DNA of 64,000 nucleotides, taken from NCBI GenBank assembly GCA_016839055.1, contig JAEKNX010000003.1, positions 124,001 to 188,000 on the forward strand, written 5' to 3'. Positions within the stretch are counted from its first letter, which is position 1. The number at the start of each line of letters is the position of its first letter. The stretch comes from Spirochaetales bacterium. Its GTDB lineage: Bacteria > Spirochaetota > Spirochaetia > UBA9216. The notes under the pieces are model-generated. The model did not search any database, was not told where the DNA came from, and worked only from the letters and a program-made list of their open reading frames with translations. Shown one piece after another: positions 1 through 64,000 of this stretch. The translations under genes and the position numbers were made by a program.

Positions 1-87
1 CCAGACATACAAATCAAAAAATTCATCAAGAAACAGTCTTCTATATCCTTTTTCTTTCTGCTGCACCTTTCTAAACTCGTATAACAC
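1..87 (-). CDS. Hypothetical protein, N-terminal part only
   Basis: A reading frame on the minus strand starts with GTG at 87 and runs off the window edge after 29 codons. An AAGGAG Shine-Dalgarno sits about 7 nt upstream, which supports the start. The visible peptide is rich in basic and aromatic residues (YEFRKVQQKEKGYRRLF, then DEFFDLYVW). It recalls the opening of small uncharacterised bacterial proteins of the type RRWF..DYFDLIVW, but that is recall from memory only. It begins 23 nt after the stop of the remnant at 111-320 and may have shared its transcript. Confidence 0.5.
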   Translation of the reverse strand, partial: MLYEFRKVQQKEKGYRRLFLDEFFDLYVW

Positions 88-110
88 AGTAATCTCCTTT
101 TAAAGAATAA

Positions 111-320
111 TCACTTATCTTTCTTCTGATAGAAAAGACCTCTATTCTGCCGTACTGTTTCAATTTTTCTATCAGCCTCCAGTACGGAAAGATATTTATT
201 AATTTTATTTACATGAAAGCCTAAAATCTTCGTTAAATAATCGAACGTGCAGGGTCTTCTTGCTATCGTTTCGATAATGGCATTCTCAGTATCCTCCCTG
301 AATGACTGAATATTTTCCCC
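111..320 (-). pseudogene. Remnant of a radical SAM protein C-terminus (winged-helix tail)
   Basis: Sixty-nine codons are open on the minus strand from just after a TAA at 321-323 to a TGA at 111-113, with no usable start codon. The peptide reads SFREDTENAIIETIARRPCT followed by a helix-turn-helix-like stretch (LTKILGFHVNKINKYLSVLE). This resembles the small winged-helix tail that ends many bacterial radical SAM proteins. An ATG at 334 lies in a different frame, so the gene has lost its 5' part or is frameshifted. The family assignment is inference from motif memory. Confidence 0.45.
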
Positions 321-326
321 TTATGC

Positions 327-764
327 TCAATCATATTTTCTTCTCAAATCTTCATTGACCAAAGTCGGCTTAATCATTTCCTGCCATTCTTCGGATTTCC
401 ATGTTCCAAGATTCTCGTGTGTAATGAAATATTTTTGCGGAATCGGGTGTGTTCCAAGTACAACCTGAAGCTTATACTTGTCTTGTATAAACTGTTTAAA
501 ATGAGAAATGTAAGGACATGGCGGATATCCAACAATCAGACCGGTTGCAAAATGAATGGCTTCGGCTCCATTTTTTATCATTTCTTCAGGAGTATATTCG
601 AAGTTTCCACCCGGGCAGCCGCCGCAGCTTGTGTATCCAACTATCTCGAGTGGCTCATCTTTGCTGTAGATATCAAATGCCCCTTCCCGGTTCTGCATTG
701 ATCTGAAGCACTTACCGCCGGCACAATTCCTGTACCTATCACAAATTATTATTCCAATTTTCAT
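327..764 (-). CDS. CGGC domain-containing protein
   Basis: This 145-residue cytoplasmic protein has the signature CGGC at residues 47-50, flanked by GYTS and PGG. Further cysteines at 14, 19 and 83 and a GTHP motif near 104 match the CGGC domain, a probable metal- or cluster-binding fold of unknown function common in anaerobes. The length fits the family's short members. It starts at ATG 764, ends 6 bp before the radical SAM remnant, and reads on the same strand. The domain call is firm; no reaction can be assigned. Confidence 0.85.
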   Translation of the reverse strand: MKIGIIICDRYRNCAGGKCFRSMQNREGAFDIYSKDEPLEIVGYTSCGGCPGGNFEYTPEEMIKNGAEAIHFATGLIVGYPPCPYISHFKQFIQDKYKLQVVLGTHPIPQKYFITHENLGTWKSEEWQEMIKPTLVNEDLRRKYD

Positions 765-1195
765 ATGCTTACTCTTTTCTAGTCCTTAATACCAGGATTT
801 CGGCAGCATCTCATATCTGCCTCTCCAGGGAAATTATACACCTGAATAAAAATTATAACAAATAAGAGTTTTACTAATCAGCAAGTCTGAATTTGACTGC
901 AATTCCCTCGAATGTCGGCCCTTGCTGACCCCGACACCATCAGAAAAAGGTTCGGAAGACCTCAATTTTTCCTGACGGTACCGGGGCCCCCAGCGGCGGC
1001 ATACAAAGGCAGCCAAATTCAGAACTACTGACGTCCCGGAAGCGGGAATTAGAACTTTTCAACAGGTGGCAAAGAGGAATGATTTAGATGTTTAGACATT
1101 TTAAAGATTATTCAGGGGCTTCCGGAGGTCAAAATTAAAATTGCTGTTTACTAATATTCTTGTAAGCGGTTTATTAAGACAGTTTCGGGTGCTAT
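765..1195. other. Intergenic stretch with no recognisable gene
   Basis: These 431 bases contain no reading frame I can defend on either strand. A GC-richer patch at about 900-1020 includes runs such as GGGGCCCCC and short inverted segments, set in AT-rich flanks. It could be a decayed gene or a repeat, but no product can be read from it. The surrounding remnants make decay plausible. Confidence 0.5.
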
Positions 1196-1930
1196 CTACT
1201 GCTTATTTTTATTGATAAAATACGAGAGCATCTTGTAGTATAAGTATCCAACAATTCGCTTAAAAATATTAATCCTGCAGGAATAGAAATACGATTGATT
1301 TATATAGCCTTTTTCAGTCCAATACGTCAGATCAAGCGGCAGAATATTAACAGCTAATACTTTCTGTGTATTAAATTCAATTATTTGTTTCAGTCCAGGC
1401 TTATACTTCTTTTTATTATCATCTTCCAGAAAATACCTTAGCTTTGATAAAGAATCTGCTTTAATTTCCAGTTCGATATTAAACATTGTCCTTGATATTG
1501 AACCCGCAAAAATTGTCCCCCATTGAATTGAAACATCTTTTAAATATTTTACAGCCTGTTTAGATCCGGTTACTTGAGTTGTAGTTAGAAACATGATTGG
1601 TTTTCCGGCGAGAGGAGATCTATGATACCAGGCGCATCCCCGATCAATTAAGACTTTAAGGAATCCTGAAATCTGTCTCAGGTACACTGGTGTTCCAATA
1701 ATAATTCCATCAGCGCTGCTCATCCGATTCAGTAAAATATCAGCATCATCTTTTATATTACAATTTCCTTTTCTAAGACAATTTTCACATCCTACACAGG
1801 GTTTAACATCGAAGTCTTTCATACTCAAAAACTCAACTTCATAGTCTCCCAGGAGTAATTCCATTCTTTTCAATAATGAATATGTGGATTTCGTTCTAAT
1901 ACTGCTGTTTATGATCAATATTTTTTTCAC
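1196..1930 (-). CDS. Flavodoxin-fold NAD(P)H-dependent oxidoreductase, iron-sulfur flavoprotein type
   Basis: The N-terminus (KKILIINSSIRTKSTYSLL) is the FMN-binding opening of the NADPH-dependent FMN reductase / flavodoxin-like fold. Cysteines 45, 48, 51 and 57 form CX2CX2CX5C, the compact motif that binds a 4Fe-4S cluster in iron-sulfur flavoproteins (Isf). GTPVYLRQISGFLKVLIDR is the conserved second flavin-contact region. The protein is 244 residues, with a basic, aromatic C-terminal extension beyond the usual core of about 190. Isf proteins pass electrons between ferredoxin and small oxidants; the substrate here is unknown. It starts at ATG 1930 and stands alone. Confidence 0.85.
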   Translation of the reverse strand: MKKILIINSSIRTKSTYSLLKRMELLLGDYEVEFLSMKDFDVKPCVGCENCLRKGNCNIKDDADILLNRMSSADGIIIGTPVYLRQISGFLKVLIDRGCAWYHRSPLAGKPIMFLTTTQVTGSKQAVKYLKDVSIQWGTIFAGSISRTMFNIELEIKADSLSKLRYFLEDDNKKKYKPGLKQIIEFNTQKVLAVNILPLDLTYWTEKGYINQSYFYSCRINIFKRIVGYLYYKMLSYFINKNKQ

Positions 1931-2035
1931 AATGATAATCCTGTGTCAAGGTTAACCGAGCTTATTCATTAATTTCAAGGGTGTCAATTGCATCAACAAC
2001 AGCAAATAAGTGAGCAACTAAGGCGTAAGAACTAA

Positions 2036-2272
2036 CAGCCCTGGAGACTTATTGTTCAGGAAGGTTTAATCCACCTTTACTGGGATATTGACCAGAAGTA
2101 TAATTCAGCCTTCAAATTATTTAATATTCAGGCACTTGATATGGGGATTGCTCTCTGCCATCTGATTAAATCTTCAGAAGATTTGAATATCAGCGGGTCA
2201 TTTTCCGAAAAAGACCCGCTGCTTGATAATATCTCCTGGAAATATATTGCCAGCTGGCAACTCGAAATATAA
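2036..2272 (+). pseudogene. Remnant of a nitroreductase-family protein (C-terminal part)
   Basis: An open plus-strand stretch of 78 codons, ending in TAA at 2270-2272, has no start codon. It reads QPWRLIVQEGLIHLYWD, later ALDMGIALCHL, and ends YIASWQLEI. PWR..V, the LDMGIALCHF-like helix and the terminal YIATW are recognisable landmarks of nitroreductase-fold proteins. An in-frame TAA lies just upstream and the first half of the protein is missing. Its 3' part overlaps, in antisense, the aberrant tail of the Rieske reading frame. The family call comes from motif memory. Confidence 0.65.
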
Positions 2273-2577
2273 GAAACCGATTGATGCTCAGCTACAGGAT
2301 AAGAAGTCATCTTAAACTGAGAAGGAACAGGCGCGTTTTTCCCGTTTGCCCGAATTTTAACACAGCGGTCTGAAGAATCAAATTCGAGTCCATGAAAAGG
2401 GCACTGTATATTCCCCTCACAGACCTTCCCCATTGCAAGCGATGCGCCCCTGTGAGCGCACCGATCGCACATACAAACCGGTCTTCCGTTCCTGTCCCTC
2501 CAGAATACAAGCCTCTCACCAAGGCGGGTGACTACCAGCGGAGTTTTTTTTAAGCTCTCTGGATTCAAGAACGGCAT
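2273..2577 (-). pseudogene. Truncated Rieske [2Fe-2S] domain protein
   Basis: The frame opened at ATG 2577 carries a complete Rieske cluster site: C40-A-H42-RG and C59-P-F-H62-G. These are the ligands of a 2Fe-2S centre in the N-terminal domain of Rieske oxygenases. Homology ends around residue 100 (YPVAEHQS). The frame formally stays open to 2128, but its last 50 residues are the antisense of the nitroreductase remnant at 2036-2272. The catalytic mononuclear-iron domain is absent (full-length proteins are about 300 residues or more). It is therefore probably a non-functional fragment left by a deletion or inversion joint near 2273-2278. A free-standing small Rieske ferredoxin is the alternative. 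Confidence 0.7.
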
Positions 2578-2652
2578 ACCATTGCTTTTTTATCATTCTA
2601 AAACTGTTATCTACAGTATACTTCCTGTCAAACTTTTCTTTATGCTGAGTGC

Positions 2653-4293
2653 TTACTTATTTCGCAGGTATTCCACCTTGCCGTCTATCAGAGTCATATC
2701 AACCTGGACTTCGTTAAGCCTCTCCTTTGGAAAGGTAGTAATATCTTCTGAAAGGACTATCATGTCAGCGAGTTTTCCAGCTTCAAGACTTCCTTTAATC
2801 TTCTCTTCGAAAGAAAGATAAGCCCCGTGAATTGTAGCACAGCGAACAGCCTCGAGAACTGATATGCACTGAGCCCTATCGAGCTGTACATCGTTACGGC
2901 GGTTATAACGATTGACGGCGCCGTCGAGGGTATGGATGCCAATGGGCCCGGACGGATAATCACTGGCGATGGAAACCTTGACCCCGGCATCAAGCATACT
3001 CCGGAGGGCTATCAGGTATTTCATCCTTTCCCCGTAAAACCGGTCATAGTTGGCCCCGATGGTTGTCAGCATTCCTGGATTGACGGTAGGACAGATATTC
3101 ATCTTTGCCATGCGATCGATGAGATCCTGGTCGGCAATGGTGCAATGCTCTATCCTGTGCCGGAGCTCCGGTCTATAATTATCAGCAAATGCCTTCTCAT
3201 AGCCTTCCACCATGAACTCAACGGCAAGATCTCCGATAGCGTGAGCGGTAGCCTGACAGTCTGCGTCATTTATCTCCTTGATATATTCGGCAACCTCTTC
3301 CCTCTCCCAGCCTCTTTCCCTGGGAAGTGCGGGCTCATGACTGTAAGGCTCGCGGGTAGCGCATGAGGGTCCTCCTGAGCCGCCGTCGATCATGAATTTG
3401 CAGGATCCTATCCTGAAATGCTCATCACCGAGGCCGGTCATGAAGCCAAGAGCCATGAAGTGGGCATTATCCTCTTTGGAAAAGGGTTTTCCGAAGATGC
3501 TGTGAAGCATCATATATGAGCGAATTTTAAATGTGCCCTGCCGGCAGAGTTTCTGCATGATATGATAGGATGGTTTGTCGCACTCTCCCGCATCGTGGAT
3601 TGAAGTTATTCCGTTTTGCAGAGCCACGTCATGAGATTTCATTGCCGCCCTTGCCTGCTGCTCCTCGGTGTAGTCAACCATGCCCCAGAGCTTGAAATGA
3701 GTATGGCCCCTGACCATTCCGGTAAGTCTACCGTCTACAACCTCCACCTCATCCTCAGGATATTTTTTTGCGTCTTCAGGTTTGCAGACTCCGAGAAACT
3801 CCAGGGCCTTGGTATTGTACATGCAGATATGTCCCCCGCCATGCATGCAGTGAACTGGATTATCCGGCGCTATCCCGTCGAGCTCTTCAATAGTTGGGTG
3901 ACGCTGTTCAGGAAGAAGAAGCGGCTCGTAGCCCATCATTGAAATCCACTCACCTGGAGCCTTGAGGGCAGCAGCCTTCTTGAGAATCTCAAGCATCGCA
4001 GATAAACTCTTGCAGTTGGCAAAAAATGTATCTATCATAGCTGAGTCCAGCTCCGACCCGATAAGGCCAGCAAGAATAGGATGAAAATGAGAATCAATTA
4101 TCCCCGGCATAAGGGTTCTGCCGGCAAGGTCTATCACCTTGGTCTGTCCATCGATAACTATTTCCAAATCTTTATCAGATCCTGTAAAAATTATCTTATT
4201 GTCCTTTATTGCCAGAGCCTCGGTAATATCATCGGTCTGGTTTACAGTAATTACTCTTCCATTTTTAAAGGCTATATCTGCTGTTGCTGCCAT
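2653..4293 (-). CDS. Amidohydrolase family protein, YtcJ-like
   Basis: This 546-residue metal-dependent hydrolase belongs to the large YtcJ / N-substituted formamide deformylase group. The N-terminal beta-sandwich (IAFKNGRVITVNQTDDITEALAIKD) is followed by LMPGIIDSHFHP, whose H69 and H71 are the first metal ligands. Later landmarks are ITSIHDAG, TAHAIGD, RIEHCT and IASDYPSGP, which supply further histidines and the catalytic aspartate. The C-terminus (GSLEAGKLADMIVLSED) closes the sandwich. A GGGGGAGA Shine-Dalgarno precedes ATG 4293. The substrate cannot be told from sequence; it stands alone. Confidence 0.9.
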   Translation of the reverse strand: MAATADIAFKNGRVITVNQTDDITEALAIKDNKIIFTGSDKDLEIVIDGQTKVIDLAGRTLMPGIIDSHFHPILAGLIGSELDSAMIDTFFANCKSLSAMLEILKKAAALKAPGEWISMMGYEPLLLPEQRHPTIEELDGIAPDNPVHCMHGGGHICMYNTKALEFLGVCKPEDAKKYPEDEVEVVDGRLTGMVRGHTHFKLWGMVDYTEEQQARAAMKSHDVALQNGITSIHDAGECDKPSYHIMQKLCRQGTFKIRSYMMLHSIFGKPFSKEDNAHFMALGFMTGLGDEHFRIGSCKFMIDGGSGGPSCATREPYSHEPALPRERGWEREEVAEYIKEINDADCQATAHAIGDLAVEFMVEGYEKAFADNYRPELRHRIEHCTIADQDLIDRMAKMNICPTVNPGMLTTIGANYDRFYGERMKYLIALRSMLDAGVKVSIASDYPSGPIGIHTLDGAVNRYNRRNDVQLDRAQCISVLEAVRCATIHGAYLSFEEKIKGSLEAGKLADMIVLSEDITTFPKERLNEVQVDMTLIDGKVEYLRNK

Positions 4294-4621
4294 ATTCTCC
4301 CCCCAGTGTTATAGTTGTCAGTAGTAAAGGCTCTTTCAAAAATCGGAGATTTTCAATCTCTTAATTTTTGAAACTGCCTCAGTATAAACATGATAATGAT
4401 TTACAGCTATTTATGAAATACTCGGGAATAGCATGAAGGACAATAAAAGACTCTATCATTAAACGATTTTGCTATTTTCATTTACCGCGGGGCTATTACT
4501 GATTATATTATGGGTCAAAGGAAAGTCAATTTTAACATAGATGACAATACCGCATTATGAAAACCGAAACCTTCATAAGAACATTCGGATACCCCTTCAA
4601 AAATAACGAGGAGAATTGAAT
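4294..4621. other. Intergenic region with a compound stem-loop
   Basis: About 330 bases lie between two divergent genes. At 4334-4373 an outer 10-bp stem, TTTCAAAAAT against ATTTTTGAAA, encloses a second stem, GAGATT-TTC-AATCTC. It could be a cruciform, a leader structure or a repeat unit. The remainder is AT-rich, should contain the promoters of both genes, and shows no other reading frame worth naming. Confidence 0.5.
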
Positions 4622-5032
4622 ATGAACAAGATAAAAGAAAAACTGAGACAATTCATGAGCGGCCGATACGGGATGGACCGGCTTAACAAAATACTGATGG
4701 CCCTGACCTTCGCCCTGATCATCCTCGGCATCTTCATTCAAAACCCCGTCCTCAACGCCCTGACACTGGCTATCTTATCCTGGGTAATGTTTCGCTCCTA
4801 TTCAAGAAACATCTCGAAGAGAACGATAGAAAACGAGAGGCTGAGCAGACTGCTCAAACCGCTTAGACGTAATTTATCCCTCTTAAAACTAAAAATAAAG
4901 GAAGCAGGTAAAAACCGCTTCAGATCATGCCCGAACTGCAGGGTGGTAATAAGAACGTCAAAGCTGCGTGGAAAGAGACTTCTCAGCTGCCCAAAGTGCG
5001 GCACTCAGTTCGAAACCCGAATAATCATATAG
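4622..5032 (+). CDS. Small membrane protein with C-terminal zinc ribbon
   Basis: This is a 136-residue protein. Two adjacent hydrophobic segments (MALTFALIILGIFI and ALTLAILSWVMF) form a membrane hairpin after a basic amphipathic start. A basic linker leads to a C-terminal zinc-ribbon knuckle pair, CPNC and CPKCG, about 22 residues apart. I start it at ATG 4622, because the GAGGAG Shine-Dalgarno is correctly spaced for it; an in-frame TTG at 4616 is too close. Similar two-TM zinc-ribbon proteins occur in Clostridia and spirochaetes without known function. It appears monocistronic. Confidence 0.8.
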   Translation: MNKIKEKLRQFMSGRYGMDRLNKILMALTFALIILGIFIQNPVLNALTLAILSWVMFRSYSRNISKRTIENERLSRLLKPLRRNLSLLKLKIKEAGKNRFRSCPNCRVVIRTSKLRGKRLLSCPKCGTQFETRIII

Positions 5033-5434
5033 AATCTGATATCGCTCCCCTGTCAGAAGAACCGAGCCATAAGCATCTTCTTCAGATCACACGCGGCCTG
5101 AACAGCTCCCCCGGTCCCGCGGCAGCAGAGAACGCTGCCCGCATTCCCGCTGCCTGGCGTGAATAGAAAAAAAGTAAAAAATAATTACAAAGCGGTTTAC
5201 GCCAATCTATTGATATTAGCACGGCCGAGCTCCTCCCGGCTGTAAATTCCCTTCAGAAGATATACTACAAGATACTATCGCGCTCTATAGAGGACTATAA
5301 CGGCCTAATAGTATTGATCTTTTAAACAAAAAAGACTATTTGTTAATTATGAATAAGGACGTATTAACCTTAATTGAGACAGCAGAACCGCATTTGACAT
5401 CATAAAGATGTCTTAGAATAAGGAGTATAATGAA
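5033..5434. other. Intergenic region, 402 bp, no gene recognised
   Basis: No convincing reading frame is present. The first 130 bases are GC-rich with several CTGCC/GGCAG repeats and could fold. The last part carries a small hairpin, GACATC-ATAAA-GATGTC, at about 5397-5413, just ahead of the antiporter's AAGGAG ribosome site. It may hold the antiporter promoter, but no clean -35/-10 pair stood out. Confidence 0.45.
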
Positions 5435-7120
5435 ATGGAATTATTAACTGACATTTTCGGAAACTTTAACGTTCACAATTTGAACACCCTCCTTCTTCTG
5501 GGTGTAGCTATATTTGGAGGAACCTTCGGCGGACGTCTTTTTCAAAAAATACATATTCCCCAGGTAGTAGGTTACATAATCATCGGCATTCTAATAGGAA
5601 CAACCGGTGCTAAAATCATATCTCCCCGGACGCTGGAGACTTTTCAGCCTTTTAATAATTTTGCCCTGGGGCTGATTGGGTTCCTAATTGGCGGAGAACT
5701 GAAAAAAGAAACTATAAAAAAATATGGAAAGCAGTTTACGGCCATCCTCTTTCTGGAAGCTCTTGGCGCATTCTTTCTGGTCGGAGGGCTGATCTTCCTC
5801 GCGTCCTGGCTGATTTTTCATGACCTAAAACTCTCTCTCGCGCTGAGCCTGCTTCTCGGCGCAGTATCATCCGCAACGGCCGCGGCAGGTACAACAGATG
5901 TACTCTGGGAGTATAAAACCAGAGGCCCCCTGACTACAACTCTCCTGGGAATAGTTGCATTGGATGACATCCTGGCCCTTTTCCTGTTCGCCATAGTCTC
6001 CAGCATTTCAGGTATTTTAGTAGGAGGGGAGCATTCGAGCATCTTCGTGGAAATTGGGAACCTGTTTTATGAAATTGGCGGGGCCATCCTTCTGGGCGCT
6101 CTTGCCGGTTTCGGCCTTGCCAAACTGCTTAGAAACTACCGGGACGAAGAGCGTATTCTGACCTTTTCGGTCGGAGGAATATTGCTGGTTCTGGGACTGT
6201 CATCGGTTCTAAAACTGGACATGATCCTTTCTTCCATGGTGATGGGAGTGGTTATTTCAAATGTAGCTCCCCGGAAAAGCAAAGAAATCTTTAAAATGAC
6301 CGAACGCCTTGCTCCGCCTGTTTATGTTCTGTTCTTCGTCTTCGTCGGGGCAAAACTGGATTTAGGGTCGGTTTCTCCTGTAATAATTATTCTGCTGCTT
6401 GCCTATCTGCTAGGTCGTAGCGGTGGAAAGATGCTGGGTGCCTGGCTTGGCGGAGCATTATCTCATGCTCCGAAGACCGTCCGGAAATACTTGCCGCTCT
6501 GCCTTTTCAGTCAATCGGGAGTAGCCATAGGTCTTTCAATTGTTGCAGGAAACCGCTTTTCCGGCGAACTCGGCAATACCATCATTACCGTTGTAACGGC
6601 CTCAACCTTTGTTGTGCAGCTTATAGGCCCGCTGTTTATCAAACTCGCCGTCCATAAGGCAGGTGAGACCGGGCTTAATATTACAGAGGAAGATTTAATA
6701 CAGAAGAGCACCGCCGGCGACGTCCTTAACACGAGTGTTCCAAGAATCAAGGAGAATACGCCAATTTTAACGGTGCTGAATGAAATCAGCGAATCTGATA
6801 ATCTGTATTTTCCCGTAGTTAATCAGCAGGGGACTTTAACCGGTATTCTATCAATTGAAGGAATTAAAAATGCCTTCATTGCTCAGGAGATGACGGGGAT
6901 GATTCTGGCCCATGATCTGATGGAGCCCGTACGGGTTTCCTGCGGCAAGGAGAAAGCTCTTCCTGATGTTATGGAATCAATGAAACGGGAAAAGGTGGAA
7001 TCTCTTCCTGTACTTGATTCAGAGGGTATCCCGCTGGGAATGATAGAAAACCGGGGCGTGCAGAAACATCTATCCAGAAAAATTCTAGAGCTCCAGATGC
7101 AGGCCGATTCTCTAGGCTAA
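5435..7120 (+). CDS. CPA2-family cation:proton antiporter with C-terminal CBS pair
   Basis: This 561-residue integral membrane protein has about twelve hydrophobic helices over the first 400 residues, matching the Na+/H+ exchanger (KefB/CPA2-like) fold. Landmarks are IPQVVGYIIIGILIG in helix 2, the SSATAAAGTTDVL region and LGIVALDDILALFLF, where the paired acidic residues in helix 6 are typical ion-binding positions. Residues from about 430 form two CBS motifs (TVLNEISESDNLYFPVVNQ; then DVMESMKREKVESLPVLDS) that probably sense adenine nucleotides and gate transport. The exported ion, K+ or Na+, cannot be decided. A hairpin follows at 7135. Confidence 0.9.
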   Translation: MELLTDIFGNFNVHNLNTLLLLGVAIFGGTFGGRLFQKIHIPQVVGYIIIGILIGTTGAKIISPRTLETFQPFNNFALGLIGFLIGGELKKETIKKYGKQFTAILFLEALGAFFLVGGLIFLASWLIFHDLKLSLALSLLLGAVSSATAAAGTTDVLWEYKTRGPLTTTLLGIVALDDILALFLFAIVSSISGILVGGEHSSIFVEIGNLFYEIGGAILLGALAGFGLAKLLRNYRDEERILTFSVGGILLVLGLSSVLKLDMILSSMVMGVVISNVAPRKSKEIFKMTERLAPPVYVLFFVFVGAKLDLGSVSPVIIILLLAYLLGRSGGKMLGAWLGGALSHAPKTVRKYLPLCLFSQSGVAIGLSIVAGNRFSGELGNTIITVVTASTFVVQLIGPLFIKLAVHKAGETGLNITEEDLIQKSTAGDVLNTSVPRIKENTPILTVLNEISESDNLYFPVVNQQGTLTGILSIEGIKNAFIAQEMTGMILAHDLMEPVRVSCGKEKALPDVMESMKREKVESLPVLDSEGIPLGMIENRGVQKHLSRKILELQMQADSLG

Positions 7121-7134
7121 GGCTGAGAAGTAAT

Positions 7135-7166
7135 ACTCCTGGAGACTATCCATGGTTTCCAGGAGT
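7135..7166. terminator. Stem-loop after the antiporter gene
   Basis: ACTCCTGGA at 7135-7143 pairs with TCCAGGAGT at 7158-7166 across a 14-nt loop. It lies 15 nt past the antiporter stop. There is no strong T-run after it, so it may stabilise the 3' end rather than terminate transcription by itself. Confidence 0.5.
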
Positions 7167-7322
7167 TATTCTTGATATGAGCGTCCGGTGATGGCAAACA
7201 AGCAAAATACCCCTGACTTATTAGTCTCTTCATTTCACCTCAATAGACAAAGACAGTAATTTTAATTAAATTGATAACAGTGAAGTTATGAAATTTTTTT
7301 TTCGGGTAAATCAGGAGTTAGA

Positions 7323-7760
7323 ATGAAAGTAATAATTGGCAATGATCACGGAGCTGTTGAAATCAAGCAGCGAATAATAAAGCACCTTAAAACCAAGGGT
7401 TATGAAGTAGAGAACATTGGAGTGGACAAGGGTGATTCGGTGGACTACCCCGATATAGCAGAAGCAGCCTGCACAAAGTTCCAAGCCGGCGGTTACGACT
7501 ACGGAATAGTATGCTGCGGAACAGGAATCGGCATCTCAATATCGGCTAACAAGATTGACGGTATAAGATGTTCACTGCCCCAGGACTGCTTTGCTGCCGA
7601 GATGACAAGAAAACACAACAACCCCAACTTTATCGCCTTCGGCGGAAGAATAGAGTACAAGGACAGCATCGAAGACATGCTGGACTCATTCTTTGACAAC
7701 GACTTTGAGGGCGGGCGGCACCAGATTAGAGTAGACAAAATAATGAGGCTTGAGAAGTAA
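7323..7760 (+). CDS. rpiB: Ribose-5-phosphate isomerase B / LacAB family
   Basis: This 145-residue sugar-phosphate isomerase interconverts ribose 5-phosphate and ribulose 5-phosphate in the pentose phosphate pathway. The family signature is complete: NDHG at the N-terminus (D8, H9), YPD at 42-44, the catalytic cysteine in CGTGIG (C65), and RKHNNPNFIAFGGR, where H98 and the final arginine contact the phosphate. Length is typical. An AGGAG sequence 5-6 nt ahead of ATG 7323 supports the start. It is flanked by hairpins and appears to stand alone. An allose-6-phosphate isomerase activity is possible, since the families overlap. Confidence 0.93.
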   Translation: MKVIIGNDHGAVEIKQRIIKHLKTKGYEVENIGVDKGDSVDYPDIAEAACTKFQAGGYDYGIVCCGTGIGISISANKIDGIRCSLPQDCFAAEMTRKHNNPNFIAFGGRIEYKDSIEDMLDSFFDNDFEGGRHQIRVDKIMRLEK

Positions 7761-7777
7761 TTAGAAATTATCTAAAA

Positions 7778-7808
7778 ACTGTGTCCTTTAGAAGTTTAAG
7801 GACGCAGT
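7778..7808 (+). terminator. Stem-loop after rpiB
   Basis: ACTGTGTCCTT at 7778-7788 pairs with AAGGACGCAGT at 7798-7808, with one G-U pair and a 9-nt loop. It begins 17 nt beyond the rpiB stop. The T-tail is poor, so termination efficiency is uncertain. Confidence 0.5.
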
Positions 7809-7899
7809 CCAAGTCATAATCGAACAAACCTTCTTTATTCTCCTTCATTAATCAAATCACATTATTATTTTCTTGCTAATTTATCAAACTATGATAATA

Positions 7900-7919
7900 T
7901 ATTGACATGCATGTCAATA
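7900..7919. promoter_or_regulatory. 20-bp perfect palindrome, probable TetR-family operator
   Basis: TATTGACATGCATGTCAATA is fully self-complementary and lies 14 nt ahead of the beta-glucosidase start, close to where transcription should begin. The operon's third gene encodes a TetR-family protein, and such regulators typically bind palindromes of 15-20 bp. Autoregulation of the 7934-11412 operon is the natural reading. The pairing of this site with this regulator is inference. Confidence 0.75.
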
Positions 7920-7933
7920 ATTAGGAGCGACTA

Positions 7934-9307
7934 ATGGAATATAATGGGTTTACAAAAGATTTTGTATTTGGCAGTGCTTCTGCCGCATTTCAAATCGAAG
8001 GAGCGGTTTCGGCTGACGGAAAAGGCCCGTCAATATGGGACAAATTTTCCAATACAAAAGGAAAGATAAGAAATAACGATACCGCCGAAAAAGCCTGCGA
8101 TCATTATCATAAAATCGAAAAAGATGTGGCCCTAATGAAATCTATAGGACTTAGCGCCTACCGTTTCTCCATATCATGGCCTCGGATTATGCCCGATGGC
8201 GAAGGTCTTGTTAATGAAAAGGGGATTAGTTTTTATAATAAACTGATAGATGAATTAATAAAAAACGACATCACCCCCTGGGTTACATTGTTCCACTGGG
8301 ATCTGCCTTTGGCCTTGCAGAAAAAATATAAGGGATTTCAAAATCGAAAAGTTGTCGATTTATTTGGCGAATTCACAAGAATTGCAGTCGAAAGGTTCGG
8401 AGACAGGGTAAAAAACTGGATTACAATAAATGAGCCCTTCGAATTTTCCTGTTTCGGACATCTGCTTGGAACACACGCGCCGGGACTAAAATCTCCGAGA
8501 GCATATTTTCATGTAATGCATAATGTCCTCTTAGCCCATGGGAAGGCATTACGAATAATAAAAAAGCTTTCGCCTGAGGCAAAAGTAGGAATCGTCATCA
8601 GCATGACACCCATTCATCCTGCTACGGATACTCCAAAAGACAAATCAGCTGCCAAAATTGCTAATGAGTTCATGAATGATATTACTCTTATGCCTTTGTA
8701 TAAGGGCAGATATCCTGAAGAATTATGGAAAAGAGCGGTCCTTTTCAGGCCAAAAATAAAAAAAGGGGACATGGATATAATTACATCACCGGCTGATTTC
8801 ATTGGTTTGAATTATTACAGTAGAGAAAAAGCAAGCTTCAAATGGTATATCCCAATACTTAAGGCAGATATATCCGGATCTTCAACTCCTGAGAAACAAT
8901 TCATAGATGCAGAAGGAAAACAGAGAACAAGCATGGGCTGGGAAATCTATCCCGAAGGGCTTCGTGAATGCCTGCATCATATCAAAGAGACAGGAAACAA
9001 TCCGGATATTTATATAACGGAAACCGGCGGAGCCTTTGATGATGAACTTTCACCCGATGGAACAATAAAGGATGAATTACGTACATCACTGCTTCAAAAA
9101 TATTTTAAAGCAGCGTCGACGGCTATTGAAGAAGGCGTTAATCTGAAAGGAATATTCCTCTGGTCGTTGATGGATAATTACGAATGGGCAGAGGGTCTTT
9201 CAAAACGATTCGGTCTCATCTATGTGGATTATAAAACTCAGAAAAGAACAATTAAAGATTCCGGTTACTGGTATAAAAAATTGATAGGAGAGATATGTGG
9301 AAGATAA
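7934..9307 (+). CDS. Family 1 glycoside hydrolase (beta-glucosidase / 6-phospho-beta-glucosidase type)
   Basis: A 457-residue GH1 TIM barrel with no signal peptide, so it acts on imported glucosides. The acid/base glutamate is E167 in TINEP. The nucleophile is E363 in ITETGG, where most GH1 enzymes have TENGG, so the usual Asn is Thr. Other GH1 landmarks are FVFGSASAAFQIEG, YRFSISWPRI, FHWDLP, GLNYYS and LWSLMDNYEWAEG. The last carries the -1 subsite tryptophan and the Glu-Trp pair usual in unphosphorylated-substrate enzymes, which together with the adjacent symporter favours a plain beta-glucosidase. It overlaps the next gene by 11 bp. Confidence 0.93.
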   Translation: MEYNGFTKDFVFGSASAAFQIEGAVSADGKGPSIWDKFSNTKGKIRNNDTAEKACDHYHKIEKDVALMKSIGLSAYRFSISWPRIMPDGEGLVNEKGISFYNKLIDELIKNDITPWVTLFHWDLPLALQKKYKGFQNRKVVDLFGEFTRIAVERFGDRVKNWITINEPFEFSCFGHLLGTHAPGLKSPRAYFHVMHNVLLAHGKALRIIKKLSPEAKVGIVISMTPIHPATDTPKDKSAAKIANEFMNDITLMPLYKGRYPEELWKRAVLFRPKIKKGDMDIITSPADFIGLNYYSREKASFKWYIPILKADISGSSTPEKQFIDAEGKQRTSMGWEIYPEGLRECLHHIKETGNNPDIYITETGGAFDDELSPDGTIKDELRTSLLQKYFKAASTAIEEGVNLKGIFLWSLMDNYEWAEGLSKRFGLIYVDYKTQKRTIKDSGYWYKKLIGEICGR

Positions 9308-10703
9308 AATAAAAGAGATACAGAAACCTGCCCCCCCAAAGCTGACTATATTGGGTAAAACAGTATATGCACTGGCAAAGTTCGGATGGTCACTGACATC
9401 GTTTGCCGTAATTAATTTAGTTATTTATTTTTATATGCCGCCGGAAAACAGCGGCACATCAATTTTTCCAATACTTATTTTTCAGGGCAGTATGCTCGGA
9501 ATTATGACCGTTATAGGATTTTCTAATTTTATTGGCAGAATTTTTGACTCGATAACAGACCCTATCATCGCAAGTATGTCTGATAGATCGAGATCACGTT
9601 TAGGAAGAAGAACTTTTTTTATGGCTGTGAGCGTCCTTCCTTTTGCCGTTTTTTCAGTTTTAGTTTTCATGCCGCCTTCTGCAGGTGTCAGTGTAATTAA
9701 TTCAATATGGGTAATTGTATCCATCCTGCTGTTTTACTTTTTCATGACTATGTATGTTGTTCCCTATGAGTCTCTGCTTCCCGAAATAGGACATACAGCA
9801 AAAGAACGGCTCGATCTTTGTACTATTACGTCCCTGGCGTGGGCACTCGGGTTTGGTGTAGGTCAGGCCGTACATCCCATTCAGACTTATTTTGAAGGAA
9901 CGGGAATGAGCGCTCCAACATCATTTCGAATAACTGTGGCTATTTTTGCAGGAATAGGTTTTATATGTATGATGATGCCCGTATTATTTTTGAATGAAAA
10001 AAAATACTGCGGAGAAAAGTTTTCCAATGAGGGTACTTTCAAAGCTGTAATAGCGGCATTTAAAAATCGGAATTTCCTTATGTTTACTCTTTCCGATTTA
10101 ATGTACTGGGTTGCGAACACTTTTCTGGAAGTCGGAATTATCTATTATGTCACAATTCTTCTCAAAATGGAGAAAGAGGTTACTTTTACATTGATGGCCA
10201 TAATGTTTGTAGTCAGTTTTATTCTTTATCTACCGATAAATCTCATAACAAAAAAAACAGGAAAGAAAAAAATTCTAACAGTCGGATTTATTATCAATTC
10301 CATCCTATTCGCAATGATTCCCTTCCTCGGAAAATTCCCAGGCTTAAGTGCGATGACCCAGGGCTGCATGATTATCCTGTTGTCAGCAATCCCTGTTGCT
10401 ATCTTTGGAATTATTCCGGGAGCAATAGCCGCAGATATAGCCGCTTCCGACGCTATCGCAACAGGATCGCATAAAGAAGGGGTTTTCCTCGCGGCACGTA
10501 CTTTCGCAATGAAAATCGGCATTGCAATTACCAATATGATTTTTCCGTCTCTGCTGCTTCTAGGCAGAAGTATTGAAAATCCCCTGGGCGTCCGGCTCAC
10601 AGGCTTTGTTGCCTTATTCTTCACATTAACTGGTTATTTTATCTTGAGAAAATACAAAGAGAATGAAGTAAATCAGATCCTTTTAACAGTGGAAGATGAA
10701 TGA
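9297..10703 (+). CDS. GPH-family glycoside:cation symporter (MFS)
   Basis: A 468-residue, roughly twelve-helix membrane protein of the glycoside-pentoside-hexuronide symporter family. The diagnostic loop FDSITDPIIASMSDRSRSRLGRR after helix 2 and the central YEVPYESLLPE-like motif (VVPYESLLPEIG) are both clear. It starts at GTG 9297, inside the last codons of the beta-glucosidase, with AGGAG 6 nt upstream, so translation is coupled. It presumably imports the beta-glucoside that the preceding enzyme cleaves. The coupling ion and exact sugar are not visible. Confidence 0.9.
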   Translation: MEDKIKEIQKPAPPKLTILGKTVYALAKFGWSLTSFAVINLVIYFYMPPENSGTSIFPILIFQGSMLGIMTVIGFSNFIGRIFDSITDPIIASMSDRSRSRLGRRTFFMAVSVLPFAVFSVLVFMPPSAGVSVINSIWVIVSILLFYFFMTMYVVPYESLLPEIGHTAKERLDLCTITSLAWALGFGVGQAVHPIQTYFEGTGMSAPTSFRITVAIFAGIGFICMMMPVLFLNEKKYCGEKFSNEGTFKAVIAAFKNRNFLMFTLSDLMYWVANTFLEVGIIYYVTILLKMEKEVTFTLMAIMFVVSFILYLPINLITKKTGKKKILTVGFIINSILFAMIPFLGKFPGLSAMTQGCMIILLSAIPVAIFGIIPGAIAADIAASDAIATGSHKEGVFLAARTFAMKIGIAITNMIFPSLLLLGRSIENPLGVRLTGFVALFFTLTGYFILRKYKENEVNQILLTVEDE

Positions 10704-10740
10704 GATTTTTGATATCATCTGTGTAGAACAGGAGTGATTC

Positions 10741-11412
10741 TTGAAAACAGGGAAATTTCATACAGGTATTTTTGAACGTTTATCCGCAAAAAAACAGGAG
10801 AGAATTCTGAATATTGCAGTAAAAGAGTTTGCGGATAAAGGATTTCTTAACTCCAGAATTAAAGAGATAGCCCAGAAGGCCGGCATCTCATACGGCTCAA
10901 TGTATAGTTATTTCCCGACAAAGGACGATCTCTTAAAGACTATAATTACCCGCAATATTGATTTTCAGAAAACTGTCTTCAAGGAAACAATAAACAGAGA
11001 TGATGATATTTTTGAGAATATTAAGAATTTCTTTACAGTAACACTGAAAATTGCAGAAGAAAATCCGGAACTGATTGCAATCTGGAGAGATATTGCCCAA
11101 TCATATCATACTAAATTTTTACCGGAAATAATCCAGCTTGAACAGGAAGGATTGATTACTATCCGGGACTTAATCCAGACAGGGATAGCTCGCGGGACGC
11201 TGTCTCCGGATATTATGATCAATTCCTCAGCTTATGCAATCGACAGCATCAGCAGTGAGCTCCTTGCGTCGTCTGTTTCAGATCAGAACAAGAAGAAGAA
11301 AAAAATGTTTTTCGGCGAAAAAACAAATCCCGAAATAGTTGACGAGATTATGATTATAGTCCGGAAAATACTGCCGTTGAAACAGAGCACATCGTCGTTC
11401 ACGGCATCATAG
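10741..11412 (+). CDS. TetR/AcrR-family transcriptional regulator
   Basis: A 223-residue regulator with an N-terminal TetR helix-turn-helix: ILNIAVKEFADKGF, then IKEIAQKAGISYGSMYSYFPTKDDLL. The C-terminal helical ligand domain is unremarkable. It starts at TTG 10741, because CAGGAG lies 7 nt upstream and no ATG fits. It is the last gene of the beta-glucosidase operon, 37 bp after the symporter. It probably represses the operon through the palindrome at 7900-7919 and releases it on binding a glucoside-related signal. That link is inference. Confidence 0.9.
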   Translation: MKTGKFHTGIFERLSAKKQERILNIAVKEFADKGFLNSRIKEIAQKAGISYGSMYSYFPTKDDLLKTIITRNIDFQKTVFKETINRDDDIFENIKNFFTVTLKIAEENPELIAIWRDIAQSYHTKFLPEIIQLEQEGLITIRDLIQTGIARGTLSPDIMINSSAYAIDSISSELLASSVSDQNKKKKKMFFGEKTNPEIVDEIMIIVRKILPLKQSTSSFTAS

Positions 11413-11460
11413 CCTTCGACGGAAGGATAGACGCATTACAATAATGGAGCCCGTATCTGG

Positions 11461-12981
11461 TTATTCGGCCTCAGCCCAGCTGTTAAGTGACTCCATCAGG
11501 GATACGTACTTCCTTGAGCGGAACCTGTAATGGGCGGAGGCATCAGGGTTAGGATTTACAGCTTCCGCCTTTCCAATCCACTTGTCGGCCGCGGTTTTGA
11601 GATCTGGGAAGAGGCCAACAGCCTTTCCGGCAACGAGGGCTGAACCAAGCGGCGCGCCTTCCTGCCTGTCCACAGGTACTACAGGGATTTCAAGCGCATC
11701 GGCCTTAATCCTGTTCCAGAGAGCACTCTTTCCGCCGCCGCCGGTTATTCTTATCTCGATCGGCCTGAAGCCGCTGTATATCTCCATCAGAGTCTGCATG
11801 TATATCTTGTATTCAAGCGCCACACCCTCACATACGGCTCTGTAGAGGTGGCCCGCCCCGTGGTTCCAGTTGAGTCCCGCCCAGGCCCCCCGCAGGTCAG
11901 GCTGAGCCGGCGAGTTTCGTCCGGCCAGATGAGGAACAAAGAGAGGATCATCGGTTCTAATCTCTACAGCTTCCGCGAGGGCATTCAGCTTCTCGAAATC
12001 GAGTTCAGCCGATCTTTCGGGGCTAAGCATAATTCCGATGTTCTTCCTGAACCACTCGAGATTCATTCCTCCGCCGTTGATGTAGGCATAGGGATGCCAG
12101 AGACCTGGAACCGCAGACTGGCCGCATCCGAGGATGAGGTTCGTGTCGGCCCTGAAATCGGCGGTGGTCGATGCAAAGACGCTCGCGGTTCCGGCCACAT
12201 CGACGCAGATTCCCTCGCTTACGGCGCCGCAGGAGAGAAAGCTTGCCGCGGTATCCCCGCAGCCGGCGGCAACCGGAGTCCCGGCCTTGAGACCTGTCCG
12301 CTCAGCCATCTCGGAGGTAACCGTTCCCATTATTTCATCGGCCTTAACAATCCGGGGGAGCTTATCTATATCAATGCCGAAACGCCTGCAGAGGTTCGCG
12401 TCCCACTTAGAGTTCCGGTTATCTGCAAAACCTGAAAAATGAATGTAGGTGGTATCGATGAAGGCATCAGAGCCCTTTAGCCCGCAGAGCCGCATGACGG
12501 CGTAGCCGCCGGGCTGAACAAAGGCAGTGATCTTCTTGTAAACATCTGGATGTTCATTCTTCCACCAGATCTTCTTCGGCCCATGGTTGAAACTCGGCGC
12601 GCAGCCGGTTTTATTAAGAATGTCTTCTGCAGCCTCGGCCTTCATCTGTCTGATATAGGGGGCGCAGCGGGTATCGAGCCAGGAGTCATAGGGGGTAATG
12701 TTCATCCCATCATCCCTCACTCCTATGACTCCTGCCATCTGGCCGTCTATGGCGAGACCGGCGATATCGGACGGCGCCGCAGTGGTTTTTTCGAGCAGTT
12801 CTTTTATTGTATTACAGACAGCATCGAGCTGCTCTTCGGGATCTTCCTCGACAATACCAGGCCTGGGCTGAAAAAGGTTCGATTTCTGAAATGCCTCGCC
12901 CAGGGTTTCTCCGTCTTCACTGAAAAGCGCCGCCTTAGTCCCTTGAGTTCCGATATCTATTCCGATAAGCTTTGCCGACAT
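11461..12981 (-). CDS. xylB: FGGY-family sugar kinase, xylulokinase-like
   Basis: A 506-residue ATP-dependent sugar kinase. The N-terminal phosphate-1 motif (IGIDIGTQGTKAALF), the sugar-contact segment GLAIDGQMAG, the second phosphate motif (AGCGDTAASFLSCGAV) and the adenosine motif (ITGGGGKSALWNRIKAD) all fit xylulokinase. I start at ATG 12981, which follows a CAGGAG site; the frame is open upstream without a ribosome site. It has its own promoter (13017-13046) and lies downstream of the ribose-type ABC genes, so it likely phosphorylates the keto-sugar made by that regulon. Other FGGY substrates (ribulose, fuculose) cannot be excluded. Confidence 0.9.
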   Translation of the reverse strand: MSAKLIGIDIGTQGTKAALFSEDGETLGEAFQKSNLFQPRPGIVEEDPEEQLDAVCNTIKELLEKTTAAPSDIAGLAIDGQMAGVIGVRDDGMNITPYDSWLDTRCAPYIRQMKAEAAEDILNKTGCAPSFNHGPKKIWWKNEHPDVYKKITAFVQPGGYAVMRLCGLKGSDAFIDTTYIHFSGFADNRNSKWDANLCRRFGIDIDKLPRIVKADEIMGTVTSEMAERTGLKAGTPVAAGCGDTAASFLSCGAVSEGICVDVAGTASVFASTTADFRADTNLILGCGQSAVPGLWHPYAYINGGGMNLEWFRKNIGIMLSPERSAELDFEKLNALAEAVEIRTDDPLFVPHLAGRNSPAQPDLRGAWAGLNWNHGAGHLYRAVCEGVALEYKIYMQTLMEIYSGFRPIEIRITGGGGKSALWNRIKADALEIPVVPVDRQEGAPLGSALVAGKAVGLFPDLKTAADKWIGKAEAVNPNPDASAHYRFRSRKYVSLMESLNSWAEAE

Positions 12982-13016
12982 GTAATACTCCTGAAATATC
13001 ATTGGTTATATAGAGC

Positions 13017-13046
13017 ATTATACAACTGATTCCTTTCATCCTGCAA
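13017..13046 (-). promoter_or_regulatory. Sigma-70-type promoter of the sugar kinase gene
   Basis: On the minus strand TTGCAG is followed after 18 bp by TATAAT, 35 nt ahead of the kinase ATG. The -10 is a perfect consensus. The element at 13065-13083 lies 18 nt upstream of the -35. Confidence 0.6.
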
Positions 13047-13064
13047 GCGTATATTATTGCTTGT

Positions 13065-13083
13065 TAGTATTTGTTAGCGTTTA
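13065..13083 (-). promoter_or_regulatory. Shared 19-bp regulatory box, copy 1
   Basis: TAGTATTTGTTAGCGTTTA on the plus strand matches 17 of 19 bases at 19867-19885, which is also upstream of a minus-strand promoter in the same regulon. The inner TGTTAGCGTTTA resembles LacI-family half-sites around a central CG. Placement upstream of the -35 would suit an activator or a looping site. Confidence 0.55.
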
Positions 13084-13238
13084 ATTTCATGATTACTTTT
13101 ATTGCGTCCCTGAGAATGTCAACGACATGGTAGTCATCTCCTACCAAATCATTCGCATATAAATAATCAGTAAAGCCGTTTTTATTAAACCCAGTTATAA
13201 AAATTATTTCTATTATTATCCATCCTGCCACCCTATAT

Positions 13239-13266
13239 AAAAAAAGAGCGGCACAAAGCCGCTCTC
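13239..13266 (-). terminator. Rho-independent terminator after the sugar-binding protein gene
   Basis: Read on the minus strand, a GC-rich stem whose plus-strand arm is GAGCGGC, with a short loop, is followed directly by a run of seven or more T. It lies about 20 nt past the stop of the substrate-binding protein gene and separates it from the kinase gene. Confidence 0.8.
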
Positions 13267-13285
13267 TGTTAAAACTGATTAACTC

Positions 13286-14242
13286 CTAATATGAGTTATC
13301 ATGGTACTTTGATACATTTTCTTTTGTTACAGCATATGTAGGATCATAGTTGAGCTTATTAAATGATTCACCACGAAGTATGGCTTTTGCAAGAGCTACT
13401 GCCTTGCCGCCCATTGTAGGCCAGTATGACATTGAAGCTCCGAAGATAGGATTACCTTCACTAAGCAGCTGGTATGCAGCTCTGGAGCCACCAAAACCGG
13501 TTACAAACTGTACATCAGATCTGCCTGCATTTTCAATTGCAGTGATTGCACCAACTGCGGCTTCATCATCCTGACAGTATACTGCATCAATTTTATCGTA
13601 TGCGGGAAGGATGTTACTCATAGCTTTGAGGCCTGCATCCTGATTAAATTCACCGTCGCCTTCAACAACAATGTTGATCTTCGGATAATCTTTCTTGATA
13701 ACATCTACAAAACCGTTGTATCTGTCAAGGTCGATAGGAATTCCTACATAGGATCTGAGGATTGCAATGTCGCCTTTTCCGCCGAGTCTGTCACCCATGT
13801 ATCTTGCAGCGTTCGAGCCGCAAAGGTAATTATCTCCACCGAGAAGAACAGTGTACTTGTCGCTGTCAATCGGACGGTCAACAATCATGAGTTTTGTACC
13901 AGAATCATAGATCTCTTCACAGATCGGAGTCATCAGAGTACCGTTTCCGGGAAGACAGATAATCATATCATAATTGTCCTGTTTAAATGTTGTCAGCATG
14001 TTCAACTGATCAGCATCATCTACAGCGTTCTTTACTACGAAAGAAAACTCGCCAACATCTTTTGCTGTTTCTTCCAGCACTGAATCAAGCAGCTTTGCCT
14101 GCCATGAATTGTTTGCCGGCGGCAGTGATATCGCTACCCGAAATACACCATCCTCTGATTCTTCCTGCTGTCCTCCGCCGAAAGCCATGAAACCTGGAAC
14201 CAGCAGCAGTGCTATACAAATTACCAATACAACTCTTTTCAT
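13286..14242 (-). CDS. Ribose-type ABC transporter, sugar-binding protein
   Basis: A 318-residue periplasmic-binding protein of the RbsB/XylF cluster. The signal peptide (MKRVVLVICIALLLVPGFMAFGGG) is followed by VFRVAISLPPANNSWQAKLLDSVLEE, and later DGEFNQDAGLKAMSNILPAYDKIDAVYCQDDEAAVGAITAIENAG is typical of sugar-binding members. There is no cysteine at the cleavage region, so it lacks a lipobox, although the GGGQQEE linker is what lipidated relatives carry. It is third in the minus-strand order ATPase, permease, binding protein and ends at a strong terminator. The transported pentose or hexose is not determined. Confidence 0.9.
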   Translation of the reverse strand: MKRVVLVICIALLLVPGFMAFGGGQQEESEDGVFRVAISLPPANNSWQAKLLDSVLEETAKDVGEFSFVVKNAVDDADQLNMLTTFKQDNYDMIICLPGNGTLMTPICEEIYDSGTKLMIVDRPIDSDKYTVLLGGDNYLCGSNAARYMGDRLGGKGDIAILRSYVGIPIDLDRYNGFVDVIKKDYPKINIVVEGDGEFNQDAGLKAMSNILPAYDKIDAVYCQDDEAAVGAITAIENAGRSDVQFVTGFGGSRAAYQLLSEGNPIFGASMSYWPTMGGKAVALAKAILRGESFNKLNYDPTYAVTKENVSKYHDNSY

Positions 14243-14334
14243 CTTTTTCCTCCACCTTAATTTGGTTTTTTTATTTAAAACTGATTAACACCATTTTGTT
14301 TTTAATCAGTCACTTTTCATTATTTATCCCGGAC

Positions 14335-14390
14335 GTTTCAAGCGAGGCTTGAAACTCCAGACAGATAAACGGCAAAGCCGTTTATCTGTC
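14335..14390 (-). repeat. Two tandem hairpins at the permease/binding-protein junction
   Basis: GTTTCAAGC-GAG-GCTTGAAAC (14335-14355) is followed 4 nt later by a 14-bp stem, GACAGATAAACGGC with loop AAA (14360-14390). The second stem includes the permease stop codon and its last codons. The design is close to the three-part arrays at 18754, 27832 and 30075. It may protect transcript ends or set the ratio of permease to binding protein. Confidence 0.7.
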
Positions 14391-15365
14391 CCTGCGCTGA
14401 AGCAGCACTGCAAATAAAATAACCGCGCCCTTCACTGCTCCCGAAAGGTAGGGAGATATGTTCAGCATGATCATCATGTTATTAACGATTCCGAGGATAA
14501 TAAACCCGACTATCGTTCCAACGAGGCGCCCCTTTCCGCCGTTGAGTGATGTTCCCCCGACGATTACCGCGGTAATCGCTTCAAACTCATACTGCATTCC
14601 CGACGATGTTGCCGCGACAGCCGCCATTCTTGACATCTCAATTACAGCAGCTACTCCGGTACAGAATCCTACCAGCATGTAGGTTATGATCTTTATTCGG
14701 TCAACCTTGATTCCTGAATATCTTGCCGCGTTCTCATTTCCGCCGACAGCGAAAACATAGGTTCCGAATTTTGATCTCGTCAAAATTACATGCAGAATGA
14801 CAGCAAGCAGAATCGCTACGATAAACGGTATAGGAATACTGAAAACCGAACCGTTACCGATGTTGGTGAATGTCGGAATCCGGTTTCCCATGATAGTCGC
14901 CCCGCGACAGAAATACATTACAACTGATCGTGCGATGATTCCAACGGCCAGAGTAACAATAAACGGAGGCAGCTTTGCCTTGGTAATAATAATTCCGTTT
15001 GCAAATCCAATGCCGGTTGAAATTGTCAGACATACAACAATCGGAATAATAAGCGGCATAGCAGGATCGCCTGCTTCAGTTACCAGTTTCTGAAGAGCTA
15101 TAAGTGCCGCGCCTGATGTAGCAAGAGTGGCTCCGCTTGATAAATCAATTCCACCCGCAATTATAACGAATGTCATTCCAATTGCTATAATTCCGACAAT
15201 TGAAGTATTCCTCAAAATATTTAACAGATTATTCGGTCTCAAAAACCGCGGTGCCGCAATTCCGCATATCAGCAGAATTACAAAAAAGACAACTACAATG
15301 CTGTAATTTTTCCACAACTTTGAAGACAGCTCAATAAATCTGTTTCTTCGTTTTAACTCTTCCAT
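14382..15365 (-). CDS. Ribose-type ABC transporter, permease
   Basis: A 327-residue inner-membrane permease of the RbsC/XylH family (BPD_transp_2), with eight to ten hydrophobic helices. Family landmarks are ILRNTSIVGIIAIGMTFVIIAGGIDLSSGA, PPFIVTLAVGIIARS, FAVGGNENAARYSGIKVDRIKI (the ATPase-contact loop) and EAITAVIVGGTSLNGGKGR. I start at ATG 15365, which has GGGAGAAGA just ahead; a TTG 12 nt further upstream is less likely. It follows the ATPase gene by 45 bp. Its stop codon sits inside a strong hairpin. Confidence 0.92.
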   Translation of the reverse strand: MEELKRRNRFIELSSKLWKNYSIVVVFFVILLICGIAAPRFLRPNNLLNILRNTSIVGIIAIGMTFVIIAGGIDLSSGATLATSGAALIALQKLVTEAGDPAMPLIIPIVVCLTISTGIGFANGIIITKAKLPPFIVTLAVGIIARSVVMYFCRGATIMGNRIPTFTNIGNGSVFSIPIPFIVAILLAVILHVILTRSKFGTYVFAVGGNENAARYSGIKVDRIKIITYMLVGFCTGVAAVIEMSRMAAVAATSSGMQYEFEAITAVIVGGTSLNGGKGRLVGTIVGFIILGIVNNMMIMLNISPYLSGAVKGAVILFAVLLQRRDR

Positions 15366-15410
15366 TTCTTCTCCCAAGCTTCCTGCTCAAATTACTTCCA
15401 GCGGAAGCTC

Positions 15411-16895
15411 CTATACATTTGTAGCCAGATACATAATTTTTTCTTCATTCATCTGTGAACATTTCAGCTCACCCGTTTTCCGGCCTTCGTGCATTACAAC
15501 AACACGCTGGCTTATATTCATAACTTCCTGCATGTCGGACGATACAATAACAATCGCCATCCCGCTTTCAGCGAGTTCACGAATTATCTGGTAAATCTCC
15601 TGCCGGGCTCCAACGTCAACACCGCGAGTCGGTTCATCAAGAATAAGAACCTTCGCATCACTTATAAGCCACTTTGCAAGTGCAACCTTCTGCTGATTAC
15701 CACCGGAAAGATTTGCTACATCCTGCTGGGCTCCGGCGCACCGAATATTCAGCCGATCAATCATTCCATCGGTATTACTTTTAGTCTTCTTTGCATTCCT
15801 GAAGAAACCCGGGGTCTTACGCCAGAATACATAGTTTGAGTTTTCCGTTATATCCCGGCAGAGAACCAGTCCGGTGTCCTTTCGATCTTCAGTGACCAGG
15901 CCGATATCGCACCGGATTGCATCAATAGCGCTTTTAACAGATACGGGTTTGCCTTCAAGAAGCACTTCACCCTTTTCGGGATGCCTTATTCCGAAAACAA
16001 CTTCCATCAGTTCGGTACGCCCGGCTCCGACGAGACCGCTGAAACAGATAATCTCACCGCGTCTTACGCTGAAATTTACATCATTGAGCATATTATCAGT
16101 AACGCCTTTTACCTCAAGAATAACATCTTCCTCATCGCCGGAGAAATCTCCTATGCTTGAATGATGAACCTCGCGTCCGACCATGAGGGTTGCAATATCC
16201 TTTTCTGTAACTTCGGCGACATTTTTTGTATCAATATACGAACCATCACGTAGAACTGTGACCGTATGACAGACATCAGTAATCTCTTTCAACCGATGAG
16301 AGATATAAATAATAGCAATTCCATCCTCACTAAGGTTTCTCATCAGATTGAACATAATCTCGGTTTCTTTGCCGGTGAGAACAGCGGTAGGTTCGTCCAT
16401 TACCAGAAGCTCGACATTAAACGAGATTGCCTTTGCTATCTCAACCATCTGTTTCTGCGCTATCTTGAGCTCACGGACAGGCGTTCTTGGATCAATTTTT
16501 TCTCCGAGGCGTTCAAGAAGCCTTACAGACTCTCTGTACATCTTTCCGAAATCTATAAGTCCGTTCGCCTTTCTCGGTTCACGGCAGAGAAAAATATTCT
16601 GAGCAACTGTGAGGTCATCAAAAAGATTCAGTTCCTGATGAATCATCGATATCCCGTGACTCTGAACTTCAAGAGGATCGGCTGTCGGCTTTATTTGCTC
16701 TCCATTATAGATTACTTCGCCGCCTTCCTGTTCATGTATCCCCGAGAGGACCTTCATAAGTGTAGATTTGCCGGCGCCGTTTTCACCACAGAGGGCGCGT
16801 ATTTCGCCCTTCTCAACTTCAAAGTCCACACCGTGAAGTACTTCGACCCCATAGAAACTTTTACATATTCCCTGCATCTTCAGCAGTTTTGACAT
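15411..16895 (-). CDS. Ribose-type ABC transporter, duplicated ATPase
   Basis: A 494-residue protein with two fused ATP-binding cassettes, as in RbsA/MglA/XylG. The first has Walker A GENGAGKST and DEPTAVL; the second has a degenerate Walker A (GLVGAGRTEL), the signature LSGGNQQKVALAKWL and DEPTRGVDVGARQEIY. ATG 16895 is chosen because GGAGAG precedes it; an upstream in-frame start has no ribosome site. It powers import with the permease and binding protein downstream. A 218-bp gap separates it from the VOC gene, so it may have its own promoter, though none was obvious. Confidence 0.93.
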   Translation of the reverse strand: MSKLLKMQGICKSFYGVEVLHGVDFEVEKGEIRALCGENGAGKSTLMKVLSGIHEQEGGEVIYNGEQIKPTADPLEVQSHGISMIHQELNLFDDLTVAQNIFLCREPRKANGLIDFGKMYRESVRLLERLGEKIDPRTPVRELKIAQKQMVEIAKAISFNVELLVMDEPTAVLTGKETEIMFNLMRNLSEDGIAIIYISHRLKEITDVCHTVTVLRDGSYIDTKNVAEVTEKDIATLMVGREVHHSSIGDFSGDEEDVILEVKGVTDNMLNDVNFSVRRGEIICFSGLVGAGRTELMEVVFGIRHPEKGEVLLEGKPVSVKSAIDAIRCDIGLVTEDRKDTGLVLCRDITENSNYVFWRKTPGFFRNAKKTKSNTDGMIDRLNIRCAGAQQDVANLSGGNQQKVALAKWLISDAKVLILDEPTRGVDVGARQEIYQIIRELAESGMAIVIVSSDMQEVMNISQRVVVMHEGRKTGELKCSQMNEEKIMYLATNV

Positions 16896-17113
16896 TGTCT
16901 CTCCATTTTCTTCAATCATCTCATCCCTTTTCTACCTGAATTAATGCAAAATCCATGCCAACATAAACAAACCGGCCTAAACAACTGCTGTGAAAGCAAT
17001 TAGTAGAATCTTCCGCAGACAGCACGCCCGTAAACTCAAAAAACACAGATAATGTTGTTTAATTTATTCACAGATGAAAAGCTGCTGTGTGTAAAAAGTC
17101 TACACCTGCGGGT

Positions 17114-17554
17114 CTACCCTTTTTCCACCAGTTCAAGAGTAGTCCCTTCCGGATCACTGAAATATACCCATTTCCAGCCCGCAAGCGGACCTTCGGCTAT
17201 AAAATTCGGTTCAGTAAAGAACTCGACGCCGAGCTCTTTCATCCTCTGATACTCAGCCTCTATGTCAGCCACTTCAAAAGCCACATGACCAGGACCGGGG
17301 TTATTTGCCGGCAGAGGTCTTTCAATCTCCGCCGGCGGATTCTGATATTCAAAAAGTTCGATGCTGTAGTCTCCTGACTCCAGGATTGCCTGCCGCAGGC
17401 GTGCTCCCGGAACACCTACACCCTTTGAAAGCTCCACGCCTTCAGCAGGCTCGGTGGGCGAAACAACAAGTTTAAGCCCTAGGATATCCCTATAAAAAAG
17501 AACAGCCGCCTCAATATCTTTAACCGTAATTCCGGTATGCAGTATCTTCATCAT
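17114..17554 (-). CDS. VOC-superfamily (glyoxalase-like) protein
   Basis: A 146-residue protein with two betaalphabetabetabeta modules: KILHTGITVKDIEAAVLFYRDILGLKL, then GPGHVAFEVADIEAEYQRMKELGVEF, ending FSDPEGTTLELVEKG. The probable metal ligands are H6, E67 (in IELFEY), H94 and E142, by analogy with glyoxalase I. In this operon it might be an epimerase, an isomerase or an aldehyde-detoxifying lyase. No Shine-Dalgarno precedes either ATG (17554 or 17551); instead a hairpin that covers the upstream gene's stop ends about 8 nt away. Translation may therefore depend on coupling. Confidence 0.85.
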   Translation of the reverse strand: MMKILHTGITVKDIEAAVLFYRDILGLKLVVSPTEPAEGVELSKGVGVPGARLRQAILESGDYSIELFEYQNPPAEIERPLPANNPGPGHVAFEVADIEAEYQRMKELGVEFFTEPNFIAEGPLAGWKWVYFSDPEGTTLELVEKG

Positions 17555-17561
17555 TATAGCG

Positions 17562-17587
17562 AAGCTTCAAGCATAAGCTTAAAGCTT
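17562..17587 (-). repeat. Hairpin covering the oxidoreductase stop codon
   Basis: AAGCTTCAAGC (17562-17572) pairs with GCTTAAAGCTT (17577-17587) around ATAA, with one mismatch. The right arm contains the stop and last two codons of the Gfo/Idh gene. It fills the whole junction and leaves no room for a ribosome site for the VOC gene. Confidence 0.6.
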
Positions 17588-18736
17588 AATCTCTCTTCCC
17601 TCAGCTGCTGATTTAAGTCCAGCCTCGAGAATTTCAATCTCTTTCAGTCCGTCCTGGAAATTCGGTCTGATTTCAATGCCCTTATCAATAGCATCCATGA
17701 AATCAACTACCGCATGATGGAACTCGTGCTCATATCCGATAATGTGTCCTGCCGGCCACCATGCAGACATGTATTTGTGAACAGCCTCGGTGGTTTGAAT
17801 AGTCTTAAAGCCCTGCTGATTATCAGGATCTTCCCGGTTGTAGTATTCCAGTTCATTCATTCTTTCAAGATTGAACAGAAGTGATCCCTTGCTGCCGTAG
17901 ATTTCAAAGTAGTTATAATTTCTCCTGCCGGGCGCAAAACGGCTTGTATCAAAGGAACCAAGTGCGCCGTTCTCGAATCTGACAGTCATAAAGGCCGCGT
18001 CTTCGACGGTTACCTTGCCCTTTTTAGTCGTATCACCTGCTGTTCCGCTGAAAGTTCCGGAGGCCGCTTCATCCGGAAGAACACGCTCGGTGATAAAATT
18101 AGCGGTCATGCAGTTAACGCTCTCAATATCACCCACCAGGAATCTGGCAAGATCAACCGAGTGGGAGTTAAGATCTCCCTGAGGTCCCATTCCGGCCTTA
18201 TCAGCCTGAAGATGCCAGGTCAGGGGAAAGTCAGGATCAACAATCCAATCCTGAAGATAGGCTCCTCTCCAGTGAAAGATCCGGCCGATTTTTCCCTCAT
18301 CGATCATCTGCTTCGCAAGCTGGACCGCCGGACACCTGCGGTAGTTATGATTTACATAATTGACCTTGCCGCTCTTTGCCGCAAGCTCTGCCATTTCCCG
18401 AGCCTGCTCGAGGTTCATCGCAAGGGGCTTCTCACAGAAAACATGTTTTCCGGCCTTGAGAGCCGCCATTGCGATAGTGTGGTGCAGATGCTGGGGAACT
18501 GAGATATCAACGATATCTATATCATCCCGCGCTACGACCTTCTTCCAATCTGTTTCAATCTCTTCCCATCCCCACCGGTCGGCAAATTCCTGAACCGCTT
18601 CCGCATGGCGGCCGCAAATAACTTTCATGACGGGCTTAATATTCATATCAAAGAAAAGCGGCGCATTTCTCCAGGCGTTGGAGTGGGCTTTACCCATGAA
18701 CTTGTATCCTATTAGACCTACATTCATTGTTTTCAT
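17579..18736 (-). CDS. Gfo/Idh/MocA-family NAD(P)-dependent oxidoreductase
   Basis: A 385-residue sugar dehydrogenase. The N-terminal Rossmann fold opens MNVGLIGYKFMGKAHSNAW, with a Tyr-Lys variant of the usual GxGxxG, and contains HVFCEKPLAMN, whose lysine is the conserved catalytic-site residue. The C-terminal beta-sheet domain includes GDLNSHSVDLARFLVGD, the substrate-domain Asp/His motif. ATG 18736 follows AAAGGAGATAAA exactly; a TTG 15 nt upstream is discarded. It lies between a TIM-barrel isomerase and a VOC protein in a LacI-controlled operon, suggesting oxidation or epimerisation of a free sugar. The substrate is unknown. Confidence 0.92.
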   Translation of the reverse strand: MKTMNVGLIGYKFMGKAHSNAWRNAPLFFDMNIKPVMKVICGRHAEAVQEFADRWGWEEIETDWKKVVARDDIDIVDISVPQHLHHTIAMAALKAGKHVFCEKPLAMNLEQAREMAELAAKSGKVNYVNHNYRRCPAVQLAKQMIDEGKIGRIFHWRGAYLQDWIVDPDFPLTWHLQADKAGMGPQGDLNSHSVDLARFLVGDIESVNCMTANFITERVLPDEAASGTFSGTAGDTTKKGKVTVEDAAFMTVRFENGALGSFDTSRFAPGRRNYNYFEIYGSKGSLLFNLERMNELEYYNREDPDNQQGFKTIQTTEAVHKYMSAWWPAGHIIGYEHEFHHAVVDFMDAIDKGIEIRPNFQDGLKEIEILEAGLKSAAEGREIKL

Positions 18737-18753
18737 TTTATCTCCTTTCAATT

Positions 18754-18857
18754 AACCGCCATGGAAGGCGGTTCTTCCTCATTGGTAGTAATGAAGTATT
18801 AAAGTATTGCTTTAATACTTCTGAATAATAATTCGACAAGGATGTCGAATTATTATT
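18754..18857 (-). repeat. Three-hairpin array, copy A
   Basis: Read on the plus strand: H1 AACCGCC-ATGGAA-GGCGGTT (18754-18773); H2 GAAGTATTAAAG with loop TATTG and its complement (18793-18821); 2 nt; H3 AATAATAATTCGAC with loop AAGGAT and its complement (18824-18857). H3 overlaps two bases of the stop codon of the upstream isomerase gene, and H1 ends just before the ribosome site of the Gfo/Idh gene. Related copies are at 27832 and 30075. Confidence 0.8.
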
Positions 18858-19731
18858 AACCTACAATTCCGGCGATTCGTTTCAATTCTTTAACACTCGC
18901 TTCTACGGCCTTATTTTCATCATCATCACTCCAGTCATTTCGGTTGTCTTCGTGAAGATAGTCAATTTCCATTGCGAGAAAACCCTGGTAGTCCGCATCC
19001 TTAAGAAGCTGAGCGAGTTTGAGGTTGTCAACGAGGCCTTCGCCTGTCGGGGTACAGGCAAAGAAATGCCAGCTGCCGACCCCGCAGTTCGCCTGGGGTT
19101 TTAAGTCCTTAACATGGGTTGAGAAGGTGTATTTTGCGAGTTTTTTCATTCCTTCGACAGGATCATCGAGGACGCGCATGAAGTTTCCGGTATCAAAGTT
19201 AATGCCGAAGTTAGGAGAATTCACCTGATGGATAATCCGGAGCATCTCATCCGCATTGAAATCTATGTGATTCTCGTTTGCAATCTTTATTCCCTTTTTT
19301 TCAGCGGTAGGCATTGCGTTCTGGAACATCCGGGTCAGAGTGTTAATCATCCATTCATGATCCTTGAACCTGAACATCAGACTCGCGCCGCAGACTCTCA
19401 TTACATCAGCCCCGATTGCCTCGGCGTATTCCATATGCTGCATCATGTCGTCGAATGCAGCCTCATTGTATCCGCCCTCGAGTCCGTCAGGATGTCCCCA
19501 GGCGTATACTCTGTCGAAATTATACTCATCGAGCATTCCCTTTACTTCACTCAAGTAGCTCGGGGCAAAACTCGGAAAAAAACATGATTCAAGTGATACT
19601 CCGTCAACACCAAGCTCGGCGGCTCTTTTAATGAACCATTCCATGCTTATATTTTTTGACGGTGCTTTCTGATCATCATAAACTTCACCAAAAAGGCGGT
19701 GAAAACAATAGCTGTCGATACCTACTTTCAT
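18856..19731 (-). CDS. Sugar phosphate isomerase/epimerase (xylose isomerase-like TIM barrel)
   Basis: A 291-residue AP-endonuclease-2 / IolE-type TIM barrel. Visible features are KVGIDSYCFHRLFGE, GVDGVSLESCFFP, the metal-ligand segments IKIANENHIDFNADE (E, H), FGINFDTGNFMRVLDDP (D) and STHVKDLKPQ (H), and the C-terminal GFLAMEIDYLHED (E). Such enzymes isomerise or epimerise keto-sugars or inosose-like compounds using a divalent metal. It is the first gene behind a clear sigma-70 promoter (19810-19837) and paired LacI-type operators. Its stop codon lies in hairpin H3 of array A. The substrate is not determined. Confidence 0.88.
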   Translation of the reverse strand: MKVGIDSYCFHRLFGEVYDDQKAPSKNISMEWFIKRAAELGVDGVSLESCFFPSFAPSYLSEVKGMLDEYNFDRVYAWGHPDGLEGGYNEAAFDDMMQHMEYAEAIGADVMRVCGASLMFRFKDHEWMINTLTRMFQNAMPTAEKKGIKIANENHIDFNADEMLRIIHQVNSPNFGINFDTGNFMRVLDDPVEGMKKLAKYTFSTHVKDLKPQANCGVGSWHFFACTPTGEGLVDNLKLAQLLKDADYQGFLAMEIDYLHEDNRNDWSDDDENKAVEASVKELKRIAGIVG

Positions 19732-19776
19732 CTCAATCCTCCGAATATATCATGTTATTTTAGTCAGGCTGGTTTC

Positions 19777-19807
19777 TAAAACGTTTCAATTCATCTGAAA
19801 CGTTTTA
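19777..19807 (-). promoter_or_regulatory. Paired LacI-family operators
   Basis: TAAAACGTTTCA at 19777-19788 is repeated in perfect inversion as TGAAACGTTTTA at 19796-19807, with 7 bp between. Each arm is itself close to the LacI-family palindrome AAACGTTT with a central CG; the two centres are 19 bp apart. The pair lies just downstream of the -10 of the isomerase promoter, where a repressor would block initiation. The LacI-family gene at 19983-20987 is the likely partner. Confidence 0.8.
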
Positions 19808-19809
19808 AT

Positions 19810-19837
19810 ATTTTAACATACCATCGACAGCTGTCAA
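19810..19837 (-). promoter_or_regulatory. Sigma-70 promoter of the isomerase operon
   Basis: On the minus strand a perfect -35 TTGACA (plus 19832-19837) is followed after 16 bp by TAAAAT (19810-19815). It is about 80 nt ahead of the isomerase start and directly abuts the paired operators. Confidence 0.75.
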
Positions 19838-19866
19838 GAAATTTTTTACGCTTTACTGTTGTTTTT

Positions 19867-19885
19867 TAGTGTTTGTTATCGTTTA
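19867..19885 (-). promoter_or_regulatory. Shared 19-bp regulatory box, copy 2
   Basis: TAGTGTTTGTTATCGTTTA differs at two positions from the box at 13065-13083. Here it ends 29 nt upstream of the -35, against 18 nt in the other copy. The 11-bp difference is one DNA turn, so both boxes face the promoter on the same side. Confidence 0.55.
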
Positions 19886-19982
19886 TCTGGCAAATACATA
19901 ATTCATTGTTCATAATAAAACATACGTATTCTGCTGTCGTTCGGGATTTTACAGTGAAAGATTATAAACGTGTATCGGAGAA

Positions 19983-20987
19983 TTATGCCGTTCCGCGCTT
20001 TAGAAGTTGCGGCACCAGACGGATATTAACAGGTGAATGTCCGGTATCCATTACCTTAAACAGGTTTTCAGCAAGCGCTATTCCCAGATCATGCATCCTG
20101 CCGTCAATGGTTGTAAGCTGCGGAAAGACAGCCTGTGACAGTTCAACATTATCGTAACCAGCCACCGCTACGTCACCGGGGATACTCAAGCCCCGCTCTT
20201 TAAGGCAGCGCATAGCGCCTGCGGCCATATAGTCATTTGCACAGAAAATTGCTTCAGGCTGAACCGTTTCGAGAAGCAGTGCAGCCCCCCTGTGTCCGCT
20301 CTCTATCGTATAATCTCCGTAGATCTGGGATTTCTCAGGAACATCAATTCCATTCGATTTCATTGTCGCGAGAAAACTGCGCTTCCGCTGAATTCCATCA
20401 TAGTGATCCTCCGGGCCGTGAATTATTGCAATATTTTTATAACCTGATTTGATGAAGTGCTCGGCAATAAGCCGGGCGCCCAGCTCATTATCAATATATA
20501 CGGTATTCAGCTGTTCAGTAACATCAGATGCGTTCAGAAATATAACAGGAAAATCTCCAAGCGCGCTTAAAAAATCGTACGGCCGCACATACTGCGGAAT
20601 AATAATGAGTCCGTCGGTTGAACGGTCATGAACGCGCCTGGTAAAATACTCGGTCAGATCGGCATCCTCCCAGTTCTTTACATCGAATAGAAAACTGTGC
20701 TCTTGCTTCTCGACCACTTTCAAAATTCCCTGGATAATATGATAGAAGAATGTACTCTCGTTTACGATGTCCGCATGGCCCCTGGAATTGATAACCACCA
20801 GCATGATGGTAGCAGCTTTTCCGGTAATCAGGGTCCTGCCGCTCTTGTTCGGGTAATACTTCAGCTCGGCCGCGCATTTTAAAACTTTCTCACGGGTTCT
20901 CTCATTTACATACTTGCCGTTAAGAGCCTGAGAGACGGTTGCTACAGAAACACCCGCCAGGCGGGCTACATCTTTTAAATTTGCCAC
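19983..20987 (-). CDS. LacI-family transcriptional regulator
   Basis: A 334-residue regulator. ANLKDVARLAGVSVATVSQALNGKYVNERTREKVLKCAAELKYYPN is the full LacI helix-turn-helix with hinge. The rest is a periplasmic-binding-like effector domain (GLIIIPQYVRPYDFLSALGDFPVIFLNAS; AIFCANDYMAAGAMRCLKERGLSIPGDVAVAGYDN). I start at GTG 20987, because GAGGAA precedes it and the gene's own promoter (21018-21046) lies inside the longer open frame, ruling out upstream starts. It probably represses the isomerase operon through 19777-19807. The effector sugar is unknown. Confidence 0.93.
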   Translation of the reverse strand: MANLKDVARLAGVSVATVSQALNGKYVNERTREKVLKCAAELKYYPNKSGRTLITGKAATIMLVVINSRGHADIVNESTFFYHIIQGILKVVEKQEHSFLFDVKNWEDADLTEYFTRRVHDRSTDGLIIIPQYVRPYDFLSALGDFPVIFLNASDVTEQLNTVYIDNELGARLIAEHFIKSGYKNIAIIHGPEDHYDGIQRKRSFLATMKSNGIDVPEKSQIYGDYTIESGHRGAALLLETVQPEAIFCANDYMAAGAMRCLKERGLSIPGDVAVAGYDNVELSQAVFPQLTTIDGRMHDLGIALAENLFKVMDTGHSPVNIRLVPQLLKRGTA

Positions 20988-21017
20988 ATTTTCCTCGATT
21001 CCGACTTTTCCGAATTT

Positions 21018-21046
21018 ATTATCTTCAATTGCCGGAATGCTGTCAA
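21018..21046 (-). promoter_or_regulatory. Sigma-70 promoter of the lacI-family gene
   Basis: On the minus strand TTGACA (plus 21041-21046) and GATAAT (21018-21023) are 17 bp apart, a near-consensus arrangement. The GTG start of the regulator is about 30 nt downstream. Confidence 0.7.
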
Positions 21047-21048
21047 TG

Positions 21049-21082
21049 AAAAAAAAGGAGCCTGCAGAAAACACAGGCTTCC
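21049..21082 (-). terminator. Rho-independent terminator upstream of the lacI-family promoter
   Basis: On the minus strand the stem AGCCTG/CAGGCT, extended by flanking pairs with a bulge, is followed by eight T. It ends transcription arriving from 21.1-21.2 kb. A possible rubredoxin remnant there would be its original client. Confidence 0.65.
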
Positions 21083-21315
21083 ACCGGAATATCATCCGGC
21101 GCCTTCTTCAGGATCTGCAGCAGCCTCATCCCAGCCGTGAGTTGCATCAGCAACTAAAGAACAGACGAATTTCTGAACATATCAAGATTTCGCTTCTGTC
21201 GCTCTGCTTTTCTGATACTCTCTGCTTGTCTACGATAAAAATCATAGTACCGCCAACTTGTTTTGTAAACTGTTTTATCAGCCAAAATAGATTCCAAATA
21301 TAGACAGTTTTTCTT

Positions 21316-21344
21316 TTGTGTTTAACCGCTTATTGGATTACAAT
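21316..21344 (+). promoter_or_regulatory. Promoter of the MFS/acyltransferase operon with a possible LacI-type site
   Basis: TTGTGT (21316-21321) and TACAAT (21339-21344) are spaced 17 bp and lie 30 nt ahead of the symporter ATG. The spacer contains TTTAACCGCTTA, which fits the loose LacI-family pattern TAANCGNTTA. Repression by the divergent LacI-family gene is plausible but not shown. Confidence 0.5.
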
Positions 21345-21373
21345 ATTTCCAACTTAAAAGGTGGGCACAAACT

Positions 21374-22708
21374 ATGACAAAACTAAGCAGAAGAATTAAA
21401 CTTGGATTCGGGATAGGTGATCTAGGGGGCAACCTTTTCTTTACGATGACCGGATTCTATCTTCTATTTTTTCTTACCGATATTGCCGGCCTCTCTCCGG
21501 CTTTGGCCGGAACTGTTCTGATGATAGGAAAAATCTGGGACGCGGTAACAGATCCCGCAACGGGCTATCTTTCCGACCGTACCCGAACACGGTGGGGCAG
21601 ACGGAGGCCGTACATGTTCATTGGTTCATTCATAGCCCTGGCGGCAATGGGATTAATGTTTACAAACCCCGGACTTGCAAAACAGACTTCTCTTTTCATC
21701 TATTTCACCTTGATTTACTGCCTGCTGAATACCGCCTACACCCTGGTTAATATTCCTTATTCGGCCCTCCTGCCCGAACTTTCATCGGACTTCGATCAGC
21801 GGACAGTTCTCACCGGCTACCGGATGAGTTTTGCGGTAGTCGGAACATTTGTCGGCGCCGGTGCGGTTATGCCGATCGTCGGACTCTTCAGTTCCCCGAA
21901 TTTTGGCTGGGCTTTCATGGGCTACACGGCCGGAGCGATAATGCTGATAACATCAATGATAACCATATGGGCAATAAGGGAACCCGGGCACCCGGAACCC
22001 CAGAAGGACGCAGGCTTCTTCAAGACCTATGCACAGGCTCTAACTAATAAGGTTTTCCTTCTCGCACTGATTCCCTGGTCGCTCTTCATTCTCGGAACAT
22101 CCATGGTCCAGGGAGCACTGGTCTATTACTTCAAATACATATTCAGGGACGAAGGGATGTTTCAGATAGCGCTTGTCTTCCTTCTTTCCACAAGCCTGAT
22201 CTTCATCCCTGTCTGGGTAAAAATCTCCAAAAAAATCGGCAAAAAATGGTGTTATGCCGCCGGAATGACAATAATGACGGGAGGAGTCCTTATTTTCTCA
22301 CTTGGGGGCGAATCGATGGGTGCGCTGGGCTCCTGCCTAGTGATGGCCATAGCAGGAATAGGCCTCTCGACCCATTATGTAATTCCGCATTCGATGCTTC
22401 CAGACGTCGTCGAACATGATTCGGTACATCACAACGGCAGAAGAAGAGAGGGAGTTTTCTCAAGCCTCTGGACATTCATGAGCAAGATCGGGCAGGCGGT
22501 TGCTCTCGCCCTGAACGGATGGATCCTCGCCCTCTTTGCCTACGATCCTGATACCGAATTATCCAGGGCAACTATTAACGGCATAAAAATAATCTGCGGA
22601 CCCGCTCCAGCGGTCTTCTATGTAATCGGAATAATTATCATCGCCTTCTATCCAATCAGCAAAAAGTATTATGATCACATGACCGCAGGAGCAGGCGCGG
22701 GGATATGA
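21374..22708 (+). CDS. GPH-family sugar:cation symporter (MFS)
   Basis: A 444-residue, roughly twelve-helix transporter. The loop WDAVTDPATGYLSDRTRTRWGRRRPYM and NIPYSALLPELSSDFDQRTVLTGYRM are the two diagnostic stretches of the glycoside-pentoside-hexuronide family. The late motif HHNGRRREGVFSSLWTFMSKIGQA is also typical. It diverges from the lacI-family gene and may bring in the sugar handled by that regulon. Its stop overlaps the next start by 4 bp (ATGA), so the two proteins are translationally coupled. Confidence 0.92.
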   Translation: MTKLSRRIKLGFGIGDLGGNLFFTMTGFYLLFFLTDIAGLSPALAGTVLMIGKIWDAVTDPATGYLSDRTRTRWGRRRPYMFIGSFIALAAMGLMFTNPGLAKQTSLFIYFTLIYCLLNTAYTLVNIPYSALLPELSSDFDQRTVLTGYRMSFAVVGTFVGAGAVMPIVGLFSSPNFGWAFMGYTAGAIMLITSMITIWAIREPGHPEPQKDAGFFKTYAQALTNKVFLLALIPWSLFILGTSMVQGALVYYFKYIFRDEGMFQIALVFLLSTSLIFIPVWVKISKKIGKKWCYAAGMTIMTGGVLIFSLGGESMGALGSCLVMAIAGIGLSTHYVIPHSMLPDVVEHDSVHHNGRRREGVFSSLWTFMSKIGQAVALALNGWILALFAYDPDTELSRATINGIKIICGPAPAVFYVIGIIIIAFYPISKKYYDHMTAGAGAGI

Positions 22709-24063
22709 GCTGGCGAAGCGGAAGAACAACCTCAGTCAGACGAGCGGTCAGGGGGCGGGGATTCCTGTCGCCGAAATTCTCAAATACCGCGAGATGGCTC
22801 ATGATAATAATCGGCAGACTCTATTTAAACCTCTTTGAAGGAATTAGCAGCGTAAAATTTATTCATCAGGACCGGATAGCAAGTGCCTTTAAAGATTTTC
22901 ATAACGGAAGGCACCGGCTTATATTCGCCTTCCGTCACGCAGCCAAGGAAGACCCTCCGGTATTAATGTACGCGTTCAATCACCCAATGCGAAAAAGGCT
23001 CAGACAGGGAAGAAAACTCAGTCACGTGAGGTTCCTCTATGGACGTGATGTCCCCAACTGGGCCGGGGGCGCGGCAGCCTGGCTGTTTCCAAAAATCGGG
23101 GCGATCCCGGTCCAGAACCGCGGAGGAAACCGGGAGGCTCTTTGTCTGCTGCGAAGAGAGATGAAGGACGGACGTTTTCCGATAATACTGGCACCCGAAG
23201 AGCAGGTTGTATACCATATGTATCACACCTCGGACATAGCTCCGGGAATATCCTCGCTTGTCCGCTGGGGACAGAAGAGCGGAAAACCCGTAATGGTAAT
23301 GCCACTAGCAATGGGTTACACCTACGGAGAAGAACCGGAGCGCTTTATCCGGAAAATGCTTTCTAAATGGGAGAATGAAACCGGATTCCGGCTTCAGCAC
23401 CGGAAATCCGGGCCTCTTTATCCGCTTCTTGCCGAAGCGGCAGATAAAACTGTTTCACTGCTCGAGTCTTTTTACGGGACGGCCCCCATGGAGAGCACTG
23501 AGCTTCCCACACCAGGGGAGCTGGATGCGAGAATAACTGCCCTCTGCGCAGCGGTCCTTTCTGAAGCCGAAAAGGTGGCCAATCTCTCCTCGGAGGGCAG
23601 CGGAATGGACAGGCTATTCCGGATTAGATACGCTGGTGTAGACTCTCTCTTTCCCGAGAAGCTCGACCCCGCGGCGCAGCCGGCTCTCCCCCGCGCCCTT
23701 CTTGATTTCAAAGCCCTGAAGGCCGCGGTTTCTATCCGGCATTCACAGATAGTGGATGTTCTTGAGTATATTCACATGTCATACATTACTCCGCCGTTTT
23801 CCGCGGGCCGCGGCTGCGAGTTCGTTCTCAACCTGCTCGACCTCATAAACCGGGCTCAGGGCGGTGATATAAGCTCCCGCTTCAGCCCGAAAAACCAGAA
23901 GAGCGTCGTCCTCGCGGGGCCGCCTATTGTCTATGATGCCTCATCCGATGAAGGGATGGGAAGAAGGGAGTCTCTGGATAAAATAACATCCGATGTTAAA
24001 GCAGCCCTCGAGCAGGCGTCGGCCGAACTCGAAAGAGAATGGGAATCGATCATGCTGTCCTGA
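22705..24063 (+). CDS. Acyltransferase-like protein (LPLAT/PlsC type)
   Basis: A 452-residue protein. FAFRHAAKEDPPVL provides the HX4D catalytic motif (H-AAKE-D) of glycerolipid acyltransferases. It is followed by LYGRDVPNWAGGAAAWLFPKIGAIPVQNRGGNREAL, matching the substrate-arginine region, and IILAPEEQVVYH, in the position of the FPEG motif. The second half (from about residue 240) is helical with no family I recognise. It is roughly twice the length of PlsC. It is coupled to a sugar symporter, an odd partner for a lipid enzyme. The acyl acceptor is unknown. Confidence 0.7.
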   Translation: MSWRSGRTTSVRRAVRGRGFLSPKFSNTARWLMIIIGRLYLNLFEGISSVKFIHQDRIASAFKDFHNGRHRLIFAFRHAAKEDPPVLMYAFNHPMRKRLRQGRKLSHVRFLYGRDVPNWAGGAAAWLFPKIGAIPVQNRGGNREALCLLRREMKDGRFPIILAPEEQVVYHMYHTSDIAPGISSLVRWGQKSGKPVMVMPLAMGYTYGEEPERFIRKMLSKWENETGFRLQHRKSGPLYPLLAEAADKTVSLLESFYGTAPMESTELPTPGELDARITALCAAVLSEAEKVANLSSEGSGMDRLFRIRYAGVDSLFPEKLDPAAQPALPRALLDFKALKAAVSIRHSQIVDVLEYIHMSYITPPFSAGRGCEFVLNLLDLINRAQGGDISSRFSPKNQKSVVLAGPPIVYDASSDEGMGRRESLDKITSDVKAALEQASAELEREWESIMLS

Positions 24064-24067
24064 GCTC

Positions 24068-24829
24068 TCAGGCAGGAACACCGCGCCTTGCAACCTCGAG
24101 TGAGAACCGGTTACGATCTCCACGGTAGTAGGCAAGAGAGAACTCGACTGGTGCTCCGTCATCCTCGCACGCGATAGTTTCTATAAACTGAATCGGATCA
24201 CCTGGCTCAATAGAGAGGGTCTCTGCCTCGAAGTTCCCAGCGATTCGGGCTTCGAGCATCCTCTTTGTTGATGTAAGAACGCAACTGAACTGCTGCTCCA
24301 TCACCGTATAAAGGGATTCCACCTCAAGATCATGTTCGAGTATGGGGGTGAAACGGTCGGCAGGAAGCCAGGTATTAACAAGAACAATGGGTTCTTTATT
24401 GATAGATCTGAGCCTGCTGATAAAAACCAGATCATCGCCGGTCTTTATCCCGAAAACCTCGGCAGCCTGGGCACTCGCTCCCCTGATGACAGCACTCAGC
24501 AGCCGGGTTTCCGGTTCAAGCCCCTTCTGCTGCATCTCGGTATTAAAACTTTCAAGGACAAGAAGAAAATCCTGTTTTATCTTAGTTCTGGTGACAAATG
24601 AGCCCTTGCCCTTCCGCCGTATAATATGGCCCTCTGTAACGAGCTCATTGATGGCCTGCCGGACCGTCGGTCTGCTGATATCAAAATGCTCGCAGAGCTC
24701 GACCTCCGTAGGAATCAGATCGCCGTCGTCAAGAGTCTCCAGGAATCCGAGGAGAATTTCCTTCAGCTGAAAATACAGCGGAATTGGAATACTCTTATCT
24801 ATTGATTTATCAGCAAGCTCTCTTCGCAT
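24068..24829 (-). CDS. GntR-family regulator with UTRA domain (HutC subfamily)
   Basis: A 253-residue regulator. The N-terminal winged helix (PTEVELCEHFDISRPTVRQAINELVTEGHIIRRKGKGSFV) is the GntR signature. The C-terminal UTRA effector domain runs from about residue 90 to the end (LVFISRLRSINKEPIVLVNTWLPADRFTP; PIQFIETIACEDDGAPVEFSLAYYRGDRNRFSLEV). It is the last gene of the minus-strand AOR-aldolase operon, 17 bp after the aldolase, and probably controls it, perhaps through the palindrome at 30244-30255. The effector is likely a sugar phosphate or sugar acid. Confidence 0.93.
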   Translation of the reverse strand: MRRELADKSIDKSIPIPLYFQLKEILLGFLETLDDGDLIPTEVELCEHFDISRPTVRQAINELVTEGHIIRRKGKGSFVTRTKIKQDFLLVLESFNTEMQQKGLEPETRLLSAVIRGASAQAAEVFGIKTGDDLVFISRLRSINKEPIVLVNTWLPADRFTPILEHDLEVESLYTVMEQQFSCVLTSTKRMLEARIAGNFEAETLSIEPGDPIQFIETIACEDDGAPVEFSLAYYRGDRNRFSLEVARRGVPA

Positions 24830-24846
24830 AGTCCGGCCTTCCTTTT

Positions 24847-25470
24847 TTACCTGGTTAATTTCACAGCTTCTCTGGTAAGCCTGGTTATCTCGGCGAAATT
24901 TCCTGAAGATATCAAATCCCCCCTGACCATCCAGCTTCCGCCGCAGGCAAGTATCTTATCATAGGCAAGGTATTCTTTCAAATTTGATGAGTTAATTCCG
25001 CCGGTAGGCATGAATTTAACATCATATACCGCGCCCATAGCCTTGAGCATCGGAAGACCACCGGCAGCCTCGGCCGGAAAAAACTTGAGGACCTTGAGCC
25101 CCTTCGAGAGCCCCATCTCTACCTGGGTAGGATTGGTTACTCCTGGAGTTATAGGCATCCCCTGTGAAATACAGAAATCAACAACCTCGGGATTAAAACC
25201 GGGAGCAACAATGAAGGCCGCGCCTGCACCAATCGCCCGCTTCGCGTTCTCGATAGTAAGCACTGTTCCGGCTCCGATGAGCATTCCCTTATTCTCTCTA
25301 ACCATCAGCCTGATGGCCTCTTCGGCGGCATCTGTTCTGAAGGTGATTTCAGCAATCGGCAGACCGCCCTCTACAAGTGCGCTTCCGAGAGCCGGAGCAT
25401 CCGAGGCCTTGTCAATCTTAACAACCGGAACAAGCTTTAGCTGCCCGATCTTTTCAAAAATATCACTCAT
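24847..25470 (-). CDS. eda: KDPG / KHG aldolase
   Basis: A 207-residue class I aldolase that cleaves 2-keto-3-deoxy-6-phosphogluconate (or 2-keto-4-hydroxyglutarate) to pyruvate plus an aldehyde. The key residues are visible: the catalytic glutamate in AEITFRTDAAEEAI, the pyruvate-binding TPGVTNPTQ, and the Schiff-base lysine in LKVLKFFPAEAAGG. GTG 25476 is in frame but too close to the GGAGAG site, so ATG 25470 is used. It sits with an isomerase, a dehydrogenase and a lactonase-like gene, so it likely performs the carbon-splitting step of a sugar-acid pathway. No matching dehydratase lies in the window. Confidence 0.93.
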   Translation of the reverse strand: MSDIFEKIGQLKLVPVVKIDKASDAPALGSALVEGGLPIAEITFRTDAAEEAIRLMVRENKGMLIGAGTVLTIENAKRAIGAGAAFIVAPGFNPEVVDFCISQGMPITPGVTNPTQVEMGLSKGLKVLKFFPAEAAGGLPMLKAMGAVYDVKFMPTGGINSSNLKEYLAYDKILACGGSWMVRGDLISSGNFAEITRLTREAVKLTR

Positions 25471-25514
25471 ATTCACTCTCCTGAAAAATTAAGAAACATA
25501 AAAATCATGGATTT

Positions 25515-26321
25515 TCATGTTTCAGCCTTCGATGAATTATTTATTATATAGGATTGTCCTATAACCGGAATAATATAGTTAAGTCCTGAATCTGACAATA
25601 CGTCCTCAATCCTTCCGGGATCTACGGTATTAAAATCAAACATTCCAAAGTGATGAGGTATCATCAGCCCAATACCTGCCTCCCTGCATAATTTCACAGC
25701 CTCAGCCGTGGTAAAATTACCGAGAACCCCGTTTTCTGTCCGGAAGGAATCCCTCCCGTTAACCGGAAGAAGCGCCGCATCAACACCGATTGCCCTGAGT
25801 TTTTCAGTCAGACCCTCATAGGGAATGCAGTCACCGGAGTGATAAATCCTGTATCCCCCGAAATCAATTACATACCCTAGATAGAGGCTTCGGCCCTGCG
25901 CGTCTTTTGCAAGATCTTCATGCGCGGAGGCAACCGCAGTCACCCTGATTCCAGCATCCATAATTTCTCCATCATCGATTCCGGCAAATCTGCCTGAAGG
26001 AACGCCCCGCCCTAGGGCTTTTTCCCTCTCAGCGGCAGGACAGACAAAGATGCAGTCCCGGTTAGCCTCTGAGAGAACAGGCAGAGTCCCCGAATCCATG
26101 TGGTCTGAATGCCCGTGGGTGCATAAAACCATTGAGAGGCCCCTGAGTTCAGCGGGCTGAATAGGAACCGGCTGCATCCTCACATGCGGAAACTTTTTCC
26201 CCGCGTATTTCTCGGCAAGGGAATCAGACAGATAGGGATCTATAACAATCCTCGCGTCGTCTGATTCAATCAAAAACCCAGCCTGGCCAAGCCAGCTCAG
26301 GCGTATTTCATCTTCAGCCAT
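25515..26321 (-). CDS. Metallo-beta-lactamase-fold hydrolase, UlaG-like
   Basis: A 268-residue MBL-fold protein. LSWLGQAGFLIESDDARIVIDPYLSD and CTHGHSDHMD (HxHxDH) are the opening beta-sandwich and the two-metal site; AHEDLAKDAQ, IYHSGDC and MIPHHFGMF supply the later ligands. The closest functional group I can name is UlaG-type (ascorbate-6-phosphate lactonase) and related hydrolases. In this operon a lactone-opening role between dehydrogenase and aldolase would make sense. It overlaps the dehydrogenase gene by 8 bp, indicating coupling. The substrate is inferred only from context. Confidence 0.85.
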   Translation of the reverse strand: MAEDEIRLSWLGQAGFLIESDDARIVIDPYLSDSLAEKYAGKKFPHVRMQPVPIQPAELRGLSMVLCTHGHSDHMDSGTLPVLSEANRDCIFVCPAAEREKALGRGVPSGRFAGIDDGEIMDAGIRVTAVASAHEDLAKDAQGRSLYLGYVIDFGGYRIYHSGDCIPYEGLTEKLRAIGVDAALLPVNGRDSFRTENGVLGNFTTAEAVKLCREAGIGLMIPHHFGMFDFNTVDPGRIEDVLSDSGLNYIIPVIGQSYIINNSSKAET

Positions 26322-27234
26322 TTAAAACCCTCAGTATATTATCTACAGCCGTCTGTGTAGCCCTGTCCACACTCTCGACAGTAAACCCTCCAATGTGGGG
26401 AGTCGTGATGACCCTCTCATGAGCTATCAGCGCGGACATCTCGGGCGGCTCCTTCGGGAAGACATCGGTTGCGTAACCGAAAAGCTTTCCGCTGCCGAGA
26501 GCATCGAGGACAGCATCCTCGTCTATCAGTCCCGAACGTGCCGTATTCACCAGAAGCACACCGTCCTTCATCGAAGACAGCCCCGCGGAATCGATCAGCG
26601 GCTTATCAGACGGAGGACAATGAAGAGATATTATATCGGCAGACGCGAAGATCTCTTCTACCGAGGCGTATCTGAAATCCGGCGACGGATTAAAGGACTC
26701 ATCCGGATAGAGGTCATAGGCCAGCACCTTCATATCAAGCCCGAGGGCCATTTTAGTCGTATACTTCCCAATCTGCCCGCAGCCGATGAGACCCAGGGTC
26801 CGCCCCTCTACTTCAAACCCTTTGCGCCTTTCCCAGCCGCCCGCCTTGATTTGCCCCGAACTGAACGGGACGGATCGAACGCCTGAGAGCATAAGCGTGA
26901 TTGCAAGCTCGGCGACACCTCGCGAATTGGTTCCGGCCGCCTTCTCAACAGAAATCCCCATCTCACCGGCCGCATCGAGGTCAACATTGTCCACTCCGAC
27001 TCCGTTCCGGCTGATTACTTTCAACTTCGCACAGCTCCGGAGAAGATCTCCGCCCACAGGTTCCACACCCGCAAGGTATCCGCAGCATTCCGGAAGAATA
27101 GCTTTAAGTTCTTCTTCAGTTGGCTGCTTTCCCGGCGCAGCGAAAACAACCTCATATCCGGCCTCACGCAGATTCTCGAGGGCCGGATGCCCGTTATTAG
27201 AAAGGGATCTTGGAGTAACTAATATTTTTTCCAT
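26314..27234 (-). CDS. D-2-hydroxyacid dehydrogenase (phosphoglycerate dehydrogenase family)
   Basis: A 306-residue NAD-dependent dehydrogenase. TLGLIGCGQIGKYTTKMA is the GxGxxG cofactor loop. Catalytic residues are the arginine in VNTARSGLIDEDAV, a glutamate near FPKEPPE and the histidine in TTPHIGGFT. ATG 27234 lies 1 bp after the stop of the preceding isomerase gene and has GGAAG ahead; an upstream in-frame start is rejected. Family members reduce 2-keto acids or oxidise 2-hydroxyacids, and several act on sugar acids (GhrB, PdxB and SerA relatives). The substrate cannot be fixed. Confidence 0.9.
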   Translation of the reverse strand: MEKILVTPRSLSNNGHPALENLREAGYEVVFAAPGKQPTEEELKAILPECCGYLAGVEPVGGDLLRSCAKLKVISRNGVGVDNVDLDAAGEMGISVEKAAGTNSRGVAELAITLMLSGVRSVPFSSGQIKAGGWERRKGFEVEGRTLGLIGCGQIGKYTTKMALGLDMKVLAYDLYPDESFNPSPDFRYASVEEIFASADIISLHCPPSDKPLIDSAGLSSMKDGVLLVNTARSGLIDEDAVLDALGSGKLFGYATDVFPKEPPEMSALIAHERVITTPHIGGFTVESVDRATQTAVDNILRVLNG

Positions 27235-27235
27235 T

Positions 27236-27814
27236 TTACTTCCATTTTGGATTGTCAATAATTTCAGGCGTGCCGTTCTTTTCAACTATGAGCTTTCTGA
27301 AACCCTTAGTTTCGATTGTACCATAATCATGACCGGCGTGCCCCGGGAAGGCATAAAACGTAACAAGAGGTTCCGAACTGGAAACATTAATGCTCCGGTG
27401 AGCCCATCTTCCCTGAACATATACAGCCTTGCCTGGAGTCAATTCAGCGGTTTCCCAGGCACCTTCAGGGTTTTCCATCAGCATATATCCGTGACCGCTT
27501 AGACAATAATACACCTCAGCTGTATCGAGCACAGTATGAAAATGCCCCTTCGTCATGTAATACTCATCACCGATCTTGCCTGGATAAGTAATACTTGTTC
27601 CGTAGGCCACTTCCTTCTCGCTGTCGGGAACACCCATGTCGTAAAACTCGTAAACGAGGGTATCTTCAGAGGCAAGGGCTTTATTATAAGCCTCTTCATC
27701 GTAAAACATGTCTTTCATGTTTGAAAGTTTTCTCTGAAGCGACTCCTTTGTTTTCGAAAGCCCGCTTTTCAGATCAAAATCGGTAATAACCGACTGTAGA
27801 TTTTCCATACTCAT
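27236..27814 (-). CDS. Cupin-type glucose-6-phosphate isomerase
   Basis: A 192-residue single-domain cupin matching the archaeal-type phosphoglucose isomerase (GPI, PF06560). The metal site is visible in TKGHFHTVLDTAEVYYCLSGHGYMLM (two His, one Glu) and WAHRSINVS (final His). TSITYPGKIGDEYY is the preceding substrate strand. It has no relation to the large bacterial Pgi fold. It interconverts glucose 6-phosphate and fructose 6-phosphate, or a related aldose/ketose pair. It is preceded by AGGAG 7 nt from ATG 27814 and by hairpin array B. Confidence 0.88.
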   Translation of the reverse strand: MSMENLQSVITDFDLKSGLSKTKESLQRKLSNMKDMFYDEEAYNKALASEDTLVYEFYDMGVPDSEKEVAYGTSITYPGKIGDEYYMTKGHFHTVLDTAEVYYCLSGHGYMLMENPEGAWETAELTPGKAVYVQGRWAHRSINVSSSEPLVTFYAFPGHAGHDYGTIETKGFRKLIVEKNGTPEIIDNPKWK

Positions 27815-27831
27815 TCATACACTCCTATTAA

Positions 27832-27956
27832 ATACCCGCCACGAAGGGCGTATCAATTTCATTCCCGACATGGATGTCGGGTTAGTAAGGTGAAGTATGT
27901 GAAGCAAAGCTTCACATACTTCAAATTGAATCTGAGCAGGGAAGCTCAGATTCAAT
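27832..27956 (-). repeat. Hairpin array, copy B (four hairpins)
   Basis: Plus-strand reading: a weaker stem around CGCC-ACGAAG-GGCG (27832-27853); CCCGACA-TGGA-TGTCGGG (27864-27881); H2 GAAGTATGTGAAGC with loop AAA (27892-27922); 2 nt; H3 ATTGAATCTGAGC with loop AGGGAA (27925-27956). H3 ends on the first base of the stop codon of the MoaD-like gene. The outer seven pairs of H2 (GAAGTAT) equal those of copies A and C, and its inner pairs differ compensatorily. Confidence 0.8.
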
Positions 27957-28222
27957 CAACCACCCGATATGGACGGCATTATAATTATAGTGTCTCCATC
28001 ATTGAGTGTCGTCTTCATTTCCTCCGGATACTGATTCCAGCCATGCCCGTTTAATAGATTTAAAACCCGCGGTGCCGGAACCTTTATTCCATACTCACCT
28101 TCCAGCCAGGCCGCGACTGTATAAAGATCAGAGCCTGGCGGAAAAGAGATCTCATCCAGCTTTTTCCCCGTTATCTCGTGAAAATTAACAAGATATTTAA
28201 TTTTAATGGTGAGGCTTTCCAT
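27956..28222 (-). CDS. MoaD/ThiS-family sulfur carrier
   Basis: An 88-residue beta-grasp protein ending in IIIMPSISGG. The terminal Gly-Gly is the adenylation and thiocarboxylation site of MoaD and ThiS. It starts 2 bp after the AOR gene. MoaD-like genes next to AOR genes usually supply dithiolene sulfur for the tungstopterin cofactor, which is the likely role here. It lacks its own ribosome site apart from the end of the AOR gene, so coupling is likely. Its stop codon lies at the edge of hairpin H3 of array B. Confidence 0.88.
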   Translation of the reverse strand: MESLTIKIKYLVNFHEITGKKLDEISFPPGSDLYTVAAWLEGEYGIKVPAPRVLNLLNGHGWNQYPEEMKTTLNDGDTIIIMPSISGG

Positions 28223-28224
28223 AA

Positions 28225-30054
28225 TTACAGATTTACTACCTCGGCAAGACCGAAATCATCAATAGTTTCCGGCTTTACAACCCCGTTTCTGTCCCACCCT
28301 CGCTCATCATAATAATCGTCGAGCATCTGGTTATACATTTCTTCGGTAAGCACCTGACCCTTAATGGGACCTGACGGAACTGCTTCATTAAGGAAGCGAT
28401 CTGGAAGCATATCGCCTATTCTCTCCAGTCCTTCGCGGTTCAGAATGAGTCTCTCTAAGGTGTAAATTCTTGAACCTATTTCAAGCAGCTCAGGCATGAA
28501 ATCATAGCCGGTAGCGGCCTTCATGGTGTCGCCCTTCGGGTTTGCCGAGAACTCCATCGAGCCCCGCACTACCGTACAGATACCGAGACTGTCGACATAA
28601 GCACGGTTATCCTGAATCTCCTTAACAAGCGCCCCCTTGCCTTCAAGGGCAAACCTGTCAAACTCACCGGTCTGAAGCTCGGCACGGATAGTCCATCCGC
28701 CTACATTGTGGCATGCGCCGCGTGATGAAGTACCATAGGTAAGACCGTTTCCGTAAAATCCGCGTGAATCATAGGCCGCAGGACTCATTCCCTTCACGTG
28801 TACAAGATATGGTTTCCATTCGGGATGTTTTTCAAGAACGCCGAGAGGGCCATCAGCCAGCAGATCAAAAATACCTTCACGACTTGCAATCTTTTTAAGA
28901 CCTTCGATAAGAGCATCACCGTTTCCGAACGTGAGATCTATTCCGCAGGTGTCCTCTTTAGTAATAAGACCTCGCTCATAGAGCTCCATTGCAAAAGCGA
29001 TTATGTTCGCACCACTCATCGTATCAATTCCAATCTCGTCACAAAGCTGGTTGGCGGCAACTATGGCGCCGAAGTCATCAATCCCGCAGTTAGGACCGAG
29101 CAGTCCGATTGATTCAAACTCTGTTCGCGCTTCGGCTCCCTTGTATTTCCCCTCATACACCTTGGCCATTGTTCCGCATGCAACCGGACAGCCAGTGCAG
29201 GCAACATTACCCTTCAGGTATTTATTGTAGAGAGTGAGGTGGTCGACCTTGTCGCCGCCTTCAAAATATGTTGTCTGGAAGTTGCGGGTAGGCATGCAGC
29301 CCAGCTCGTTTATTGCAGAGATGTACTGGCTTGTCCCGTACTTTGTATGATTACCTCTTGTTTCACGAAGAATCGGAAAGGCTTTCTTTCTGATATCAAG
29401 AAGTTTTTCAGGGTCGGATGCCGGAATATCTCCGGTTCCTTCTGTAACAATAGCCTTGATTTTCTTTGAAGCAAAAACCGCACCTGCTCCGCCTCGGCCG
29501 AAGGCCCTGGCATCAACACATACATAGGATATTTTAACAAGGTTTTCAGCAGCAGGCCCGATTGTAAGAACAGAAGCTTTTTTATTTCCAACCTCCTCTT
29601 TCAGACCGTCCATTGTGACGTTTGTCATCTGTCCGACATATGCTGAGGCATCTTTAAACTCTACCTTTCCATCCTTGATATGAAGGTAGGTCCAGTCATC
29701 ACATTTACCCTCGATAATCAAACCGTCATAACCCATTTTCTTAAGCATAATGCCCATCTTGCCTGATGAGTTTGAACAGAGATAATGCCCGGTTTCAGGA
29801 CCCTTTGTACAAAGCTGATACTTTGTAGGCGCAGGCAGGGTAAGCCCTGTCAGAGGGCCGGCAAACAGAAAAATCTTGTTCGCCTCGTCAAAGGGCTTAA
29901 CATCTGCCCCGACCTCTTCATAGTAATATTTCGCTGCCAGGCCTCGTCCGCCGAGCAGCTTGTGATAGATTTTTTCCTCAATTTTTTCAGTACTGATTTT
30001 CTTCGTACTTAAGTTTATCCTTAGGATTTTCCCCAGATATCCACCATTAAACAT
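28225..30054 (-). CDS. Aldehyde:ferredoxin oxidoreductase (tungstopterin)
   Basis: A 609-residue enzyme of the AOR family. The N-terminal domain (FNGGYLGKILRINLSTKKISTEKI...LGGRGLAAKYYYEEV) and the 4Fe-4S ligands CTGCPVAC (CX2CX3C) in the second domain are clear; the fourth cysteine should lie in the C-terminal third. Family members oxidise aldehydes to acids with ferredoxin as acceptor at a bis-pterin tungsten centre. It heads an operon with a MoaD-like carrier, an isomerase and an aldolase. One inference is that it oxidises the aldehyde released by the aldolase, saving energy as reduced ferredoxin. AGGAGG precedes ATG 30054. Confidence 0.95.
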   Translation of the reverse strand: MFNGGYLGKILRINLSTKKISTEKIEEKIYHKLLGGRGLAAKYYYEEVGADVKPFDEANKIFLFAGPLTGLTLPAPTKYQLCTKGPETGHYLCSNSSGKMGIMLKKMGYDGLIIEGKCDDWTYLHIKDGKVEFKDASAYVGQMTNVTMDGLKEEVGNKKASVLTIGPAAENLVKISYVCVDARAFGRGGAGAVFASKKIKAIVTEGTGDIPASDPEKLLDIRKKAFPILRETRGNHTKYGTSQYISAINELGCMPTRNFQTTYFEGGDKVDHLTLYNKYLKGNVACTGCPVACGTMAKVYEGKYKGAEARTEFESIGLLGPNCGIDDFGAIVAANQLCDEIGIDTMSGANIIAFAMELYERGLITKEDTCGIDLTFGNGDALIEGLKKIASREGIFDLLADGPLGVLEKHPEWKPYLVHVKGMSPAAYDSRGFYGNGLTYGTSSRGACHNVGGWTIRAELQTGEFDRFALEGKGALVKEIQDNRAYVDSLGICTVVRGSMEFSANPKGDTMKAATGYDFMPELLEIGSRIYTLERLILNREGLERIGDMLPDRFLNEAVPSGPIKGQVLTEEMYNQMLDDYYDERGWDRNGVVKPETIDDFGLAEVVNL

Positions 30055-30074
30055 TTATTCCTCCTGATTCAATT

Positions 30075-30168
30075 CTCGCCATGGAGGGCGAGTCACAGAG
30101 GTTGAAGTATTTAAAGAGAAGCTTTAAATACTTCTAAATATAAAAGTACATGGAAGTACTTTTATATT
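30075..30168 (-). repeat. Three-hairpin array, copy C (in the AOR leader)
   Basis: Plus-strand reading: H1 CTCGCC-ATGGAG-GGCGAG (30075-30092); H2 GAAGTATTTAAAG with loop AGAAG (30104-30134); 2 nt; H3 AATATAAAAGTAC with loop ATGGAA (30137-30168). Unlike copies A and B it lies in the 5' leader of the operon, between the promoter at 30215-30242 and the AOR ribosome site. H1-H2-H3 order and the 2-nt H2-H3 spacing are the same as in copy A. Confidence 0.8.
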
Positions 30169-30214
30169 CCCCTTCACGTATACTATTGTTTATTATTTAT
30201 TTCCACCGATATTT

Positions 30215-30242
30215 ATTGTATCACTTAATGTGCTATTGTCAA
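30215..30242 (-). promoter_or_regulatory. Sigma-70 promoter of the AOR operon
   Basis: Minus-strand TTGACA (plus 30237-30242) and TACAAT (30215-30220) are separated by 16 bp. The predicted start near 30208 gives a leader of about 150 nt containing hairpin array C. Confidence 0.75.
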
Positions 30243-30243
30243 G

Positions 30244-30255
30244 ATGTAATTACAT
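30244..30255. promoter_or_regulatory. 12-bp palindrome next to the AOR promoter
   Basis: ATGTAATTACAT is a perfect palindrome lying 1 bp upstream of the -35 hexamer. It could be the binding site of the operon's GntR/UTRA regulator, in line with the TGT-N-ACA symmetry seen in that family. Assignment is inference. Confidence 0.45.
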
Positions 30256-30353
30256 TTGAAAAGAGAGTTAACCAGATTCCGATGTTCTATCATTGATTTT
30301 CGAGTAAGTTACTCTAAACTAATTATATGAAGTAGATATTGAGAACGCTATAA

Positions 30354-30701
30354 GCGGGCCTGCTTGTTCTGGATGAGATACAGTACGCTCCCGAACTTTT
30401 TCCAGTTATCAAACGGCTTATTGACAAGGAAAGAACCCCTGGAAAAATACATTCTGTCCGGTTCACAACAATGGGGCATCCTTAATACAGTCTCTGAAAG
30501 CCTTGCTGGCAGAACGGTATATTTTTCCCGATTGAAATCAAGTCTACAGCACGACCGTCGAAGAAAGACACAAGAGGTATCAGTGCCTTTCGCGAAACCT
30601 ACCCCGGCCTCAACATATCTGAAGGTACTGTGATCTATCCCGGCGACGGGGTTTTACGCCTTTCTGAGTTTGATTTTGCTATTGGATATTTTATCGCATA
30701 A
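30354..30701 (+). pseudogene. Decayed AAA-type ATPase with DUF4143
   Basis: Broken segments in different plus-strand frames add up to a known protein type. Walker B and following helix: GLLVLDEIQYAPELFPVIKR. Next, after a frameshift: KYILSGSQQWGILNTVSESLAGRTV. Finally a C-terminal part in another frame: KDTRGISAFRETYPGLNI...VIYPGDGVLRLSEFDFAIGYF, then TAA at 699-701. These are landmarks of the ATP-binding proteins with a DUF4143 domain. The N-terminal P-loop and most of the middle are missing. A full gene would be about 1.2 kb. Confidence 0.8.
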
Positions 30702-30918
30702 GAATATCGGTATGAAACTGATATAGTTAAGGTTATGATCAAGCGGGGCTCTTCTGCCGTTAATATATAGTATTATTGTAAATATAGGCAGCGCCTGCAA
30801 TCATTTCGCCTGGAAGCACTTTTCCAACCTCAAACATACAGCTCTCGTTGGTATATCCCGGCTTCAGCAGGCTACAGAAGATGGTGCAACATCATCTCAT
30901 TTAGCCTGCCGGAAGGTA
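30702..30918. other. Intergenic tail with an unassigned 43-codon minus-strand frame
   Basis: On the minus strand 30760-30891 is open without a start codon and reads ...KPGYTNESCMFEVGKVLPGE, then MIAGAAYIYNNTIY and a stop. It has protein-like composition and may be the end of another lost gene. I do not recognise the family. Nothing else is visible before the next gene. Confidence 0.35.
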
Positions 30919-31395
30919 TTAATCATGGAGCATGAACTCATCAAGGTATGAATAATCTTTACCGTCAGCATTCAGGAGGGTAAGGCTTTCATCGGTTGTC
31001 TTAAGCTTCAGAACCTTTATATTGCCGCCGGTAAGCTTTAAATCAAGATCAATATCTCCGGAAGCCCCGACCTTTATTACTCCGCTCATGGAAGAGAATG
31101 GAATGTCGGATATCTCGTTTCCCTGATCTACCATCCCCATTCCTTTGATGCCCGCTAAAAAGGAGTCAGCGTTAAAATCGTTAAAAGACATAACCATCAT
31201 GCCTGTTTCCTCATTTGCATCAACAGTAACACCCAGAGGCGGCTCTCCGAACATTGTCATCATAAAAACCATACCAAAAGCGGTCAGAGCCCCCGCTGTC
31301 GTTTCCTGCACTTCCAGGTCAGACGGTGCCTCAGCAAACAGTGCAGAAGGCACAAAAACCGCAAGTATAATTAAGACTAAAAATATTTTTTTCAT
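30919..31395 (-). CDS. Secreted protein of unknown function
   Basis: A 158-residue protein with a clear signal peptide (MKKIFLVLIILAVFVPSALFAEA), cleaved probably after FAEA or ALFA. There is no lipobox cysteine. The mature part is acidic with alternating strands (VIKVGASGDIDLDLKLTGGNIKVLKLKTTDES) and a methionine- and glycine-rich middle. No family is recognised. A CGGAGG-type ribosome site precedes ATG 31395. It lies downstream of the lipoprotein at 31481 on the same strand, 85 bp away. Confidence 0.75.
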   Translation of the reverse strand: MKKIFLVLIILAVFVPSALFAEAPSDLEVQETTAGALTAFGMVFMMTMFGEPPLGVTVDANEETGMMVMSFNDFNADSFLAGIKGMGMVDQGNEISDIPFSSMSGVIKVGASGDIDLDLKLTGGNIKVLKLKTTDESLTLLNADGKDYSYLDEFMLHD

Positions 31396-31480
31396 TTATT
31401 CCTCCGTTGCCAAGTATAGCAAGACTGATATTTATTGTCAGTCGGGATTAAAGCCGGCATTTATGAAACAATTAGCTTGC

Positions 31481-33295
31481 TTAGAACGCTCTTATTGGCC
31501 TCACGCGATAGTCATAGGGAGGTCCACCTACTTGTCCAATTGCGGCACCCTTCCCATAGCTTCCAGTCTGATATCCAGAAAATATGGTTTTTGTCCAAGC
31601 GTTATTTGCATCTGCTTCAGATGATGACCAGTATACACCAGCTAATTCTATATATGCGTTTTCTAGGTACATCTGATGTATCTCCTCTATAGACGGAAGG
31701 TACCAATCAGTCTTGTCTCCACCAGTATATGCTCTGCATACCGCTGCAGCGCTCCCTGTATGCCCTGTCTGTGCGATGATGGCGTTGCTATTATTCAATC
31801 CTGTGCCAAGTGCTGTTAGGGTATTTCCGTTGAGCGTTGTCTGTGTAGCCCCGCCGATTATCCATGGTGCTGGGTAATCGAAAGGATCACTCCATGATAC
31901 CGGTGCGGCTTCTAAATAGCGCCATCCATCCAAATACGATCCTTTGTCATAGAACAATATACCGCCAGCCGGTCCTTGAGTATTCTTTACGAACAACTTA
32001 TTTGTAGCGCTAAATTGTTTGTAAGCACCACAACCATCAAGGGCTGTCGCTGTGATAGTCGTAGTTCCTGTAGATGTTCCGCCTGTTATGGTAGCAGTGG
32101 AAACAGTCGCGATATTGGAATCATCAGTTCCCCAGGTTAAACCCGGTTGTGTTGCATTTTCTGGAGTTATCGTCACAGTTAATGTCTCAGAAGATTCAGG
32201 CAGAAATATACCAGTCGTTTTGTTGAAGCTAATCGACAATACCTTAACACCAACCATGCAGGGCTCCGAAGCAGAAGGCGAACTCTCACCTGTCGCATTC
32301 TTTGCGACCACCCACACATAATATTCAATATAATTCACAAGCTCTTCCAGGGTATATGAGGTTGAAGACAGATTTGTAACTGCCGGTGTACCCGGAATAG
32401 TATTAACGTCATCAACATAAACATCATAGTAAATTGAAGTTCCGCTCACCGCCGTCCATGAAACTGACAGCTGCCCGCTTCCTACAGGATATCCCACCGT
32501 TGAGACAGAAAGAGCAGCGGGCGCTACAGGCAATGTAGTGAAAGAAACCTGGGAACCATACCCGGTTGTCACGCTGTTGCTTGCATAGGCTCTGACATAA
32601 TAGAGTGTACCGGGAGATAAACCGGTTATTAGATCTGAAGAAGTTCCTATCCCTACACCGGCATTAACCGCGAAATTATCATTTGTAGTGGGATTCGGAG
32701 AAGTGCTCCAGCAAATACCCTTTCTGATTATAGAAATTCCTCCGTCATTGGTAATATTACCGCCGCCAGTAGCTGTGGTTGTAGAAATATTACTTACGGT
32801 ATCCGTAGTCAAAACAACAGCCCAGCCCGAACCGCCAACTGTGAATGTAAATAACGGATTATTGAAATCATTTGAAGGGATAGAAACTGTTGCCGACTTA
32901 TCTCCGCCGGATACCGGACTAAAGCGCAGGGTCAAATCAGAACTTTCGGCTCTGTCAATCTGCTCGGAAGGTAGCGCTATAATGGAAAATGTTCCATCTT
33001 CAGTTCCGGAATCCATTTTAATATCAATATTCGCAAGATCGATATCAAGCCTGGATTGACCTATATTGTTTATCGCAATGAGAATATCGCAAATACTGCC
33101 TACCGACACCTGACCACAATCAACTCTTGTTCCTGAAACAGCTGTGCTGCTATCTGCAAGAGTCAACGTCATGACTGGAGATGAAGCCGCTGTTCTAATT
33201 GATTCTACCTGTGCAATTAAATCATTTTCACAGGCGCTCAACAGAAAAATCAGAAGGAGCAATACACCGGACAATATCTTTACATTATTTTTCAT
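31481..33295 (-). CDS. Multidomain surface lipoprotein (ASH-like, fibronectin III, Ig-like, Lcl/DUF1566-type C-terminus)
   Basis: A 604-residue lipoprotein with lipobox LLSAC (lipidated C22). Domains in order: a choice-of-anchor-D/ASH-like module (DCGQVSVGSICDILIAINNIGQSRLDID...LRFSPVSGGDKSATVSIPSND); a repeat of the type TDTVSNISTTTATGGGNITNDG...KGICWSTSPNPT; a fibronectin type III domain (APAALSVSTVGYPVGSGQLSVSWTAVSG); a bacterial Ig-like domain (VTITPENATQPGLTWGTDDSNIATVS); and a C-terminal DUF1566/Lcl-type domain (WYLPSIEEIHQMY...YWSSSEADANNAW...YRVRPIRAF). This architecture fits a surface adhesin or binding protein. It may form a unit with 33312-35411, 16 bp away. Confidence 0.88.
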   Translation of the reverse strand: MKNNVKILSGVLLLLIFLLSACENDLIAQVESIRTAASSPVMTLTLADSSTAVSGTRVDCGQVSVGSICDILIAINNIGQSRLDIDLANIDIKMDSGTEDGTFSIIALPSEQIDRAESSDLTLRFSPVSGGDKSATVSIPSNDFNNPLFTFTVGGSGWAVVLTTDTVSNISTTTATGGGNITNDGGISIIRKGICWSTSPNPTTNDNFAVNAGVGIGTSSDLITGLSPGTLYYVRAYASNSVTTGYGSQVSFTTLPVAPAALSVSTVGYPVGSGQLSVSWTAVSGTSIYYDVYVDDVNTIPGTPAVTNLSSTSYTLEELVNYIEYYVWVVAKNATGESSPSASEPCMVGVKVLSISFNKTTGIFLPESSETLTVTITPENATQPGLTWGTDDSNIATVSTATITGGTSTGTTTITATALDGCGAYKQFSATNKLFVKNTQGPAGGILFYDKGSYLDGWRYLEAAPVSWSDPFDYPAPWIIGGATQTTLNGNTLTALGTGLNNSNAIIAQTGHTGSAAAVCRAYTGGDKTDWYLPSIEEIHQMYLENAYIELAGVYWSSSEADANNAWTKTIFSGYQTGSYGKGAAIGQVGGPPYDYRVRPIRAF

Positions 33296-33311
33296 ATTTA
33301 ATCCCTTTCCC

Positions 33312-35411
33312 CTAAAACCACAGCAGGCTGCCGTTATCCATCTCCGCCGCTCTCGAGCCGGAACTATCGGATGCAGCAGCGATCATTGAATACTGATCGG
33401 CCAGGGCCGGATCGAGTGTCCGAACTTCCGCAAGTGCCGCAGCAGCCTCATCCATTTTCCCCAGGCTCGCAGCGGCTTTTGCAAAATTCACCTTTAGCCT
33501 TGCGTTTCTCGGAAGCTGCTTGGCAGCCTGCTGATAGTACTTATAGGCCGAATCAGCGTCAGATTCAAACATGGCGATATTTCCGAGGTTTACAAGGGCA
33601 GAAACGCTGCCCTCCTGAGCCGCCTTCAGGAAATATCTGCGTGCGTCATTATAAAAACCATACTTCGCATAGAGCACTCCGCGGTCGTTGGAATCCTTAT
33701 CGGAAGACTGCCCTTTTTGCTGGGACTGACCAAGCATTGCAAGCCGTGCTGCCAGTTCAGCATCAACGGCTTTAGCAAGTTCTAATTTAAAGCCCTGGAG
33801 TACAACAACCGAATCAGGCAGTGTGACCGCTGAACCGTCTGCCGGAAGGCCTACCGGCGGGAACAAGGTCCACGCCTCATGAATCGGATAAAATGCCGAC
33901 TGATCGGCCGCAGAAGCATTGCGCCACTGACTCGCTCCCTTACGCCAGGCATCACCGAAGCCTGCGCTGCGCATGGTCGTCTCAAGAGGAAGCCAGACTT
34001 TATCACCGTAAACAATAAACTCTTCAAGCTTCATCCCGCGCGCTGAAGCCTGGCCAGGAGTAATGCCTATATCGGCAGCCATAAAAATATGACCCGGAAC
34101 GGTCACAAATGCCGTTTCTATCCCTGCAGCTTCAAAACAGGAAGCGTAGAGCACCGAAAGATCGGCACAATCTCCGGCACGAAAACCGAGGGTCTGTCTT
34201 GGGTATTTCAGGGAATCAACCGCTGCCTTATCAACCACGGCACTGGCAAAAGGCCGGCCCGGACTCTTCATATAACTAACGCCGTACGCCTTCAGGCCTT
34301 CGTGTATGGCAACAGCAGTCTGCATGTTACCGGGAAGCCCGGGGTTTCGCGTGTCCATTACCGAGGCCATGATATTTCCCGTCAAATCAAGAACCCAGGG
34401 GTCTTTGCTCGAGACAAAGGCGGCAGCCATCCGGTCATCGGCCCAGGTAAGAGCATTTCGATCGTATACCAGGACCGTGACGGCGCGGGTCTGCTCAATT
34501 CCCGCGTACTCTACAGCGACCTGTCCGCTAACCTTTGTTGCCTCGGTAATGCCCAGAATACTGTCATTAAATAGGGCAAAAAGCGGCACCTGAACGGATT
34601 GCCCCGGTTCCAGCCTGTCGATAGTAAAGCACACCTTGGGCGCATCCATATACTGTTTAACAATAAAACTGACTCTTATATCATCTGCAGCACGCTTTCC
34701 GTTATTGGCTATCGTAACCGACCCTAGGGCCTGATCGTCATATTGAGATCTTAAAACAGGAAAAACACTACTAATATTCATTAAAGAAAAATCAAGAAAC
34801 GGCGTCATTAAACCAGCTGAGCCGGATAAAACCGGCAGACGATAATTAACGCCCAGGCTGGTCCCCAGACCGCCTGCCAGGCCGAATTTGTACATTGCTG
34901 AGGTTTCCAGCCGCGCGGTGAGGCTTTCATTAAAATTAAAATCAAGCCCGACACCTGCCTGAGCTGCGGCATAGGGCAGGCCGCTCCCCGCAACCAGACT
35001 GCCGTAGACAATACCGGCATCAAGAAATCCGCGGAAGGTAAAAAAAGGAGACAGCTCCATACCGGCAGCCGCGCCTACAAGCAAGCTCATCTCGCTCAGG
35101 GTTCCGTCCACCGGAACGTCTCCAACGGGGAGAAGCTCGGCAACAGAATAGTGCCCGCTAAGCCTCAAGGCCAGAGGGAAGTCAATGTCAAGATCATATT
35201 CGGCGGTTATGGTTCCGCCCCAGGACGGGGCAAACAGTTCGTTTGTCTCAAGCATACCCGATACGGCAGGCAGAAAACAGACAGGTGACGCGGTAAGCGA
35301 CCACGGGGATTCGGACGGATGTGAAGATTGAGCCGACACAAGCCCTGCTGCGGTTAAAATTAACACCAAGATTATAATCCTTAGCTTCAGGACTCCTCCA
35401 TTAGCAAGCAT
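33312..35411 (-). CDS. Outer-membrane-barrel / transglutaminase-like / TPR protein
   Basis: A roughly 699-residue exported protein. After a signal peptide (LKLRIIILVLILTAAGLVSAQ) comes a 200-residue beta-rich part like a small outer-membrane barrel. A CARDB-like segment follows (SVTIANNGKRAADDIRVSFIVKQ), then a transglutaminase-like core (FRAGDCADLSVLYASCFEAAGIETAFVTVPGHIFMAADIG, with Cys, His and Asp in order) and C-terminal TPRs (ALVNLGNIAMFESDADSAYKYYQQA). The start is unclear: ATG 35411 has no ribosome site, whereas GGAGGA lies just ahead of a CTG at 35390 that would begin the signal peptide exactly. I list the ATG. The function is unknown. Confidence 0.78.
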   Translation of the reverse strand: MLANGGVLKLRIIILVLILTAAGLVSAQSSHPSESPWSLTASPVCFLPAVSGMLETNELFAPSWGGTITAEYDLDIDFPLALRLSGHYSVAELLPVGDVPVDGTLSEMSLLVGAAAGMELSPFFTFRGFLDAGIVYGSLVAGSGLPYAAAQAGVGLDFNFNESLTARLETSAMYKFGLAGGLGTSLGVNYRLPVLSGSAGLMTPFLDFSLMNISSVFPVLRSQYDDQALGSVTIANNGKRAADDIRVSFIVKQYMDAPKVCFTIDRLEPGQSVQVPLFALFNDSILGITEATKVSGQVAVEYAGIEQTRAVTVLVYDRNALTWADDRMAAAFVSSKDPWVLDLTGNIMASVMDTRNPGLPGNMQTAVAIHEGLKAYGVSYMKSPGRPFASAVVDKAAVDSLKYPRQTLGFRAGDCADLSVLYASCFEAAGIETAFVTVPGHIFMAADIGITPGQASARGMKLEEFIVYGDKVWLPLETTMRSAGFGDAWRKGASQWRNASAADQSAFYPIHEAWTLFPPVGLPADGSAVTLPDSVVVLQGFKLELAKAVDAELAARLAMLGQSQQKGQSSDKDSNDRGVLYAKYGFYNDARRYFLKAAQEGSVSALVNLGNIAMFESDADSAYKYYQQAAKQLPRNARLKVNFAKAAASLGKMDEAAAALAEVRTLDPALADQYSMIAAASDSSGSRAAEMDNGSLLWF

Positions 35412-35607
35412 ATTCGAAACTGAAAGGATAATTGGAAAACCGTTACAGGTTATACTTTCATTATAAGTACAGTCAAACAAAAAAGGATATAAATGTCAAT
35501 ATGAATAAAATCGGGTTTCCAGGCATCCCCGGCACATTTTCATTACCATTGTCATTATGATATAATCATTGAGCTGTAAGTAATAAAAATATAAAGGAGT
35601 TTTCAGA

Positions 35608-36162
35608 ATGATGTTTTCAATCATCGCAATTGGCCTGATAGTCCTCGTAGGCATTTTCTTCGCATCGAGCTATAACGGGTTTATTAAAATCAGGAATAAA
35701 GCGGAAGAGGCTTTCGCCACAATGGACGCCTACCTTAAAAAACGCTGGGATCTGATTCCCAACCTGGTAGAAACTGTTAAAGGGTATGCTTCACACGAAA
35801 AAGAAACCCTCGAAGTGGTTATCAATGCCCGCAATATGGCAATGAGTTCGAACGGAGTGGCCGAACTTCAGAAGAATGAAAACGCTCTGGCCGCAGGACT
35901 CAAGAGCCTCTTCGCCCTGAGTGAAGCCTATCCGGATCTAAAAGCGAATGAGAACTTCATCAATCTTCAGAATCAGCTCCAGAGCATCGAGAACGACATC
36001 CTTCAGTCACGAAAATACTACAATGCTGTTATTCGAACATACAACACTAAGCGGGAACTCTTTCCTCAGTCGATAGTCGCGGGGATGATGAATCTCGAGA
36101 AGAAAGAATATTTTGAAATTGAAGAAGATGAACGGGGCAGCGTTTCCGTTTCATTTTCATAG
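35608..36162 (+). CDS. lemA: LemA family protein
   Basis: A 184-residue protein with one N-terminal transmembrane helix (FSIIAIGLIVLVGIFFASSYNGFI) and the conserved LemA helical segments: AEEAFATMDAYLKKRWDLIPNLVETVKGYASHEKETLE, SLFALSEAYPDLKANENFINLQNQLQSIENDI, and RKYYNAVIRTYNTKRELFPQSIVA. The cytoplasmic part is a four-helix bundle; the biochemical role is unresolved in the family. AAAGGAG precedes ATG 35608. It lies 10 bp ahead of a DUF2207 gene, the usual partner. Confidence 0.95.
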   Translation: MMFSIIAIGLIVLVGIFFASSYNGFIKIRNKAEEAFATMDAYLKKRWDLIPNLVETVKGYASHEKETLEVVINARNMAMSSNGVAELQKNENALAAGLKSLFALSEAYPDLKANENFINLQNQLQSIENDILQSRKYYNAVIRTYNTKRELFPQSIVAGMMNLEKKEYFEIEEDERGSVSVSFS

Positions 36163-36172
36163 GACGTGAACT

Positions 36173-38041
36173 GTGCATAAAAAAATAATTATCAGTATAA
36201 TTGCCTTGCTGCTGACTTTTTCAATGAGCGCAGCAGCGGATGAGTATTATGTAATCGATCATTACCAGGTTGATATCGATGTAATGGAAAACAATTCCTA
36301 CAATATTGTCGAGACACTGGACGTTAACTTTCAGACCGAAAGACACGGAATCTACCGGACTATACCACTGCGCTTCGATGACAGGCCTGTTAAAATAAGC
36401 GATATATCGGTTCCGGGACATGAGAAAAGCATTAATAAATCGAGAGACGAAGTAGAAATACGGATAGGGTCGGCTGACGCTTATGTAAACGGTAAAGTTA
36501 CCTACTCAATTTCATACACCTACGACGTCGGAGCCGATAAGCTCGACGATATGGATGAATTTTACCACAACATCATCGGGGACCAGTGGGATACAACCAT
36601 CGCAGCAGCTGATTTCAGGATTAAAATGCCAAAAGCCTTTGACCCTTCCTCGGTTAACTGCACATCGGGCTACTACGGCGAAGTCGACAATACAAATGTC
36701 GAATGGAAGGTCACGGGAAATATCATAAGCGGCAGGATGATAACACCCCTCCAAAACTACGAGGCGCTCACTATCGCAGTGCCGCTGCCGGAGGGGTACT
36801 GGGTGAACGCAAAGACCCATAGAGATCAGGGCTGGCTGTTATTCTTGATATTCGGCTATCCTCTTTATGCCGCGGCAATCATACTGGCCTTCATGCTCTG
36901 GTACACAAAGGGCCGTGACAATAAGCTCTTTCCGTCGGTCGAGTTTGATCCGCCCGAGGGAATGAATCCGTCGGAGATTGGCTACATTATCGACGGCTCA
37001 GTGGACAGCAAGGATGTCACCTCGCTTATTCTGTACTGGGCCGACAAAGGGCATCTTGAACTTGAAGAAGAGACAACCGGCAAGGCAATATTCAAAAAAA
37101 AGAAGCTGCATCTGATAAAGCTGAAAGAGCTTGATGCTAACGCCAAAAGCTATGAGAAACGCGTGTTTAAAAAGCTGTTCAATCTCGGCGACGGGACAAG
37201 GGTTTCAACCGATGATTTAACTAATAAATTCTATACAACAGTTTCAAAAGCCAAATTAGATATCAAGAAAAGCTTCACGGACAATCCCGAACGTGCTATC
37301 TACGTAAAGGGGAATAAGCTATTTACGGCTCTTACCGGCCTCTTTGCCGCCCTGCCGATAATTTCCATCCTGGCTGAAGGCTTCATGACATTCACCGGAG
37401 AAGGCGCTATCACCGCCCTGTTCGCAATACCGTTCAGCCTCTTCCTGATAATTCCGACAATGATGCTTGGATCGGCTATAACGAGCCGGGGAGAGGGTGC
37501 TAGGGCTAAAATACTATTTGCACTCCTTTTCGGCGGGTTTTCATTCGCTTTCTTTGCTGTATTCACAGTCTGGGCCGGCGGCGTACCGATTTATAAGTAC
37601 ATTGCTGCCGTTGCAAGCGGAATCATAGTGAGCATATTTGTAACGATAATGTCCAGACGTACTGAATACGGAGACAAGATCCTTGAGAAAACTCTTGGGT
37701 TTAAAGAGTTCATCAAAGAAGCAGAGAAAGACAAGCTTGAGATGATGTTCGAATCAAATCCATCTTATTTTTACAGCATCCTGCCCTATGCTATGGTACT
37801 TAATCTCAGCGACAAGTGGTCCGCACATTTCGATGGTATAGCAGTAGAGCCGCCTTCCTGGTATCGGGGCTACCGCTATACAACCTTCAGCACGGCCGCC
37901 TTCGCAAGTGCGATGAACAACAGTTTTTCTACCCTCAACAATTCAATGAACTCATCACCCTCATCAAGTGGCAGCGGAGGCAGCTCATCAGGAGGCTCCT
38001 CCGGCGGCGGATCAGGCGGCGGCGGCGGCGGAAGCTGGTAG
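36173..38041 (+). CDS. DUF2207 membrane protein
   Basis: A 622-residue protein with a signal peptide (HKKIIISIIALLLTFSMSAAADEYY), an exported DUF2207 beta domain (YQVDIDVMENNSYNIVETLDVNFQTERHGIYRTIPL), one helix near 225, a cytoplasmic winged-helix-like region (EIGYIIDGSVDSKDVTSLILYWADKGHLELEEE), and paired helices around 385-440 and 460-490. It ends in a Gly/Ser-rich tail finishing GGGGGSW, as is usual for the family. GTG 36173 is used because AGGA is correctly spaced and no ATG fits. It likely works with LemA at the envelope. A terminator follows. Confidence 0.92.
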   Translation: MHKKIIISIIALLLTFSMSAAADEYYVIDHYQVDIDVMENNSYNIVETLDVNFQTERHGIYRTIPLRFDDRPVKISDISVPGHEKSINKSRDEVEIRIGSADAYVNGKVTYSISYTYDVGADKLDDMDEFYHNIIGDQWDTTIAAADFRIKMPKAFDPSSVNCTSGYYGEVDNTNVEWKVTGNIISGRMITPLQNYEALTIAVPLPEGYWVNAKTHRDQGWLLFLIFGYPLYAAAIILAFMLWYTKGRDNKLFPSVEFDPPEGMNPSEIGYIIDGSVDSKDVTSLILYWADKGHLELEEETTGKAIFKKKKLHLIKLKELDANAKSYEKRVFKKLFNLGDGTRVSTDDLTNKFYTTVSKAKLDIKKSFTDNPERAIYVKGNKLFTALTGLFAALPIISILAEGFMTFTGEGAITALFAIPFSLFLIIPTMMLGSAITSRGEGARAKILFALLFGGFSFAFFAVFTVWAGGVPIYKYIAAVASGIIVSIFVTIMSRRTEYGDKILEKTLGFKEFIKEAEKDKLEMMFESNPSYFYSILPYAMVLNLSDKWSAHFDGIAVEPPSWYRGYRYTTFSTAAFASAMNNSFSTLNNSMNSSPSSSGSGGSSSGGSSGGGSGGGGGGSW

Positions 38042-38070
38042 CCAAGCGAATAAAATAGCTTGTATAATGA

Positions 38071-38097
38071 AGCCCGGTTCTTTACCGGGCTTTTTCT
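38071..38097 (+). terminator. Rho-independent terminator after the lemA operon
   Basis: AGCCCGG (38071-38077) pairs with CCGGGCT (38085-38091), loop TTCTTTA, followed by TTTTCTTT. It lies 30 nt past the DUF2207 stop. Confidence 0.9.
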
Positions 38098-38124
38098 TTA
38101 ATAAGCACAACTCAGGAGAAACTT

Positions 38125-38958
38125 TTGGCTAAAATCAAACTCATAGCATGTGACATGGACGGAACCCTTCTTAATAAGGATAAAGAAATCCCCCTTGAAA
38201 ATATTGAGGCGGTTAAGCTGGCAAAGGAGGCTGGAGTCTATTTTGTCATAGCAACCGGCAGGCATGACTCAATGATTAAAGCATATCTGGACGATCTGCA
38301 TATTGAGATGCCGGTAATATCCTGCAACGGAGGGATGGTCAGAGAACCGTTCTCGGACAAGGTCTTCGCCCTGCATCCTCTCAGCTCCGAACAGACACTT
38401 GATATAATCGAGGCAGCAAAAGGGGTCGGAGCCGACTACCATCTCTACTGCCATAATTTAATTTACGGAGAACAGGTAAGCGGAAAAATTTCTTATTATG
38501 CAGAGAGAAACCGGCAGCTGTCCGAGAGGGATCAGATAAGACTCCTGACCGACCCTGATTACCAGGGTTTTATCGAAGGAACAAACGAGGAAATTTTCAA
38601 GGTACTGGTTTTATGTGACGATCCTGAAAAGCTTGCTGCCGCCGGAGACGAGATTCACCGCCGGACCGGCATCAGGGCCACACAGTCAGATAAAAACCTT
38701 ATAGATGTGATGCAGTCAGGGATTACCAAGGCAGGCGCTATGGCCGAATTATGCAAAGGACTCGGAATCAAGCAAGAAGAAACAGCTGCCATAGGAGATC
38801 AGTTAAATGATCTGCAGATGATAAAGTGGGCGGGAGTCGGTGTTGCCATGGCAAACGCGGTAGATGAAATAAAGGCAGCCTCCCAGCTTGTAACTGAGAA
38901 ATCTAACCATGATTCGGGAGTTGCCGAGGCCATAAAAAAGCTGCTCAAGTTAACCTGA
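38125..38958 (+). CDS. Cof-type HAD phosphatase
   Basis: A 277-residue HAD-superfamily IIB hydrolase. Motif I is LIACDMDGTLLN (nucleophile and acid/base aspartates), motif II is FVIATGR, motif III includes the lysine in GITKAGAMAELC, and motif IV is AIGDQLNDLQMIKWAGVGVAMANA. Members dephosphorylate sugar phosphates or flavin-type cofactors. TTG 38125 is taken as start because CAGGAG lies 7 nt upstream and no ATG is suitable. The 3' end is embedded in a bidirectional terminator. The substrate is unknown. Confidence 0.92.
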   Translation: MAKIKLIACDMDGTLLNKDKEIPLENIEAVKLAKEAGVYFVIATGRHDSMIKAYLDDLHIEMPVISCNGGMVREPFSDKVFALHPLSSEQTLDIIEAAKGVGADYHLYCHNLIYGEQVSGKISYYAERNRQLSERDQIRLLTDPDYQGFIEGTNEEIFKVLVLCDDPEKLAAAGDEIHRRTGIRATQSDKNLIDVMQSGITKAGAMAELCKGLGIKQEETAAIGDQLNDLQMIKWAGVGVAMANAVDEIKAASQLVTEKSNHDSGVAEAIKKLLKLT

Positions 38959-38969
38959 GCAGCTTTTTT
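38934..38969. terminator. Bidirectional terminator between convergent genes
   Basis: AAAAAAGCTGCTCA (38934-38947) is perfectly complementary to TGAGCAGCTTTTTT (38956-38969), loop AGTTAACC. The left arm encodes the last residues of the HAD phosphatase and the right arm starts at its stop codon. The A and T runs let it serve both strands. Confidence 0.92.
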
Positions 38970-38984
38970 ATCCGACTGATTGAA

Positions 38985-39971
38985 TCAGCCGGCTTTCTTT
39001 GCAGGCGCCCCAACTCTGGCGGCAATCATGCAGAGTTCATTGAAAACCGGACCTGCGGTGGGAATATCCTTATGGAAGACTTCGGCTATAACTCTCGTCC
39101 ACCCGTGAATAAAGTAGATCCATCCGTCTTCAATCTGAAGATTCCGTCTTTTCTTCTGGGCATTTGCCTGGTCGAGAAACACGAGATCTCCCCGATAGTT
39201 AAATTCCCACACAATCCCCTTCTCAGGAAAGACTACATCATCTGTCAGAGGGGAACCTGGACCGTCTTTTCCAAGACCGGTCGCGTTAACAACGAGGGAT
39301 CCTACTTTAAGTCCTGCGACTACCGCATCATTGTCAATGGCTTCTGGAGCGAGGTTGAACTCGAAGTTAAGGCTGCTTAAATCTGAGTTCTTTATCATTT
39401 TAGCCGTATGTTTCTTAAGCTCTGTCAGACGGGGCTGACTCCTATTGTTGATGACAATTCTCGAGGGAAGGTCCCGCCCGGCTTTTGCGCGCCCTATAAG
39501 GTAGGTCACCAGCGCAAGACTCGAACCGCCGGCCCCAAGAATCAGCATTTCAGCCCCGGTCTCAGTCCAGTAGCCATCCTTCGCGAAGGCCTCGAATGAA
39601 AGGCCTACCGTGATAGGATCTTTAGCATGTCCCCAGAGCTCATCGCCCCTCTTCGAGATTGAGCTTATTTCATGGAGCTCCATCGCGTAGGGTCCTAGTC
39701 CGTTAAACTCACTCCTGCATGCGTCGAGAAGATCGAGTTTGTGGGTAGTTACAAGAGCACCGGCTGAGAGGGGGTCATCTTTAATAAATTTAACCGCTTC
39801 CATGTAGCTCGCGGCATCGTCATGCAACCTGAAATCAAAGCCCTTGATTTCAGCGTCAATGCCAAGATATTTCGCCCATTCTGGAAATACCCTCATAATT
39901 GATGATTTTCCGGTTGTCACACCGATAAAATAAATTGTTAATTTTTCAGCTTTAGTATAGTCATTAGCCAT
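38985..39971 (-). CDS. Shikimate/quinate dehydrogenase-like protein
   Basis: A 328-residue protein related to shikimate dehydrogenase. The N-terminal substrate domain has TTGKSSIMRVFPEWAKYLGID in the place of the SKSP..HN.....G motif, and GALVTTHKLDLLDAC carries the catalytic lysine (normally NVTxPxK). GHAKDPITVGLSF replaces NTDxxG but keeps the aspartate. The nucleotide domain is LILGAGGSSLALVTYL. The altered substrate motifs and the sugar-catabolic neighbours argue against aromatic synthesis, so a dehydrogenase for another polyol or sugar acid is likely. It lies 117 bp downstream of the DeoR gene on the same strand. Confidence 0.82.
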   Translation of the reverse strand: MANDYTKAEKLTIYFIGVTTGKSSIMRVFPEWAKYLGIDAEIKGFDFRLHDDAASYMEAVKFIKDDPLSAGALVTTHKLDLLDACRSEFNGLGPYAMELHEISSISKRGDELWGHAKDPITVGLSFEAFAKDGYWTETGAEMLILGAGGSSLALVTYLIGRAKAGRDLPSRIVINNRSQPRLTELKKHTAKMIKNSDLSSLNFEFNLAPEAIDNDAVVAGLKVGSLVVNATGLGKDGPGSPLTDDVVFPEKGIVWEFNYRGDLVFLDQANAQKKRRNLQIEDGWIYFIHGWTRVIAEVFHKDIPTAGPVFNELCMIAARVGAPAKKAG

Positions 39972-40088
39972 AAAACACTCCTCTTGGCGTCCTTAAGCCT
40001 GGATTATTTTCCACCATGAGGATAGGTTAATACTTATTTGTATTAATGTCTATATGTCATTACATTAAAAATTGAATTTCCATAACCA

Positions 40089-40844
40089 TTAACAGACGAC
40101 ATCAATTCCGGAATCATCAAACAGGGAACGCTCATCTTCTGTTACCTCGTCCATCACGACGGCATCGATCTGATCAGTCTCGGCAAAGCGTGCAAACGCC
40201 TTGCGTCCCATCTTTGATCTGTCGAACAGCAGATAGACTTTGGACGAGGCCTCTACCATAGCCTTCTTTATCTCCGCGTGCTGAAGATCCGGAGTCGAAG
40301 CGCCTTTCTCAAATGAGAAACCGTTTACTCCCATGAAGGCCTTATCAACCTGAAGACTCTTTAGAACATCACTTCCGAAACTGCCGATGGTACAGTGAAA
40401 ACCGCTTCGAAGCATTCCGCCTAGCATGATAACCTTCTCAATCCCTATCTCGTCCAGAATAAGAGCAGTATCGAGGTCATTTGTAACTACTGTAAGATTC
40501 CGCTTCCGACCGAGTTTGCGGGCCAGCTCGAGGGTGGTGGTTCCGGTATCCAGTATTATTGTATCGCCGTCCTCAATCAGACGGAGGGCCTTTTCGGCTA
40601 TATCAGCTTTTTCAGCCTTATATAGTACCTTCTTTTCGTTGGTACCGAGCTCAAAACCGGCCTTGCTTTTTACTAGGGCTCCGCCGTGTGTTCTTACAAG
40701 GAGTCCCGACCCCTCGAGCTCCCGCAGGTCATTTCTGATTGTAGCACTCGATACATCGTACTTATCGCAGAGCTGCTGCACCGTTGCCTTGCGGTTCTCC
40801 CGCACAAATTCAAGTATTTTTTGTTTTCGTTCTTCTGCAAACAT
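40089..40844 (-). CDS. DeoR-family transcriptional regulator
   Basis: A 251-residue regulator. RKQKILEFVRENRKATVQQLCDKYDVSSATIRNDLRELEGSGLLVRTHGGALV is the DeoR helix-turn-helix. The sugar-phosphate-sensing domain shows DGDTIILDTGTTTLELARKL, VTNDLDTALIL and DKAFMGVNGFSFEKGASTPD. It diverges from a dehydrogenase pair and probably represses both directions through the TAGCATAT boxes at 40855-40960. The effector is likely the phosphorylated sugar of that pathway. Confidence 0.93.
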   Translation of the reverse strand: MFAEERKQKILEFVRENRKATVQQLCDKYDVSSATIRNDLRELEGSGLLVRTHGGALVKSKAGFELGTNEKKVLYKAEKADIAEKALRLIEDGDTIILDTGTTTLELARKLGRKRNLTVVTNDLDTALILDEIGIEKVIMLGGMLRSGFHCTIGSFGSDVLKSLQVDKAFMGVNGFSFEKGASTPDLQHAEIKKAMVEASSKVYLLFDRSKMGRKAFARFAETDQIDAVVMDEVTEDERSLFDDSGIDVVC

Positions 40845-40854
40845 ATTTTTAGTT

Positions 40855-40960
40855 TAGCATATTCCTAGCATATTTAAAACTAATAAACACAATATGCTAA
40901 CATTCATTATTATTTACCGTTACATCGATAGCATTTTCTTTCATATTCTCTCATATGCTA
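40855..40960. promoter_or_regulatory. Array of TAGCATAT boxes in the divergent promoter region
   Basis: TAGCATAT occurs at 40855-40862 and 40866-40873; its reverse complement ATATGCTA at 40892-40899 and 40953-40960; and a degenerate TAGCATTT at 40929-40936. The outer boxes point toward each other across about 100 bp. The first pair overlaps the region just upstream of the DeoR start, and the last lies 7 bp ahead of the -35 for the plus-strand genes. Repeated octamers of this kind suit DeoR-type operators that act by looping. Confidence 0.75.
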
Positions 40961-40967
40961 TTGATAT

Positions 40968-40996
40968 TTTACACAATTATAGTAAACTGATATTAT
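40968..40996 (+). promoter_or_regulatory. Promoter of the dehydrogenase pair
   Basis: TTTACA (40968-40973) and TATTAT (40991-40996) are 17 bp apart, 25 nt upstream of the ATG at 41022. Confidence 0.65.
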
Positions 40997-41021
40997 AAAG
41001 TGAAAAATCAGGAGAGATTCT

Positions 41022-42038
41022 ATGAAAAACAATAAAATTCGTGTCTGTGTAATAGGTTCAGGCCGAGCCGGCATGATTCACGCCAGAAATTTCGCACGCT
41101 CGGTTCCCTATGCGGAAATAGCAGCAATGTCCGATCCCGTCGAAGAGGCGGCAGTAAACGCATGTAAAGAACTTGGAATCGATAAATATTTTCTTGATTA
41201 TAAGGATGTGCTAAACGATGAATCAATAGATGCAGTTGTAGTGGTTACCCCCACCGTCTTTCATAAGGAAATCGTGACCGCAGCCGCCGCCGCAGGCAAA
41301 CACATTCTATGTGAAAAACCAATGGCCATGAATGAGACAGAGTGCTCCGACATGATAGCCGCCTGTGACGAGAACAAGGTCAAGCTCCAGATTGGCTTCA
41401 TGCGAAGATTCGATGAAAGCTTCAGACACGCAAAAGAGAGAATTGACAGCGGAGAGATAGGCGATGTAGTCTGCGTAAAATCTGTAACCCACGGACCGTC
41501 AACTCCCCGGAGCTGGATGTATGACATTCGAAAAAGCAACGGACCGCTTGCCGAAGTAAGCAGCCACGATATTGACGCCCTTCACTGGTATGCCGGAAGT
41601 TACATCAAAGAAGTATACGCAATAGCAGGAAATTACCGCTGCCCGGACGCGGCAGACGAGTTTCCGGACTTCTATGACAACGTGCTTGTCACCGCCAGAT
41701 TCAAGAACAACATGCAGGGACTCATAGACGGAGCCCAGGGCGTTCAGTACGGTTATGATTCGAGAGTCGAGATAGTGGGAACTCACGGAATCATCTTCGT
41801 TGGAAAGAATCAAAATTACTCGGTTCTGACCTGCTCCCCAAATGGAATCAGCACCCCCTTCGTGAAGAGCTGGCAGAATCTCTTCATAGACGCCTACAAG
41901 CTCGAAGATCAGAAGTTTATCGAGAGCATTCTTGAAGACAAGGCTCCGGAGGTTACAGGAACAGATGGACTCGAGGCGGTCAAAGTAGTAAACGCCGGAA
42001 ACACATCAATAATTGAAAAACGACCGGTAACGCTTTAA
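41022..42038 (+). CDS. Gfo/Idh/MocA-family oxidoreductase, inositol dehydrogenase-like
   Basis: A 338-residue NAD-dependent sugar or polyol dehydrogenase. IRVCVIGSGRAGMIHARNFA is the Rossmann opening (GxGxxG) and HILCEKPMAMNETECSDM carries the conserved EKP lysine. LAEVSSHDIDALHWYAGSYIKEVYA includes the catalytic Asp/His region, where inositol dehydrogenases also have a DxxH-like motif. It has an AGGAGA site 5 nt before ATG 41022 and is followed 22 bp later by a zinc alcohol dehydrogenase. A pathway that oxidises a cyclitol or sugar is likely; the substrate is not visible. Confidence 0.9.
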   Translation: MKNNKIRVCVIGSGRAGMIHARNFARSVPYAEIAAMSDPVEEAAVNACKELGIDKYFLDYKDVLNDESIDAVVVVTPTVFHKEIVTAAAAAGKHILCEKPMAMNETECSDMIAACDENKVKLQIGFMRRFDESFRHAKERIDSGEIGDVVCVKSVTHGPSTPRSWMYDIRKSNGPLAEVSSHDIDALHWYAGSYIKEVYAIAGNYRCPDAADEFPDFYDNVLVTARFKNNMQGLIDGAQGVQYGYDSRVEIVGTHGIIFVGKNQNYSVLTCSPNGISTPFVKSWQNLFIDAYKLEDQKFIESILEDKAPEVTGTDGLEAVKVVNAGNTSIIEKRPVTL

Positions 42039-42060
42039 GCATCCGGACAAGGAGAACGAA

Positions 42061-43110
42061 ATGCAGGCAGCACAATTATACGGAAAAGAAGACTTAAGAG
42101 TAGTCGACATACCTAAGCCGCAAATTACTGCGGATGAAATTCTACTGAAGATAAAAGCATCGGCAATATGCGGAACCGATGTGAGAATGCTCAAGAACGG
42201 ACATAAAAACGCGTCCGAGTCTAACCCTCTGACCATCGGCCACGAGATTTCAGGAGAAATATCCGAAGTCGGAGCGAATGTAACAGCCTACAAAACCGGC
42301 GACAGGGTCGCGGTAGCTCCGAACCTCGGCTGCGGCGTCTGTGACCTATGCGTGTCGGGCAATACTCATATGTGCAGCCAGAGCGAAGCCCTAGGGGTAA
42401 CCATTCCGGGCGCCTTTGCCGAGTTCATGGTAATCCCCGAGAAGGCTGTCAGACAGGGAAACATCTGCATCATAGGCGATAATACATCATTCGAGGAAGC
42501 AGCCCTGGCCGAACCGTTCTCATGCGTCTACAACGCATTCGAGCTTTACGGTGTGAACCCCGGCGACAGCGTTGTAATTATCGGTTCAGGCCCAATAGGC
42601 CTAATGCATGCGAAACTCGCAAAAATGGCGGGGGCCGGCAAGGTAATAATTAACGATCTAAACCCCGACAGACTCGCCGAATGCAGGGCGATAGACTCTT
42701 CATTCATAACGATGGACGGAGACAATTTCGAGGAAAATCTTCGTATGGAAACAGGCGGCAAGGGCGCCGATGTTGTAATCACTGCCTGCCCTGCACCCTC
42801 AGCCCAGCAGTCTGCCCTGAGGATCGCTGCTGTCTTCGGCAGAATCTGCTTCTTCGGCGGACTTCCGCACGGAAAGTCCGAAGTAGCCCTGGACACCAAC
42901 GAGATTCACTACAAGCAGCTGACCATTACCGGGATGACACGGCAGAGCCTTGCCCAGTTCAGGAAAACCCTTTCCCTCGTCGAGAAGAATCTGGTGTCAG
43001 TCAACGACCTTATAACAACAAAATCCCCTCTCAGAGACCTCGAAGCCGCGATCATCAGATCAGCCAAAGGTGAGGGACTTAAAAATATGATAGTATTCTA
43101 TGACACTTGA
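42061..43110 (+). CDS. Zinc-dependent medium-chain alcohol/polyol dehydrogenase
   Basis: A 349-residue MDR-family enzyme (sorbitol, threonine or L-iditol dehydrogenase type). Catalytic zinc: the cysteine in AICGTD and GHEISGEI. Structural zinc: GCGVCDLCVSGNTHMC, which supplies four cysteines. Cofactor loop: VVIIGSGPIGLMHAKLAKMAGAGKVI, followed by an aspartate favouring NAD. It is the second gene of the DeoR-controlled pair and likely oxidises a polyol or sugar in the same pathway. A terminator lies immediately downstream. Confidence 0.92.
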   Translation: MQAAQLYGKEDLRVVDIPKPQITADEILLKIKASAICGTDVRMLKNGHKNASESNPLTIGHEISGEISEVGANVTAYKTGDRVAVAPNLGCGVCDLCVSGNTHMCSQSEALGVTIPGAFAEFMVIPEKAVRQGNICIIGDNTSFEEAALAEPFSCVYNAFELYGVNPGDSVVIIGSGPIGLMHAKLAKMAGAGKVIINDLNPDRLAECRAIDSSFITMDGDNFEENLRMETGGKGADVVITACPAPSAQQSALRIAAVFGRICFFGGLPHGKSEVALDTNEIHYKQLTITGMTRQSLAQFRKTLSLVEKNLVSVNDLITTKSPLRDLEAAIIRSAKGEGLKNMIVFYDT

Positions 43111-43117
43111 TCTCCTG

Positions 43118-43150
43118 AAAAAAAGACAGGCCGAAGTGCCTGTCTTTTTT
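43118..43150 (+). terminator. Rho-independent terminator after the dehydrogenase pair
   Basis: AAAAAGACAGGC pairs with GCCTGTCTTTTT around CGAAGT, and nine T follow the stem. It starts 8 nt after the stop codon. Confidence 0.93.
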
Positions 43151-43264
43151 TTTACAGCATTTACAATAATTGCTATAAGGCTATTGTATTTGAAACTTAC
43201 TCTTATTAGTATTATAATTAACTGTCAATAGATAAATCCGATACTATACCTCAAGGGAGATATA

Positions 43265-45367
43265 ATGATAAAGGCTGAGAGAGCTGAGAAAATTAAAGCA
43301 AATATTATTTCAAAACTGGAGAATACGAGTTCAAAGAGCTTCCTTATCCGCATGATACTAATCACTGCACTTACATACCTCTGTGCAGTTGCAATTACAA
43401 CTTTAATGGATCTGATTCTATATAACTTCATCCACGGAGAAGTTACGATTTTGGGAATCTTAGGATACTTTCTGTCCACCACCGTTATCAACTTTGTTCC
43501 TATAACAATCATTGCAGGGATTCTAATCACCATACTCACCTTCCCGATTGTAAGAATAATGAAACGCCGGGAAAATGGTGAGACTATTACAGAAGATAAA
43601 TTCTTTGCCGCAAGAAAAAGGACGAATAGAATTCCTGAGGCAGTTTTTTTAATGAACATTTTATTTCCGATCATCCTTAATTTCATATCCGCCCTCTTCA
43701 TCGAAAAATCCGGAATAGACCACTTCATAGTGCTTTTAAGAAATATCAGCGTTTTTATTCTTGCAGGCCTGGTTCAGAACGCCCTCTATCAGAGAACGAT
43801 GATGCAGCCGCGGGCAATTCTGAAAATTTATTCAATCGACAAGTCACACAGCAATTGGTTCGCAAAACACCTGAACAGAATTCAGATGTACGCAACCATC
43901 CTGTTCATCTGTGCCGTTTTTCTCCACAGTGCGATAGATATTTTCCAGCAGGTAGGAGAGAGATTTGATATCGACCTCATATCAAGAGGCAGCAATTCGG
44001 AAAGCGTCTTCAGTGTAAAGGAAAACAACTTTGATAAAATGAGACAGAAGATGCAGGATGCCGTCAAAGCAGAAAGTTCCGGGCAGCTCGAAAACGCCCG
44101 GGAAATGGGACGTAATTTCGGGCATAAACTGCTCCTGCTCATGATATCAATGGGGATTCTGACAATTATAATAATAGCGACGGTCGACGGAATAGTTAAT
44201 AATGCCAAAAAAACACAGATAAGAATACTCCGTGATGTTCTATCCCATATGTCTGAAGGAAGCGGAGATCTCACTCAGCGAATACTGATTGTTCAGGGGG
44301 ATGAGGTCGGACTGATATCCGAAAAAATCAATAAGGTATTCGACAAATTACAGACAATGTTCCGCAATATCACCTCCCAGGCAAACCAGGTAGCCGAAAC
44401 ATCTGGTGCTATCAGCGCAGTTCTTGAGGGAACAGTTGCCGCCACTGAAGAGATGGCCGCGTCGGTAAACCAGATAAACTACAATGCCGATCGCAACCGC
44501 AAGGTGGTTTCCACTGCGCAACACTCGCTTGAAAACATGCTCAGCTCTCTCGAGCAGATAAACAGCAACGTTAATACGCAAGCAGCCTATGTCGAACAGA
44601 CCTCGAGTGCCATGACCGAAATGATAGCAAACATCCAGTCAGTAAATGAAGTAACATCAAAGGCTAATGAGGTCTCAGAATCCCTCTCGGCCGTCAGTGA
44701 AGAGGGAAGCCGGGCGGTTCTCAACTCAATAGCGGCGGTGAAGGATATTGAGGAGTCCTCAATCGAAGTCAATACTCTAGTTATAACTATCTCAAAAATT
44801 CTCGCGCAGACAAATATGCTTGCAATGAATGCCGCTATCGAAGCAGCCCATGCCGGAGATGCCGGCCGGGGATTCGCGGTTGTAGCCGAGGAAGTCAGAA
44901 ACCTGGCCGATGACAGCTCTACCAACCTGAAAACGATATCGGCTAACATGAGAGACGTTCTTGACAGGGTTGGCAGGGGCGTAAAACTTTCAGAAACCGC
45001 CGGAGACGCACTCAAAGAGGTCGGCAGCAAGACAAGTCAGACAACCCGGCTAATGAATGAAGTGGCCTCTGCAATGCAGGAACAGGCCGCCGGTGCGAAT
45101 GAGGTTCTCAATTCAATACACTCACTCGTTGAAGCGTCCAATTCCATAAACAAACTGTCAGAGGATCAGCAGCATAATAACGAGATAATGAAAGAGAACC
45201 TTGAGCAGACTGTAAACGCCTTTACCGAAGTTCAGTCGGCAACATCCGAACTCTCACTCGGTAACACCGAAATTCTTAATGGAATTGATGAGCTAAAGCA
45301 GGTCATCATGAAAAACGATGAGGTGGTAGCATCTCTTCAGAAAGAGCTTGGAGGCTACAAAATATAA
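43265..45367 (+). CDS. Methyl-accepting chemotaxis protein with multi-pass membrane domain
   Basis: A 700-residue chemoreceptor. About six hydrophobic helices fill residues 20-315, with only one sizeable extramembrane loop (about residues 228-280) in place of the usual periplasmic sensor domain. A HAMP-like linker follows the last helix (DVLSHMSEGSGDLTQRILIVQGDEVGLISEKINKVFDKLQTM). The cytoplasmic signalling coil has the invariant hairpin tip ILAQTNMLAMNAAIEAAHAGDAGRGFAVVAEEVRNLADDS. The input is probably intramembrane, or through partners. A GGGAGA site precedes ATG 43265. Confidence 0.93.
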   Translation: MIKAERAEKIKANIISKLENTSSKSFLIRMILITALTYLCAVAITTLMDLILYNFIHGEVTILGILGYFLSTTVINFVPITIIAGILITILTFPIVRIMKRRENGETITEDKFFAARKRTNRIPEAVFLMNILFPIILNFISALFIEKSGIDHFIVLLRNISVFILAGLVQNALYQRTMMQPRAILKIYSIDKSHSNWFAKHLNRIQMYATILFICAVFLHSAIDIFQQVGERFDIDLISRGSNSESVFSVKENNFDKMRQKMQDAVKAESSGQLENAREMGRNFGHKLLLLMISMGILTIIIIATVDGIVNNAKKTQIRILRDVLSHMSEGSGDLTQRILIVQGDEVGLISEKINKVFDKLQTMFRNITSQANQVAETSGAISAVLEGTVAATEEMAASVNQINYNADRNRKVVSTAQHSLENMLSSLEQINSNVNTQAAYVEQTSSAMTEMIANIQSVNEVTSKANEVSESLSAVSEEGSRAVLNSIAAVKDIEESSIEVNTLVITISKILAQTNMLAMNAAIEAAHAGDAGRGFAVVAEEVRNLADDSSTNLKTISANMRDVLDRVGRGVKLSETAGDALKEVGSKTSQTTRLMNEVASAMQEQAAGANEVLNSIHSLVEASNSINKLSEDQQHNNEIMKENLEQTVNAFTEVQSATSELSLGNTEILNGIDELKQVIMKNDEVVASLQKELGGYKI

Positions 45368-45368
45368 T

Positions 45369-46766
45369 ATGAATGAAAAATTCAGAATTGCTTTCATAGC
45401 CGGTAAACTCGGAGATGTTGACGGAGTTTCCCTCGAGGTGGAGAAATGGATTGAGGTCCTGCTCGAGTTGGGACACGAGATCTTCGCTATTGCCGGCAAA
45501 TTTTCCCACAACCTGAAGGCAGTGCCGGAAGAGAGAAGGCTTACAGTTGAAGATATTGCCTTCAATTCCCCATACCAGCATGAATATGAGCAGATGGTAT
45601 TCCCCTTCCTTAATAAATTCCAGACTTATATCTCCGAAGAGAAGCTCAAATCCATTGGCGAGGACATGAACCACCGCAGCAGCTATATTGCCGACAGTAT
45701 ATTTGATTTCATCCAGCAGAACTCGATAGACGTAATAATAGCCCAGAACACCAATGCAATGCCAATGACCCTCCTAGGGGGACTTGCAGTCTACAAACTA
45801 TGCAGCGAGAAAAGAATAGCGGCAATCTTTCACCACCATGATTTCTGGTGGGAACGGAGCCGCTTCAGCAACAGCGCTATCGAAACAATCCTGTCAAAGA
45901 CCATGCCTCCCCAGATTCCCGGCCTCGAACATGTTGTTCTTTCCAGCTACGCGGCTCACATTCTTCGCTCGATTAAGCGGGTTCAGCCGCGGATAATTCC
46001 TAACTGTGAAGACTTCGACAATCCAATAAAAATGGATGAATATAACAACGATTTCAGAAAGGAGCTGGGCTTCTCAGATGATGACATCCTGGTTCTCCAA
46101 CCAACGCGAATTGTACCGAGAAAAAGAATAGAAGACTCGGTCAGATTGGTCGGAAAACTCGGAAGGAGGTATCCGGAAATAAGAAGGAAACTCCACCTGA
46201 TCATCAGTCTCTACCAGGGAGATGAGCCCAATGAAAAATATATTGCTCAGATTGAAGCGCTTGCTGAAAAATTTGAGGTCCCCCTCCATTTCATCTCGGA
46301 CAGGGTTGAAGCGGCCAGAGGCATATCAGATACAGGCTTAAAACTCTTCACAAACAGGGACGTACTTGTAAATGCCGACTTCGTTACCTACCTCCCGGTT
46401 TGGGAGGGATTCGGCAATGCCCTGCTTGAAGCTGTCGCGGCAAAAGTTCCGGTTGTCACAACCACCTACCTAGTCTATAAAACCGATATCAGAATCCATG
46501 ACCTGAAAACTATTGAAGTCGCTGATGTCTATGATGAAGATAATGCGCTGATAATTTCCGATGACGTTCTCGACCGTATTTATGATACAATTGCCGATAA
46601 AAACCTCCGGACTGAGATGGTGGAGCATAATTTCATCATAGCAAAACAGCACTTTGGCTATGACACCCTTAAAGCCTGTCTGATCAAACTCTTTGATGAT
46701 TATTCATATGAAATTCTCGCCAGCCGCAAAAAGATTCAAAAAAGCCGGGCGGAATTTTCAGTATAG
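45369..46766 (+). CDS. GT4-type glycosyltransferase
   Basis: A 465-residue GT-B glycosyltransferase. RIAFIAGKLGDVDGVSLEVEKWIEVLLELGHEI is the N-terminal acceptor domain opening. LVLQPTRIVPRKRIEDSVRLVGKL begins the donor domain, and the EX7E-like site is in FVTYLPVWEGFGNALLEAVAAKVPVVTT. ATG 45369 begins one base after the chemoreceptor stop; a TTG inside that gene would add seven residues. There is no signal peptide. It may make a glycoside for the envelope or an osmolyte (similar openings occur in glycerate-glycoside synthases, from memory). Substrates are not determinable. Confidence 0.85.
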   Translation: MNEKFRIAFIAGKLGDVDGVSLEVEKWIEVLLELGHEIFAIAGKFSHNLKAVPEERRLTVEDIAFNSPYQHEYEQMVFPFLNKFQTYISEEKLKSIGEDMNHRSSYIADSIFDFIQQNSIDVIIAQNTNAMPMTLLGGLAVYKLCSEKRIAAIFHHHDFWWERSRFSNSAIETILSKTMPPQIPGLEHVVLSSYAAHILRSIKRVQPRIIPNCEDFDNPIKMDEYNNDFRKELGFSDDDILVLQPTRIVPRKRIEDSVRLVGKLGRRYPEIRRKLHLIISLYQGDEPNEKYIAQIEALAEKFEVPLHFISDRVEAARGISDTGLKLFTNRDVLVNADFVTYLPVWEGFGNALLEAVAAKVPVVTTTYLVYKTDIRIHDLKTIEVADVYDEDNALIISDDVLDRIYDTIADKNLRTEMVEHNFIIAKQHFGYDTLKACLIKLFDDYSYEILASRKKIQKSRAEFSV

Positions 46767-46775
46767 GGCTGCCGC

Positions 46776-47249
46776 TTATTTCTGCTCGAGATCGAGTATT
46801 GCCGGAAATGAAAAAAACGTCTTATCTCTCGCGATATTTATAAAATAATTCTGGCGCGTTCGGTAACTTCCCACAAAGGCGCAGACATATTCTGATTCGG
46901 CGTCAAACGAGAAAAAAGCTGTCCAGCCTTTCTTATCCTGATAGACCATATTTATCCGGTTCTCATCTCCGGTGCCCACAAGCAGTCCGGAAATGCGGCA
47001 CTCAGAGGCCTTCCACACATCTGAGAGAATGATATTCTCGTCGGTAAAATAGATTCGGATAGTATGATCCTTGTACTCATACTCGCCGTAGTACGATGAA
47101 ATTGCATTAGTACCTATAAATTCAATTCCCTGATGCCGAATAGGCCCCTTAACCAGAATTGCGGGTTCGGCTTCATCAGCTGAGGCTGAAACTATAATGA
47201 GAAAAAAGAACACAGAAAGAACAGTCATTTTGATTTTCAAATTATTCAC
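46776..47249 (-). CDS. Exported protein of unknown function
   Basis: A protein of about 157 residues. An N-terminal hydrophobic segment (MTVLSVFFFLIIVSASADEAE) looks like a cleaved signal peptide. Starting at GTG 47249 gives it the usual basic residues (VNNLKIK), whereas ATG 47228 would leave none. No strong ribosome site helps the choice. The mature part is beta-rich and acidic (EYEYKDHTIRIYFTDENIILSDVW) with two cysteines. No family is recognised. It converges on the glycosyltransferase gene with 9 bp between. Confidence 0.65.
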   Translation of the reverse strand: MNNLKIKMTVLSVFFFLIIVSASADEAEPAILVKGPIRHQGIEFIGTNAISSYYGEYEYKDHTIRIYFTDENIILSDVWKASECRISGLLVGTGDENRINMVYQDKKGWTAFFSFDAESEYVCAFVGSYRTRQNYFINIARDKTFFSFPAILDLEQK

Positions 47250-47347
47250 GAATAGTAATATATCACATTCGAACAGCAAATCGAAATTAAAATTCCGGCG
47301 ATATCAAAGCCCAAGTGAAAAGTCCTGTGATTAGGATTGTGTAATGT

Positions 47348-47375
47348 AAAAAACCACCGGAAAATCCGGTGGTTT
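47348..47375 (-). terminator. Rho-independent terminator after the membrane hydrolase
   Basis: AAACCACCGGA (47351-47361) pairs with TCCGGTGGTTT (47365-47375) around AAA. Read on the minus strand it ends in six T. It lies 8 nt past the hydrolase stop. Confidence 0.9.
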
Positions 47376-47382
47376 CAATTTA

Positions 47383-49434
47383 TTAGACAAGATTGATATA
47401 CATTGTAGAACTTGCAATTGTCATGAGAGTGAAGACCATAGTATTGAGAAAGGCGCCGGTGTAGACGTTGTTGGTCTTATCCAGCAGTTTCTTTGTAAGA
47501 ATGGTTGCGATAAACAGCATTACGACAAAGCCTAAAAGAACAATACTGTTGAGTGAGACTGTAGGAAATGCTGCCGTCTTTGTTATGAATAACTTTCCAT
47601 ACTGGGCAATTAGAAACAGCAGCAGGCCGCCGATATTAATTAAATACGCGACCAGGTACCCCTTCCTCCCCTGCAGGTACTTGCTGTTGGTATTAACCTG
47701 CATTGCAATACCATTCAAGAAGTAGTACATAAAAAAGAACGGCATATACCTTAGGGCTGACATGAAATGATCAGAATTGAAGGCCCTGACGGCTACCAGC
47801 CATAGCCTGAAGTCTGTCTTGAACAGTAAATCAATGACGAACAGAACAAGAAAGCCTGCAGCTGCCGCTATCGCTGCTGTAATAAAAGCTTTTATTATAT
47901 TCCTCCAGTTAACTACTATGCCGTATTGCCTCAAATTCATTCCGGATGGTTTATTCATAGTCAGATAAACAATTGCCAGAATAAGAAAGGTAACCACGGC
48001 TACAAATACTGCCCAGAATACTACAGCGTTTGTCTGTGGTTCATTAAAAACCCTGCTCAATTTAAAAAGATTTCCGGCCCCCACAGTCATTCCGAATACA
48101 AGAAAAGCTCCAGCTGCGGCTGTAATCCAGCCGAAAAAGACTTTTTCTTTTTTCCTTTTCACCAGAAAAACAATAGCAATAACGATCGCTGCCGCGAATA
48201 TTATCAGAGAAGCATATTTTATCTGACCCAGTCCCTTAGACAGTTTTCCCATGAGTGTCGGGAAATATACAGCCGGAAAAAGTCCGCTGAATGCAACTAT
48301 CAGCCAGAAAACGGTCTTCTGTTTCTTTGTTGTAGGGCCGTCGAATTTGGCTATTGGCTCCGACTTAACCGTACTCAGGAAAGGAGTCTTTAGTAAAAGC
48401 TGTATCAGCGGAACAAAAAGCAGGAAAAATCCGATCAACGCGAGAAACTCTGAATACTCCTTCAGCCGCCATATTTGACTTCTTTCTTTTATAGTTGAAG
48501 CGGGAGCGTAATTCTCAAATGCAGTAGTGTAGAACTCGATTTGATTTCGGGTTGTCTTCTTTGAGAAATGATTCCAGGGATGAGTCTCACTTGGTTCATA
48601 GATTATCCGTTTGCCGCCCTCTGGTGTTGAATAAAAAACATCCTTCTCAGGGCTGGCAGGCTTCCCTAAAAACATTCGGCCTGCCGGAGTTTGAGAGTAA
48701 GATTTCTCGACCATTGTTATGCCTGTTGCATAAGCTTCTTCGTCAAAGAAGAATTCATCATATTTCGCCGCAATTGCACCGGCGGTTCGACCTGCCAGGC
48801 TGCCGTTAAAGACTTCGGCGTTTACTCCAAGGTAGGCAGACCACCTGTAATCAGAACCAGCAGTCAATACTGCAGATATTTTTCGGACCGCAGGCAGGCC
48901 TTCAGCTAAATTTTTTTGATACTCCTGTTCATCATAGAAGGTTGCCATTGTAGATGAAAAACCACCCATTGAATGGCCGCTTACTGCGATTATTCCATTA
49001 CCTGCAGCGTCTTTGAGCACATAAGGCTGATTATACATATATTGTACGGCATCATGTATGGAGCTGCTCCAGAAAGCAAAAAACGGATTGCTCATCGGCA
49101 CACTGTCCAGATAAGAATCACCATGGGCATACATGTCCAGTGCAAGAACAATATAACCGCGTCTGGACATTTCAATAGCAGGCGCATCCTGCATTTCTTT
49201 TGCATTCAGATATCCATGGGTTGTAATTATTGCCGGTCTCGGATCAGCCCCTCCCGCGCCTTTAGGCATATAGAGCAGACCGTTCAGCATTCCCTTATCT
49301 GTGGCAAAAGAAATTTCTGAGACCTGGACCTTATAGGCCGAAGTATTGAAAAAATGTGCAAAGACACTGCCCACCATTATTAATACGATAGCTATTGCCA
49401 GCCATGTTCGGGGACTTCTCGTTTTCTCATTCAA
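47383..49434 (-). CDS. Alpha/beta hydrolase fused to a multi-pass membrane domain
   Basis: A 683-residue protein. After an N-terminal anchor (TWLAIAIVLIMVGSVFAHF) comes an exported alpha/beta hydrolase of the dienelactone-hydrolase type. It has PAIITTHGYLN (oxyanion region), ALDMYAHGDS, and the nucleophile elbow AVSGHSMGGFSS. A histidine in the segment SETHPWNHFSKKTTRNQIEF could complete the triad. From about residue 330 there are roughly nine to ten hydrophobic helices of no recognised family. A thin AGGTGT site precedes ATG 49434. It diverges from an IclR-type gene, 107 bp away, which may control it. The substrate is unknown. Confidence 0.82.
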   Translation of the reverse strand: MNEKTRSPRTWLAIAIVLIMVGSVFAHFFNTSAYKVQVSEISFATDKGMLNGLLYMPKGAGGADPRPAIITTHGYLNAKEMQDAPAIEMSRRGYIVLALDMYAHGDSYLDSVPMSNPFFAFWSSSIHDAVQYMYNQPYVLKDAAGNGIIAVSGHSMGGFSSTMATFYDEQEYQKNLAEGLPAVRKISAVLTAGSDYRWSAYLGVNAEVFNGSLAGRTAGAIAAKYDEFFFDEEAYATGITMVEKSYSQTPAGRMFLGKPASPEKDVFYSTPEGGKRIIYEPSETHPWNHFSKKTTRNQIEFYTTAFENYAPASTIKERSQIWRLKEYSEFLALIGFFLLFVPLIQLLLKTPFLSTVKSEPIAKFDGPTTKKQKTVFWLIVAFSGLFPAVYFPTLMGKLSKGLGQIKYASLIIFAAAIVIAIVFLVKRKKEKVFFGWITAAAGAFLVFGMTVGAGNLFKLSRVFNEPQTNAVVFWAVFVAVVTFLILAIVYLTMNKPSGMNLRQYGIVVNWRNIIKAFITAAIAAAAGFLVLFVIDLLFKTDFRLWLVAVRAFNSDHFMSALRYMPFFFMYYFLNGIAMQVNTNSKYLQGRKGYLVAYLINIGGLLLFLIAQYGKLFITKTAAFPTVSLNSIVLLGFVVMLFIATILTKKLLDKTNNVYTGAFLNTMVFTLMTIASSTMYINLV

Positions 49435-49541
49435 AATGTAACACCTCTCTTTTATTAGTAATGATAAGTTTTATTATATTTGATAATTTTAAGAGTTGTC
49501 AAGGAATTGTTTTTTTAACTAAAAGATGAGATAATTATTTC

Positions 49542-50273
49542 ATGAGAAAAGAAAAGACTAGCCCTGTTCCAGCACTTGACAAGGGAATGAAAATACTTGA
49601 GCTGCTCAGCCGCAATCATGACTTTCTTACAATGAGCCAGATAGCACAAACTCTCGGATATAAAGTTTCTGAAATCCAAAGGATGGTGGAATACTTGAGT
49701 CAGAAGGAGTATATTCGCAAGAATAACCAGAAAGGGTTCTATATAAGCAGTAAATTCTATGCTCTGACATCCCGAGTTGACATTTACCAGATTTTAATTA
49801 ATAGAGCCTCCCCCCTAATGAATGATTTTGCCCTGGAATCACAGGAATCCATTCAGCTTTCAGTATTAAGCGACAGAGAACTCAGGCTGCTTGTGCATAC
49901 CGAAGGAACCAGGCACCTTAGAATCAGCATTAAACCAGGAATGTACAATTCGGTTCACACTGTTTCAGGGCGGCTGCTTATTGCCTACCTTGATGATAGC
50001 GAGCAGGAAAAATTCGAGCTTTCAGATGAAGACCATAAAAGTCTTGAAGAGTTAAAAAAAGACTATGATAATCAAGGGTATTGGATGGGAGAGAGTCCCT
50101 GTTTTCAGGGTATTTACAAGCTAACAGCCCTCATCTCGCTCTCCGACATGGAAGAATCGGCAGCATTGACCTGTTCATTCATCCTGCCTCAGGGGCAGAA
50201 ACTGGATGAGTACAGCAGTAATCTGTTGAAGATTTTTTTAAAAACACAAAAACTGATTCAAGAAATTCTCTAA
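49542..50273 (+). CDS. IclR-family transcriptional regulator
   Basis: A 243-residue regulator. PVPALDKGMKILELLSRNHDFLTMSQIAQTLGYKVSEIQRMVEYLSQKEYIRKN is the IclR winged helix. The C-terminal effector domain is recognisable but divergent (SIQLSVLSDRELRLLVHTEGTRHLRISIKPGMYNSVHTVSGRLLIAYL). It is divergent from the membrane hydrolase and likely regulates it. No clear Shine-Dalgarno precedes ATG 49542, so the mRNA may be nearly leaderless. Confidence 0.9.
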   Translation: MRKEKTSPVPALDKGMKILELLSRNHDFLTMSQIAQTLGYKVSEIQRMVEYLSQKEYIRKNNQKGFYISSKFYALTSRVDIYQILINRASPLMNDFALESQESIQLSVLSDRELRLLVHTEGTRHLRISIKPGMYNSVHTVSGRLLIAYLDDSEQEKFELSDEDHKSLEELKKDYDNQGYWMGESPCFQGIYKLTALISLSDMEESAALTCSFILPQGQKLDEYSSNLLKIFLKTQKLIQEIL

Positions 50274-50309
50274 ATTTCTTATTAAATCAATTTTAAAACG
50301 TCAAAATAC

Positions 50310-50428
50310 ACGAGGGATCGAAGCGGTTACGGCCCCCGGCCCCCCGGCGGAGGGACAGAGCCGGAAACAGGCGCCGGGCTAAGGCCGTTCGAGCGGAGAG
50401 CCCGTTCCCGCCGGACGGCGGGACGTGA
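50310..50428. other. GC-rich, foldable island between convergent genes
   Basis: About 120 bases are far richer in G and C than anything nearby, with runs such as GGCCCCCGGCCCCCCGGC. They contain a perfect hairpin, CCCGCC-GGAC-GGCGGG (50407-50422), the near-palindrome CCGTTCGAGCGG, and a stem CCGGC/GCCGG. It separates the IclR stop from the glmS stop. It does not look coding. It may be a repetitive element or a terminator region for glmS. Confidence 0.55.
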
Positions 50429-50435
50429 GAGAAAT

Positions 50436-52259
50436 CTACTCCACAGTAACAGACTTTGCCAGATTACGGGGCTGATCAACATTCCGATCGAGCTTTACAG
50501 CTGTATGATGGGCATACATCTGAAGCGCAACAACCATCAGGAAGGGGTACATGAGCTCATTCGCCTTCGGGATGAAGATTGTATCATCTGCGATATCGGC
50601 GACTTCGGTGTCGCCTTCAACGGCCACGGCTATTATCGGGCCTTTTCTTGCCTTAACCTCTTTCATATTTGAAATTATCTTTTCACGAAGGCCGTCATCG
50701 GGAACAAGGAAAACTGATGGTGTCTCTTCATTTATCAGAGCAATCGGGCCGTGCTTCAGCTCTCCGGCGGTGTAGCCTTCGGCGTGAATGTAGGATATTT
50801 CCTTGAGCTTCAGAGCTCCCTCGAGAGCAATAGGATATGTAAGTCCGCGCCCTAAGAAGAAAAATGAATGGCAGTGAGCATATTTATCGGCTATGGTCTT
50901 TATATTCATATTCTGTTCAAGCACGGTTGCTATCTGTTCCGGAACCTTTGCCAGGCTCTCGACAATCATCTGTCCCTGCTGTGTCGACATGTCTCTCATC
51001 CTCGCCATTATGAGCGTGAAAAGATACATCGCGGTCAGCTGGGACGTGAAGGCCTTGGTTGATGCGACAGCAATCTCCGGCCCTGAGTGGATGTAAACAC
51101 CGCCGTCCGATTCCCGCGGAATGGTAGAGCCGACAACATTACATATTCCCAGAACAGTCGCGCCTTTACGTTTAAGCTCACGCATAGCGTAGAGGGTGTC
51201 GGCGGTTTCGCCCGACTGCGAAACAACAAAGTAAAGTGTGCCCGGTTCTACTATGGGGTTCTTGTATCTGATTTCCGAACTGAGCTCGGCGCTGGCCGGT
51301 ATTCGCGCCACCTTTTCAAGAAGGTAGGCGCAGACCATGGCCGCGTACGATGAGGTTCCGGCGGCAAGGATTATAACCCTGTTCACCATCCGGAGTTCCC
51401 GGCTGCTCATATTCAGTCCGCCGAGTTTCGCAGTGCCCTGCTCAAAGTCAAGACGGCCCTTCATGCCCCGGAGAACAGATTCAGGCTGTTCGAATATTTC
51501 TTTTTCCATGAAGGTCGGATATCCATCCTTCTCAATTTCGCCGATATCCCAGCCGACTGTGCTGATTTCCTTATCAAGCTCGTTGTCACGAAGGTCGGTT
51601 GTCCGGAATCCGTCCTTGTCGACAACGACTATATCGCCGTCTTCCATATATACAACCTGTTTGGTATAAGCTATCATGGCGGTCACGTCGGAGGCAAGAA
51701 ACATCTCTCCATCACCTATTCCCAGAACAAGAGGTGAGCCGTTTCGCGCGCCCACAAGCCTGCAGGGCTCATTGGCGTGTACCGCTACAATTCCGTAGGT
51801 TCCCTTCAAATGCTTTAGGGCCGTTTTCAAAGCTTTTTCAAGATCTCCCTCGTAATACTTGCTTATCAGGTGGACGATTACCTCTGAATCTGTTTCGGAG
51901 GTAAACTCGACGCCTTCCTTGATAAGCTTGTTTCGGATGGACATATAATTCTCGATGATCCCATTATGAACAATTGCTAATTTTCCACTTGCATCCATAT
52001 GAGGATGGGCATTTATATCATTTACTTCACCATGAGTGGCCCATCTTGTATGTCCTATGCCGTAATTGCCCGGCATATCAGAGGGAACTGCAGCCTTCAG
52101 GTTGTTAATTTTTCCCTTTTTTTTGATAAGAGTTAAGTTATTCTCGAAGCCGACACTGATTCCGGACGAATCATAACCTCTATATTCAAGCCTTTTGAGC
52201 CCTTCCACAAGAATCCCAGCGGCATCTCTATTTCCGCAGTATCCAACTATTCCACACAT
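50436..52259 (-). CDS. glmS: Glutamine--fructose-6-phosphate aminotransferase (isomerising)
   Basis: A 607-residue enzyme making glucosamine 6-phosphate for cell-wall synthesis. The N-terminal class II glutaminase begins MCGIVGYCG, where Cys2 becomes the nucleophile, so the start is ATG 52259 rather than the ATG four codons upstream. RRLEYRGYDSSGI and GIGHTRWATHGEVND are its glutamine site. Two SIS domains follow (AAGTSSYAAMVCAYLLEK; SQSGETADTLYAMRELKRKGA; FLGRGLTYPIALEGALKLKEISYIHAEGYTAGELKHGPIALI). The C-terminus DQPRNLAKSVTVE is the conserved catalytic tail. No ribozyme-like leader was seen upstream. Confidence 0.97.
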   Translation of the reverse strand: MCGIVGYCGNRDAAGILVEGLKRLEYRGYDSSGISVGFENNLTLIKKKGKINNLKAAVPSDMPGNYGIGHTRWATHGEVNDINAHPHMDASGKLAIVHNGIIENYMSIRNKLIKEGVEFTSETDSEVIVHLISKYYEGDLEKALKTALKHLKGTYGIVAVHANEPCRLVGARNGSPLVLGIGDGEMFLASDVTAMIAYTKQVVYMEDGDIVVVDKDGFRTTDLRDNELDKEISTVGWDIGEIEKDGYPTFMEKEIFEQPESVLRGMKGRLDFEQGTAKLGGLNMSSRELRMVNRVIILAAGTSSYAAMVCAYLLEKVARIPASAELSSEIRYKNPIVEPGTLYFVVSQSGETADTLYAMRELKRKGATVLGICNVVGSTIPRESDGGVYIHSGPEIAVASTKAFTSQLTAMYLFTLIMARMRDMSTQQGQMIVESLAKVPEQIATVLEQNMNIKTIADKYAHCHSFFFLGRGLTYPIALEGALKLKEISYIHAEGYTAGELKHGPIALINEETPSVFLVPDDGLREKIISNMKEVKARKGPIIAVAVEGDTEVADIADDTIFIPKANELMYPFLMVVALQMYAHHTAVKLDRNVDQPRNLAKSVTVE

Positions 52260-52383
52260 ATAGCGCCTCATTTATTGTTTAATCAGGCTAAAGTATAGCT
52301 CAAAAAAAAAATTATGCAAAGCTGAAGTGTCCTGAAAAAAATGCGTTAGTAAAATAATAGAACAATTGTGCAAAGGAGATGAA

Positions 52384-53421
52384 ATGAATAGAAAACTGCC
52401 GGCCCTGCTATTTTGCATATTTCTGCCTGCAGCCTTGATGTTAACAGCCTGCGGACCGCTTTACGATCTCAGGGATTTTTCCGAAACCGATCTGTTTCCA
52501 CCTGTTATATGCGGCATTCTTCCGATAAATGCGAACTCAATAGAACTTAGTTTTAATGAAACAGTCGAAATAGAATCAGATCCGGTGATCAGCCCCCCGC
52601 TCGGCACTGTCTCCTGCACCATAGAAGAGGACATTGTGATTCTCACCGTATCGGATCTCCAGAGCGCCGGAACCCAGTATGTCATGGACGGAACCGTGAC
52701 TGATAAAAGGGGCAACCGAATGTCCTTCCTGCTCCCCTTCTACGGCTTCAATGCCGAGCTTCCGGGACTAATTATCAACGAATTCACAACCCAGGGCTCT
52801 ACAACCCATCCTGACATAGTTGAGCTTCTCATAATATCCGAAGGAATCACTGCGGGGCTGTGGATAGTAGAAGGAACCACCGATTTTATGGAACAGGAAA
52901 TTTGCCTCCCGGACTGCAGAGTGAAAGAAGGCGACTACATCCTGATCCATTTTAAACCTCAGGGAATTCCGGAAGAAATTGATGAGACAGGAACCGACCT
53001 AAGCCTCTCCGGCGGTTATGACGCATCCGATGACGCCAGGGATTTCTGGGTACCTATGGGTTCGGGACTCTCGGGCAATAACGGGGTTATAGCAGTATAC
53101 TCAGCTCCGGGAGGGAAGCTTATGGACGGAGTCCTGTACTCGAACAGAACTTCTGAATCTGATGAGAATTATTTCGGATTCGGAAGCACAAAAATGCTTA
53201 ATAAAGCCGTTCAGCTCCATGAGCAGGGAGGCTGGAACGCGAGTGGAGAATCCAGACCCAGGCCGGAAGACGGAGTCAACCCCGATGACTCAACGGCAAC
53301 AAGGTCGATGTGCAGAATGTCGGCCTACGGGGATACTGATAATAAAAAGGATTGGCATATAGTGCCGACCAGCAGCTCATCGTTCGGAGAAATAAACTGT
53401 GACGAGGCCTATCTGCCCTGA
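52384..53421 (+). CDS. Lipoprotein with Ig-like and lamin-tail-like domains
   Basis: A 345-residue lipoprotein. The signal peptide MNRKLPALLFCIFLPAALMLTAC ends in the lipobox LTAC (C23). Residues 43-115 resemble a bacterial Ig-like (Big-type) domain (PPVICGILPINANSIELSFNETVEIES...YVMDGTVTDKRGNRMSF). From about 125, LIINEFTTQGSTTHPDIVELLIISEG and the late AVQLHEQGGWNASGESRPRPEDGVNPD resemble a lamin-tail domain. ATG 52384 follows AAAGGAGATGAA. It should sit at the envelope; its function is unknown. It converges on the next gene with 2 bp between stops. Confidence 0.82.
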   Translation: MNRKLPALLFCIFLPAALMLTACGPLYDLRDFSETDLFPPVICGILPINANSIELSFNETVEIESDPVISPPLGTVSCTIEEDIVILTVSDLQSAGTQYVMDGTVTDKRGNRMSFLLPFYGFNAELPGLIINEFTTQGSTTHPDIVELLIISEGITAGLWIVEGTTDFMEQEICLPDCRVKEGDYILIHFKPQGIPEEIDETGTDLSLSGGYDASDDARDFWVPMGSGLSGNNGVIAVYSAPGGKLMDGVLYSNRTSESDENYFGFGSTKMLNKAVQLHEQGGWNASGESRPRPEDGVNPDDSTATRSMCRMSAYGDTDNKKDWHIVPTSSSSFGEINCDEAYLP

Positions 53422-53423
53422 GC

Positions 53424-54239
53424 TCAGGTTAATTTCGCAAGATCCTTGAGCCGAAAATCGTTCAGCATGCCCTCGATGTAGCCTCTCGCTTCGATAAGCT
53501 TCACTTTCTCATCGTCCGGAACCGCAGAGTTCCCGTCCAGGGCCTTTATGATCTCCATCTGCATCCTCTTAAGCAGTCCCGCGGCGCTCATGAGACACCG
53601 CTTCTCCTCTCGCTCAACCTCCGGATAGTCCCGGGGGAGCCGCTCAAGCAGCCGGTAATAGGTACTGAGGCCCGACGGCAGCCCATTGAGGCCGGCGCTG
53701 CACATCCTGTTAATCTCAGGTTCGAGGTCGATCGTGTCGCGAAACCGCTTGGATCCTATCTGATTGCGGAGAAGCCGGTCTATAACGCCCCAATAGTCTT
53801 TTTCTATACAGGAGAGAGCCCCGAAAAGTTTCTGCATCTCGAGGGCGGCATCGGGGTGTATGATTATTTCCGGATATTTATCAATTCGCTCAGCAAATTC
53901 CTTCAGCATTTTGTCGGCATAGCTCACCCTCGGTGCGGGGGTCTCAGCATCCGAAACAGGCCGGGGAGCCGCCTTCTGAGTCTTCCGTTCAGCGGCTCTA
54001 TTCTCGTTGCCGGGTTTCCCGCCCTCAGCCCTCTCTATGAGAGTGAGGACAGCCGCCTTCTCGGCAGATAGAAAATCCATGAGATTTATCCGGTACTCGA
54101 CTGCGTCATGATAACGCAGCTCGAACAGCGACCTTAGACTCTCCTGCCTGCGGTAATTCTTAATCAGGTTTTCATAATCTGAGCGTATCTCTTTAAGAAG
54201 AGTATCTACTTTATTTTTATCTCTATTGAAACCAAACAT
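53424..54239 (-). CDS. Conserved-looking helical cytoplasmic protein, unknown function
   Basis: A 271-residue protein, hydrophilic and largely helical, without signal peptide or membrane segment. The N-terminal third looks coiled-coil forming (DTLLKEIRSDYENLIKNYRRQESLRSLFELRYHDAVEYRINLMDFLSAEK). A proline- and alanine-rich linker at 80-105 is followed by a second helical domain. No family is recognised. ATG 54239 lacks a good ribosome site in the 30 bases ahead. It is divergent from the pyridoxal kinase gene. Confidence 0.7.
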   Translation of the reverse strand: MFGFNRDKNKVDTLLKEIRSDYENLIKNYRRQESLRSLFELRYHDAVEYRINLMDFLSAEKAAVLTLIERAEGGKPGNENRAAERKTQKAAPRPVSDAETPAPRVSYADKMLKEFAERIDKYPEIIIHPDAALEMQKLFGALSCIEKDYWGVIDRLLRNQIGSKRFRDTIDLEPEINRMCSAGLNGLPSGLSTYYRLLERLPRDYPEVEREEKRCLMSAAGLLKRMQMEIIKALDGNSAVPDDEKVKLIEARGYIEGMLNDFRLKDLAKLT

Positions 54240-54346
54240 TCTGCCCTCATTCTATTTTCGGGATATTCAGTTTGGGATCTGAGCCCGTTAATATAAAATA
54301 CCCGTATTTATTGACAGTTTCAAGGCCAATGGTCTATGCTTGCCCT

Positions 54347-55234
54347 ATGTACAAACGAAATCCTGTTCCAAGAACGGCCGCGATTCACGATCTGTCAGGC
54401 TTCGGCCGCGGATCACTCACCGCGGTCATTCCAATAATGTCCACGATGGGAATCCAGGTCTGCCCAATTCCGACAGCCATTTTATCCACTCACACAAGCG
54501 GCTTTGAGAACTACCATTTTTTCGACTTCACAAATGAGATGGAGAAGTATATCGCTCACTGGAAGAGTCTCGACATCCACTTTGATGCTATCTACAGCGG
54601 TTTTCTCGGATCTCCTCTTCAGGTAGAGATTGTAGAGAGGTTCATTGCCGATTTCAAGAATGACCGGCAGATAGTCGTCGTCGATCCTGTTCTAGGTGAT
54701 GACGGAGCAACCTATGACACCATCACCGGCGAGATGGTAGACAGGATGAAGAAGCTGATAAGCTGCGCCGACGTAATAACCCCAAACGTCACCGAAGCCG
54801 CCCTGCTGCTTAACGAAGATCCGAACCTTCCGGCCGAGAGCTTTTCGGTTGAAAGAATAAAGAACTGGTTCAAAAGGCTCTCCGCCTTCGGTCCCGAAAT
54901 TGTAATAATGACAAGCATACCGATTCCAGATAAACCAAAATTATCCTCGGTAGTCGCCTATGAAAAGACAAGCGGCAGGTTCTGGCAGGTACAGTGTGCT
55001 TACATCCCGGCATATTTTCCAGGAACAGGAGACATATTCACAAGCGTCATTACCGGAAGCCTCCTTCTCGGAAACAGCCTGCCTATTGCCCTGGACAGAG
55101 CTGTTCAGTTCGTTTCACAGGCCATCCGCGCGAGTTTCGGACATGATTACAAGCTGAGAGAGGGGGTACTGATCGAGAGCGTCCTTGACAACCTTCGCGC
55201 CCCGATAATAAACGCAAGTTATGAACTCTTCTAA
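54347..55234 (+). CDS. Pyridoxal/pyridoxamine kinase
   Basis: A 295-residue ribokinase-fold vitamin B6 kinase. AAIHDLSGFGRGSLTAVIPIMSTMGIQVCPIPTAILSTHTSGF is the substrate-binding N-terminus of PdxY/PdxK-type enzymes. YSGFLGSPLQVEIV and VVDPVLGDDGATYDTITGEMVDRMKKLI follow, and GTGDIFTSVITG is the anion-hole and catalytic-aspartate motif. ATG 54347 is chosen because homology begins a few residues later; earlier in-frame starts have no ribosome site. It overlaps the downstream phosphatase gene by 14 bp, so a salvage or dephosphorylation unit is possible. Confidence 0.9.
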   Translation: MYKRNPVPRTAAIHDLSGFGRGSLTAVIPIMSTMGIQVCPIPTAILSTHTSGFENYHFFDFTNEMEKYIAHWKSLDIHFDAIYSGFLGSPLQVEIVERFIADFKNDRQIVVVDPVLGDDGATYDTITGEMVDRMKKLISCADVITPNVTEAALLLNEDPNLPAESFSVERIKNWFKRLSAFGPEIVIMTSIPIPDKPKLSSVVAYEKTSGRFWQVQCAYIPAYFPGTGDIFTSVITGSLLLGNSLPIALDRAVQFVSQAIRASFGHDYKLREGVLIESVLDNLRAPIINASYELF

Positions 55235-56159
55235 ACCAAAAGGCATTATCTTCACAGACTTCGACGGAACCCTGTTTGACTCTAACAGAATAATAGTTCC
55301 CGAAAATTATGCGGCGCTTGAGAAAGCCGGCAGGCAGGGTTACCTTAGGGTAATAGCCACGGGAAGATCACTTTTTTCATTCAGGCGGGCGGCCGCAGGG
55401 CTCGAGAGAAGGATTGAAAATTATATTGATTATCTGATCTTCTCCTCAGGGGCTGGAACACTCAGATGCCTCCCTGGCATTCTCGAGCCGGAAGCCGAGC
55501 TCGATGAGTATTCGCTAATAGAAGCAGAGGCCTTAGACGGCATCAGTGCGTTTACCGCGGCGGATCTTCTTTACCACCATGGAATTGATTTCATGATCCA
55601 CCGGAAAGTACCCGAAAACCACCGTTTCACCCATATAAAGGCTAATGGAGCGGTAAACCCCGATTACTACCGAAGAATCAGAATATACTCAGATTACGCC
55701 TCGCTGTTTAAACCTTCCGATAATGAGTCGGATCTCGAAGCGATCGAAAGAATCTGTTACCAGGGGGTATCCCAGCTTGTCGCGGTCATTCCTCCGGAAG
55801 CAGACAGAGCTTCTGACAATTATGCTGCCGAGCTCCTCGAATATCTACGGCTAAAACTGCCTGAATGCTCGGTAATCAGAACAACATCGCCCATCGACCA
55901 CATCTCTCTGTGGATAGAAGTGTTCAATTCCGATGTATCAAAGTCAAAGGCCTCCGAAAGGCTCGCGCGGCGAATGGGCCTCTGCGCGGCTGACTGCCTT
56001 GCAATAGGCAATGATTTTAACGATGAGGATCTTCTCAGCTGGGCCGGACGGGGTATGACCGTCTCCGAGGCTCCCGAAATCATGAGAGCGAAATATCCCT
56101 CTTCAGGCCCGGCGGCAGAAGGCGCGGTTTCGGCCGCCGTTATAGACTTCATCCGGTAA
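55221..56159 (+). CDS. HAD-family (Cof-like) phosphatase
   Basis: A 312-residue HAD-IIB hydrolase. KGIIFTDFDGTLFDSNRI is motif I with both aspartates, RVIATGRSLFSFR is motif II, the lysine in SKSKASERLARRMG is motif III, and LAIGNDFNDEDLLSWAGRGMTVSEAPE is motif IV. It starts inside the pyridoxal kinase gene (14-bp overlap), which suggests coupled translation. A pyridoxal-phosphate phosphatase would be an attractive partner role, but this is only contextual. Confidence 0.9.
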   Translation: MNSSKPKGIIFTDFDGTLFDSNRIIVPENYAALEKAGRQGYLRVIATGRSLFSFRRAAAGLERRIENYIDYLIFSSGAGTLRCLPGILEPEAELDEYSLIEAEALDGISAFTAADLLYHHGIDFMIHRKVPENHRFTHIKANGAVNPDYYRRIRIYSDYASLFKPSDNESDLEAIERICYQGVSQLVAVIPPEADRASDNYAAELLEYLRLKLPECSVIRTTSPIDHISLWIEVFNSDVSKSKASERLARRMGLCAADCLAIGNDFNDEDLLSWAGRGMTVSEAPEIMRAKYPSSGPAAEGAVSAAVIDFIR

Positions 56160-56245
56160 ATTAATAAAAATTCCTATTAAAAAGAGCAGAAAATACTTAA
56201 GCCTAAGTAAAACAGCTTGTGCATATTATTGTGAATTCTATCATT

Positions 56246-57796
56246 TTAAAGTTTCACTTTGAGCAGATGCCTCAGGATATTTTTCCATTCCGCCTTCTTT
56301 TTTTCCCTATCTTCAACAGTGATAAAAGGCTTGAAGCTTGTGTAACCCTTTCTGATTGCCAGCAGCTGGCGATAATCAGACCAGAACCCGCAAGACAGCC
56401 CAGCTAGGTAGGCAGCACCGGCAGCAGTCATATCGGGCTCGGGAGATCTCTCTACAGCGCATCCGGAATAATCGGCCAGGGCCTGCATGAGGATATCGGA
56501 TCTGCTCACTCCACCGTCAGTCATTATTTCGGTTACGCGGGTCTTTGCATCTTTTTCAACACCCTCGAGTATGTCCTGAATCCTCAGGGCTATTCCTTCA
56601 AGCACAGCCCGCGCGACATGCCGCTTATGGGTCTTCAGCGACAAGCCAACAATAGAAGCCTTTGCTCCCGGGATAAAATACGGGAAGCGAATGCCTGTCG
56701 GAGTCGGAACAAAATACACTCCTTCTGAATCATTACACTCCGATGCAAGGCGGTTCAGTTCAGCCGGAGTATCCGAGAGACCTATTCCGCTGCCTAGCCA
56801 GTCAATCAGCGTTCCGGTAGTGGCCACCTGCCCCTCAAGCATGTAGGTAGGCTTGCCGTCTATTACCCAGGCTACAAGCGGAAAGAGTCCGCGGCGCGAA
56901 ACCCTGCCCTTATCTCCGACATTTACACAGACAAAGGAGCCAGAGCCCAATGAACACTTGACGTCTCCGGTTCGGAAACATCCATGCCCAAAGAGGGACG
57001 ACTGCTGATCTCCGACGGCCGCTCCTATTGGAATAGGCCGGCCGAAGATTTCTTCGGAGGTCTCTCCGAAACTGCCGCTCGTATCCCTTACTTCCGGAAG
57101 CATCTGCATCGGGATATTGAAAATTTTACAGTATATTCCGTTCCATTTAAGATCGAAGGGATTAAACATAGCAGTTGAGGCGGCGTTTGTGTAATCAGTA
57201 AAATGATTTTTCCCGCCGGTAAGCTTATAGATAAACCAGCTGTCTATCGTCCCGAAGACGGCCTCGCCCTTTCGACATTTCTTCTCTATTTCAGGTTTTA
57301 GGTCAAAGAGCCATCTTACCTTACCGATGGTGTGATCGGTGTTAAGTACAAGCATCGAAGTTGCCACCATAAGAGTGCTGTTTGTCAGCCTGCTGAAAAG
57401 CTTCATAGCCCCTTTAAGGAGCATCCAGACTGGATGGAGGTTCATCCGGGCTATAGTCTTCGCAGCTCTTATATCCTGCCAGTTGATAAAATTTGTCAGA
57501 GGTTCCCCTGTCTTCCTGTCCCAGATGCAGAATGACGATCTCTGATTAGTTATACCGATCGAGGCAATCTCTTCGGGGCTCACAGTACCGTCTTCAAAAA
57601 GCGCGCGGGTTGTATTCAGCAGAGCCTGCCATAAAAGCTCCGGATCATGCTCCGTGGCACCCTCCTCAGGATGCTCGGCCGGAGTCTTTTCATACTCTTT
57701 TTTTACTATACTGCCGCCTCGGTCAAACAGAATACTCCGTATTCCGGTGCTTCCTGCATCAATCGCTATGATATATTTCTTTTCAGGTTCATTCAT
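56246..57796 (-). CDS. FGGY-family kinase, glycerol kinase-like
   Basis: A 516-residue carbohydrate kinase. IIAIDAGSTGIRSILFDRGGSIV is phosphate-1 and SIGITNQRSSFCIWDRKTGEPLTNFINWQDIRAAKTI matches the glycerol kinase substrate region. GAAVGDQQSSLFGHGCFRTGDVKCSLGSGSFVCVN is the second phosphate motif, and MTDGGVSRSDILMQALADYSG contacts adenosine. Several family-typical glycerol kinase residues are altered, so another three- to five-carbon polyol cannot be excluded. ATG 57796 is preferred to one five codons upstream; neither has a strong ribosome site. It appears monocistronic. Confidence 0.82.
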   Translation of the reverse strand: MNEPEKKYIIAIDAGSTGIRSILFDRGGSIVKKEYEKTPAEHPEEGATEHDPELLWQALLNTTRALFEDGTVSPEEIASIGITNQRSSFCIWDRKTGEPLTNFINWQDIRAAKTIARMNLHPVWMLLKGAMKLFSRLTNSTLMVATSMLVLNTDHTIGKVRWLFDLKPEIEKKCRKGEAVFGTIDSWFIYKLTGGKNHFTDYTNAASTAMFNPFDLKWNGIYCKIFNIPMQMLPEVRDTSGSFGETSEEIFGRPIPIGAAVGDQQSSLFGHGCFRTGDVKCSLGSGSFVCVNVGDKGRVSRRGLFPLVAWVIDGKPTYMLEGQVATTGTLIDWLGSGIGLSDTPAELNRLASECNDSEGVYFVPTPTGIRFPYFIPGAKASIVGLSLKTHKRHVARAVLEGIALRIQDILEGVEKDAKTRVTEIMTDGGVSRSDILMQALADYSGCAVERSPEPDMTAAGAAYLAGLSCGFWSDYRQLLAIRKGYTSFKPFITVEDREKKKAEWKNILRHLLKVKL

Positions 57797-57830
57797 GCAC
57801 GTATTATACACCGGATTTCAAATGAGAACT

Positions 57831-57868
57831 AAAAAAAAAGCAGCACCGGTAAAGTGGTGGCTGCTTTT
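57831..57868 (-). terminator. Rho-independent terminator after the RNA helicase
   Basis: On the minus strand AAAAGCAGCCACC pairs with GGTGCTGCTTTT, with one bulge, followed by nine T. It lies about 22 nt past the helicase stop, between it and the glycerol-kinase-like gene. Confidence 0.9.
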
Positions 57869-57890
57869 AATCTTCTTCTTATTGCTGCTG

Positions 57891-59873
57891 TTATTTATTC
57901 TTTTTTCCGAAAAGTTTGGAAAGGAATCCCTTCTTCTCCGGTTCTGTTTTTGCTTTTTCTTTTAAAGGCGAGCTCTGCTGTGCTTTTCCCTTCCCCGGCA
58001 TCACTGCCTGGTTCCGGGCTGCTCCGCCGCTGTTCTGCTTATTAGCGCCGCCGCGGCTTCCTGCCTTCTTTCCGCCATTTCTGCCAGATGTCCCGGCCTG
58101 CTTCAACATATCTGCTGACGGCTTGAAGTCCTCACCGTATTTTGCCTTGTAATATGCCATCCGGTCTTCGACGCTCGAATTGGCAACAGGCTTTTTGACA
58201 TTCTGATAAGGTCTACTTTTTCCAGCATCACGACTGTCCGGTCTGCTGCGATCATAAGACCCTCTGCTATCCGGTCTGCTATCCGGCCTGCTACTCGGTC
58301 TGCTGTCCGGTCTGCTGCTCGGTCTGTTATTTGGTCTGCTGTCCGGTCTGCCACTCGGCCTGCTCTCGGGTCTGATATCCGGTTTGCCACTCGGTCTGTT
58401 ATTTGGTCTGCTGTCCGGTCTGCTGTCCGGTTTGCTACTCGGTCTGTTATCGGGTCTGCTATCCGGTTTGCCACTCGGTCTGTTATCGGGTCTGCTCTCG
58501 GGTTTTACGCCGGACTTGTCATCTCGTTTGTATTCTTTTCGGCCGTCGGGCTTGTCAGCTCCGTTGCCGCGGGGCTTGTCGTCACGTTTATAATCTTTAC
58601 GGCCGTCACGTCTCCCGCCGCCTCCGCCGCTTCCGTTGCCCTGACCCGGGCCGCCTCTACTGCCCTGCCTGTTATCAGAACGTCCGCGGCTCGGCCTGTC
58701 ATCACTGTATTCATTTCTGAATCTCATTCCAGCGGATGCATCCTCCGCGAAAAGCTCCTCATCTGCAATAATTACCGAGATTTTATCTCCAATAAAGCTT
58801 TCAATGGCAGGTAGATGATAGACATATTTCTCACATGCAAGGGTGACAGCTCTGCCGGATTTTCCCGCCCTGGCCGTTCGTCCAATTCGGTGAACATAGT
58901 TTTCATAATCTTCAGGCAGATCATAGTTGACTACCATTGAAAGATCGTCGACATGAAGACCTCGGGCCGCAACATCGGTTGCAACGAGAATATCCAGTTC
59001 ACCAGCTTTCATGTTATTGATAACAGACAGTCTCTGATTCTGGGGCAGATCCCCCATGAGAAACTTTGTCTTATAACCGTTGATTTCAAGCCGCTTGGAA
59101 ACCTCAACCGCCATATGCTTTGTGTTACAGAAAACAATGACGTTATCAAATTTATCTCTCTTGAGAATACCGAGAAGCAGTCTGAACTTCTCATGGCCCG
59201 CTACGTGAAACAACTCCTGAGTTATTTCCTCGACAGTCATCTTATCGGGTTCAATCTTAATCTCTTCATACTCATTCATCTGATCCCATGCAAGATTCAG
59301 AACCCTCGTATTCAGGGTAGCGCTGAAGAGCATGGTTCTTCTAAAATCTCGGTCGGGCAGCCTTCGGAGCATCTTCTTCAAATCCGGAAAAAATCCCATA
59401 TCAAAGAGCCTGTCGGCTTCATCAATAACGAGTACTCCAAATTGCTTATAGTCTATGTTGTTTGATTTTTCCAGATCAAGCAGTCTTCCAGGTGTTCCGA
59501 CAATTAAATCCGCTCCGGCTTTAAGTTTATCGAGCTGTTCCTTATAGCCGACTCCACCGTAAATGCTTACTGTCTTAAATGGAAGGTTAGCTCCCAGTAC
59601 CGCCGATTCTTCTTCTATCTGTACGGCGAGTTCCCTCGTAGGGACTACTATCAGTGCTTTTTTGTTTTCTATTGCATTAGTCATAAAAAGCTGATAAATC
59701 GAGATTAAAAAGGCCGCAGTTTTACCTGTTCCTGTCTGCGACTGGACCGTTACATCTTTTCCGCTGAAAACAGCCTTGAAGGTCCTTTCCTGTGCGGGCA
59801 TGGCCTCAGTAAAACCGGCTCCTGTTACGCCCCGCATAATGTCTTCGTGTAAGTTGAATTCTTCAAATTTCAT
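57891..59873 (-). CDS. DEAD-box ATP-dependent RNA helicase
   Basis: A 660-residue RNA helicase. Motifs in order: Q motif FTEAMPAQERTF, I SQTGTGKTAAF, Ia PTRELAVQ, Ib GTPGRLLDL, II VIDEADRLF, III FSATLN, IV FDNVIVFCNTK, V ATDVAARGLHVDD, VI YVHRIGRTARAG. From about residue 400 a long low-complexity basic tail carries many copies of a (S/N)RP(D/S)-type unit and probably binds RNA. ATG 59873 is used: it has AAAGAG ahead and the core homology begins there. Further upstream codons are unlike the family. It acts in RNA remodelling, perhaps ribosome assembly or cold adaptation. Confidence 0.95.
   Translation of the reverse strand: MKFEEFNLHEDIMRGVTGAGFTEAMPAQERTFKAVFSGKDVTVQSQTGTGKTAAFLISIYQLFMTNAIENKKALIVVPTRELAVQIEEESAVLGANLPFKTVSIYGGVGYKEQLDKLKAGADLIVGTPGRLLDLEKSNNIDYKQFGVLVIDEADRLFDMGFFPDLKKMLRRLPDRDFRRTMLFSATLNTRVLNLAWDQMNEYEEIKIEPDKMTVEEITQELFHVAGHEKFRLLLGILKRDKFDNVIVFCNTKHMAVEVSKRLEINGYKTKFLMGDLPQNQRLSVINNMKAGELDILVATDVAARGLHVDDLSMVVNYDLPEDYENYVHRIGRTARAGKSGRAVTLACEKYVYHLPAIESFIGDKISVIIADEELFAEDASAGMRFRNEYSDDRPSRGRSDNRQGSRGGPGQGNGSGGGGGRRDGRKDYKRDDKPRGNGADKPDGRKEYKRDDKSGVKPESRPDNRPSGKPDSRPDNRPSSKPDSRPDSRPNNRPSGKPDIRPESRPSGRPDSRPNNRPSSRPDSRPSSRPDSRPDSRGSYDRSRPDSRDAGKSRPYQNVKKPVANSSVEDRMAYYKAKYGEDFKPSADMLKQAGTSGRNGGKKAGSRGGANKQNSGGAARNQAVMPGKGKAQQSSPLKEKAKTEPEKKGFLSKLFGKKNK
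58247..58510 (-). repeat. Short-period coding repeat in the helicase tail
   Basis: Within the helicase gene a 12-bp unit, close to GGTCTGCTATCC on the plus strand, recurs about twenty times with small changes. It encodes the units DSRP, DNRP, SGKP and SSRP. Such arrays can gain or lose units by slippage without breaking the frame. The number of units may differ between strains. Confidence 0.85.
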
Positions 59874-59931
59874 GAATGAATTATACTCTTTAAAGAAACT
59901 ATCAGCAAGCCTGCGACAAGACATACAGTTC

Positions 59932-60270
59932 TCAGAACAGGCGATGATATTTCCGCAGGAATTCCTCGTTATCGAAGTCGTCGCGGCTTGGAATGTAGCC
60001 ATGATAGTCGTCCTTCAAATGCTGAAGAAACACTTCTTTTATTATATCATCTGAATATTTACCCTTAAACTCTTCGAGAACCTTGGGCAGCGCCTCCGAA
60101 TAATGAAGAAACCGCCTATGCTGGAAGGGATTCCAGCCGTCAAGAAAACCCCGTCGAACCGAATGCCTGAAACGTTCGGTATCAAAATACTGATCGATCC
60201 ACTCATGGATATCCTCAGCCCTGCATCCGTATAACTTTTCGGTATTCTCCGCATGCTGTTCTATTCTCAA
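59932..60270 (-). CDS. Small uncharacterised protein
   Basis: A 112-residue, soluble, charged protein with many aromatic and histidine residues (EWIDQYFDTERFRHSVRRGFLDGWNPFQHRRFLHYSEALPKVLEEF). The length and the well-ordered helical pattern suggest a small folded domain, but I do not recognise it. It starts at ATG 60270, 4 bp after the stop of the PAS/CBS/DUF294 gene, so the two are probably co-transcribed and the small protein may serve that system. Confidence 0.75.
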   Translation of the reverse strand: MRIEQHAENTEKLYGCRAEDIHEWIDQYFDTERFRHSVRRGFLDGWNPFQHRRFLHYSEALPKVLEEFKGKYSDDIIKEVFLQHLKDDYHGYIPSRDDFDNEEFLRKYHRLF

Positions 60271-60274
60271 AATG

Positions 60275-62380
60275 TCACCTCAGCGTTCCGGTAAAAGTGA
60301 ACCTCAAATCATCCTGTGCTCTTGATATTTGCTTGAATATCTTCCTGAGCGTAAGAATCTCCACTTCCATTAAATCTTCAATATAAATCAGGTTATCGAG
60401 CGGCTCACCCTCCTCGATAGTCTGAATCTGATCTCCGAAACGCAGAAGGGTCAGATATTCAAAGGCATGCTCGTAACTCCGGAACTGGTTAGGGGTAATG
60501 ACGCCCTTCTCTTTCAAAACTCTCAGTCGTGCCGAGGTAGCGGTTTCCTCAATTTTCTCACGCAATGCCAGCGTTCTCGCATAGATAATCAGTGGGCTAA
60601 GGGCTTTTTTTATGTCGAAAACCTCATCATCATGTTCAGTATACTTCACCTGGATTCTTCCGAACGGAGTAAGCGGTGGTTTAAACTCACTGACGGTCGC
60701 GGCCATTTCCCGGAGGTAGCTTGGAAACCTGTTTATAGTATCCCAAAGTTCAAGCCTCAGAGCCCGGCTGAGTTTTTTATCTCCATAAACACACTTAAAG
60801 TCAAAAATTATATTAACATCAAGCATCTTCCCGGACGCCGTTCCAGTTACCCAGCTCCGAAACTGATCACGCCATTCAGTTTCGCTACGGACCCACTTGG
60901 CATTTGACGCCATTACCCCGCCCTTGCAGTAGGCATAACCGATATTATCAAGAGAGTCGCTGACATATTTTCCGAGCCGTAAAAAATAACTCCGGCAAAT
61001 TTCAATTTTCTCTTCCGGTACATCGCTGAATATTATCCCGTTATCCTGGTCAGTGATCAGAGTCTGCTCGCCTCGTCCTTCACTGCCCATGGCAAGATAG
61101 GCAAACTCACAGGGGGCAGGCCCAAACTTTAGAAATGCCATCTCGATGAGCTTCTGCGTTATTATCTCAGCGGTCTTTGAAACAACACCGGTAATATTTG
61201 CCGCCTTTGCTCCGGAGAGAACAAGGGTCCGAACCGAAAAGGTCAACTGCCGATAACAATCCCGAAGCTTCGGGATTGTGTCAGCCCTTTTCAGTTCCTC
61301 GAACAGTACCGCCGAGTTTGTGCTTTGAATCTGAATGAGTTTTTTCTCGGTGAGTACTCCGGCTGGCTTACCTTCCCCGTCGGTGATGACCAGCTGCCGG
61401 ATTGAGTGTTCACGCATTTTCCTGAATGCTTCGAAAAACATGATTCCCGGTTCCGCAGTAACAACCGGGCTGCTCATTATCCGGCTGACCGGATCTGAAG
61501 TACCTACCTCTCCGGAGATTACCCGTTGGCGGAGATCCTGATCGGTTACAATACCTGACGCAAATCCTTCACGATCAATAACAATAAAAGTATTTTTATG
61601 CTCAACATTCATCCTTTCCACAGCTTGAAGAATTTCTGTCTGCTCATCAAACAAAAGAGGCTCTACCATCATGCTCCCGGCATTCTGATAGAGATACTGC
61701 AGAGCTGACTGAAAGTCCACAATAGAATATTCCCGCTGAACATCAATCCGCAGAGCTTCAGTTCTTGCCTTATCACTCATGTCTTTTACAATCAGAATGA
61801 ATCCGTCCATCAAGGGAGTACTTATTCTCGATGCGGAGATCAACACCTCAGCAAACGTTCTATCCTTCCTGATAAGACGAGTTTCATAGCGTCCGGTTAT
61901 ATCATCATCGCGAGTGCTTATGTACTCTAAAAGCTCAGTTCCATCACTATCTTTATTGATGATATCCTCAGCCCTCAGTATTTGAAACTCATCAGCCTGA
62001 TAATCGAGCATAGACAGAACTATTTTATTGGCGTTCATACAGGACATCTCATTAATATAAATAAAACCGTCGGCAGTTGTTTCAACCCAACTCTGATACT
62101 CTTCATCCATGATGTTATATAATTTTTTCAATCTTTCACGGCTAAGCTCAGTACGAAGATTGTGAACCGCCGAAAAAACAAAGATTGCAGCAGTTACAAG
62201 CAGCACACCGAGGGTATAAGGCAGAAGAGTTTTCACAAGCTTTGCTGTATCGCCTCCAGATTTTGAAATCAGTTCAAGTTCGGGAATAAAATACAGAAAT
62301 ACATAAGCACTCAGCATACCGAAAGACAGGATCGGCGGCAGGAGGTTTATAGATAGAATTTTGCTTATTTTCTTTTTCAT
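60275..62380 (-). CDS. Membrane signalling protein with PAS, CBS pair and DUF294 nucleotidyltransferase-like domains
   Basis: A 701-residue protein. Two N-terminal helices (LLPPILSFGMLSAYVFLYFI; LLPYTLGVLLVTAAIFVFSAV) flank a short loop. A PAS-like domain covers about 80-200 and a CBS pair about 230-350 (PLLFDEQTEILQAVERM; VSRIMSSPVVTAEPGIMFFEAFRKMREHSIRQLVIT). A DUF294 nucleotidyltransferase-like domain has AYLAMGSEGRGEQTLITDQDNGII, where GSExRxEQ and DxD-type residues match GlnD-like enzymes. The DUF294 C-terminal helical domain follows to the end. ATG 62380 is chosen; no strong ribosome site exists. It may sense nucleotides through CBS; the target is unknown. Confidence 0.88.
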   Translation of the reverse strand: MKKKISKILSINLLPPILSFGMLSAYVFLYFIPELELISKSGGDTAKLVKTLLPYTLGVLLVTAAIFVFSAVHNLRTELSRERLKKLYNIMDEEYQSWVETTADGFIYINEMSCMNANKIVLSMLDYQADEFQILRAEDIINKDSDGTELLEYISTRDDDITGRYETRLIRKDRTFAEVLISASRISTPLMDGFILIVKDMSDKARTEALRIDVQREYSIVDFQSALQYLYQNAGSMMVEPLLFDEQTEILQAVERMNVEHKNTFIVIDREGFASGIVTDQDLRQRVISGEVGTSDPVSRIMSSPVVTAEPGIMFFEAFRKMREHSIRQLVITDGEGKPAGVLTEKKLIQIQSTNSAVLFEELKRADTIPKLRDCYRQLTFSVRTLVLSGAKAANITGVVSKTAEIITQKLIEMAFLKFGPAPCEFAYLAMGSEGRGEQTLITDQDNGIIFSDVPEEKIEICRSYFLRLGKYVSDSLDNIGYAYCKGGVMASNAKWVRSETEWRDQFRSWVTGTASGKMLDVNIIFDFKCVYGDKKLSRALRLELWDTINRFPSYLREMAATVSEFKPPLTPFGRIQVKYTEHDDEVFDIKKALSPLIIYARTLALREKIEETATSARLRVLKEKGVITPNQFRSYEHAFEYLTLLRFGDQIQTIEEGEPLDNLIYIEDLMEVEILTLRKIFKQISRAQDDLRFTFTGTLR

Positions 62381-62614
62381 AATGTTATTGTTTACTCTTT
62401 GACCCTTTTTTTCAAGCTGATTACATAAATATGATCCATTTTGACCCATCGGTTGAGACCTTTCTGTCAGCTATGTCATTTTGATACAATAGATAGAGAT
62501 TACATCACTTTTCGTTGTTCTGCTTCTGAATATACGCGAAACAATTAAAGCAGTAAGTTGTTACACTATAAGGTTTTAATTTTTTGCTATGTTTTCATAT
62601 CCAAGTCACTGTTT

Positions 62615-62632
62615 TTGGCACACAACCTGCTA
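62615..62632 (+). promoter_or_regulatory. Sigma-54-type (-24/-12) promoter of hsp20
   Basis: TTGGCACACAACCTGCTA has the invariant GG (62617-62618) and GC (62629-62630) exactly 10 nt apart, and matches TGGCAC-N5-TTGC at all but one base. The predicted start is near 62642, about 34 nt ahead of the Hsp20 ATG. No activator site was identified upstream. Confidence 0.75.
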
Positions 62633-62675
62633 TATATAGTAGTGAAAGAGAAAATTAACTTTAAGGAGTTTAGAT

Positions 62676-63131
62676 ATGACAACATTAACAACCTACAGAA
62701 ACAAACCGGCAGGCGTCTTCAACGAGATGGACAGAATAATTGAGTCATACTTCGTCGGAAACAGCAGTCCAAAAACAGGACGATATCCAGCTGTTGATGT
62801 CGTTGAAAAAGAGAAAACATTCGGACTCAGCATCGAACTGCCGGGTTACAGCAAGGATGATGTCGAGATAAAAATTGACAACAATCTCCTGACTATTTCG
62901 GCAATTGAAGAAGAGAAGAAAGAAGAAAAGCAAGAACAAGAACAAGAGCAAGAGCAGCTGAGATATGTCATCAGAGAAAGAAACAGCAGAAGTTTTACAA
63001 GAACATTTGTTCTGCCCCGTGAGGTAGACAAAGATAATATAGATGCATCATTTGAGAACGGGCTTCTTTCACTTTCCATACCAAAGGTTCCTAAAGCCGT
63101 TCCGAAGAAGATCAACATTAAAGCCAAGTAA
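62676..63131 (+). CDS. Small heat-shock protein, Hsp20/alpha-crystallin family
   Basis: A 151-residue ATP-independent chaperone. The alpha-crystallin domain spans about 35-140: YPAVDVVEKEKTFGLSIELPGYSKDDVEIKIDNNLLTISA, then RSFTRTFVLPREVDKDNIDASFENGLLSLSIPKV, including the GLL motif, and the C-terminal KAVPKKINIK. The mid-domain loop is filled by a run of EK and EQ residues encoded by a hexanucleotide repeat. TTAAGGAG precedes ATG 62676. Expression is probably sigma-54 dependent given the promoter at 62615. A strong terminator follows. Confidence 0.95.
   Translation: MTTLTTYRNKPAGVFNEMDRIIESYFVGNSSPKTGRYPAVDVVEKEKTFGLSIELPGYSKDDVEIKIDNNLLTISAIEEEKKEEKQEQEQEQEQLRYVIRERNSRSFTRTFVLPREVDKDNIDASFENGLLSLSIPKVPKAVPKKINIKAK
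62931..62957 (+). repeat. Hexanucleotide repeat inside hsp20
   Basis: CAAGAA, CAAGAA, CAAGAG, CAAGAG, then CAG encode a (Gln-Glu)n run in the loop of the crystallin domain. It could vary in length without shifting the frame. Confidence 0.85.
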
Positions 63132-63198
63132 TCGGCAAAATTTGCTCATTGGATAAAAGAAATCGGAAATTGCTTTTGTTCAATCCTCCTCCCAATTT

Positions 63199-63229
63199 AG
63201 ACCTTCCTTAAGTGGAAGGTCTTTTTTTT
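63199..63229 (+). terminator. Rho-independent terminator after hsp20
   Basis: AGACCTTCC (63199-63207) pairs with GGAAGGTCT (63214-63222) around TTAAGT, followed by seven T. The A-rich flank is weaker on the other strand, so it serves mainly hsp20. Confidence 0.92.
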
Positions 63230-63241
63230 ATTCAAAAAAAC

Positions 63242-64000
63242 CTACCGAAATACCCGTTGGAGAAAGACAGTTCCAAATCGTTCGAACGCCTCCCCGTATG
63301 TGCAATCTTTAGTATAGGAGAAGATGTCGTTTTCAACATAACGCCCGTCTGATTCCTTGAAATACATTATCGGATGCCTCAGTGCTCCCTCCATCTGCTC
63401 AAGCGAAACACCGTTTTTCAGAAGATAGCGTCCGAATGTGGTTTCCTTCAGCGAAATATGTTTTATTTCCCGGTCGAAGAGAAAGCCGGTTGAGTCCAGA
63501 AGCTCATCGAAGGGACCTTTTGAGTAGTGAAAAACCCTGCTCGACGGACTCAGAATATTTATTATTCCCTTCTCTGTCAGCTTCTCTTCAATCGCGTCGA
63601 TCATAAAGCTGATATCCGAATTCCTGCCGCTGGTTCTAAATACCATAACGGCGATATCTGTCTCGCGGTTATTCTTGTGAAGTAGTGCAGGGATATCATA
63701 ATTGAGAACAAAAATATCTTTAATCTTCTTGATGGACTGACCATTAACGTTCAGCATGCTTGACGGCTTAACCCAGGTCTTGAAAAGCGTTTCCTCGTCA
63801 ATTCCCAGCCGCTTCATGGCCTCAAAGGGACCGAGAATCTCAGCATTGTCAAACGAGCAGCGGTAATATGACTTGAAAACTTTCTTCATATGCTGGGTAA
63901 ACAACCTCTTGCCTTCTAAGGCAAAAAGAAGACGTATTCTGTAGTGGTGTTCAATCAATCCCTTGGCGGAAATAAAATCACCGGGAAGGTTTGCTAAATA
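63242..64000 (-). CDS. Uncharacterised protein, N-terminus outside the window
   Basis: The frame ends at 63242 and stays open to the window edge (253 codons including the stop), so the true start lies beyond 64000. A TTG at 63958 is possible but has no ribosome site and homology-like sequence continues before it (YLANLPGDFISAKG). The protein is soluble, with aromatic- and basic-rich segments (HMKKVFKSYYRCSFDNAEILGPFEAMKRLGIDEETLFKTW). No family is recognised. It converges on hsp20. Confidence 0.65.
   Translation of the reverse strand, partial: YLANLPGDFISAKGLIEHHYRIRLLFALEGKRLFTQHMKKVFKSYYRCSFDNAEILGPFEAMKRLGIDEETLFKTWVKPSSMLNVNGQSIKKIKDIFVLNYDIPALLHKNNRETDIAVMVFRTSGRNSDISFMIDAIEEKLTEKGIINILSPSSRVFHYSKGPFDELLDSTGFLFDREIKHISLKETTFGRYLLKNGVSLEQMEGALRHPIMYFKESDGRYVENDIFSYTKDCTYGEAFERFGTVFLQRVFR

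Follow-up and report, generated by a model that had tools for sequence, protein, structure and literature searches.

An apparent 149-residue Rieske protein in a Spirochaetales genome is most likely debris of two truncated genes

Pseudogene remnants and spurious chimeric open reading frames (ORFs) are an already known kind of feature in bacterial genomes, and their common traits are truncation, a frame break, and a chance-open frame running into unrelated sequence. Two protein families bear on the case described here. The Rieske + VanA_C oxygenases carry a Rieske domain (PF00355) together with a VanA_C domain (PF19112), and both domains were found in L055 and L007, the full-length relatives of our locus that were tested. 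Intact relatives are mostly oxygenases of ~330 aa (324–352 aa from the first Met for most of those aligned, with 298 aa for L005 and 204 aa for L059), and the solved relatives of the homolog L055 include the methylxanthine N1-demethylase NdmA and dicamba O-demethylase. The TM1586-type putative nitroreductases (PF14512) have intact relatives of ~285 aa.

Both families are represented by fragments in the window, i.e., the whole 64,000-nucleotide stretch analyzed here (positions 124,001–188,000 of contig JAEKNX010000003.1, assembly GCA_016839055.1). Compared with the Rieske + VanA_C oxygenases, the minus-strand remnant retains the Rieske domain of the N-terminal part and all four cluster ligands, but it is without the C-terminal ~230 residues and its N-terminus lies in a different frame, and unrelated antisense sequence makes up the final ~49 residues of the ORF. 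Compared with the TM1586-type nitroreductases, the plus-strand remnant corresponds to the last ~79 residues of the protein, stop codon included, but it is without the first ~200 residues and has an in-frame TAA at its start. Judged by sequence, the 149-aa ORF combines a start from the wrong frame with an authentic Rieske core and a tail of antisense sequence (Table 1). It is not different in kind from known pseudogene chimeras; it is a curiosity that its tail is read from the strand opposite a second remnant.

Table 1. Positions in the window of the two remnants, the joint between them, and the parts of the apparent ORF
Feature	Positions	Strand	Basis
Apparent 149-aa "Rieske protein" ORF (chimera)	2128–2577	minus	ORF list and translation
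N-terminus of the Rieske remnant (MIKKQWYAVLESRELKK)	2546–2596	minus	frame other than that of the 149-aa ORF; tblastn, five homologs
Eight-base homopolymer with the Rieske frame break	2544–2551	T8 on plus, A8 on minus	sequence
Rieske [2Fe-2S] domain remnant	2284–2543	minus	PF00355, E = 1.6e-19; cluster ligands C40, H42, C59, H62 (ORF numbering)
Joint between the remnants (bracket)	2273–2287		nitroreductase stop at 2270–2272 and ends of Rieske similarity
Spurious C-terminal tail of the ORF, nitroreductase antisense	2131–2277	minus	G081 and G111 matches; AlphaFold pLDDT
TM1586-type nitroreductase C-terminal remnant (~79 residues and stop)	2030–2272	plus	in-frame TAA 2033–2035; L022 match, eight-homolog alignment

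The Rieske identity of the core is clear. The PF00355 profile covers ORF residues 7–80 with 70 bits against a cut-off of 20.3, and the C-x-H / C-x-x-H ligands are invariant in the homolog alignment; the 149-residue Rieske ORF named by a first-pass annotation is indeed present. The best match to the Rieske half outside its own genome is 64% identical over residues 5–103 (E = 4.8e-40) and belongs to an open frame of 330 aa. Among 60 relatives, own genome included, the Rieske part was matched at E ≤ 0.001 in 15 (best outside the own genome, E = 1.8e-30). When the whole ORF was searched against 394 genomes of the class, own included, matches were obtained in 54 genomes at 62 places, of which 1 is the ORF itself, 59 fall within the Rieske part, and 2 lie in the tail only. 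None of the 59 Rieske-part matches extends past ORF residue 106. With the own genome set aside, the 19 strongest matches (E ≤ 1.1e-18) are 41–64% identical and end at residues 98–104; 18 of them lie in frames open for 325–465 aa, and the one in G081 lies in a frame of 209 aa. Rieske-type sequence in the ORF thus extends to about residue 98, and the last ~49 codons are nitroreductase antisense. Codon usage, scored after training on 29 stretches, from position 4601 on, that are open for 300 codons or more, favors the Rieske frame over 2288–2545 as the best of the six frames (+4.3 bits). Of the invariant Rieske positions, 2 of 17 are changed (G70D and P76R), compared with 0–5 of 17–22 in intact homologs. 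PF00355 matched nowhere in the genome except at this remnant. A search of viral contigs gave no relative, and a scan of genome contigs gave two.

The remnant spans approximately the first 100 residues of its relatives, and the last ~230 codons are lost. The VanA_C catalytic domain was not found in the 149-aa ORF by Pfam profile search, and the homolog alignment shows that the remnant is without the ENQLDxxHLPFVH stretch of its relatives, which forms part of the mononuclear-iron site of Rieske oxygenases. When the homolog L007 was compared with the whole of this genome, it matched at the remnant alone (L007 residues 23–112, ending at 2266). Searches of the rest of this draft genome did not recover the missing parts of either gene; since the genome is estimated to be 97% complete, their absence is likely rather than certain. 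Another irregular Rieske gene was noted among the homologs. In G081 (L059, positions 1122–1869), residues 1–180 and 258–322 of L055 match in two different frames, ~77 residues of the catalytic part are missing, and 12 residues are inserted before the second ligand pair. By its sequence, this homolog is possibly a second, independent case of decay.

The beginning of the ORF is not that of the Rieske gene. In tblastn comparisons, the N-termini of all five intact Rieske homologs match the region 2596–2546 in another frame. Four of these match from their first residue, from 2599 or 2596 down to 2543–2549, with 53–72% identity (the highest value for L005, residues 1–18 at 2599–2546), and L008 matches from its residue 8 with 58% identity. 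Eleven of 12 aligned homologs begin with MI...WY, and L008 reads MNINRWY after a few extra residues. The N-terminus and the core share one frame in each of these 12 homologs, and no such continuous frame joins the N-terminus to the Rieske domain in the remnant: matches in the N-terminal frame end at 2543–2549, and matches in the core frame start at 2532, or at 2568–2571 when they run through the out-of-frame start. Since the N-terminus lies in the other frame and the break falls in the T8/A8 run, the ATG at 2577 and the first ~11 residues that follow it are not the real start of the gene. These out-of-frame residues had been overlooked by the first-pass annotation.

On the plus strand, 2036–2269 contains no stop and translates as QPWRLIVQEGLIHLYWD...ALDMGIALCHL...YIASWQLEI, with the TAA at 2270–2272 directly after it. 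The first-pass annotation had recognized a nitroreductase C-terminus in the ALDMGIALCHL and YIASW motifs and had taken the end of the Rieske ORF to be its antisense, and protein comparison now bears this out. A 289-aa frame (L022) in a genome of the same family has a C-terminus that shares 61% identity with the nitroreductase half over 75 aa (E = 4.7e-30); by tblastn, identity to residues 208–287 of this frame is 58.8% over 80 positions including the in-frame stop (E = 7.6e-30). The full L022 frame matches PF14512 at its positions 2–211 (E = 3.5e-35), and L064 also carries this domain. The remnant itself aligns to PF14512 positions 177–211 only, a fraction of the ~215 positions of the domain, and falls below the cut-off (E = 0.039); NCBIfam returned nothing for the piece beyond a weak, unrelated match (E = 0.18). 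Because Pfam alone is too weak here, the nitroreductase identification rests on the protein matches in whole genomes: the part was matched in 8 of 60 relatives and in 44 of 394 class genomes, own included. None of 17 invariant nitroreductase positions is changed, compared with 0–2 of 17–19 in intact homologs. Over 2036–2269, codon usage scores +16.5 bits for the plus-strand nitroreductase frame and −28.5, −24.3, and −55.5 bits for the antisense frames, the value of −24.3 being that of the ORF tail. When L022 was searched against this genome, it matched the remnant and one stretch of 29% identity elsewhere, and other PF14512 members lie on two other contigs. Upstream of 2030, to ~1994 with a gap, nitroreductase similarity is too weak to claim. 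Separately, a 15-nt near-perfect inverted repeat lies inside the remnant at 2191–2221, so that both strands read a similar peptide there (GSFSEKDPL on plus, GSFSENDPL on minus).

If the tail belonged to a Rieske protein, orthologs sharing its C-terminal ~50 residues would be expected, and none was found among the 62 places in 394 genomes. The two tail matches cover residues 107–148 in G081 and 103–148 in G111 with 50–52% identity; they have stops inside and lie on the opposite strand over intact nitroreductase genes. With 59 matches ending by residue 106 and the other 2 antisense, the tail is recognizable in this search only as antisense nitroreductase. Under permissive tblastn (E up to 10, no masking), the L007 and L005 alignments extend, with gaps, into the tail as far as 2185 and 2194. 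Alignments over at least 80% of the ORF, obtained for 4 of 450 plasmid records, would speak against a false tail; two of the four were examined, and their matches are read as over-extension. For a Calothrix protein the core alone gives 69.3 bits and the core with tail 69.7 bits, a gain of 0.4 bits, and the tail alone has no match, and for a Paraburkholderia protein the direct comparison ends at residue 104. With shuffled tails, the alignments extended to at least residue 125 in 14 and 19 of 200 trials.

Eight homologous nitroreductase genes give a measure of how unusual the open tail is. Read in the register of the tail, their last 50 codons contain 2–5 stops (mean 3.25), whereas here the only stop is the one that ends the tail. 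A Poisson estimate gives such an open tail a chance of ~4%, for an ORF that was itself picked for being open. In another register, three of the eight genes are free of stops over 50 antisense codons, so antisense openness arises by chance. AlphaFold, run on the ORF with nine homologs, gave a mean pLDDT of 66.7 and a pTM of 0.55 (means of the five models, 41 to 67), with block means of 82–89 over residues 11–60, 63–76 over residues 61–100, and 41–53 over residues 111–149. The prediction fits a Rieske core with an unstructured tail, and a model of this sort does not prove absence of function.

The two remnants meet within a narrow interval. The stronger Rieske matches end at ORF residues 98–106, and the tblastn alignments of L008, L006, and L002 end at 2287, 2266, and 2266. 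Since the nitroreductase stop is kept and Rieske similarity ends there, the joint is placed at 2273–2287, which agrees with the position near 2275 proposed in the first-pass annotation. Among repeats in 1900–2700, no pair links the two sides of the joint; an 11-nt direct pair (2236–2246 and 2261–2271) lies just before it, within the nitroreductase remnant. The debris is flanked by an FMN-reductase-like gene (1196–1930, minus) and an amidohydrolase gene (2653–4293, minus), and the Rieske remnant runs in the same direction as the latter, 56 bp behind it. BLAST was used to compare the longer ORFs of 11 regions from other genomes, which surround relatives of the amidohydrolase, Rieske, nitroreductase, and FMN-reductase-like genes, and in none of these regions do the Rieske and nitroreductase genes occur together or beside the amidohydrolase; nor was such a pairing seen in the ORF listings of 16 shorter loci, which were inspected by listing rather than by BLAST. 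Both halves were matched in nine other genomes, on different contigs in seven and on the same contig in two; in these two, where the Rieske match is weak, the halves are ~95 kb (G090) and ~2.8 Mb (G231) apart. The comparison with relatives does reveal the undamaged full-length genes, but none displays the arrangement that preceded the joint: with the nearest relatives at only ~60% identity there is no undamaged sister locus to show it, and no compared neighborhood pairs the two genes. An Rfam search of 700–2700 returned two matches, both far below gathering scores.

A dispersed repeat was observed nearby. It is a 268-bp MITE-like element (879–1146) whose terminal inverted repeats, CAGCAATTCTGAATTTG / ...TTAGAATTGCTG, are imperfect and whose 9-bp target duplication, TTTACTAAT (870–878 and 1147–1155), is perfect. 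The query 780–1195 has at least 43 matches in this genome, its own place included, some of which are adjacent pieces of one copy, and 40 of 89 candidates were scored; there was no match in the plasmid collection. Among 21 aligned copies, this one included, the flanks agree at 7 or more of 9 bases in 13, compared with 2 of 420 cross pairs, a count that keeps at least one copy (L095) with a misplaced end. The element folds better than its shuffles (z = −3.3). Its 152-bp front part (879–1030) ends in an inverted copy of the terminal sequence (1014–1030) and is the sole part matched by two genome copies (query 100–251), while a third covers query 96–239. This arrangement of sequence suggests either that the element has a shorter version or that it was built as a composite.

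Taken as a whole, the stretch between the FMN-reductase-like and amidohydrolase genes very probably holds the debris of two genes, i.e., two convergent remnants that give a false ORF by accident, and the ORF is most likely pseudogene debris that deletions have left behind, joined at 2273–2287. Under this explanation, a VanA_C-type Rieske oxygenase gene would have been shortened by ~230 codons at its end, the mononuclear-iron domain with them, and would additionally have suffered a frame break at the homopolymer just after the start; a nitroreductase gene would have lost its first ~200 codons and come to carry an in-frame stop; and the leftovers, probably brought together by deletion, would adjoin in convergent orientation. 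Because they are convergent, the Rieske frame continues into nitroreductase antisense until a chance stop at 2128–2130. Sequence comparison establishes the identity of both remnants, their truncation, and the false start, and truncation accompanied by a frame break or stop, the mark of a pseudogene, is seen in the two together (the Rieske frame break and the nitroreductase TAA at 2033–2035). We infer that the joint was made by a deletion and that the ORF product is without function. Against debris speak the four retained Rieske ligands, the 149 open codons, and the counts of changed invariant positions, which do not separate the remnants from intact homologs. An artefact, in which a contig misjoin at the joint and/or read errors in the homopolymer would make the living genome differ from the assembly, is unlikely. 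The frame break does sit in an eight-base run, the assembly is a draft of 43 contigs (97% complete and with 3.8% contamination by estimate), and neither missing part was found elsewhere in it. However, the joint lies inside a 462-kb contig, the amidohydrolase side is 82–84% identical in two genomes of the same genus and one of the same family, and the best match of the FMN-reductase-like gene is in the same genus (49%), so both sides of the joint look native. Moreover, the in-frame stop and lost front end of the nitroreductase would be left unexplained by a single misjoin at 2273–2287.

Could the chimera instead be a new, expressed Rieske protein that stands alone and has drawn its tail from antisense sequence? 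Its complete C-x-H ... C-x-x-H ligand set, its 149-codon frame behind a codirectional amidohydrolase gene, the high AlphaFold block means over residues 11–60, and a tail that is free of stops to its end where eight homologous genes have several would all be in keeping with this, and antisense ORFs in bacteria can be translated, as indicated in PMC7457138. Nevertheless, the start codon does not share the frame of the original gene, the tail blocks have low pLDDT, the combination occurs in its own genome only among the 62 places, and three of eight homologous genes are open in another antisense register; expression as such a protein is therefore very improbable. Equally slim is the chance of a new stand-alone Rieske electron carrier that would have shed its catalytic domain, acquired a new ATG, and gained its final 49 residues by reading a dying nitroreductase gene in antisense. 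The frame change in the homopolymer could also be programmed, by slippage, with a truncated Rieske protein made on purpose. A run of eight A, as found on the coding strand, is the kind of site where slippage occurs. Yet no frame change separates N-terminus and core in the 12 aligned homologs, and even a slippage product would lack the catalytic domain and end in an antisense tail, so that we give this reading almost no credence, even though programmed frame changes do occur in bacteria, where, as PMC3711429 indicates, both they and pseudogene frame changes are found.

Debris of two convergent genes thus remains the preferred explanation, and it both keeps and amends the first-pass reading. The chimera was borne out, but a deletion is the likelier cause, and the joined parts are better described as the front third of a Rieske gene and the back quarter of a nitroreductase gene in convergent orientation. 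The start of the ORF was found to be false as well, which strengthens the conclusion that the locus is debris. As a false ORF made of two remnants, the locus is ordinary in kind and opens no new mechanism. Its importance lies in annotation: a check of length and domain would probably pass the 149-aa ORF as a complete small Rieske protein, although it contains neither the start nor the end of the real Rieske gene, nor the part that encodes the catalytic domain, and the locus is a clear case in which comparing the end points of homologous matches exposes a false protein.
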